IMG/VR virus record: IMGVR_UViG_3300025879_000084
Location: 1-27,108 of that record
DNA from: a virus
Length of the DNA: 27,108 nucleotides
Strand: one strand, 5' to 3'
In this document: in pieces, positions 1 to 27,108 of the stretch
Position numbering within the stretch: position 1 is the first letter of the stretch
Layout of the letters: each line of letters opens with the position of its first letter
Notes under the pieces: model-generated
What the model was told of the DNA's origin: nothing
The model's input: the letters and a program-made list of their open reading frames with translations, nothing else
Database searches by the model: none
Position numbers and translations under genes: made by a program

Positions 1-250
1 CTTCGGCTTTTTGGTCTATGTTTGACATTTCTGGGTCCTGGCCATAGTGGAATACTTCGGCTCTGGCTTCCAATTCTTTTATGAATACACTGTTTAATGG
101 TTTACTAGAGTTTTCTAGTACCACTATTTTGTTATTTGGGTTATTCGAGATTATACTATTCAGTGTACCTATCGTTTCTAGGAATCTTCTGGGTGTTTCT
201 TCGTTACCCACGTAGATTGCTGACGATACTATGAATAGATTTGGTTTCAT
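1..250 (-). CDS. Partial protein, possible phage glycosyltransferase (3' end outside window)
   Basis: The first 83 codons of a minus-strand gene are present and run off the left edge. It starts at ATG 250, two bases after the stop of the 625-aa gene, so the two are probably co-transcribed. The peptide begins MKPNLFIVSSAIYVG and continues with R-R-F-L-E-T-I and a hydrophobic strand (KIVVLEN). A strand followed by S-A-I-Y and a later I-V-V-L-E strand resembles the N-terminal Rossmann-like part of phage glycosyltransferase-type proteins I remember, but the catalytic part is missing. Coding is clear; the function is a weak inference. Confidence 0.6.
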   Translation of the reverse strand, partial: MKPNLFIVSSAIYVGNEETPRRFLETIGTLNSIISNNPNNKIVVLENSSKPLNSVFIKELEARAEVFHYGQDPEMSNIDQKAE

Positions 251-252
251 GT

Positions 253-2130
253 TTAGTTTAGTATTTTAAACCATTCCTTGACTCTTTGGATGTCCTCATT
301 TAGTTCGTTACTCTTAGTCACTTTTTCGTTATAGTCTCTAGCTATTTCCTTGTTAGTTTCTATACATTCTTCTGGTGACATTTCATCCAGCTCTTCTAAG
401 GTAAAGAATTTTTTACTTACGTGTTCTTTTTTATCCAGTTCTATATTCTCTACATCGAATTCATTTGTGTGGAAAACATTTAACTGTACATTATCCATTT
501 CGTATGTTTTTAGTTTTTTAAATGATTCTGGTTCGATTTCTACACCAGCTTCTTCTTTAACCTCTCTAACTAAAGCTTCTTCTGGGGTTTCACCTTTTTC
601 TATATGACCACCAAGCATTCCGTATTTACCAGCGTTTGTTGTTTCCTCTGGACTTCTTTTAAATAATAATACTTTATTATCTATCACTATGAATAATAAT
701 GCTATTCTTTTCTTTTCCATATCTTCTTCATTAATGTTTTCGGTAATAGATTCATTCTTTTTAGTCTTACCCCATTTTTTACCTTTACCAGGTGTTCCGC
801 ATGATCCTGGTGTTGGTCTACAGGATGGGTATTTAGATCTTTTCTCACCTTTTTCTCTACCACAGGCCTTACATTTCTTTTTACCGTTTACTGTTCTACA
901 TGTATTACAGTCTACCCAACCTTTGTTACCACCACCACCTCTTCTGGAGAACCATCCGTGTAGTCCGTCTTTTTTCTCTTTTGAATAATCAGTTTTTTTG
1001 GCTTCGTTTATATCTTCTGGTTCTAATACGAATGCGCCAGCCACTTTTTCACCAGAGCGTATCATTTTTGCTGCTCTAGAGTAACCGTCTAATAGTTCAC
1101 CATTATATACCACTAAATCGTTGTATAAATCATCGGCATTAACTTCCTCGTCTTCGTATCTTTCATCGCCTGAATCGTAATATTCTTTAAAATCTTTATC
1201 GTTTAATAATTCTTTAAGATTTATTTGTTTTAGAACCCATCCGTCGTTAGGTATAATGAACTCATCTATGAAGTGGTCTGGTATATCACTTTCTTCTGGT
1301 GTTATGTCTTTGATGTGTTGTGCTACCTCTTCACCTGTAAATGTATTGTACTCATTTATATGATTTTTAACCCAACCTTCTAGTTCATGGATATTTGGTG
1401 CGTAATCTTCACCTTCCACGCTTGTTATAGCTTCGTGTGCCTGGTATAGTAGTTCCTTTATATCCTCTGGTGCCTCATTTATGTCATCTTCTTTTAGATC
1501 TTTCCATATCTTACCGTTTCTACATCTTACAATAGCTCCAGACCTATATGCTGAGGGTTTATCATATTTTCTTCTAGCTATCCTAAGGCATCTATCAGCT
1601 TTTGGTTTCTTTTCTTCAGTTAACGTGATTATTTGTTTTAACCTATTAACATTTTCATTAAGTTTTGGTGTATTGTCGTTACCGCATTTATGACAAACAT
1701 ATAAGTCATCACCACCGTCTTTAATATCCCAGCTCCAATCACATTTATTACATTCTATTTTGTCACCCACAACCTTTTCGGTTATTGTTTCTTCTGTACC
1801 CATATTTTTAGGTTCTCTGTACATATCTTCTTTGTGTGTAAAGTCTCTATTTTGACCTTTATTTTCAACAAAACCAAAGTCTTTATAGAATTTCTTTAAC
1901 CTATTCACATTACCTCCGTAACTGGATGATGGTGTTAGTGTTATCTTCCATCCGTCACCATCAGCTATCTTTATTAGGTCATTCATAAAGTCGGAACCCA
2001 CACCTTGATTTCTCATTGATTGTGGTACTATAAACCCAGTCAGATAAACACTCTTATCCTTTTCTTTTGTGTATAGTTCAAATCTTATGTCTGGATACTT
2101 GCTATCTAGTACGTTAAACGGGTTATTCAT
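253..2130 (-). CDS. 625-aa modular protein: GNAT, zinc ribbon, basic module, ParB-like, Cys-rich module, Nudix hydrolase
   Basis: Modules in order: a GNAT acetyltransferase (1-105, acetyl-CoA loop R40-NQGVG and the FYKDFGF strand); a zinc ribbon (C127, C130, C146, C149); a leader-like stretch LNENVNRLKQIITLTEE (157-173); a basic module with ARRKYDKPSAYRSGA (about 174-211) known from many phage hypothetical proteins (DUF5872-like, name from memory); a ParB/sulfiredoxin-like part (LLDGYSRAAKM near 350); a Cys- and Lys-rich module (C408, C411, C420, C423, C437, C444); and a Nudix domain (about 470-605) with an intact box G508-x5-E514-x7-REVKEEAGV. It ends with LNEDIQRVKEW. The short linkers TLTE, DINEA, DINEA and SITENINEE sit between modules and match the [LI]-x-E pattern of T4 prohead protease. 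It is probably a virion-internal polyprotein carrying enzymes. Start ATG 2130 has a TATTTATA element 12 bases upstream. Confidence 0.88.
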   Translation of the reverse strand: MNNPFNVLDSKYPDIRFELYTKEKDKSVYLTGFIVPQSMRNQGVGSDFMNDLIKIADGDGWKITLTPSSSYGGNVNRLKKFYKDFGFVENKGQNRDFTHKEDMYREPKNMGTEETITEKVVGDKIECNKCDWSWDIKDGGDDLYVCHKCGNDNTPKLNENVNRLKQIITLTEEKKPKADRCLRIARRKYDKPSAYRSGAIVRCRNGKIWKDLKEDDINEAPEDIKELLYQAHEAITSVEGEDYAPNIHELEGWVKNHINEYNTFTGEEVAQHIKDITPEESDIPDHFIDEFIIPNDGWVLKQINLKELLNDKDFKEYYDSGDERYEDEEVNADDLYNDLVVYNGELLDGYSRAAKMIRSGEKVAGAFVLEPEDINEAKKTDYSKEKKDGLHGWFSRRGGGGNKGWVDCNTCRTVNGKKKCKACGREKGEKRSKYPSCRPTPGSCGTPGKGKKWGKTKKNESITENINEEDMEKKRIALLFIVIDNKVLLFKRSPEETTNAGKYGMLGGHIEKGETPEEALVREVKEEAGVEIEPESFKKLKTYEMDNVQLNVFHTNEFDVENIELDKKEHVSKKFFTLEELDEMSPEECIETNKEIARDYNEKVTKSNELNEDIQRVKEWFKILN

Positions 2131-2142
2131 TCAGTTTTTTAT

Positions 2143-2150
2143 TATAAATA
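2143..2150 (-). promoter_or_regulatory. TATTTATA late-type promoter element before the 625-aa gene
   Basis: The minus strand reads CTATTTATAATAA, ending 12 bases before ATG 2130. It is one half of a divergent promoter region with the element at 2193-2200. The sequence is seen; its role as a phage late promoter is inferred from recurrence. Confidence 0.4.
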
Positions 2151-2192
2151 GTGGTTTTATTTGGTTAAATTAAATATTGCTTTAATTATATA

Positions 2193-2200
2193 TATTTATA
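2193..2200 (+). promoter_or_regulatory. TATTTATA late-type promoter element before 2214 gene
   Basis: TATATTTATATTAA lies 13 bases before ATG 2214 in a very AT-rich divergent intergenic region. No Shine-Dalgarno sequence is visible between it and the start. Confidence 0.4.
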
Positions 2201-2213
2201 TTAAAATATAAGT

Positions 2214-2723
2214 ATGGTTAATGGTTTATTAAATGAAGAAATAGAAAATATTCGTAATATGATGGGTATTTCTACACCTAATACTAAAGATGAGATTGAT
2301 ACGGTGACTATGGATGTACCTTTATTTATACGTACCCTCGAGTACGCTAAGGAAGATGCTAAGACTGATATGGATTTACATGATTTGGCTGAAAAAGCGA
2401 TATCTGGATCAAAGAATGGTGTTTTAACCATGGATGATTATGATATGTTAGTGGGTAACTTGAAACAATTAGCTGAAGTTGAGTCTAAAACCAGTACTGA
2501 TTTAACCTTCGCCAACCTAGATAAAGGTGTGATAGTGAGTGTTAATTTAGGTGATGGTTATGAGGATAGATTGGTTGATTGGTTATCTAATAACCATGAA
2601 TCTATTTTTAGTGATTTAGATTACCATGAAGGTGGTAGCGTATCTGTTTCACCAGAGGAAATAGTGTTTTCGGGTGATAATGGTATCTTTATTTTAGATA
2701 GAATTAATATTGAAAGAATATAA
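2214..2723 (+). CDS. 169-aa leader-bearing protein, probable virion/internal protein
   Basis: The protein opens with the leader MVNGLLNEEIENIRNMMGIS, shared with three neighbours. After a short polar linker comes a helical module (about 33-80, VPLFIRTLEYAKEDAKTDMD then LH..AE, ending in a TMDDYD stretch) that I recall as common in uncharacterised phage proteins. The C-terminal 70 residues are beta-rich and acidic. No catalytic motif is visible. It is followed one base later by the next leader-bearing gene, so the two form an operon. The role is inferred: the leader suggests packaging into the capsid and removal by a prohead protease. It has no transmembrane segment. Confidence 0.85.
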   Translation: MVNGLLNEEIENIRNMMGISTPNTKDEIDTVTMDVPLFIRTLEYAKEDAKTDMDLHDLAEKAISGSKNGVLTMDDYDMLVGNLKQLAEVESKTSTDLTFANLDKGVIVSVNLGDGYEDRLVDWLSNNHESIFSDLDYHEGGSVSVSPEEIVFSGDNGIFILDRINIERI

Positions 2724-2724
2724 T

Positions 2725-3999
2725 ATGGTTAATAAGAATAGTTTAAACGAAGAGTTATATAGAATCCATGAGATGATGGGTTTAACAGAGAATCAATTAG
2801 ATATGTTCGCTGATACTGAGGATGACACATCTGATGATTCTAGTGAAGTTTCTGATGATGAACTTATTGGTAAAAAGGTGATGGTTTATTATAACCTACA
2901 CAAACACGTTTTTTCTGTAACTTATAAAGGACTGGTTAAGTCTTATTCTGATTACGTTAAACTTAAAGACGTTGAGTTCAGAGTTAGACAGGGTGGAAAG
3001 GATAAGGTTAGGGATGAAAAGAGAAAAAATGTTCACGCATTTGTTATTGGTACTTTAGTGGATTATAAGGAACATCCTTCTGACGACATACCACAATCAA
3101 CTGGTTCTAAGGTTATAACATATAACCCTTATAAATACGATTCTTTTGTATATAAAAATGACGAAACACCTGTTTATATGGCTAAAGAAGTTGAGATGAT
3201 AAACCAACCATCCGATAAAATATTCCAGATAAACGAGTTAGAGGCTAAAGCTATCTCTGAGGAGTATGTGATGGAGGATTCTAATTTAAGGGGTTATATA
3301 TCTAAACTTAAATCTAAACTTGGTATAATAAAGGATAACTTAAAGCAGGAAGGTGTTGAAACTTTAGAAGCTATAACTAAGTTAATTAAAGCCGCTTCTG
3401 GTACTCAAAGACTTAGTGATGAGGATTTAAAAGAGATAGGTACGCAACTTAAGGACCTTCTAAAATTATCTGGTTTAGCGGCAATATCTATTTTACCAGG
3501 AGGTTTAATAGCAGCTATATTAATAAAGTTCTTTAAAAAGGAATCCTGGATAACCCCATCTTCTTTTAAAGATAACCCTGTTTCTATTTCTGAAGCATCG
3601 GTTGTTGGTTATTCTGATGATAAGATAGACGAATTTATAGTTGACGCTACTAGAGTTAGGGATGAAGCTATAAGTTCTATAGGTAAATATAAAAATATAG
3701 TGCTTAACAGTACTCTAATGGATATATACGACAACAAAGGTACTTTTAATAATTACCATGATGATATGAGATACGAATACAGTAAAACGTATAAGAAATT
3801 TCAGTATTATTATGATGTGGTTGACGCTTTCGATTTCAGAAATCTTTCTGATAAACTTAAGATGTTAGAGAGTATCGTTGAGGAATTAGATGACTTACAA
3901 TTAACTTTAGATGAATTGTCTGAAGTACTTGAAGAATTTATATATAAAACTAATTCATTAGAAAAATTACACTCTTTTAAGGGTTTGTTTAAAAATTAA
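2725..3999 (+). CDS. 424-aa leader-bearing protein with LETM1-like module
   Basis: I choose ATG 2725 rather than the in-frame TTG at 2710, because the shared leader then starts the protein (MVNKNSLNEELYRIHEMMGL) and overlap with the upstream gene is avoided. Residues 47-112 are a compact module (YYNLHKHVFSV, KRKNVHAFVIGTL) widespread in phage hypotheticals, followed by ITYNPYKYDSFVY. Residues about 204-275 resemble a LETM1-type domain: helices, then LKLSGLAAISILPGGLIAAI, a hydrophobic stretch that could insert in or bind a membrane. ISEE (177-180) and ISEA (288-291) bracket this module and fit [LI]-x-E protease sites. The C-terminal 130 residues are predicted helical or coiled coil. It is probably a virion cargo protein; the LETM1-like call is from family memory. 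Confidence 0.83.
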   Translation: MVNKNSLNEELYRIHEMMGLTENQLDMFADTEDDTSDDSSEVSDDELIGKKVMVYYNLHKHVFSVTYKGLVKSYSDYVKLKDVEFRVRQGGKDKVRDEKRKNVHAFVIGTLVDYKEHPSDDIPQSTGSKVITYNPYKYDSFVYKNDETPVYMAKEVEMINQPSDKIFQINELEAKAISEEYVMEDSNLRGYISKLKSKLGIIKDNLKQEGVETLEAITKLIKAASGTQRLSDEDLKEIGTQLKDLLKLSGLAAISILPGGLIAAILIKFFKKESWITPSSFKDNPVSISEASVVGYSDDKIDEFIVDATRVRDEAISSIGKYKNIVLNSTLMDIYDNKGTFNNYHDDMRYEYSKTYKKFQYYYDVVDAFDFRNLSDKLKMLESIVEELDDLQLTLDELSEVLEEFIYKTNSLEKLHSFKGLFKN

Positions 4000-4006
4000 A
4001 TAGGTA

Positions 4007-4771
4007 ATGATAAACGATATTTCGGTTAATAGTGGTGGACCTATAGATGGTACAACACAAGTAAATAATATAGCCATATCTGACGGTGAACATGATTATA
4101 GTTCTGGTGATTGGTATGGTGGTGTAGATTACTCAGATGGTTACGTTATAGTTAGTGATACCACTTCTGCTAACCTACTTGGTAGAACTACTGGTGGTGA
4201 TACTGGTATGGTTATCCCAGATAAGCCGACTTTTTGGAAATCTTCGGATTTAACTGACGATTCTTTAATAGGGTTAATTAACAAATTACCAGGTTCAACT
4301 GGTGGTCATACAACGGTTAGCGGGGCTAAAGCATCTATTTCTGGTACCTATGTCATTTTGAATGATCAAAAACCTATTGTTAGTGGGTATTCTTTTGAAT
4401 TGGTTACATTACCTTACGAACCACCATCGGCTGGTAGAGTTATATTCCCAGTATTGTCTGGTGCTGGTACTGAAGGTACGTTGAACCCTAACAAATTCGA
4501 TTTAGATTCCGTATATTGGAATGTGGCGGATATTGAGGGTGTTAATACGGAATCTTATTTCAATACTATAGCCAACGCTAATTATAGAATAACTTTTACT
4601 CAGAACGGTGACTCTGCTGTCTACACAGCCACTGGTTTAGGTTTGGAAGAAGGGAGTGAGTTGAGTCGTTCTTTTTTCATGGGTCCTGCAAACTCCGTGG
4701 TTTTAGTGACAGCGTCAGATGCTAATTTTGTTGCTAATCAATTGGTTACTATTTCTTTTGAGTTAATTTAG
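4007..4771 (+). CDS. 254-aa beta-rich virion-type protein (unknown)
   Basis: The gene starts 7 bases after the 424-aa gene and is the last of this operon. The protein is rich in Gly, Thr, Ser and Asp with many short beta strands (GDWYGGVDYSDGYVIVSDTT, then TTGGDTGMVIPDKPTFWKS) and lacks the leader, charged helices or enzymatic motifs. Such composition is typical of tail, fibre or capsid-decoration proteins, and I recall similar WYGGVDY...YVIVSDTT segments in marine phage structural proteins. Its last 23 bases overlap tail-to-tail with the minus-strand gene ending at 4749, and no terminator hairpin separates them. The function is not known. Confidence 0.8.
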   Translation: MINDISVNSGGPIDGTTQVNNIAISDGEHDYSSGDWYGGVDYSDGYVIVSDTTSANLLGRTTGGDTGMVIPDKPTFWKSSDLTDDSLIGLINKLPGSTGGHTTVSGAKASISGTYVILNDQKPIVSGYSFELVTLPYEPPSAGRVIFPVLSGAGTEGTLNPNKFDLDSVYWNVADIEGVNTESYFNTIANANYRITFTQNGDSAVYTATGLGLEEGSELSRSFFMGPANSVVLVTASDANFVANQLVTISFELI

Positions 4772-5306
4772 ATTCTTTTCTAATTAACTCGCCTAATACC
4801 TCTATTTTACCAACTAATTCCTGGAATTCTATCTCGTCTATGGTTATTTCACCTTCTGACGATGACATTAACTTGGTTAATAGTTCGTCATACTCTTTAG
4901 TTGCCTCCTCTACGTTGAATTCTCCTTTTGCTGCTTTATCATAGTAAGGTAACTTAACGTCGAAGTGGTGGTATGTTAATATTGATGAACCACCCTTTTC
5001 TTTTGCGTTATCTGCTATTTTTTTGGCACCAGACATTCTATTCTCCGAAAACTCTTCTAAAGAATCTTCTTTATCATCAGCTTCACCTAATTCTATAGGG
5101 TTACCTTTACCATGATTTGTTCTAATACTATACGAACTATTATTATCTACCACTGGGTTACCTGGACCAGATCTAGCCACACCAGAATCCCATTTTTTCT
5201 TAGCGGCCCCTGTAGGGTTTTGTGATTGTGGTGTACCCATCTCTTCTGAGATACCCATCATATCTTTTATTTTAGAAATCTCTTCTGTTAGTAAATCTTT
5301 TTTCAT
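4749..5306 (-). CDS. 185-aa leader-bearing protein with HHF(D) module
   Basis: It begins MKKDLLTEEISKIKDMMGIS, the shared leader, with ISEE right after it. Residues 31-70 hold a basic Gly/Pro/Asn-rich stretch (KKKWDSG, SGPGNPV, GKGNPI), a pattern I recall in many uncharacterised phage proteins. Residues 91-145 are a module with SGAKKIADNAKEKGG and LTYHHFDVKLPYYDKA, similar to the DUF5661-type family (name from memory). The tail is helical. The gene follows the 425-aa leader gene after 9 bases, forming a two-gene operon. It is probably a processed internal virion protein; no enzyme motif is recognised. Confidence 0.83.
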   Translation of the reverse strand: MKKDLLTEEISKIKDMMGISEEMGTPQSQNPTGAAKKKWDSGVARSGPGNPVVDNNSSYSIRTNHGKGNPIELGEADDKEDSLEEFSENRMSGAKKIADNAKEKGGSSILTYHHFDVKLPYYDKAAKGEFNVEEATKEYDELLTKLMSSSEGEITIDEIEFQELVGKIEVLGELIRKESKLTQKK

Positions 5307-5315
5307 GAAGTTAAA

Positions 5316-6593
5316 TTAGTTGATGTAGTTCGTTAATTCATATTTACCAGAATCCATTCTATAAAGTGATATCTGTAACATTTTGTTTTTTACTGGTTTA
5401 CCATTTTTACTTAGTTCTACACTGTAACTTACAGTTTGCCCATATTTAATATGTTCTGGGTAGAAGCTAGCCATATTAGCCTCATAACCTCTATTAAGTG
5501 CGTATTCTTCTGCTGACTCTAATGCACCAGACTGAGTTTCAAAATAGGTTTCTTGTGCGTAAGCTCTACCTTCATAAGTTCTATTCTCATAAACCTTACC
5601 TTCTTTACCACTTCTCATAGCTAACCATGATTGTTCTTCTTCTTTAATTTCACTTTCTAGTGTATCCATGGCTTCCATAGCTAAATCCCATCCACCTATA
5701 GCTGACTCTTCATCCAATTCCGCCACACTACAATGTTCATAACAATCTGAACATATATCACCCATAAAAATTGGGGCACCACAACAATCAGATTCACCTT
5801 CTTCATAAGCATCTAATGGATCAAAGGATTCATTTTTCTCGAAAGTTTCTGGGTCTCTATCTTGTTTGTTAGCGGTAGCGTAGTATATCGCCTCACCTTT
5901 CTTTTTTCCGTACTCGTCTTTAAATTTCTTTTTTACCTCATCATTTTCAGATACATCATCTTCTTCCCATTCTGTATAGTATACATTATATTTGTTATAA
6001 CCTATCTCTAGAATTTCGTCATCAGTTAAATCTTTGATACTTTCTCTGTTATAAGTCATTAACCCTTTTATGTAATCAACAACATCCTTTTCGTATTTAA
6101 AATATTTGTCTCTATCTTCGTGAACCCAACCTGCGTCCATACCTTCACCAGTTAATGAGCATTGTCTTGGTGATTCAGTTTCTTTTGGGGTTAAGTAATC
6201 GTCGGATCCCATTCTAGCATCATGAAACATCCCTATCTCGTTTACTGGATCTTCCGTTTCCTCTTCATTAAATATACTAAGGTCATTTAATTTATCCATA
6301 GTACCCTCAAAACCAGGTACTTCTGGTGAATCAGAGTTACTTAAGTCAGTGAAGAAATCTTCAACATCCTTATGTGTTACAGGTAAATTATCCTCAAATT
6401 CTTTACTAAAAACACTAGCTTCATCATAATCCATGTTATGTGTATTCATTAGATGTACGATAACGTCCTCCAATGAAGACATGTCTTCACTAACAGTTTC
6501 TTCACCTACATTATCTTCTTTAATAGTATTCTCGTTAATACCCATCATTTGTCTCATTCTAACGATCTCTTCGTTAATTACTAGCTTTTTCAT
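5316..6593 (-). CDS. 425-aa leader-bearing acidic modular protein with zinc-binding Cys cluster
   Basis: The leader MKKLVINEEIVRMRQMMGIN (1-20) is followed by a long acidic linker. A module around 140-160 contains RQCSLTGEGMDAGWV. Residues 220-250 hold KKKGEAIYYATANKQDRDPE, a short motif recurrent in phage and environmental hypotheticals. Residues 269-288 form a Cys cluster (C270, C271, C281, C284, C288), probably a zinc finger. The C-terminal 90 residues look like a separate beta/alpha module. The start at ATG 6593 is supported by the leader and by a TATTTATA element 16 bases upstream. The pieces look like a mosaic joined by acidic linkers. I infer an internal capsid protein; the biochemical role is unknown. 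Confidence 0.83.
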   Translation of the reverse strand: MKKLVINEEIVRMRQMMGINENTIKEDNVGEETVSEDMSSLEDVIVHLMNTHNMDYDEASVFSKEFEDNLPVTHKDVEDFFTDLSNSDSPEVPGFEGTMDKLNDLSIFNEEETEDPVNEIGMFHDARMGSDDYLTPKETESPRQCSLTGEGMDAGWVHEDRDKYFKYEKDVVDYIKGLMTYNRESIKDLTDDEILEIGYNKYNVYYTEWEEDDVSENDEVKKKFKDEYGKKKGEAIYYATANKQDRDPETFEKNESFDPLDAYEEGESDCCGAPIFMGDICSDCYEHCSVAELDEESAIGGWDLAMEAMDTLESEIKEEEQSWLAMRSGKEGKVYENRTYEGRAYAQETYFETQSGALESAEEYALNRGYEANMASFYPEHIKYGQTVSYSVELSKNGKPVKNKMLQISLYRMDSGKYELTNYIN

Positions 6594-6609
6594 GTATAAT
6601 ATATTTTAA

Positions 6610-6617
6610 TATAAATA
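6610..6617 (-). promoter_or_regulatory. TATTTATA late-type promoter element for 6593 operon
   Basis: On the minus strand ATATATTTATATTAA ends 16 bases before ATG 6593. It is divergent to the elements at 6652-6669. Confidence 0.38.
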
Positions 6618-6651
6618 TATGATATTATATTAAAAGTTGGATACTCAAACC

Positions 6652-6669
6652 TATTTATAGGTATTTATA
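6652..6669 (+). promoter_or_regulatory. Tandem TATTTATA elements before the J-domain gene
   Basis: Two direct copies (6652-6659 and 6662-6669) lie 14 and 4 bases before ATG 6674. The upstream copy has the spacing seen at other genes with this element. Confidence 0.35.
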
Positions 6670-6673
6670 TAGT

Positions 6674-7249
6674 ATGGGATTAAAGGAATTAGAGGTTAAG
6701 AGTTTGCTTAGTAAAATAAGGTCTATGGAGGATGAGTTAAATATGGTAGACTCTGTTCACGAAGAGTTATTATCTACGTTTATGAAAGAAGCTGAGGAAC
6801 TGGCTAAGTCTAGAGGCCTTAAACCTAAAAAGGATGAGATTATAACTCCTTTAGAGGCTGAGGTGTCTACTGAGGAAGTTATTGATGATGATGTTGAGAT
6901 GAGTAAAGATATAAAGAAGCTTTATCGTAAAATCGTCACAAAAACCCATCCAGATAAATTAATTGGGGTTGAGGAGGATGTTAAACTTAAGTTAACTAAT
7001 TTATTTGAATTGGCTGTTGAGGCAGTCGAAAATAAAGATTTATTACAACTTATCTCTGTCGCTGATGAGCTTGGTATACCTAATATAACTATAGATGAGA
7101 CCCATATACCTATTATTAAGCACAAGGTCAACATATTAGATGATAGACTAAAGAAATCTAAGGATTCTACGGTTTATGTTTGGTATTCTTCAGACGAAGA
7201 AACTAAAAAAAATATTTTAGAAAAATACTTGACTTTTATGTATTTTTGA
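6674..7249 (+). CDS. 191-aa J-domain (DnaJ-like) protein
   Basis: Residues about 75-130 contain a J-domain core: basic helix II KDIKKLYRKIVTKT followed directly by the essential H92-P93-D94 tripeptide, then helix III with LTNLFELAVEAV. J domains stimulate the ATPase of Hsp70 (DnaK), so this may recruit the host chaperone to virion assembly or to phage proteins. The N-terminal 60 residues are helical and acidic; there is no Gly/Phe region, zinc centre or peptide-binding C-terminal domain as in full DnaJ. It lies upstream of the fibre gene in the same direction, but a separate promoter-like element intervenes. It may cooperate with the ClpC-like ATPase at 22679. Confidence 0.8.
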   Translation: MGLKELEVKSLLSKIRSMEDELNMVDSVHEELLSTFMKEAEELAKSRGLKPKKDEIITPLEAEVSTEEVIDDDVEMSKDIKKLYRKIVTKTHPDKLIGVEEDVKLKLTNLFELAVEAVENKDLLQLISVADELGIPNITIDETHIPIIKHKVNILDDRLKKSKDSTVYVWYSSDEETKKNILEKYLTFMYF

Positions 7250-7260
7250 TTATAGCCAGA

Positions 7261-7268
7261 TATTTATA
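7261..7268 (+). promoter_or_regulatory. TATTTATA element and A-rich leader of the fibre gene
   Basis: GATATTTATATGTAA is followed by 47 bases of strongly A-rich leader (runs of AAAAAA and ACCAAAAAA) before ATG 7316. Long A-rich leaders without Shine-Dalgarno sites are typical of highly expressed Bacteroidetes genes. Confidence 0.4.
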
Positions 7269-7315
7269 TGTAACAATAATAAAATAATAAACTTTAAAAA
7301 AACCAAAAAAAACAA

Positions 7316-9706
7316 ATGGCAAATTTAAATTTAAGAAAGAACTTAACACAAGCGTTAAGTTTCACCCAATTAGATGGTAACTTCGAGTTCTTAGAAGACT
7401 TGAACACATCTTTGGAAACAAGAGTAAGTGCTGAAGAAGCTCTTAGTGCGTCGGTAGATGCATCTTTAGAGACAGTAATTACTGACAATAAAACTACTAG
7501 TGATGCTGCTGAGGCTTCATTAGATACTAGATTAGACAATTTTAGTGCTGATTTCGCTACAGACATCGAATTAAGTGAGGCTGTTTCTGTTGAAACTGCA
7601 AGAGCTATCGCTGCTGAAGGAGTTATCGAAGATAACTTGTCTACTGAATTAGTAGATAGAGCTGCTGCTGACTCAACGTTACAAGGTAACATTGATGGTG
7701 TTTCTACTGACTTAAGTGATTATGAAGCGTCTAATGATGCTGCATTATCAACTGAGGTTGCTGATAGAGCTTCTGCTGATACTCAATTACAAAACAACAT
7801 CGATGGTGTTGCTGGTGACTTAACTCAGGAAATTTCTGATAGAGAAGCTGACGTTGATGCTGAAGAAACTAGAGCTATCGCTGCTGAAGGTTCAATCGCT
7901 TCTGATTTAGCTGATTATGAAACATCTAACGATGCTGCATTATCAACTGAAGTTGCAGACAGAATTGCTGATGTTGATGCTGAGCAATTGAGAGCTGAAA
8001 CAGCTGAAGGAGTTATCGAAGATAACTTATCAACTGAATTAGTAGATAGAGCTTCTGCTGATACAGTGTTAGAAGGTAAAATTGTTACTGAAGAAACTGC
8101 AAGAATATCTGGAGATGCTTCATTGGCAACTAGAATAGATAACCTTAACAATGATTTTGCTACGGATATCGAAGTAAGTGAAGCTGTTTCTGTTGAAACT
8201 GCTAGAGCTATTGCCGCTGAAGGATCAATTGCTTCTGACTTAAGTGATTATGAAACGTCTAACGACGCTGCATTGTCAACTGAATTAGTTGCTAGAGCTT
8301 CTGCTGATACGGTATTACAAGGTAATATTGATGCTGAGGAAACTAGAGCATTAGCTGCTGAAGGTGTTATTGAAGATAACTTATCGACTGAATTAGTAGA
8401 TAGAGCTGCTGCCGATGTTGTATTACAAGGTAACATTGATGCTGAAGAAACTAGAGCTATCGCTGCTGAAGGTTCAATCGCTTCTGACTTATCTGATTAT
8501 GAAACATCTAACGATGCTGCATTGTCTACTGAAGTTGCTGATAGAATCGCTGACGTTGATGCTGAAGAAACTAGAGCATTAGCTGCTGAAGGTGTTATCG
8601 AAGATAACTTATCAACTGAATTAGTTGCTAGAGCTTCTGCTGATGTTGTGTTACAAGGTAACATTGACGCTGAAGAAACAAGAGCACTAGCTGCTGAAGG
8701 AGTTATTGCTGATAACTTATCAACTGAATTAGTGGATAGAGCTGCTGCTGACAACGATTTATCTACTGATATCACTGCTGAAGAGACTGCAAGAATATCT
8801 GGAGATGCTTCATTGACGACTAGAATAGATAACCTTAACAATGATTTCGCTACAGACATCGAAGTAAGTGAAGCTGTTTCTGTTGAAACTGCAAGAGCTA
8901 TCGCTGCTGAAGGAGTTATCGAAGATAACTTGTCTACTGAATTAGTTGTTAGAGCTTCTGCTGATGTTGTATTACAAGATAACATCGACGCTGTTGCTGG
9001 TGACTTATCTGATTATGAAACGTCTAACGACGCTGCATTGTCAACTGAATTAGTTGTTAGAGCTTCTGCTGATGTTGTGTTAAAAGATGACATTAGTGCC
9101 GTTGCTACCGACTTATCTGATTATGAAGCGTCTAACGATGCTGCATTGTCAACTGAATTAGTTGTTAGAGCTTCTGCTGATGTTGTATTACAAGATAACA
9201 TCGACGCTGTTGCTGGTGACTTATCTGATTATGAAACGTCTAACGACGCTGCATTATCAACTGAATTAGTTGCTAGAGCTTCTGCTGATACAGTATTACA
9301 AGGTAACATTGATGACGTAGAGTATTTAGCTGAGAACCCAAGATATATATTCGACGGTAATAAGCTTGATATAACTGGTGCATCATATGTGGTTGTTGGT
9401 TCTGCTGAAGCTATAATGGTCGTTGACGCGCCTGCTGTAACTAACGGGAACATCGACTTTACTGCTGCTACTGCTGGTACTATTAGTACTATAGTTATAG
9501 CTGATTTAGCTGGTGATAGTACTGGATCATCTGAATTTATAGTTAGATTCAACCAACTATTTGGTAACCCTTATGGTACTGCTGAACTAATCCTTCAAGA
9601 AGGTGAGTCTGCTCAAGTATATATGTTATCTACAGGTGTAGGTGTATTATTAGCGGTAAACAAAGCGGTTGCTTATGTTACTGAATACCCAGCTGACGGA
9701 AAATAA
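7316..9706 (+). CDS. 796-aa repetitive tail/capsid fibre protein
   Basis: The N-terminus MANLNLRKNLTQALSFTQLD with NFE following is the phage fibre start pattern (LRxxLxxALSxTxLDxNFE), shared with the collagen-like fibre at 25247. Residues about 40-660 are degenerate repeats of roughly 30 residues built from DNLSTELVDRAAADxxLQGN, AEETRAIAAEG and DLSDYETSNDAALSTE. They are rich in Ala, Asp, Glu and Ser, compatible with a trimeric coiled-coil shaft. The last 130 residues, from about NPRYIFDGNKLDITG, are beta-rich and non-repetitive and likely form the tip or trimerisation domain. A strong rho-independent terminator follows. It probably acts in host recognition or as a long virion whisker. Confidence 0.88.
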   Translation: MANLNLRKNLTQALSFTQLDGNFEFLEDLNTSLETRVSAEEALSASVDASLETVITDNKTTSDAAEASLDTRLDNFSADFATDIELSEAVSVETARAIAAEGVIEDNLSTELVDRAAADSTLQGNIDGVSTDLSDYEASNDAALSTEVADRASADTQLQNNIDGVAGDLTQEISDREADVDAEETRAIAAEGSIASDLADYETSNDAALSTEVADRIADVDAEQLRAETAEGVIEDNLSTELVDRASADTVLEGKIVTEETARISGDASLATRIDNLNNDFATDIEVSEAVSVETARAIAAEGSIASDLSDYETSNDAALSTELVARASADTVLQGNIDAEETRALAAEGVIEDNLSTELVDRAAADVVLQGNIDAEETRAIAAEGSIASDLSDYETSNDAALSTEVADRIADVDAEETRALAAEGVIEDNLSTELVARASADVVLQGNIDAEETRALAAEGVIADNLSTELVDRAAADNDLSTDITAEETARISGDASLTTRIDNLNNDFATDIEVSEAVSVETARAIAAEGVIEDNLSTELVVRASADVVLQDNIDAVAGDLSDYETSNDAALSTELVVRASADVVLKDDISAVATDLSDYEASNDAALSTELVVRASADVVLQDNIDAVAGDLSDYETSNDAALSTELVARASADTVLQGNIDDVEYLAENPRYIFDGNKLDITGASYVVVGSAEAIMVVDAPAVTNGNIDFTAATAGTISTIVIADLAGDSTGSSEFIVRFNQLFGNPYGTAELILQEGESAQVYMLSTGVGVLLAVNKAVAYVTEYPADGK
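7420..9310 (+). repeat. Degenerate in-frame repeats of the fibre shaft
   Basis: Blocks encoding LSDYETSNDAALSTELV and (A/V)RASADxVLQ recur many times. Some copies are nearly identical at the DNA level; for example a block near 8953-9060 recurs near 9180-9290. They are likely substrates for unequal recombination that changes shaft length. Confidence 0.75.
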
Positions 9707-9732
9707 TAGACTAAATAAATAGACTATAATAA

Positions 9733-9761
9733 GGGTGGGAGAAATTCCACCCTTTTTTTTT
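9733..9761 (+). terminator. Rho-independent terminator after the fibre gene
   Basis: GGGTGGGA and TTCCACCC form an 8-bp stem (one G-T pair) closed by a GAAA tetraloop and followed by nine T. It ends transcription 27 bases after the fibre stop. Confidence 0.92.
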
Positions 9762-9817
9762 GTTTAAATTTTACGGAATGATTGTGGTTTGATCGATAGA
9801 TACAGTATTTAATAACA

Positions 9818-11005
9818 CTATTTAAGTGTGTTGGTTTTCCAATCGTAACTCTTACCGTCGATTTCGTTTTTTTCAAATAGATTCTTAAGTAGTAACTCAT
9901 ATTGTTCTATCATAACATGATTATCAATAGTATACCTCTTTATTATTTCTCTATTTCTTTCTGTATAATCTTTATCGGACTTTCTCTTATCTATAACTTC
10001 TAATATTAAGTCACCAGCGTCTTTAATATTAAAATCTTCATAATAATAACCGATATCTTTACATAGGTGTGCATTATGTATTAGTGGTGTACCAAAATAT
10101 ACTGTATCTAAATAAGCGTAATTAAGAGCGTTACCCCATTGATTTGATACTATCATATCAGCATATTTAGATAATAGGTAAACTATATTGTATCTATGAT
10201 CGAATATAATTTTTTTATCTTTGTGTAGTTGAAATGTTTTAACTATGTCAATTAAAGTTTCGTTTTTAATTAATTTAGTTGCATTTGTTATACTAACCTC
10301 TTGTATCGCTTCTGGGTTTATTTTGTAAGCATACTCACAAGAGTGTATTATTGGTAGTAAGTTCTTTAAAACACTTAGATTTGGTTCTATTGAGGCTATT
10401 TTCCATTTGTCGAACTCCTTATCATCAAAAAATGGTGTTAAACCATCTTTAGTTACTTTAGGTGCTAATTCTTCTACGAATTTAGGTGACCATACAAAAG
10501 GTACTGACTTGGCCTCGCAATTATGAGTTATTTCAAAGTATTGTTTGTTATGGAATTCTTGTTGGGGTACCATCCAAACTTCATCAAATAGTTCTGATAT
10601 CACCACCCCGTGATTAGGTTCATCTTTTTTACCAAATCTACCATTAAATAATATATTCTCCATGTGCATAACAAAGGTATTCCCACCTTTATAACCCACC
10701 ACCTTTTTATTACCACCACTTTTAAAGAATTTAATATCTTTTTCTGATGGTACTGTATCTAAAGTTATTAGTACATCTATATTATCTTTAGTATTTTTAT
10801 CCCATCCTAATATATTATAATTCTTAATCCATGAAATCTTATTTAACTCTTCATCTTTAAGTTTTGGGTTTGTATTAATTATATATATTTTGGTTACAGA
10901 TTCTATTCTATCGAACACATCGTATAGCATAAGACAGTTTTGCTTTAACCCATTTGAGAATAGAGATCCTTCTTTTTGAACATTTAATGTTATACCTACA
11001 TTCAT
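9818..11005 (-). CDS. 395-aa DUF2827-like glycosyltransferase
   Basis: The protein opens MNVGITLNVQKEGSLFSNGL then KQNCLMLYD, the N-terminal signature I associate with DUF2827, a GT-B-like family found in phages and in polysaccharide loci. The alternation of strands and helices (TKIYIINTNPK, DVLITLDT, KKVVGYKGG) and a C-terminal part with YADMIVSNQWGNALNYAYLD followed by FGTPLIHN (sugar-nucleotide-side region of GT-B enzymes) support this. It is convergent to the Ser/Thr/Asn-rich fibre gene, and glycosyltransferases next to fibres often modify them or host glycans. The substrate is unknown. It lies downstream of two small genes on the same strand, 12 bases after the nearest. It is of usual length and intact. 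Confidence 0.75.
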   Translation of the reverse strand: MNVGITLNVQKEGSLFSNGLKQNCLMLYDVFDRIESVTKIYIINTNPKLKDEELNKISWIKNYNILGWDKNTKDNIDVLITLDTVPSEKDIKFFKSGGNKKVVGYKGGNTFVMHMENILFNGRFGKKDEPNHGVVISELFDEVWMVPQQEFHNKQYFEITHNCEAKSVPFVWSPKFVEELAPKVTKDGLTPFFDDKEFDKWKIASIEPNLSVLKNLLPIIHSCEYAYKINPEAIQEVSITNATKLIKNETLIDIVKTFQLHKDKKIIFDHRYNIVYLLSKYADMIVSNQWGNALNYAYLDTVYFGTPLIHNAHLCKDIGYYYEDFNIKDAGDLILEVIDKRKSDKDYTERNREIIKRYTIDNHVMIEQYELLLKNLFEKNEIDGKSYDWKTNTLK

Positions 11006-11017
11006 TACTTTAAAATA

Positions 11018-11272
11018 TTAATAGTCGTTATCGGAACCGTAAGAGTCCTCGTCGTTATTGTCTAAAAATTCTGAGTAGTAACCACTTTCTAAGTCGGATA
11101 ATATTGTATCTATTTCATATAGAGCGCCACTAATTTTACCTAATATAGATTCTGTTACATCATATTTAAATTGATCTGGTGGTATCTCCTCTAAATTTGA
11201 AATGTATTCGTGTAATATATTTTCTAGTTCTACCTGTAAGTCTTTAAGGAACTCTGAAGCGTTTAAATTCAT
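11018..11272 (-). CDS. 84-aa acidic protein, unknown
   Basis: A small acidic, mostly helical protein (MNLNASEFLKDLQVELENIL..) ends in an Asp/Ser/Tyr-rich tail. No family is recognised. It is 12 bases upstream of the glycosyltransferase, probably co-transcribed. A GATATATTTATC sequence, a variant of the late-type element, lies about 15 bases upstream of ATG 11272. The short acidic form and late-type promoter would suit a virion or assembly accessory protein, but this is only positional. Confidence 0.65.
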   Translation of the reverse strand: MNLNASEFLKDLQVELENILHEYISNLEEIPPDQFKYDVTESILGKISGALYEIDTILSDLESGYYSEFLDNNDEDSYGSDNDY

Positions 11273-11308
11273 GTTGTTTTGTTTTTAGATAAATATATCA
11301 TCAAAGCC

Positions 11309-11497
11309 TTAACTACATGATTTTTCTATAATACTATCAATTAATTTAAATTCAGATTTAAGGTATAGTTCGTATATTAAATTAGAGGTGCTATCACTAA
11401 ATATGTAAACATTTGAATTTCGATTAAATACCCTTTTTAAATCATCTTTATTATCTATGATGTTTTTTAGTCCTATATATGTTTTATTAAATCCCAT
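11309..11497 (-). CDS. 62-aa small protein, unknown, apparently leaderless
   Basis: The product MGFNKTYIGLKNIIDNKDDL.. is a small mixed-charge protein with no recognised family. Coding status is supported by its promoter: on the minus strand TAGTTTTG, a match to the Bacteroidetes -7 box TAnnTTTG, ends exactly 4 bases before the ATG. The same spacing occurs at the helicase, the 184-aa gene and the 118-aa ParB-like gene. This suggests a leaderless early transcript made by host RNA polymerase. It lies between the endolysin and the 84-aa gene. Confidence 0.6.
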   Translation of the reverse strand: MGFNKTYIGLKNIIDNKDDLKRVFNRNSNVYIFSDSTSNLIYELYLKSEFKLIDSIIEKSCS

Positions 11498-11501
11498 ATA
11501 A

Positions 11502-11509
11502 CAAAACTA
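11502..11509 (-). promoter_or_regulatory. TAnnTTTG -7 box (TAGTTTTG) 4 nt before ATG 11497
   Basis: It matches the Bacteroidetes -7 consensus. The expected -33 TTTG is only approximate (TTAG, 20 bases upstream). Confidence 0.45.
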
Positions 11510-11548
11510 ATAAAAATAGATGTAATATTCTAACTTATGATAAATAAT

Positions 11549-12430
11549 TTACAGACTAACTAACATATCTAATAACTCCTGCTGTGGGAACATATCAAAT
11601 TTACCTTTATTCGTGTTAGTGTGTGTTAAAAGACCTTTAACTTTACCATAATACGCATCTGAATTAAATTCGAATGCGTCTGCACCCTTTTCTTTAACCC
11701 ATTTAGGTAACCCTTCTCTAATATCTATACCGTCTCTTTCACCAATCCATAAAACCCATAACCTAATACCTTCTATTTGATCATCCGAATATTTATGCCA
11801 TTGTTTATACCCTTTAAATGGTTTTGCCAGGGTAACAATCTGTGATTCGTGAGCTCTAGTACCAACATATGTCTTACCGTCTTTGAGGTAACCAAAATTA
11901 TTAACCTCTAAACCGACTGAATTTACATGCATGTGTTGAGAACCGTTTTTACCTAAGTGCCAACCGTAATTACCTTCAGGGAATGCTTGGACCATAACAC
12001 CGTCATAATCAGAATTACCATCAGTAATCTTCTGACCACCTAAAACAAATTCGGTACCTATAGCACCTCTCTTGTCTCTACCCCAATTATCAATGGTTTT
12101 ATAAGGGTTATTCCATCCAGCTGTATGGTGTAGGAATACATATTCTGCGTTTATTGGACCTTCTTTGTATTCTCCCTCTGGTAAGAAGTGTCGGTTGACT
12201 ATTAACCCGTTAGGGGTAGTGTATACTGTTTCTTGGTTGTCAGTTGTAGCGAAACCCATTGCGTACATGGTTATTGGCCCCACAATACCATCTGTAAGTA
12301 ACCCATTTTTATGTTGCCACTCTTCTACAGCTTTGTGCGTTACTTTCCCGAATACACCATCACTTTTTATGTCTAAGAATTCTTGCAACTCTTTAACCTC
12401 TTGACCTCTAGAACCTATTTTTAATACCAT
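11549..12430 (-). CDS. Endolysin: peptidoglycan-binding domain plus N-acetylmuramoyl-L-alanine amidase
   Basis: Residues 1-60 are a PG_binding_1 domain (IGSRGQEVKELQEFL, DGVFGKVTHKAVEEWQ, NGLLTDGIVGPITMYAM). Residues about 75-285 are an Amidase_2 (T7 lysozyme/PGRP fold) domain: zinc ligand in YVFLHHTAG (H101/H102), E175 in VGLEVNNFG, and a C-terminal H270 in LLTHTNTNKGKFDMFP with D279 as probable further ligand. It cleaves the amide bond between N-acetylmuramic acid and the stem peptide, for lysis or cell-wall entry. No signal peptide or membrane helix is visible, so a holin or other export is required and is not found here. The modular order is usual for phages of diderm hosts. It is 2 bases downstream of the 54-aa gene. 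Confidence 0.93.
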   Translation of the reverse strand: MVLKIGSRGQEVKELQEFLDIKSDGVFGKVTHKAVEEWQHKNGLLTDGIVGPITMYAMGFATTDNQETVYTTPNGLIVNRHFLPEGEYKEGPINAEYVFLHHTAGWNNPYKTIDNWGRDKRGAIGTEFVLGGQKITDGNSDYDGVMVQAFPEGNYGWHLGKNGSQHMHVNSVGLEVNNFGYLKDGKTYVGTRAHESQIVTLAKPFKGYKQWHKYSDDQIEGIRLWVLWIGERDGIDIREGLPKWVKEKGADAFEFNSDAYYGKVKGLLTHTNTNKGKFDMFPQQELLDMLVSL

Positions 12431-12432
12431 AA

Positions 12433-12597
12433 TTATTTTTTAATATTTTTTTCTACAGAGAATATCTTAAGAAAATCCTTTAAAGGTAATCTCTTTATTT
12501 TAGCGAAGTATTTAGCGGCTTCTAATCTACTATCATTAATATTAACCACACCGATAGCTTCTTTCTTTTCGTCTGATTTGTTGTAAAAATACGTCAT
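12433..12597 (-). CDS. 54-aa small protein upstream of the endolysin, unknown
   Basis: This is a complete small frame with ATG at 12597 and TAA at 12433-12435, ending 2 bases before the endolysin start. The protein begins MTYFYNKSDEKKEAIGVVNI and ends FLKIFSVEKNIKK, with SRLEAAKYFAKIKRLPLKDF in between. It is basic and amphipathic, and has no transmembrane helix, so it is not an obvious holin. Codon use (AGA, TTA, AAA) matches its neighbours, and it fills an otherwise empty 240-base gap, which supports it being real. The tight spacing suggests translation coupled to the endolysin. No family is recognised. Confidence 0.65.
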   Translation of the reverse strand: MTYFYNKSDEKKEAIGVVNINDSRLEAAKYFAKIKRLPLKDFLKIFSVEKNIKK

Positions 12598-12643
12598 AAC
12601 ACACTCTTTATTATATATATTAAACTTTTATTTAAAAGGTTTA

Positions 12644-12651
12644 TATTTATA
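12644..12651 (+). promoter_or_regulatory. TATTTATA late-type promoter element before 12672 gene
   Basis: GGTTTATATTTATATAG ends about 20 bases before ATG 12672, in the divergent gap with the 54-aa gene. Confidence 0.38.
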
Positions 12652-12671
12652 TAGAAATACAAGACATTATT

Positions 12672-13307
12672 ATGGAGATTAACGAAGTTTTTAACCCAAA
12701 TATGGAGGAATCCATTAAGAATAAAATAAACGAATTAAAGGATATACAAATCAAATTGGATGAAGCTCTAGCTTTATACAAAGAGTCTGTATCTGAATTG
12801 GAGGCTACTAAAAGCGAATTAGTACCAGAGGTTATGGCTATGTTTGATGGTCAGGTTGATCCAGGTAAAAAACTTAAGGTTGAATTAGATGGTTTGTTAG
12901 TTGAGATTACTCAGCAATCAGAAAGACTTACCACTTCTTATAAACAGGCGTTTGATACAGCTTTGACTAAAGTAAATGAAAATACCAAAAAAGTACTGAA
13001 CCAAATTTTAGAGGAGTCTAAAGTTGCTGGTAAAGTTAAGGGTAAACTTACTATAGACGGTTCTAAGGTATATGAAGGAGCGATTACTAATTGGTTTGGT
13101 TCTGTAAAGGATTGGCTTAAAAGAGCTTATGATAAGCTAACTGGCTTCTCTAATAAAGCTAGTGAAGGTATCGATGAGATCGAAGAAATGATTAAACAAA
13201 TGGAGGATGAAAAAGATGGTGAAATGGCTATGAAGAACTATGATGATATAGAGTCTGGGGCTGTTTATGAATCCATTAATAGAATGAAAACCATTATTAA
13301 TTCATAA
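12672..13307 (+). CDS. 211-aa coiled-coil protein with C-terminal leader-like tail
   Basis: The N-terminal 75 residues are heptad-like helices (IKNKINELKDIQIKLDEALA), then a central helical domain with TSYKQAFDTALTKV, and a motif WFGSVKDWLKRAYDKLTGF around 137-155. The last 13 residues, YESINRMKTIINS, resemble the I-x-R-I-K-x-[MI]-[MI] core of the leader found at the N-terminus of other proteins here, but placed at the C-terminus. It is a stand-alone gene between its own late-type element and a strong bidirectional terminator. It is probably a scaffold-like or internal virion component; no enzyme motif is seen. Confidence 0.78.
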   Translation: MEINEVFNPNMEESIKNKINELKDIQIKLDEALALYKESVSELEATKSELVPEVMAMFDGQVDPGKKLKVELDGLLVEITQQSERLTTSYKQAFDTALTKVNENTKKVLNQILEESKVAGKVKGKLTIDGSKVYEGAITNWFGSVKDWLKRAYDKLTGFSNKASEGIDEIEEMIKQMEDEKDGEMAMKNYDDIESGAVYESINRMKTIINS

Positions 13308-13326
13308 AATAAAAATTAAACAACGA

Positions 13327-13356
13327 AAAAACCACCATTAAATAATGGTGGTTTTT
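13327..13356. terminator. Bidirectional terminator between convergent genes
   Basis: An almost perfect inverted repeat (AAAAACCACCATTA and TAATGGTGGTTTTT) is flanked by T-rich sequence on the plus side and A-rich sequence on the other, so it can end both the 211-aa gene and the helicase transcript. It occupies the 53-base gap between their stops. Confidence 0.88.
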
Positions 13357-13360
13357 CTTT

Positions 13361-14764
13361 TTATACATCATCGTATATCATAAAATACAATTCCTCTTTA
13401 GGTCTTGTGACGGCAACGTAGTGTACGTTCCTACTCTCCTCAATAAGTAATCCATCATTGGTTATAAATGAGTATTCGTCTAAATCATGAGTCATACTAC
13501 CGTGCTCTAGTAACATTTCTGGATCTGACGAGTTTACTACAACACATCTAGGGAATTCACGACCCTTGCTTTTATGTATTGAGGTTATAAAGACTTCGGA
13601 GTCTTTATTAGATTCTATGAATTCTAGTAACTGATTTACATCTTTACCGTAATAGGGTAGGATGTCTCTTATTTTCTTTTTAATAGAATCAGTCATATCA
13701 CCTTTGGTTATTCTGTCTATATCGGTTTTAGTTAGATAGTTGAAGTATTTTAGGGGTAACTTTTTCTTAAAACATCTCTTTTCTATATCTTTTATGACCT
13801 TGTTGGTTCTAGCTAGTACTGTTAATGGTTTGCCGTCACCCATCATACTGAATAACTTAGTTTTGTTTATAAACTTATCATCAACAAACCCATCATTTTT
13901 AGATTCTGGTATAGCTTCTAATGAACTATACTTATTAGCATTCTCCACTATTTTTTTATGTGACCTAAAGTTCTTGGTTAGGGTTAACTCTACAACAGTT
14001 TTCTTTTCTTTAAGTAATGACTCTATCTTACTACAATTAGCTCCAGAGAAGCCGTATATCGATTGGTTTTTATCCCCTATTATATAGTATTGTTTAGCGT
14101 TTATAGCTAATAATATCTTCATTTGTAAAGTTGAGGTGTCTTGGTACTCATCAATAAATATGTAGTCGTACATACCATTAAAGAAACCTTTGTGGTTTGG
14201 GTCTTTAGATAATTTTTCGGTATCAATTAACATATCAGAAAAGTCCCTACTATTAGTAGCTTTCAAGAAAGCTGTGTAATATTCGTAGAAATTTGGTTTA
14301 GGGGACTTAACACCATCGTAAAATTGTAATTTATATGATGAGAAACTTGATGATATACTACTACCGTCCTCATAAAACCTCTCTAGGTTACCGTAATATT
14401 GTTCTCTTACTGATTTTGGTTCTTTAAAAGATGGTTTCATATTATCTCTATACCACGAAATAAAATCATAAAAAGTTACGATAGGTTTGAATTTACCTAA
14501 CTTACCTAACACACTGCTGGTAAAACTATGTATAGTGGTTATCTTAACCTGACCATCTATTCTATTCCTTAATTCATTAACGGCATCGTTTGTGAATGAA
14601 AAGAATATAATTCTTGATGGATCAACACCATTTTCTAACAAATGGTTTAACCTACCTACAGTAGAGTGTGTCTTTCCGCTACCAGCAGTTGCTGATAATA
14701 TAACCGATTCTGGTCCACCGAACTCTATAAAGTTCAATTGTTCTTTAGTGTATTTATTTTCCAT
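13361..14764 (-). CDS. UvrD/Rep-like SF1A DNA helicase
   Basis: The full helicase motif set is present in 467 residues: Q-motif region (YTKEQLNFIE), motif I ATAGSGKTHST (GSGKT 28-32), motif Ia FFSFTNDAVNELRNR, Walker B IFIDEYQDT (D205-E206-x-Q208-D209), motif III IIGDKNQSIYGFSGA, motif IV LTKNFRSHKKI, motif V FITSIHKSKGREF, and motif VI VHYVAVTRPKEEL (R454). UvrD-type helicases unwind duplex DNA 3' to 5' in repair, replication restart or recombination. It is shorter than host UvrD (about 700 aa), so the 1B/2B insertions are reduced. The gene is read divergently from the 184-aa gene, from a host-type promoter whose -7 box lies 4 bases before the ATG. It is probably an early gene. Confidence 0.93.
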   Translation of the reverse strand: MENKYTKEQLNFIEFGGPESVILSATAGSGKTHSTVGRLNHLLENGVDPSRIIFFSFTNDAVNELRNRIDGQVKITTIHSFTSSVLGKLGKFKPIVTFYDFISWYRDNMKPSFKEPKSVREQYYGNLERFYEDGSSISSSFSSYKLQFYDGVKSPKPNFYEYYTAFLKATNSRDFSDMLIDTEKLSKDPNHKGFFNGMYDYIFIDEYQDTSTLQMKILLAINAKQYYIIGDKNQSIYGFSGANCSKIESLLKEKKTVVELTLTKNFRSHKKIVENANKYSSLEAIPESKNDGFVDDKFINKTKLFSMMGDGKPLTVLARTNKVIKDIEKRCFKKKLPLKYFNYLTKTDIDRITKGDMTDSIKKKIRDILPYYGKDVNQLLEFIESNKDSEVFITSIHKSKGREFPRCVVVNSSDPEMLLEHGSMTHDLDEYSFITNDGLLIEESRNVHYVAVTRPKEELYFMIYDDV

Positions 14765-14768
14765 GGGA

Positions 14769-14800
14769 CAAACTTAAATAATTATTTGTTTTAAAACAAA
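14769..14800 (-). promoter_or_regulatory. Bacteroidetes-type promoter of the helicase gene
   Basis: The minus strand reads TTTG (14800-14797), 20 bases, then TAAGTTTG (14776-14769), then TCCC and ATG. This fits the -33 TTTG / -7 TAnnTTTG consensus. The start codon would fall at about +1, so the mRNA is probably leaderless. Confidence 0.75.
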
Positions 14801-14816
14801 CTTTTTTCTACTTTTG
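14785..14816 (+). promoter_or_regulatory. Bacteroidetes-type promoter of the 184-aa gene
   Basis: TTTG (14785-14788), 20 bases, TACTTTTG (14809-14816), then TCCT and ATG 14821. Its -33 box and that of the helicase promoter form the two ends of a perfect 16-base palindrome (TTTGTTTTAAAACAAA, 14785-14800). Confidence 0.75.
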
Positions 14817-14820
14817 TCCT

Positions 14821-15375
14821 ATGAGTATATTAAAATTCGATGAAGTTTTCGGTGAGCAAGAACATAATTTCAAAAAAGTGGTCTTGGGTGATAAGGACGT
14901 GCATAACTGTGTCTCCTATATAAAGAAATTGATATTCAAAGATTTGGGGGTTCATGAATTGGTGTCGGATAAGGATAAATATAGAAAGATATTCAATTTG
15001 GTTTGTGAAATAACCGCAATATCTAAAGCAATAGATTTCCCTATTATTAACTATGATGATATGGAAACCCCAGTTATTGATCAATTTAGAAGGTATAGTG
15101 GTAGGTGGGTTGATGTTATCGGATTTAACATGGGTGAGTTCCCTATCTTCTATTACCCTATTTACAGTAAATCTTTTTTTATATGTAGAGTTACCGATAC
15201 CGAGTACATTGTTTGTGGTTACGCTGCACAGAGTGTCGTGAATAGTTACAGCCATAAATCATTGGTTATAAACAGTAGTATACGTCAGCATACTAATATG
15301 AGTGCTTTCTATGGTTTTGAGTACTTAAGTAAGTTACCGAATAATATTTACGAGTTCCAGAATTTAATGAAATAA
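14821..15375 (+). CDS. 184-aa protein of unknown function, probable early gene
   Basis: The protein (MSILKFDEVFGEQEHNFKKV..) is globular, with mixed alpha/beta content, an aromatic middle part (PIFYYPIYSKSFFICRV) and a C-terminal YEFQNLMK. No family, signal peptide or membrane helix is recognised. The plus strand is chosen over a 141-codon antisense frame (14830-15255), because this one has an exact host-type promoter 4 bases before its ATG and spans the whole interval. Its pairing with the helicase on a shared divergent promoter suggests expression early in infection, perhaps in DNA metabolism or host takeover. Confidence 0.78.
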   Translation: MSILKFDEVFGEQEHNFKKVVLGDKDVHNCVSYIKKLIFKDLGVHELVSDKDKYRKIFNLVCEITAISKAIDFPIINYDDMETPVIDQFRRYSGRWVDVIGFNMGEFPIFYYPIYSKSFFICRVTDTEYIVCGYAAQSVVNSYSHKSLVINSSIRQHTNMSAFYGFEYLSKLPNNIYEFQNLMK

Positions 15376-15380
15376 GAGTA

Positions 15381-15388
15381 TATTTATA
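15381..15388 (+). promoter_or_regulatory. TATTTATA late-type promoter element before 15400 gene
   Basis: GAGTATATTTATAAAT ends 11 bases before ATG 15400, in the 24-base gap after the 184-aa gene. This would switch the class of expression from host-type to late-type between the two adjacent genes. Confidence 0.4.
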
Positions 15389-15399
15389 AATAAAACATT

Positions 15400-16029
15400 A
15401 TGGGTAAGAAAATCTATAAAATAACTGAATCTCAAATGAAGAGTATTTTAGAAAATAAGAAGTCTTCTAAAAATGATACTAAAGAACAGATATCTGAAGA
15501 TCAGTTAAAAAACATATTCGAGAGTTTAGCCGATAAGGTTGAAGAGTACGATAATTATAACTACCCAGCTGGAGCTGACGCAGATCCTAGCGCCCCATGG
15601 AATGATGATGGTGGTAGTACTAGACAGGGTGAGTACGTTAAGGGTGACATTGTTGGTGTTGGTTATGATGGGGATGAGATGCTATTGATGGATAAATCTA
15701 GTGGTAAATATTATTACACTATTAATGAAGCTATCACTGATGGTAAATATGATATATATGATGAGTTATCTGACTTTTTAGATATACCTCAAGAAGAAGA
15801 TGAAGATGAGGATGGTCGATATATGGTCGCTATAAACGATTGGAAGAGTTATATTGATCAAGGTGAACTATTAGGTGCTATGGCTAGTTATTTAAATAAC
15901 AGTAATGATATTGATTCTGGTGACCAAGAAGCTTATGAAAATGGTGATGTTTGGTTTATGGAAGTTAGTCCAGAGTCTATTGAAGGTATTGGTAGTGATA
16001 AATTGAAAAGTATGGTTAAATTTAATTAA
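15400..16029 (+). CDS. 209-aa acidic modular protein (YPAGADxDPxAPWN module), probable virion protein
   Basis: The N-terminus MGKKIYKITESQMKSILENK is a variant of the leader class (short basic start, I-T-E, amphipathic helix), with a second ISEDQLKNIFESL copy at about 31-43. Residues 53-68 contain NYPAGADADPSAPWND, a motif I recall from many phage hypothetical proteins. The rest is acidic, with a poly-Asp/Glu stretch near 130-140, then a helical C-terminus. It overlaps tail-to-tail by 8 bases with the 118-aa gene, and its terminator lies inside that gene. It is probably a processed internal protein; the function is unknown. Confidence 0.82.
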   Translation: MGKKIYKITESQMKSILENKKSSKNDTKEQISEDQLKNIFESLADKVEEYDNYNYPAGADADPSAPWNDDGGSTRQGEYVKGDIVGVGYDGDEMLLMDKSSGKYYYTINEAITDGKYDIYDELSDFLDIPQEEDEDEDGRYMVAINDWKSYIDQGELLGAMASYLNNSNDIDSGDQEAYENGDVWFMEVSPESIEGIGSDKLKSMVKFN

Positions 16030-16378
16030 GATTTAATAATATATCTTTATATGAATTGGGTATATCTACATAAATGTGGGTATACCCAATTTTTTTGTTG
16101 GCTATTATCCTGTGTCTACCATCTATAACACCTATCTTATTAGATTGGAACCCTAATGATGGTAGTTCTAACGAACCTTTTTTGTTAATATTTTTTTTGA
16201 TGTGGTTTATACAATCATTAACTCTGTTAATAGAATATACGTTTTTAGTATCAATGTCTATATGATATTCTGGGGTGTCAGACTTTAACCTAGATATTAG
16301 TTTATCCAGGTTAACTAAAACGGGTGAAGTATATTCACACTCTTTACTTTCGTACAATTCTGCTTCCAAGTATTTCAT
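16022..16378 (-). CDS. 118-aa ParB/sulfiredoxin-like protein
   Basis: The C-terminal half has the ParB-like signature GVIDGRHRIIANKKIGYTHI (D86-G-R-H-R90), preceded by LPSLGFQ and followed by a strand YVDIP. In ParB/Srx-fold proteins the [D/E]-G-x-H-R loop binds nucleotide (CTP in ParB, ATP in sulfiredoxin). At 118 residues it is only the N-terminal catalytic-type fold, with no helix-turn-helix, so chromosome partition is unlikely. Phages use such domains as nucleases or regulators. A -7-like box TATATTTG lies exactly 4 bases before the ATG, so it is probably a leaderless host-transcribed gene. The related DGRHR/DGNHR folds in the neighbouring 523-aa protein suggest local duplication. Confidence 0.8.
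   Translation of the reverse strand: MKYLEAELYESKECEYTSPVLVNLDKLISRLKSDTPEYHIDIDTKNVYSINRVNDCINHIKKNINKKGSLELPSLGFQSNKIGVIDGRHRIIANKKIGYTHIYVDIPNSYKDILLNLN
16054..16096 (+). terminator. Terminator of the 15400 gene, embedded in the opposite gene
   Basis: AATTGGGTATA (16054-16064) and TATACCCAATT (16081-16091) form an 11-bp stem with a 16-base loop followed by a run of seven T. It lies 25 bases after the 209-aa stop but inside the C-terminal codons of the convergent 118-aa gene, so the same bases serve as coding sequence. Confidence 0.75.
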
Positions 16379-16382
16379 AATT

Positions 16383-16390
16383 CAAATATA
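16383..16390 (-). promoter_or_regulatory. TAnnTTTG -7 box (TATATTTG) 4 nt before ATG 16378
   Basis: It matches the -7 consensus on the minus strand; no clear TTTG is found 20 bases upstream. Confidence 0.45.
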
Positions 16391-16434
16391 CGACAATATA
16401 TTTATTTAAAAAAAAATTTACTTAACTTTAATTA

Positions 16435-16442
16435 TATTTATA
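16435..16442 (+). promoter_or_regulatory. TATTTATA late-type promoter element before the 523-aa gene
   Basis: TTATATTTATAACTAA ends 15 bases before ATG 16458; AGAGGG just upstream of the start is a possible weak Shine-Dalgarno site, unusual for this window. Confidence 0.4.
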
Positions 16443-16457
16443 ACTAAAGAGGGTATT

Positions 16458-18029
16458 ATGATTGTTACTAAAAAAGATATATTAGATTCATTAAACGAAG
16501 GGTTTTATAAAGAATACCCGTTAGAGGATATCGGGTTGTGGTATGGTGATTCTGATTATAAAGCTAGGGGTGGTGAAATGGTTTATATGACACCAGATGA
16601 GTTCTTATCGAAGGCTAAACCATTGGAGATGACTGATGAGACTAGGTCTAATATTAATGATCTTATCGCACATGTTAGTAATGGTGGTAAACTAGACCCT
16701 TTAACTTTATATTCGCTAGATAAGACCGATGTTAGGAATAGTGATGGTAGACATAGAGCTATAATGGCTATGCAAATAGGTATACGTAAGTTGCCTGTAT
16801 TGGATTTCACTAAATCTAACGGTGATGTTGATTTAGAGGTTGTTTCCGAATTATTCTCAATTTCACCAGAGTGTGAGGACCCTAGTTTTTATATATCAAT
16901 GGCTAAGGATAACTTCGGTGAACCTATGATGGAAAAAAAGAATGACATGTATAGTGTTAAGGTTAACCCTAAGTATAAAGATCTTTTTTTCGTATTTGAG
17001 GTTATTAACGATATGTACAACAATAAAGAGTTTGAATCACTATTTTCTGAATCAGAGTTCGTTTGTGAGGAGTGTTTAGAGTTAAAAATTGAAGAGAGAC
17101 TTAACGAGAAATTAGATGTTCTTTCTGATATGGTAGAGTTAAACGAAAGTATAACATATCATTTAGATAACAATATACCATTGATAGAAAATATTTATAG
17201 ACCTGGTAGTTATAAGCACATGGATTTAATTAGAGAAGCTAGAGAGATGTGGGAGAGAGGATCACTTAATTTAGACGGTTTTGATTCATTTCTTTTTGAA
17301 AATACTAGTCTAGGTACCTTTGGTGAGTATAATGGTCTTAAAGTACCCTTAGATCTCCCTATTTTAGCTGAACAGGGTTCAGATACTTCTTGGGAAAATG
17401 ACGAGGGTGAAAAGATCACTCTACAGGATATTTTAGTTATGACTAAAGATATACCTAAAAAGGATTATCCGACGGATAAATTAGCGGATGTAGTGTTAGG
17501 TTGGGATGGTAACCCTGAGGAGCTGGATAGAGTTGAACAGGTTGAAGTTTCCGAACAATACCCTATATTAATTATGGTTAACGAGGTTGGTGAGATTCAA
17601 TGGATTTTAGATGGTAACCATAGAGCTCAAAGAGCGTTGGGTTCTAATATGAAGACAATACCAGCTAAATTAATTAAACCTTCAGATTTGGATGCTAAAG
17701 CTAGAAAAGTTTTACTGGGTATTGTTGATGGTGTAAATGAGGCTGAATATAAAGGTAGGGATGTTAAATTAAACAAACCAAAGCGAGGTGGTTCTAAGAA
17801 GTTCTATGTTTACGTTAGGAAACCTAATGGTGGTATAAAGAAAGTTTCTTTTGGTGATACTACTGGTCTTTCTGTTAAACTAAACGACCCTAAGGCTAGG
17901 AAATCATTTGCGGCCAGACATGACTGTGCTAATAAGAAGGATAGAACTAAGGCATCATACTGGTCTTGTAGACTACCTAGATACGCAAGTTTATTAGGTT
18001 TAAAATCTAACTTTAGTGGGTACTGGTAA
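16458..18029 (+). CDS. 523-aa protein: two ParB-like domains plus C-terminal Cys/His basic module
   Basis: It starts MIVTKKDILDSLNEGFYKEY, a leader-like segment with LNE|G. ParB-like domain 1 (about 18-118) has NSDGRHRAIMAMQIGIRKLP (D96-G-R-H-R100). A Cys-containing helical linker follows (C203, C206). ParB-like domain 2 (about 298-410) has ILDGNHRAQRAL (D385-G-N-H-R389). The C-terminal module (431-504) carries KKFYVYVRKPNGGIKKVSFG and RHDC...YWSCR, a small zinc-like module (DUF5872/DUF6321-type, name uncertain) I recall from phage virion-associated proteins. VNE|AEYKG (426-432) separates the last two modules and fits a prohead-protease-type site. It is probably a packaged, processed multi-enzyme protein. 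Confidence 0.85.
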   Translation: MIVTKKDILDSLNEGFYKEYPLEDIGLWYGDSDYKARGGEMVYMTPDEFLSKAKPLEMTDETRSNINDLIAHVSNGGKLDPLTLYSLDKTDVRNSDGRHRAIMAMQIGIRKLPVLDFTKSNGDVDLEVVSELFSISPECEDPSFYISMAKDNFGEPMMEKKNDMYSVKVNPKYKDLFFVFEVINDMYNNKEFESLFSESEFVCEECLELKIEERLNEKLDVLSDMVELNESITYHLDNNIPLIENIYRPGSYKHMDLIREAREMWERGSLNLDGFDSFLFENTSLGTFGEYNGLKVPLDLPILAEQGSDTSWENDEGEKITLQDILVMTKDIPKKDYPTDKLADVVLGWDGNPEELDRVEQVEVSEQYPILIMVNEVGEIQWILDGNHRAQRALGSNMKTIPAKLIKPSDLDAKARKVLLGIVDGVNEAEYKGRDVKLNKPKRGGSKKFYVYVRKPNGGIKKVSFGDTTGLSVKLNDPKARKSFAARHDCANKKDRTKASYWSCRLPRYASLLGLKSNFSGYW

Positions 18030-18300
18030 ACCTTATATCGATACCGAGTTAAAGTCTGGTTGTATCATTAGAGAGTTTGGGGATGATATAGACCCTATCG
18101 AATTGATGTGGCATAGAGATAAAGAGGATAGGTTGGTTGAGGTAATTGACTGTGGTGAAGGTTGGATGTTTCAATTTGATAACGAACTACCTATTAAATT
18201 GTGTAATAATAAGTCTTTATCTATAAAGAGACATGATTGGCATAGGGTTATAAAAGGTGATGGTAAGTTACTGGTTAGGATAAATAAATTCACAACCTAA
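18016..18300 (+). CDS. 94-aa cupin-like small protein
   Basis: It starts at GTG 18016, overlapping the 523-aa stop by 14 bases; no nearby ATG exists and the conserved part begins by residue 14. Residues 14-94 (REFGDDIDPIELMWHRDKED, GWMFQFDNELPIKL, HDWHRVIKG) match a short phage family I recall, with a beta-rich, cupin-like layout. Its WHRD and HRVIKG histidines could bind metal. The family's function is not known. Translational coupling with the 523-aa gene is likely. It overlaps the convergent minus-strand gene by 11 bases. Confidence 0.75.
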   Translation: MGTGKPYIDTELKSGCIIREFGDDIDPIELMWHRDKEDRLVEVIDCGEGWMFQFDNELPIKLCNNKSLSIKRHDWHRVIKGDGKLLVRINKFTT

Positions 18301-18643
18301 TAAAACACTCATCATAATCACTTATAGTTCCACTCTTCCATTCTGCATCAGAATAATCATCACTACCATTAAAAATGAAGTCGAAGGTGTCTAACATGAA
18401 ATCTTCTACCTGGGTTTTAAGTAATAAAAACCTAATACCTTCTAGACTAACACCATTTGATTTATCGTAAATAAATACGAAGGTGGGATTAAATTTATCA
18501 AACATACTAAATATACCTAGGTGTATATCTCTTTTGCAAGATATTTCATCTTTAAAAGAGTGGTATAGAGTTTCTGCTATACTTCTATCAACATTAAAGT
18601 CGTGTACCGATAATAGTTCTGCTAAATTATTCTTGTAAATCAC
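18290..18643 (-). CDS. 117-aa protein, unknown
   Basis: The frame starts at GTG 18643 ((V)IYKNNLAELLSVHDFNV..), overlapping the end of the dNMP kinase gene by 17 bases, which suggests coupled translation. The protein is mixed alpha/beta with a strand FNPTFVFIYD and an acidic C-terminus. No family is recognised. Codon use matches its neighbours. Its position after the dNMP kinase suggests early or middle expression. Confidence 0.65.
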   Translation of the reverse strand: MIYKNNLAELLSVHDFNVDRSIAETLYHSFKDEISCKRDIHLGIFSMFDKFNPTFVFIYDKSNGVSLEGIRFLLLKTQVEDFMLDTFDFIFNGSDDYSDAEWKSGTISDYDECFIRL

Positions 18644-19187
18644 TTAAAGAATTATTTACCTTTAAATATAGGTCCTCTAAAGTACCATTATTAATAATTT
18701 CTTTATTTATACCAGTTATGGAGTCCATTTCCTTCTCTGAGGCGTGACCGTCTACATTATTTAAGTTTGGTCTATTAACCGACCAAATAACGCCACCCAT
18801 ATTAAGTATAGCGTCTACTTCGTGTTGAAACCTTACGTCACATATAACCACATCTAAATCGTTATTTTTTTCATACCATTGTTGGAATCTTTTCACCCAG
18901 AATGATCTACCTAAAGCTTTTAATTCTGGTATGTGTTTTGGTATGTCGTATTGGAATATTTCAGTACCCATTATCTGTAGTACTAATCTAGGGGTTATAC
19001 CCCAAGAAGGGTCAATTTCATCTTTAGAGTCGCCAAATACTTGATCTTCGGTAAACCCGAATAATTCCATCGCACCCCTTTTTATTGGGTTAGCAAAGCT
19101 ATATTTAGTGAAACCTTTATTATTAACCAAATAATCACCTGTTGTATCTTTACCAGACCTTTTTTTACCTAAAACACCTATTATCAT
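18627..19187 (-). CDS. Deoxynucleoside monophosphate kinase (T4 gp1-like)
   Basis: I choose ATG 19187 (MIIGVLGKKRSGKDTTGDYL) over an upstream TTG at 19208. The P-loop G7-KKRS-G12-K13-D14-T15 directly follows the first beta strand, as in T4 gp1 and related dNMP kinases. Later hallmarks are FANPIKRGAMELFGF, the VLQIMGTEIFQ segment and VVICDVRFQHEVDAI (Walker B-like strand with D and R). The enzyme phosphorylates dNMPs to dNDPs for phage DNA synthesis, often including modified nucleotides. The 186-aa length is close to the usual 200-240. It has a host-type promoter (TTTG-N20-TATTTTTG) just upstream, consistent with early or middle expression. Confidence 0.9.
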   Translation of the reverse strand: MIIGVLGKKRSGKDTTGDYLVNNKGFTKYSFANPIKRGAMELFGFTEDQVFGDSKDEIDPSWGITPRLVLQIMGTEIFQYDIPKHIPELKALGRSFWVKRFQQWYEKNNDLDVVICDVRFQHEVDAILNMGGVIWSVNRPNLNNVDGHASEKEMDSITGINKEIINNGTLEDLYLKVNNSLSDLQE

Positions 19188-19205
19188 ATTTAATATATTT
19201 TTATA

Positions 19206-19237
19206 CAAAAATAAGTTAAACGTTTGATAAAAACAAA
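19206..19237 (-). promoter_or_regulatory. Bacteroidetes-type promoter of the dNMP kinase gene
   Basis: The minus strand reads TTTG (19237-19234), exactly 20 bases, then TATTTTTG (19213-19206), with ATG 18 bases further on. Both boxes fit the consensus. Confidence 0.7.
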
Positions 19238-19242
19238 TTTAT

Positions 19243-19827
19243 TTATTTATTTATAAATTCGTCTATTATAGATTTCGTAAGTCTTCTATTGTTGTGTATT
19301 GGTTCTTCGGATATTTCTTGTTCTTCTGATTCTGACTCTTTGGTTTCTAATTTATCTAACATATCAGACATATCGTCTTCAGATACTTTATTCATATCTA
19401 CCGCTGATAATATAGAGTTAACTACGTATTTGTAATCCTTTGATTCTAGTTCTTCAGACCCACTTCTCATTTTTTGAGCTAATTTACCAGTTAATTTCTG
19501 TATAGATTTAAGTATATTCTCTTCGTCAGCTGGTTCTTCAGTTGGTTCTTCATCACTCATCTCATCATCTACAATCTCTTCGTCATCAACCATCCCTTCG
19601 GTATCTTCTGGGGTTTCGGTGTCCATCATATCTGAATCATCAGTTAATTCAGTTTCCATGTCAACACCCATATCTTCTGGTGATTCTGGTTTAAAATCAG
19701 TACCTAAATCTTCGGTATCATCAAACTCTGAAGTCGATTCAGAATCGTTATTAATAGAAGAAGCCGAATCCGTATTATCAGATTCAGCTCCTTTAATTTT
19801 TAAAACGTAACGTTCAGTTAGACTTTT
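19243..19827 (-). CDS. Downstream (-1 frame) part of a 314-aa acidic leader protein
   Basis: Read in the -1 frame from the A10 run, this gives SLTERYVLKIKGAESD, about 50 acidic codons without a start codon, then ATG 19671 and the rest. The absence of a start in the first 150 bases and the unbroken coding character argue that it is normally translated as a continuation of the 20186 frame rather than from 19671 alone. The sequence is a long Asp/Glu/Thr linker (EETEDTEGMVDDE type), then a helical domain with ILKSIQKLTGKLAQKMRSGS and KYVVNSILSAVDM, which I recall from similar phage proteins where it follows a KYVLK-type segment. It ends RLTKSIIDEFINK. It is probably a virion-internal or scaffold-like protein. 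Confidence 0.75.
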   Translation of the reverse strand, partial: KSLTERYVLKIKGAESDNTDSASSINNDSESTSEFDDTEDLGTDFKPESPEDMGVDMETELTDDSDMMDTETPEDTEGMVDDEEIVDDEMSDEEPTEEPADEENILKSIQKLTGKLAQKMRSGSEELESKDYKYVVNSILSAVDMNKVSEDDMSDMLDKLETKESESEEQEISEEPIHNNRRLTKSIIDEFINK

Positions 19828-20186
19828 TTTTTTAAAACATCTATATTTTCAGAATGACCAACATTTTCGTTGATTTGTTTAAACATCATATTTAAATGCT
19901 TAAGTGCTTCTGCGTATGATCTGTAAGAATGTTCGTGTATGTTTTGAACACCACTAATATATTCGTAACCAGATTCTTTTTTAACCTTTATGTAAACATG
20001 TTTTTCTTCCTGTACAATACCATATTCGGTACCGTCAGAGGCTAATGCTTCGTGTAAGACATCTGATGGTGTACCAGTTTTAGATACATTTTCATTCATA
20101 CTGTCTTTATTTATACCAGCAATCTCTAAAATTCTTAACAATTTTTCGTCTGGGTTTACTATTTTCTCTGAACCTACTGGTCTCAT
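19818..20186 (-). CDS. Upstream part of the frameshifted protein (122 aa if not shifted)
   Basis: It starts at ATG 20186 (MRPVGSEKIVNPDEKLLRIL..EIAGINKDSMNENV), a leader-class N-terminus with MNE|N and later INE|N sites. Residues 40-105 form a compact domain (YGIVQEEKHVYIKVKK, then SYRSYAEALKHLNMMFKQIN) that I recall from phage proteins longer than this one. Unshifted, it ends just after the A10 run as ..DVLKKKV. A -1 slip instead gives DVLKKKKSLTERYVLKIKG.. and continues to 19243 for 314 residues in total. A TATTTATA element lies 34 bases upstream. Confidence 0.8.
   Translation of the reverse strand: MRPVGSEKIVNPDEKLLRILEIAGINKDSMNENVSKTGTPSDVLHEALASDGTEYGIVQEEKHVYIKVKKESGYEYISGVQNIHEHSYRSYAEALKHLNMMFKQINENVGHSENIDVLKKKV
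19824..19833 (-). other. A10 slippery run (probable -1 recoding or slippage site)
   Basis: Ten consecutive A on the coding strand include A-AAA-AAA, suitable for ribosomal -1 frameshifting, and are long enough for RNA polymerase slippage. The zero frame stops 6 codon positions or fewer downstream (GTC TAA). An assembly error in the homopolymer is the alternative. Confidence 0.65.
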
Positions 20187-20220
20187 AATTTTCTATTTAT
20201 TAAATAAGTGTTATTCTTCT

Positions 20221-20228
20221 TATAAATA
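20221..20228 (-). promoter_or_regulatory. TATTTATA late-type element before the frameshifted gene
   Basis: The minus strand reads CTTATATTTATAAG, 34 bases before ATG 20186, in the 62-base gap after the nucleotidyltransferase gene. Confidence 0.35.
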
Positions 20229-20248
20229 TAAGCCTTTTATTAAAAAAA

Positions 20249-20995
20249 TCAATATACTTCATTTTCTAATGATAATAGCTCATCTTTAATGTCTATCCCT
20301 AAATCCCTTAACTGTTCTAGGTACTTAGATCTTCTAAGATATTTGAATACTAAGTTCTCTGTACTATACTCACCACCCTTGGTTAAACCACTTTTTCTGT
20401 AGGCTCTTATCTTAGCTTTTAATTTATCTATTTTTAATATCTTAGCTTCTGGGTCTGTTTCTTTAATTATATTAGTTAATTTTTTATCGAAATCTTTAAC
20501 TTTTTTTATTATACCCTTTTTATCTATAACACCCTCACCTTTATCTTTGGTGGGAGTTTTAATCCATTTGTTGTATAATACACTGTATATACCATCTGAA
20601 TCTACTGTCTCCTTGATGTCTTGTGCGTATAACTCAACGTCAAACTCTTTTATACTTATATCGTGTTTTATGTTGTATAACTCTTTTTTAGCAGTAAAAA
20701 ATTCATCAGCTAATAAGGTGTCATCTGTTACTTTTTCTTTATCTATAACTACGTGTAAGTCGATATCTGAATACTTAGACCAGTTATAATTAGCTATACT
20801 ACCTACTATAATGATATCTTCAACCACAACAGTTTCTATACCCATACTATCCATAAAGTCTTTAGTTATAGATATTAATCTATCTCTGATATCTTTATCT
20901 AATTTAACTTCTTTAAAATTATCGGAATCATGGTTAACCCAAATATCTTGAGCTAAACTGTCGTTCACATTAAAACTTTTTATAATACCATCCAT
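20249..20995 (-). CDS. Nucleotidyltransferase-domain (Pol beta superfamily) protein
   Basis: ATG 20995 is preferred to GTG 21010 (MDGIIKSFNVNDSLAQDIWV). The signature G65-S66 ... D77-x-D79-L-H (IIIVGSIANYNWSKYSDIDL) is the metal-binding nucleotidyltransferase motif GS-x10-DxD. A third acidic strand is likely in KEFDVELYAQD. These domains transfer NMPs to nucleic acids, proteins or small molecules; the substrate is unknown. The C-terminal half (KAKIRAYRKSGLTKGGEYST, FKYLRRSKYLEQL) is basic and helical. Similar proteins accompany leader-bearing virion proteins in T4-like environmental phages, so it may also be head cargo, though no MMG-type leader is visible. It is intact at 248 residues. Confidence 0.85.
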   Translation of the reverse strand: MDGIIKSFNVNDSLAQDIWVNHDSDNFKEVKLDKDIRDRLISITKDFMDSMGIETVVVEDIIIVGSIANYNWSKYSDIDLHVVIDKEKVTDDTLLADEFFTAKKELYNIKHDISIKEFDVELYAQDIKETVDSDGIYSVLYNKWIKTPTKDKGEGVIDKKGIIKKVKDFDKKLTNIIKETDPEAKILKIDKLKAKIRAYRKSGLTKGGEYSTENLVFKYLRRSKYLEQLRDLGIDIKDELLSLENEVY

Positions 20996-21031
20996 ATGTA
21001 ATAAATACACGTATTTTAATAAAAAAACCTT

Positions 21032-21694
21032 TTATATTAGATAATCATCAGCAAATTCTTGAGCTATCTGATGGTCATCTGTTTTTTCTATCCAACCAGT
21101 GATAATGTATTTAGTTTGACCTTTTAATGGTGGGTTACCTCTATGTTTATGTGTCCATAGGGCTGGTGCCATAATTAATTTACCAGTTTCTGGTTTAACT
21201 TTTTGTTGATTGAATTTAAATTCAGTTTCACCACCCTCAACATCGTTAAGGTAATATATAAAGAATAATTCTCTTTTGGAGGTTGACCCTCCTTCGTTCT
21301 CGTGATGCCAAGCATAGTACCCTTGATCATCTATATATCTTTGCATTTGCATATGTGGTACACCATTATTACCTGCTACATAACAGGATTGTGCACTCAT
21401 AACCGCAGAAGATTTAGATTTAAAATCACCGTTTATGGTCATGAATGGGTTTTGTGTGATGTAATCAACTAGATTAGACAATAAATTTTCTCTCAGATAG
21501 TCGTATATGTATAACCAATTATCGTTATCTAGGTTTAAGTGTATCATAAGGTCTGTAGATGATTTAACTGATTTATTAACACCAGCACCACTTATACCTT
21601 CACTTTGTTCACTAGATGTTTCAAACTCATTGATTATAAAATCACACACCTCTTTAGATAAAGTTTTTTCGTATATTTTAACTAGATTATCCAT
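21032..21694 (-). CDS. 2OG-Fe(II) oxygenase, prolyl-4-hydroxylase-like
   Basis: The Fe(II) site is YYAWHHENEGG (H130-x-E132, the HxE form of HxD/E), with distal His H184 in WTHKHRGNPP and the 2-oxoglutarate lysine K195 in QTKYIITGW. Strands FFIYYLNDVEGGETEFKF and GKLIMAPALW complete the double-stranded beta-helix. Enzymes of this family hydroxylate prolyl or other side chains using O2 and 2-oxoglutarate. The target is unknown; the collagen-like fibre in this window has no prolines in its repeats, so a different substrate is likely. The start ATG overlaps the preceding stop by one base (TAATG), so translation is coupled in a four-gene operon (22625 to 21032). Confidence 0.92.
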   Translation of the reverse strand: MDNLVKIYEKTLSKEVCDFIINEFETSSEQSEGISGAGVNKSVKSSTDLMIHLNLDNDNWLYIYDYLRENLLSNLVDYITQNPFMTINGDFKSKSSAVMSAQSCYVAGNNGVPHMQMQRYIDDQGYYAWHHENEGGSTSKRELFFIYYLNDVEGGETEFKFNQQKVKPETGKLIMAPALWTHKHRGNPPLKGQTKYIITGWIEKTDDHQIAQEFADDYLI

Positions 21695-22161
21695 TATATA
21701 ACTTTATTGTATATCATATCAAACTTACTTATTTTATCATTCAATCTTAATGGTTTTATATTGGTATCATAAAAATCACATAATTCAGATCCTTTAAAGT
21801 ATACGTGTAGATTCACATTTAAATCATTGGTTAAACCTAAAGCGTATTCTTTAATGCGCGTGTAGAATTCTTCGTCACTATTACCATCATTATCGAAAAT
21901 TACCAATAAATCACTATTATCTAACTCAAAGTTATAGGTTTTAACTAATTCATTGTTTTCAGAATATAATTTTATCACCCAATCGCCTATCTCTGGCATC
22001 AACATACTTCCCCAGGTACCTCCGTTTAAATACATATCACCTAGAAATTCGTTATCGTAAAACCACTCTACTCGGTAACCATAGTCACCATTTACAGCTA
22101 CTTTTACAACCTCATTTAGGGTTATCTGCACACTAGAGTCATTAGATATCTTAAATTCCAT
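21694..22161 (-). CDS. 155-aa protein, unknown, in the oxygenase operon
   Basis: The first part is beta-rich (VKVAVNGDYGYRVEWFYDNE, GGTWGSMLMPEIGDWVIKLY). The second has a Rossmann-like strand LLVIFDNDGN and an alpha/beta alternation ending LRLNDKISKFDMIYNKVI. No catalytic motif is clear and no family is recognised with confidence. It begins one base after the KTSC gene and overlaps the oxygenase start by one base, so its product probably works with the oxygenase or is its partner or substrate carrier. Codon use is uniform with the operon. Confidence 0.72.
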   Translation of the reverse strand: MEFKISNDSSVQITLNEVVKVAVNGDYGYRVEWFYDNEFLGDMYLNGGTWGSMLMPEIGDWVIKLYSENNELVKTYNFELDNSDLLVIFDNDGNSDEEFYTRIKEYALGLTNDLNVNLHVYFKGSELCDFYDTNIKPLRLNDKISKFDMIYNKVI

Positions 22162-22162
22162 G

Positions 22163-22405
22163 TTATAGCTTTCTGTAAGTATAGTTTTTAGATATTTTAG
22201 TATTAAAGTACTTACCTTGACTTTCGGATAGGTTTAATTCAGCGAATACATCGTGAGGTACATCATCATATTCATATGAGGCGCCACTCTTAAATACCAC
22301 TATCAATTTTTTAGATGGGATATTGTATGTCCCTTGTTGTATGTTCGAACTCTCGTACTTGGCTACTATGTTTTCACCTAAATACTCTTTACTTGTCACT
22401 GGCAT
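22163..22405 (-). CDS. KTSC-domain protein (80 aa)
   Basis: I choose ATG 22405 (MPVTSKEYLGENIVAKYESS) over an in-frame TTG at 22417. The protein is a single KTSC domain: KLIVVFKSGASYEYDDVPHD followed by VFAELNLSESQGKYFNTKIS and the terminal aromatic-basic residues NYTYRKL. This matches the family pattern (Y-x-Y-x-x-V-P then S-x-G-x-x-[FY]-N). KTSC domains occur in phage and bacterial proteins with an RNA-ligase or nucleic-acid association suggested, but no proven function here. It overlaps the previous gene by 17 bases. Confidence 0.88.
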   Translation of the reverse strand: MPVTSKEYLGENIVAKYESSNIQQGTYNIPSKKLIVVFKSGASYEYDDVPHDVFAELNLSESQGKYFNTKISKNYTYRKL

Positions 22406-22625
22406 ATGTATATTCAAATGTTCTAGTAGGCGTTATTTTAACTAGACGGTCTATAGTGTCTAGACTATATAATTTAGTTGTTGTAACCAACAAATCACCT
22501 TCTTCAGTTTTTGTTGTCTCTTTTTCTGTGACCATTAAGTTGTTACCAGTCAGACTAGTACTGGTTAATTTACCAGTATATTCCTTAACATCACCACTTC
22601 TAAAATAGATTGTAATCTTTTCCAT
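22389..22625 (-). CDS. 78-aa small protein, unknown, first gene of the oxygenase operon
   Basis: MEKITIYFRSGDVKEYTGKL... is a small beta-rich protein with charged turns and a C-terminal FEYTYASDK. No family is recognised. It heads the minus-strand operon 22625-21032, and its end overlaps the KTSC gene by 17 bases. The intergenic region with the ClpC-like gene is only 53 bases, so divergent promoters are packed there. Confidence 0.7.
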   Translation of the reverse strand: MEKITIYFRSGDVKEYTGKLTSTSLTGNNLMVTEKETTKTEEGDLLVTTTKLYSLDTIDRLVKITPTRTFEYTYASDK

Positions 22626-22640
22626 GTATATTTATATTTG
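22610..22640 (+). promoter_or_regulatory. Possible host-type promoter of the ClpC-like gene
   Basis: TTG (22610-22612), 20 bases, then TATATTTG (22633-22640), 38 bases before ATG 22679. A TATTTATA element overlaps it (22629-22636), so the class of promoter is ambiguous. Confidence 0.45.
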
Positions 22641-22678
22641 AATAAAAGGTAGAATAATTTTTGATATTGTAAAGTATA

Positions 22679-25183
22679 ATGCTATCTTTGTTTAAAACAA
22701 ATTATAATATGAAGGAAAGAATGACTAACGAACTTAGGGTGGCTTTTACAAAAGGGCAGTCTTTAGCGTTAAAATATGATGACTCATTACTTAGATTACA
22801 ACATGTTGTTTACGGTATACTAGTTACAGATAATATGGTTAGAGAAATAGTTAAAAATAAGGTAACTGATTTCGACTTACTTATAGATGACATGTATAAC
22901 CTAATAAAAAGAACGTCAGATGGTCTAGCTGATGGTTCTAGTACCATATTACCATTTGAAACTGAGTTACACGATGTAATAAGAAATAGTGTTTTGAAGA
23001 AAAAGACTGAAGAGTACGTGACAGTAGAAACTTTTTTTAAGATCTCAATGGAAGTAGATTCTGCTTTCGTTAAGTTGTTTAAAGATTTTGGTCTAACAAA
23101 AACATTTGTATATAGAAAAATAAAACAATTAACAAATAAAACAAATATGAATATAACACCGAACGAAGATGAGTCACCTAGAATTAGAAGGAAGACTAAT
23201 GAAAACTCTAAAAGTAAGACACCTATGTTAGATGGTTTTGGTAGAGACTTAACCAAATTAGCTTTAGAGGATGTATTAGACCCAGTTATAGGTAGATCTC
23301 ATGAGGTTGACAGGGTTTGTCAAATATTAAGTAGAAGGAAGAAGAATAACCCTATATTGATAGGGGACCCAGGTGTGGGTAAGACTGCTATAGCTGAGGG
23401 TTTAGCTATTAAGATAGCTAATGGTGAATGTCCTAGGACTTTGATCGGTAAACGAGTTGTAACATTAGATATGACTTCTTTAGTTGCGGGTACCAAGTAT
23501 AGAGGTCAATTTGAGGAGAGAATTAAATCGGTAATAGATGAGGTTAAGGAGAATACTGATGTTATTTTATTTATAGATGAGATTCATACCATAGTCGGTG
23601 CTGGTAATTCATCTGGATCTTTAGATGCTGCTAACGTATTTAAACCAGCTATGGCTAGGGGTGAAATACAATGTATAGGTGCTACCACTATAGACGAATA
23701 CAGAGAACATATCGAAAAGGATGGTGCTTTAGATAGAAGATTCCAAAAAGTTATGGTTAACCCAACTTCTTTGGAGGAAACTAAAGAGATACTTAAAAAC
23801 ATAAAGAATAAGTACGAAGATTACCATAAGGTTGAGTATTTAGATGAATCTATAGATGAAATTGTAAATCTAGCTGATAGGTATATAACCAACAGAGAGT
23901 TCCCTGATAAAGCTATCGATATTATGGATGAGGTTGGTTCTAGGGCTCAGGTATCAACTAAAACACCAAAAGAAATTAAAGATCTAGAATTAGCTATAAA
24001 GGAGATAAGAGATGAGAAGTCTAGTGTGGTTAAATCACAGAACTTTGAAAAAGCTGCTGGTTTAAGGGATAAAGAGAAGAAATTATTAGTTAAGTTAGAA
24101 GAAGCTAATGTTTCTTGGAGATTGAGTATTAATGAATCTAGGGTGGTTATCAAACCAGAAATGATTTCTAATGTTGTTTCTATGATGACTGGTATACCTG
24201 TTAGTAGGGTAACCGAATCTGATATAAATAAACTACTTAAAATGAGTGATACTTTGTCTGGTTCAGTTATTGGTCAAAGTGAGGCTATCGAAAAGGTTGT
24301 GTCCTCTATAAAAAGAAATAAAACTGGTTTTAGAGAACAATCTAAACCGATAGGTTCTTTCCTTTTTATTGGACCTACTGGGGTTGGTAAAACCGAATTA
24401 GCTAAGTCTTTAGCTGAAAGTGTTTTTGGTTCTTCTGATTCTATAATAAGATTGGATATGTCTGAATATTCAGAAAAGTTTAATATAAGTAAGATTATAG
24501 GTGCCCCTCCTGGATACGTTGGTTATAACGAGGGTGGTCAGTTAACTGAGAAAGTTAAGAATAAACCTTACTCCCTAATACTTTTTGATGAGATAGAGAA
24601 AGCTCACCCAGATATTTTCAATGTTATGTTGCAATTACTGGACGAGGGTTTTCTTACTGATGCTAATGGTAGAAAGATTAACTTCAAAAATACGTTAATC
24701 ATAATGACTTCCAATATAGGATTGAAAGAGGTTCAGGATTTCGGTACGAAAATGGGGTTTAGTGATTCTTCTTCTAAAACAGATGATTTAGAGAATATTA
24801 AGAGTATAATCGATAAGAACATGAAGCGTACTTTTAAACCAGAATTTATTAACCGTTTAGATGAGATAATACATTTTAATTATTTAAGTGAAGATGATAT
24901 AACTAAGATTATTGATATACAAATTAAGAATTTAGCTAAAAGGTTATCAGAAAATGGTTTTAAGCTTAGAGTCGATAAAAAAACTAAGTTATTCATTTTA
25001 AATGAAGGGTATGATAAGATTTATGGTGCTAGAGAAATAAATAGGACGATACGCAAGTATATAGAGGACCCTATATCAGATGAGATGTTAAATAAAAGAT
25101 TACCTAAGTCTGGTTCTATATCTATAACTATGAATGTTAGTTTGGGTAGACCGAAAGTAACTCTTAAGGTAGAAAAATTTTAA
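22679..25183 (+). CDS. clpC: ClpC-like AAA+ unfoldase (834 aa)
   Basis: Clp/Hsp100 protein with a divergent N-domain (1-150), a D1 AAA module with Walker A GDPGVGKT (229-236) and Walker B ILFIDEIHT, a short middle region with a UVR-like motif (455-470, NFEKAAGLRDKEKKLL), and a D2 module with Walker A GPTGVGKT (565-572), Walker B LILFDEIEKAH and sensor TSNIG. The UVR and short middle region favour ClpC over ClpB. The M692-G693-F694 tripeptide aligns with the ClpP-docking loop ([LIV]GF) of ClpC, so it may feed substrates to a host ClpP; I see no ClpP here. The start may instead be M11 (22709). It is an unusual phage gene: probably used in virion assembly or to degrade host proteins. Confidence 0.93.
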   Translation: MLSLFKTNYNMKERMTNELRVAFTKGQSLALKYDDSLLRLQHVVYGILVTDNMVREIVKNKVTDFDLLIDDMYNLIKRTSDGLADGSSTILPFETELHDVIRNSVLKKKTEEYVTVETFFKISMEVDSAFVKLFKDFGLTKTFVYRKIKQLTNKTNMNITPNEDESPRIRRKTNENSKSKTPMLDGFGRDLTKLALEDVLDPVIGRSHEVDRVCQILSRRKKNNPILIGDPGVGKTAIAEGLAIKIANGECPRTLIGKRVVTLDMTSLVAGTKYRGQFEERIKSVIDEVKENTDVILFIDEIHTIVGAGNSSGSLDAANVFKPAMARGEIQCIGATTIDEYREHIEKDGALDRRFQKVMVNPTSLEETKEILKNIKNKYEDYHKVEYLDESIDEIVNLADRYITNREFPDKAIDIMDEVGSRAQVSTKTPKEIKDLELAIKEIRDEKSSVVKSQNFEKAAGLRDKEKKLLVKLEEANVSWRLSINESRVVIKPEMISNVVSMMTGIPVSRVTESDINKLLKMSDTLSGSVIGQSEAIEKVVSSIKRNKTGFREQSKPIGSFLFIGPTGVGKTELAKSLAESVFGSSDSIIRLDMSEYSEKFNISKIIGAPPGYVGYNEGGQLTEKVKNKPYSLILFDEIEKAHPDIFNVMLQLLDEGFLTDANGRKINFKNTLIIMTSNIGLKEVQDFGTKMGFSDSSSKTDDLENIKSIIDKNMKRTFKPEFINRLDEIIHFNYLSEDDITKIIDIQIKNLAKRLSENGFKLRVDKKTKLFILNEGYDKIYGAREINRTIRKYIEDPISDEMLNKRLPKSGSISITMNVSLGRPKVTLKVEKF

Positions 25184-25213
25184 GTAAAAACTAAAACTTA
25201 ACGCAGTTGCGTA

Positions 25214-25221
25214 CTATTTAT
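25214..25221 (+). promoter_or_regulatory. TATTTATA late-type element before the collagen-like fibre gene
   Basis: GTACTATTTATATGTG ends 25 bases before ATG 25247. A short palindrome (ACGCA/TGCGT) sits just upstream. Confidence 0.38.
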
Positions 25222-25246
25222 ATGTGTACTAAAATTACATAAATAA

Positions 25247-27108
25247 ATGGCTACAGTAACAATATACCTTAGAAATGATTTAGGTCGAGCGCTCTCGTAT
25301 ACAGAGTTAGATACTAACTTCGAAAATATTAAAACGGTAATTGAAGACCTCGGTATAGGGGATCTTAACGATATCGTACTATTAAATCCTCAAAATGGGG
25401 ATTTACTAGCTTATAATAGTGTGACTAGTGAATTTGAAAACACTAAGGATGTCTCTTTAGATACCCTTAGTGTTTCTAGTTTAACAGAAGACGTAAATCC
25501 TACACATTTCGTTTCATACAACAATAATACTGGTGAGTTTCAGTTTTCTGAAATAGTTTCTGGTACTAGTGGGACAGCTGGATCTTCTGGTCAGAGTGGT
25601 GTTTCGGGATCTTCAGGATCTTCTGGTTCTAACGGAACTTCTGGTCTAAATGGTGATAGTGGCGTATCCGCTTTAAGTGGTACATCTGGTTCTTCAGGGA
25701 CAAATGGTGATGACGGTATTGCTGGTAATAGTGGTTTAAGTGCATTATCTGGTTCTAATGGTACATCAGGTACAAACGGAAATAATGGAGTTGCTGGTAA
25801 CAGCGGTGCTTCAGCACTATCAGGATCAACTGGTACATCAGGTTCTAATGGGACTTCTGGTGTAGCTGGTAATAAAGGAGTTTCTGCTGTAAGCGGAACC
25901 TCTGGGTCTTCAGGAACAAACGGAAATAACGGAGTAGCTGGTAACAGCGGTGCTTCAGCGCTATCAGGGTCTAATGGATCTTCTGGTACAAATGGTACCG
26001 TTGGTGTCGCTGGTAACAGCGGTGCTTCAGCACTATCGGGTTCAAACGGATCTTCGGGTACAAACGGAAATAACGGGATTGCTGGTAACAGCGGCGCTTC
26101 AGCACTATCAGGGTCGACTGGTACATCTGGTTCAAACGGAACTTCTGGTGTAGCTGGTAATAAAGGTGTATCCGCTTTAAGCGGGACGTCTGGATCTTCA
26201 GGGACAAATGGGAATAATGGAGTCGCTGGTAACAGCGGTGCTTCAGCACTATCGGGTTCAAACGGATCTTCAGGTACAAATGGTACAGTAGGTATAGCTG
26301 GTAATAGTGGTGCTTCAGCTCTAAGTGGAACCTCTGGTTCAACTGGGTCTAATGGTACGTCAGGTAATAATGGAATCAAAGGTGTTTCAGCACTATCTGG
26401 TACATCAGGTTCTTCGGGTACAAATGGAAATGATGGTGTAGCTGGTAATAGTGGTGCTTCAGCACTATCTGGTTCAACTGGTACATCTGGTTCTAACGGA
26501 ACTTCTGGTGCGGCTGGTAATAAAGGCGTGTCTGCTTTAAGTGGTACGTCTGGATCAACTGGTTCTTCGGGTACAAACGGAAATAATGGTATAGCTGGTA
26601 ACAGCGGTGCTTCAGCACTATCAGGGTCTAATGGATCTTCTGGTACGTCTGGTACTAATGGTATAGCTGGTGATAGTGGTTTGTCTAGGTTGTCTGGTTC
26701 TAACGGAACTTCAGGTACAAATGGAAATAATGGAGTCGCTGGTAACAGTGGTGCTTCAGCACTATCGGGTTCAACTGGTACGTCAGGTTCTAACGGAACT
26801 TCTGGTGTAGCTGGTAATAAAGGAGTTTCTGCTCTAAGTGGAACCTCTGGTTCTTCGGGTACAAACGGAAATAATGGTATAGCTGGTAACAGCGGTGCTT
26901 CAGCACTATCAGGATCTAATGGATCTTCTGGTACAAATGGTACAGCAGGTATTGCTGGTAACAGTGGTGCTTCAGCACTATCTGGTTCAAACGGTTCTTC
27001 AGGAACAAACGGGAATAACGGTGGTAATGGTAATAGTGGTTTATCTGGAACCTCTGGTTCTAACGGTACTAATGGTAATAATGGTAATAAAGGAGTTTCT
27101 GCTCTAAG
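25247..27108 (+). CDS. Collagen-like fibre protein (partial, continues past the window)
   Basis: The frame is open from ATG 25247 to the window end (620 codons). The N-terminus MATVTIYLRNDLGRALSYTE followed by LDTNFENIK matches that of the 796-aa fibre, so both probably attach to the same site. A short beta module follows (about 35-105, NPQNGDLLAYNSVTSEFEN). From about residue 106 the protein is continuous Gly-x-y repeats rich in Ser, Thr, Asn and Ala, with no proline, in 24-residue blocks each with a xSALSG break in the triplets. Such phage collagen-like fibres form trimers. The Ser/Thr/Asn-rich surface could be glycosylated. It is transcribed from its own late-type element after the ClpC-like gene. 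Confidence 0.88.
   Translation, partial: MATVTIYLRNDLGRALSYTELDTNFENIKTVIEDLGIGDLNDIVLLNPQNGDLLAYNSVTSEFENTKDVSLDTLSVSSLTEDVNPTHFVSYNNNTGEFQFSEIVSGTSGTAGSSGQSGVSGSSGSSGSNGTSGLNGDSGVSALSGTSGSSGTNGDDGIAGNSGLSALSGSNGTSGTNGNNGVAGNSGASALSGSTGTSGSNGTSGVAGNKGVSAVSGTSGSSGTNGNNGVAGNSGASALSGSNGSSGTNGTVGVAGNSGASALSGSNGSSGTNGNNGIAGNSGASALSGSTGTSGSNGTSGVAGNKGVSALSGTSGSSGTNGNNGVAGNSGASALSGSNGSSGTNGTVGIAGNSGASALSGTSGSTGSNGTSGNNGIKGVSALSGTSGSSGTNGNDGVAGNSGASALSGSTGTSGSNGTSGAAGNKGVSALSGTSGSTGSSGTNGNNGIAGNSGASALSGSNGSSGTSGTNGIAGDSGLSRLSGSNGTSGTNGNNGVAGNSGASALSGSTGTSGSNGTSGVAGNKGVSALSGTSGSSGTNGNNGIAGNSGASALSGSNGSSGTNGTAGIAGNSGASALSGSNGSSGTNGNNGGNGNSGLSGTSGSNGTNGNNGNKGVSAL
25664..27108 (+). repeat. 72-base collagen-like tandem repeat array
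   Basis: The block start [AV]SALSG (or LSALSG) recurs at 25664, 25736, 25808, 25880, 25952, 26024, 26096, 26168, 26240, 26312, 26384, 26456 and 26528, each exactly 72 bases apart. One 81-base unit (one extra triplet) follows to 26609, then 72-base spacing resumes to 26969. A shortened block without SA comes near 27041. Confidence 0.92.

Follow-up and report, generated by a model that had tools for sequence, protein, structure and literature searches.

A leader shared by unrelated phage proteins resembles the C-terminal tail of a scaffold-like protein and may act as a capsid-targeting tag

In bacteriophage T4, a short capsid-targeting sequence (CTS) is carried by the internal proteins IPI, IPII and IPIII and by Alt, an ADP-ribosyltransferase, and is processed by gp21, which cleaves after L/I-x-E. 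The accessible part of one study reports that the T4 internal proteins co-purify with gp22 (PMC9026906). Other systems load protein into heads as well. According to the available text of PMC9024508, the N-terminal residues of P1 DarB send this protein, and also a reporter, into the head, and an excerpt of PMC9962691 describes engineered P22 procapsids that are entered by cargo fused to the scaffold’s C-terminal, coat-binding part. Phages and conjugative elements also encode polyvalent proteins, for which injection is predicted; in the accessible portion of their description they are defined by domains, and a terminal targeting peptide is not described, unlike in the tagged proteins considered here (PMC5512222).

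The window analyzed here is a 27,108-nt fragment of virus record IMGVR_UViG_3300025879_000084 (positions 1 to 27,108). An initial annotation had reported four adjacent, otherwise dissimilar proteins sharing an N-terminal leader, read as an independent head-cargo signal with a protease site. The consensus [LI][NT]EE[IL]xx[IM]xxMMG[IL] indeed opens four proteins, with start codons at 2214 (plus strand, 169 aa), 2725 (plus, 424 aa), 5306 (minus, 185 aa) and 6593 (minus, 425 aa). Exactly these four of the 32 mechanically called window ORFs matched the strict rule, which had no match across 2,000 shuffled window proteomes. Their dissimilarity was borne out, blastp finding nothing in common past the first 24 residues (best E between different proteins, 1.1). 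Strict adjacency was not, because a 254-aa ORF without the leader (4007-4771) sits among the four genes, two of which lie on each strand. Identical leader residues used the same codon in 20/37 comparisons, close to the 18.8 predicted from codon usage, and the leaders are therefore not the product of recent DNA duplication. Tags and tag-like sequences in the window are the following:

2226..2273, plus strand: 169-aa protein (gene 2214-2723), N-terminal tag LLNEEIENIRNMMGIS; the helix is not directly followed by [LI]xE
2740..2793, plus strand: 424-aa protein (gene 2725-3999), N-terminal tag SLNEELYRIHEMMGLTEN; putative cleavage after LTE
5241..5294, minus strand: 185-aa protein (gene 4749-5306), N-terminal tag LLTEEISKIKDMMGISEE; putative cleavage after ISE
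6528..6581, minus strand: 425-aa protein (gene 5316-6593), N-terminal tag VINEEIVRMRQMMGINEN; putative cleavage after INE; scaffold-tail profile score 9.5
1615..1662, minus strand: 625-aa multidomain protein (gene 253-2130), internal tag-like copy LNENVNRLKQIITLTE (LNENVNRLKQIITLTEE)
256..303, minus strand: 625-aa protein, C-terminal tag LNEDIQRVKEWFKILN (ELNEDIQRVKEWFKILN); [LI]xE precedes the helix
13266..13304, plus strand: 211-aa protein (gene 12672-13307), C-terminal tag YESINRMKTIINS
15418..15456, plus strand: 209-aa protein (start KIYKITESQMKSILEN), ITE-type leader KITESQMKSILEN, a separate class
16458..16499, plus strand: 523-aa protein (start MIVTKKDILDSLNEGF), possible short leader MIVTKKDILDSLNE; weak, by eye
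20091..20141, minus strand: 122-aa protein, weak tag-like helix LLRILEIAGINKDSMNE close to the start; profile score 7.7, inside the shuffled-control range

Among the further leader variants that had been claimed, those inside and at the end of the 625-aa protein and at the C-terminus of the 211-aa protein stand, whereas the leader of the 209-aa protein belongs to another class and that of the 523-aa protein is only loosely similar. The earlier reading is amended in that the tag occurs additionally at C-termini and internal sites. In G003, a relative with homologues of 19/32 window ORFs, the counterpart of the 625-aa protein has tag-like sequence close to its start and at its end, and that of the 211-aa protein ends in KLNEAINRFKKIINYI.

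The tag copies the C-terminus of an acidic scaffold-like protein whose gene sits between those of the S77 prohead protease and of gp23; this position and the acidic composition suggest that the protein is the head scaffold. The window’s clade (clade 2) has RMKxMMG leaders and a scaffold tail of the form RMKDLMSKIK, and its sister clade (clade 1) has RMQxLAG leaders and the tail RMQKLAGIIK. For the window’s own virus, a scaffold tail of the RMKDLM or RMLDII type is predicted. Leader type equaled scaffold-tail type in all 17 of the 17 records or loci with both, a concordance that may stem from a single ancestral split and not from 17 independent events. RMQ-type leaders were found seven times in clade 1 and never in clade 2, RMK-type leaders 14 times in clade 2 and never in clade 1. 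The scaffolds of the two clades are homologous, tail aligned to tail (hhalign 98%, E 2e-13). Correspondence is not perfect at every position: within clade 1 the second core position (M/W) tracks imperfectly, with RW in the scaffolds of immuto and G037 but RM in the leaders of both, and G038 has a divergent tail (RMMEIAGL). Direct homology of the scaffold to T4 gp22 was considered and is unsupported (hhalign probability 12.6% and 0.4%). Against PHROG, the G003 and G012 proteins had no PHROG, and immuto’s protein weak ones of unknown function alone.

Searches with a profile made from scaffold tails alone, the scaffolds themselves being left out of the matches, recovered, in 10 clade-1 records, seven leaders at N-termini and a single internal copy that scored at least 20. 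Across 13 clade-2 records there were eight N-terminal matches at a score of at least 9, as compared to 1.0 per column-permuted profile. The match between the tag and the scaffold tail of its own lineage is thus above chance, strong in clade 1 and moderate in clade 2, moderate because only one of the four window leaders reaches a score of 9. In the cultured Flavobacterium phage immuto, the likeness runs residue by residue across about 12 positions (SEQVSRWQKLAGIIK and SEQFRRMQKLAGIITE). We consider it probable, at roughly three chances in four, that the leader serves a T4-type head as a capsid-targeting sequence, mimicking the scaffold tail and being removed after loading.

It is unlikely, though the strongest alternative, that the leader targets heads without mimicking the scaffold and, in the manner of the T4 CTS, binds some component of the core, with the tail likeness reflecting a shared protease site beside an amphipathic helix. 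The T4 CTS offers a precedent, being in the accessible part of its description a short N-terminal peptide that ends in L/I-x-E (PMC9026906), and the T4 sequences, compared here, showed no resemblance between CTS and gp22 C-terminus and no evident tail mimicry. The moderate likeness in the window’s own clade also fits this alternative. However, the residue-level likeness in clade 1 covers much more than an [IL]xE site, and scaffold type predicts leader type, as scaffold mimicry would have it.

The motif expected of a gp21-like protease accompanies the tag. [ILV]xE begins within six residues past the helix core in 33/37 and 61/69 leaders, far over the 14.7% of 2,667 background ORFs, and it precedes the scaffold tails in 74/77 and 79/79 cases. 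In immuto, the expected cleavage is after IITE in the leader-bearing gp083 (111675-112139) and the 25061-25456 product, and after IISE in the scaffold. Within the window the proposed protease pattern holds for three of the four leaders, but not for the 169-aa protein, which continues GISTPN. The prohead protease anticipated by the initial annotation is encoded in relatives together with gp23, but no S77 protease was found in the 27-kb fragment, and the window ORF list contains no head genes. S77 was detected in 4/20 relative records (G003, G012, G015 and immuto), in 16/17 gp23 records, and in 7/20 leader-bearing records versus 1/20 contigs drawn by an arbitrary pattern; many of the 13/20 leader-bearing records in which none was seen are fragments. 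G003 encodes scaffold, S77 and gp23.

Gene neighborhood and distribution bear on a second alternative, that the leader is an interaction or localization module with no role in the head, for instance in docking to host or replication complexes. The tagged genes of G003 and G012 do lie apart from the head cluster, ITE-type leaders open 33/346 ORFs in G030, a large number for head cargo, and the leader type is absent from 11/15 long records selected by gp23 only. We nevertheless regard such a module as improbable, given the scaffold-tail match, the [ILV]xE junction, the association with S77, and tagged genes lying within the head cluster itself, between scaffold and protease in G028 and between portal and protease in G038. 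The leader type is not universal among gp23-bearing relatives. Four of the 15 gp23-selected records have a matching N-terminal leader (2/8 in clade 1, 2/7 in clade 2), and S77, scaffold and gp23 are all present in the six leaderless clade-1 records. It was also considered whether an ITE-tagged head gene is conserved directly downstream of gp23, which was rejected, as 6/70 loci had one.

The peptide is a portable module. As had been predicted, it recurs in related phages on many unrelated proteins, the leader and its sister form together opening 103 proteins in 74 sequence clusters in pattern scans of IMG/VR. A codon pattern for RMQxLAG gave 111 distinct matches there (66 C-terminal, 37 N-terminal and eight other); most of the 60 C-terminal matches listed have a scaffold-type ending, and at least three are short chance ORFs. 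Two exact leader patterns had no match in 84,980 cellular genomes. Single leaders searched against the phage collection by short-peptide tblastn yielded nothing even at E 10, an uninformative result with so short a query. Microcystis phage Mel-JY01 has a clade-1-type scaffold tail, and no matching leader was noticed by eye in a filtered list covering about 121 of its 190 kb.

Orthologous cargo domains exchange the leader for other short peptides, mostly with an [IL]xE ending, and in relatives the T4-like peptides MKLFDVILE|A and MRLLELLRE|A replace it on the same cargo domain. The claim that the signal is independent of T4 holds for the sequence, which by eye has no likeness to MKTYQEFIAE, but is qualified by these T4-like replacements. 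That the leaders are functionless remnants of recombination, common 5′ gene ends passed around by homologous exchange, would suit this modular swapping of N-termini but is very improbable, being largely refuted in the window by the codon figures (20/37 against 18.8) and opposed by protein-level conservation over 74 clusters and by the C-terminal and internal copies.

Ten individual tagged proteins had no Pfam match at E 0.01, and ART-PolyVal, GNAT or thioredoxin domains occur in a few of the 74 clusters (ART-PolyVal in 2/74 representatives). The 424-aa protein, in its 429-aa reading, has a Phage_L5_gp82 domain at residues 54-166, whose G003 homologue (216403) lacks the tag. In the predicted structure of the 185-aa protein, a short helix (3-16, low confidence) and a disordered stretch (21-77) precede a mostly confident helical domain (83-184); structure searches with this model had no PDB match at E 0.001 and one viral match of unknown function. 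The 625-aa protein combines disparate effector domains in one chain, as polyvalent proteins do, with NUDIX above the Pfam cut-off and GNAT families below it. ART-PolyVal in tagged clusters is a further likeness to polyvalent proteins and, as an ADP-ribosyltransferase domain, to T4 Alt.

Like the T4 CTS, the leader is a short N-terminal peptide on unrelated proteins with an [LI]xE ending, and S77 protease and gp23 head are encoded in relatives. Unlike the CTS, the window-type tag resembles the scaffold’s C-terminal tail, occurs also at C-terminal and internal positions, and is found on many more cargo families. Like the N-terminal residues of P1 DarB, it would direct proteins into the head, but Dar proteins have no reported consensus in the available text of PMC9024508, and the one described here is strong. 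As in the P22 constructs outlined in the PMC9962691 excerpt, cargo carries the scaffold’s C-terminal part; unlike in that laboratory construct, the head system is another, and the tags are apparently natural, numerous and provided with a putative cleavage site. What appears to be new is the likeness to the scaffold C-terminus. Neither this leader nor scaffold-tail mimicry was found described in the open-licence literature, including the accessible parts of PMC3012670 and PMC5694885, which is weak evidence.

Under the scaffold-mimicry reading, the tag helix (RMKxMMG here, RMQxLAG in the sister clade) would take the site of the scaffold’s C-terminal helix on the inner shell or core, so that the tagged protein would be co-assembled into the prohead. 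The S77 protease would then cleave after [ILV]xE beside the helix, at a site that follows N-terminal tags and precedes C-terminal ones. The cargo so released would remain with the DNA and probably enter the host by ejection. We likewise infer a head-cargo signal, as first annotated; the in silico predictions made for it came out, no finding named in advance as refuting it turned up in the sequence comparisons, and the link to the head is the stronger because the leader matches the scaffold-like tail lineage by lineage. A broader loading code, on which we find the balance even, would have a scaffold-tail copy or an interchangeable short peptide, at an N-terminus, C-terminus or domain boundary and with a protease site, send any protein into the head; tags would be freely exchanged, multidomain chains cut inside the head into separate effectors, and tens of proteins possibly packaged by some phages.

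Copying of the scaffold’s own tail onto cargo would answer, at the level of sequence, how a T4-like head chooses its contents. Many anonymous phage genes could then be predicted as head cargo, and likely as injected effectors, from their sequence, and the tag would be a natural, self-removing packaging signal resembling those engineered in T4 and P22. No published virion proteomics of immuto was found when looked for; as a cultured phage with two leader-bearing proteins, it makes the proposal directly testable. The window-type regular expressions miss immuto’s leaders, and the sister form was recognized through the immuto scaffold tail.

The initial annotation had described a shared leader, [LI][NT]EE[IL]xx[IM]xxMMG[IL] (RMKxMMG, or RMK, type), which is present at four ORF starts in the window:

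2214 (+), ORF start with the leader
2725 (+), ORF start with the leader
5306 (-), ORF start with the leader
6593 (-), ORF start with the leader

The strict rule matched exactly these four of the 32 window ORFs and nothing in 2,000 shuffled proteomes, and the mature parts of the four proteins are indeed unrelated to each other. Shared leader residues use the same codon in 20 of 37 cases, as against 18.8 expected from codon usage alone, so the likeness of the leaders is maintained by selection at the protein level and not by recent copying of DNA. Among the reported variants, C-terminal copies were recovered in the 625-aa protein, which also has an internal one, and in the 211-aa protein. A regular expression for C-terminal copies, composed after examples were known, found nine protein ends in 23 records versus 0.05 expected from internal windows; one of them (222337 in phage record G003) looks like chance.

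No head genes were seen among the window ORFs, and the gp21-like (S77) prohead protease that had been anticipated was not found in this 27-kb record and is present in its relatives, including 16 of 17 long records with gp23. Records G003 (299 kb) and G010 (58 kb) each hold homologues of 19 of the 32 window ORFs, and G003 and G012 (126 kb) encode the protease and gp23 and also bear the leader. Searches for S77 and for gp23 each placed four of 20 records above the family cut-off (G003, G012, G015 and the cultured Flavobacterium phage immuto), the others being mostly shorter fragments. S77 occurred in 7/20 leader-bearing records versus 1/20 contigs drawn by an arbitrary pattern; the same seven carry a strong gp23 of this lineage (plus one negligible match elsewhere), and the control contigs gave one strong and one distant gp23 match, many records in these counts being fragments. 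Some S77 domains lie in ORFs of about 600 aa, about 2.5 times the size in relatives (G043, locus L687, 7266-9077; G049, L690, 7552-9354). Far from its intact head cluster, G003 has a second gp23-like fragment with an internal TGA (225309-225419) and a second, partial scaffold-like ORF (236866-237375).

The ORF between protease and gp23 is acidic and about 285-600 aa long. We call it the scaffold from its position and composition; profile comparisons did not support similarity to T4 gp22. Its C-terminal tail resembles the leaders. The immuto scaffold ends in SEQVSRWQKLAGIIK, and two other proteins start with MKKQILSEQFRRMQKLAGIITES and MKKQILSEQFKRMQFLAGIITES; G026 has three protein starts of the form MNKEFLKMQKLAG[IL]ITE and a scaffold ending in FARMQQLAGLRK; G028 encodes a MAQFINEAKRWQQLAGIITE protein between scaffold and protease, the scaffold ending in SRWQMLAGINKF. 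Tails were readable at 79/80 and 77/80 gp23 loci (the best 80 of each scan). The typical tail is [LI]xE-SKTYENPQFLRMKDLMSKIK in clade 2, that of the window, and RMQKLAGIIK with [ILV]xE a few residues upstream in clade 1; the two scaffolds align over 111 columns, the tails being matched to each other within them (hhalign, 98%, E 2e-13).

We searched with a profile built from scaffold tails alone, with column-permuted profiles as control. At scores of at least 20, ten clade-1 records yielded ten scaffolds and seven N-terminal leaders, as well as a single internal copy in G026 (19155, ALNESFLKMQKLAGVITEAQ). Non-scaffold matches at 9 or above in clade 1 were N-terminal in 8 cases versus 2.3 per permuted profile, C-terminal in 5 versus 0.9 (several without a tag-like look) and in the middle in 15 versus 15.0. 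The G023 scaffold ends in RWKKLANLK and another of its proteins in RWAKLANIKK (score 14.3). At the same threshold, 13 clade-2 records gave ten scaffolds (one the second copy in G003), 8 N-terminal matches versus 1.0 (G003 245598 not being leader-like), 3 C-terminal versus 1.1 and 8 middle versus 6.9; among the four window leaders, that of the 425-aa protein alone passes. Clade 1 thus shows a strong leader-tail match, clade 2 a moderate one. The S77 ORF of G029 (45830-46513) ends in SDRMKNLMSKLDTYLGK, resembling the scaffold tail (score 13.7), and this protease may recruit itself through it. An ORF beside S77 in a control contig (G072, L691, 7049-8452) ends in RAELRRLAGIE, perhaps a further tail variant.

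Leader type also follows lineage. RMQ-type leaders (RMQxLAG) start 7 of 1,404 clade-1 ORFs and 0 of 1,930 clade-2 ORFs; RMK-type leaders number 0 in clade-1 and 14 in clade-2 records, the clade-2 placement of the window, G008, G009 and G010 resting on leader or homology rather than head genes. Leader and scaffold-tail types agree in all 17 records or loci where both are readable:

RMQ side: immuto, G015, G026, G028, G037, G038, L354, L401
RMK side: G003, G012, G030, G034, G042, G043, G044, G046, G049

This agreement may represent one old divergence. Divergent tails occur in G043 and G044 (AIKDLMRRIS) and in G038 (RMMEIAGL), which has a tagged gene between portal and protease. The leader is not universal: among 15 long records picked by gp23 alone, a matching N-terminal leader was found in 2/8 of clade 1 and 2/7 of clade 2, and the remaining records may rely on different tags or have no tag.

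Fixed-codon patterns, silent on downstream residues, were scanned over 2.9 million viral contigs. RMQxLAG gave at least 111 distinct matches in at least 119 loci: at least 66 C-terminal, at least 37 N-terminal (one a chance match, thioredoxin-like by eye) and at least 8 elsewhere. Most of the 60 C-terminal ones among the matches listed have a scaffold-type ending, as judged by the ending rather than by gp23 neighbourhood at each locus, and at least three are short chance ORFs. There were 85 distinct matches to E[EQ]IxRxKxMM, from 109 loci; 69 of these matches were N-terminal (at least one by chance), 3 C-terminal and 13 elsewhere. The proposed gp21-like cut motif was borne out, with [ILV]xE starting within six residues of the leader core in 33/37 RMQxLAG leaders (among the matches listed) and 61/69 E[EQ]IxRxKxMM leaders versus 14.7% of 2,667 ORFs, and lying upstream of 74/77 and 79/79 scaffold tails; these counts take in homologous proteins and are not independent. 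Insertions vary the helix-to-site spacing (GISLNE, GIRSLNE, GLQPINE) and the site is retained, as expected for a protease site. None of 84,980 cellular genomes matched either of two exact leader patterns, which were narrower than the viral ones.

As had been suggested, the leader recurs in related phages: among the matches listed, 103 tagged proteins (at least 80 aa, leader removed, blastp E 1e-3) fell into 74 clusters, 60 of them singletons. Most have no known domain; those found were ART-PolyVal (2), GNAT (2), DUF3990, thioredoxin and a PHROG deoxyribonucleotidase. We aligned 13 homologues over the domain that the 185-aa window protein carries. Seven carry the present tag; others start with an ITE type (G029 and G033; MKIILTEEQLKKAIK, MKIIITESQLKKLNLE), MKLFDVILE/A (G003), MRLLELLRE/A (immuto), MIKFSDILLE/S plus a zinc ribbon (G009) or a longer start with ILKE/A (G020). 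Other cargo domains swap tags too, and in some homologues a tag is not evident (e.g., G015 2095, G003 216403). AlphaFold2 predicts for the 185-aa protein a low-confidence helix (3-16), disorder (21-77) and a helical domain that is confident for the most part, as would be expected for a detachable tag.

The leader is unlike the T4 capsid-targeting sequence (CTS), as the initial annotation held, and falls outside that family by sequence. The classic parallel is T4 Alt, an ADP-ribosyltransferase whose N-terminal propeptide is removed (PMC9026906, PMC5694885, PMC5512222). Targeting by the CTS depends on residues 4 and 7 and its cutting on residues 8 and 10, the gp21 cut falling after L/I-x-E (PMC9026906); in P22, cargo fused to the C-terminal part of the scaffold can be loaded (PMC9962691). 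We infer that the present tag works like a CTS, and that tagged proteins would be bound, packaged, cut and ejected; the tag would join T4-CTS-like cutting and targeting with P22-like scaffold-end loading, in nature. By eye, the T4 CTS (MKTYQEFIAEA) and the gp22 N-terminus (MLKEQLIAEA) share [FL]IAEA (T4, L079, L083), and the scaffold end copied in T4 may be the opposite one.

Further leader classes were observed. A second (approximately M-K-[KI]-[IV]-x-[LI]-T-E-[SE]-x-[LQ]) occurs in clade-2 phages and at window 15400-16029; it starts 33/346 ORFs in G030, 23/127 in G034, 22/168 in G012 and 17/128 in G033 (ORFs of at least 70 aa; the regular expression was loose and some assignments are uncertain), and [IV]xE lies further along in many of those listed. 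If these too serve as head tags, the phages have a very long list of cargoes. A third, MKKS[EQ]LxxIIxEEI, starts several proteins in immuto, G022 and G026 and small head-cluster genes (immuto 123355-123576; G022 67188, between protease and scaffold), which suggests a copy of the N-terminus of a core protein. A fourth, approximately MENFDLKKFLVENKLTxNSKxLxE, starts four immuto proteins (1803, 103806, 117631, 118632).
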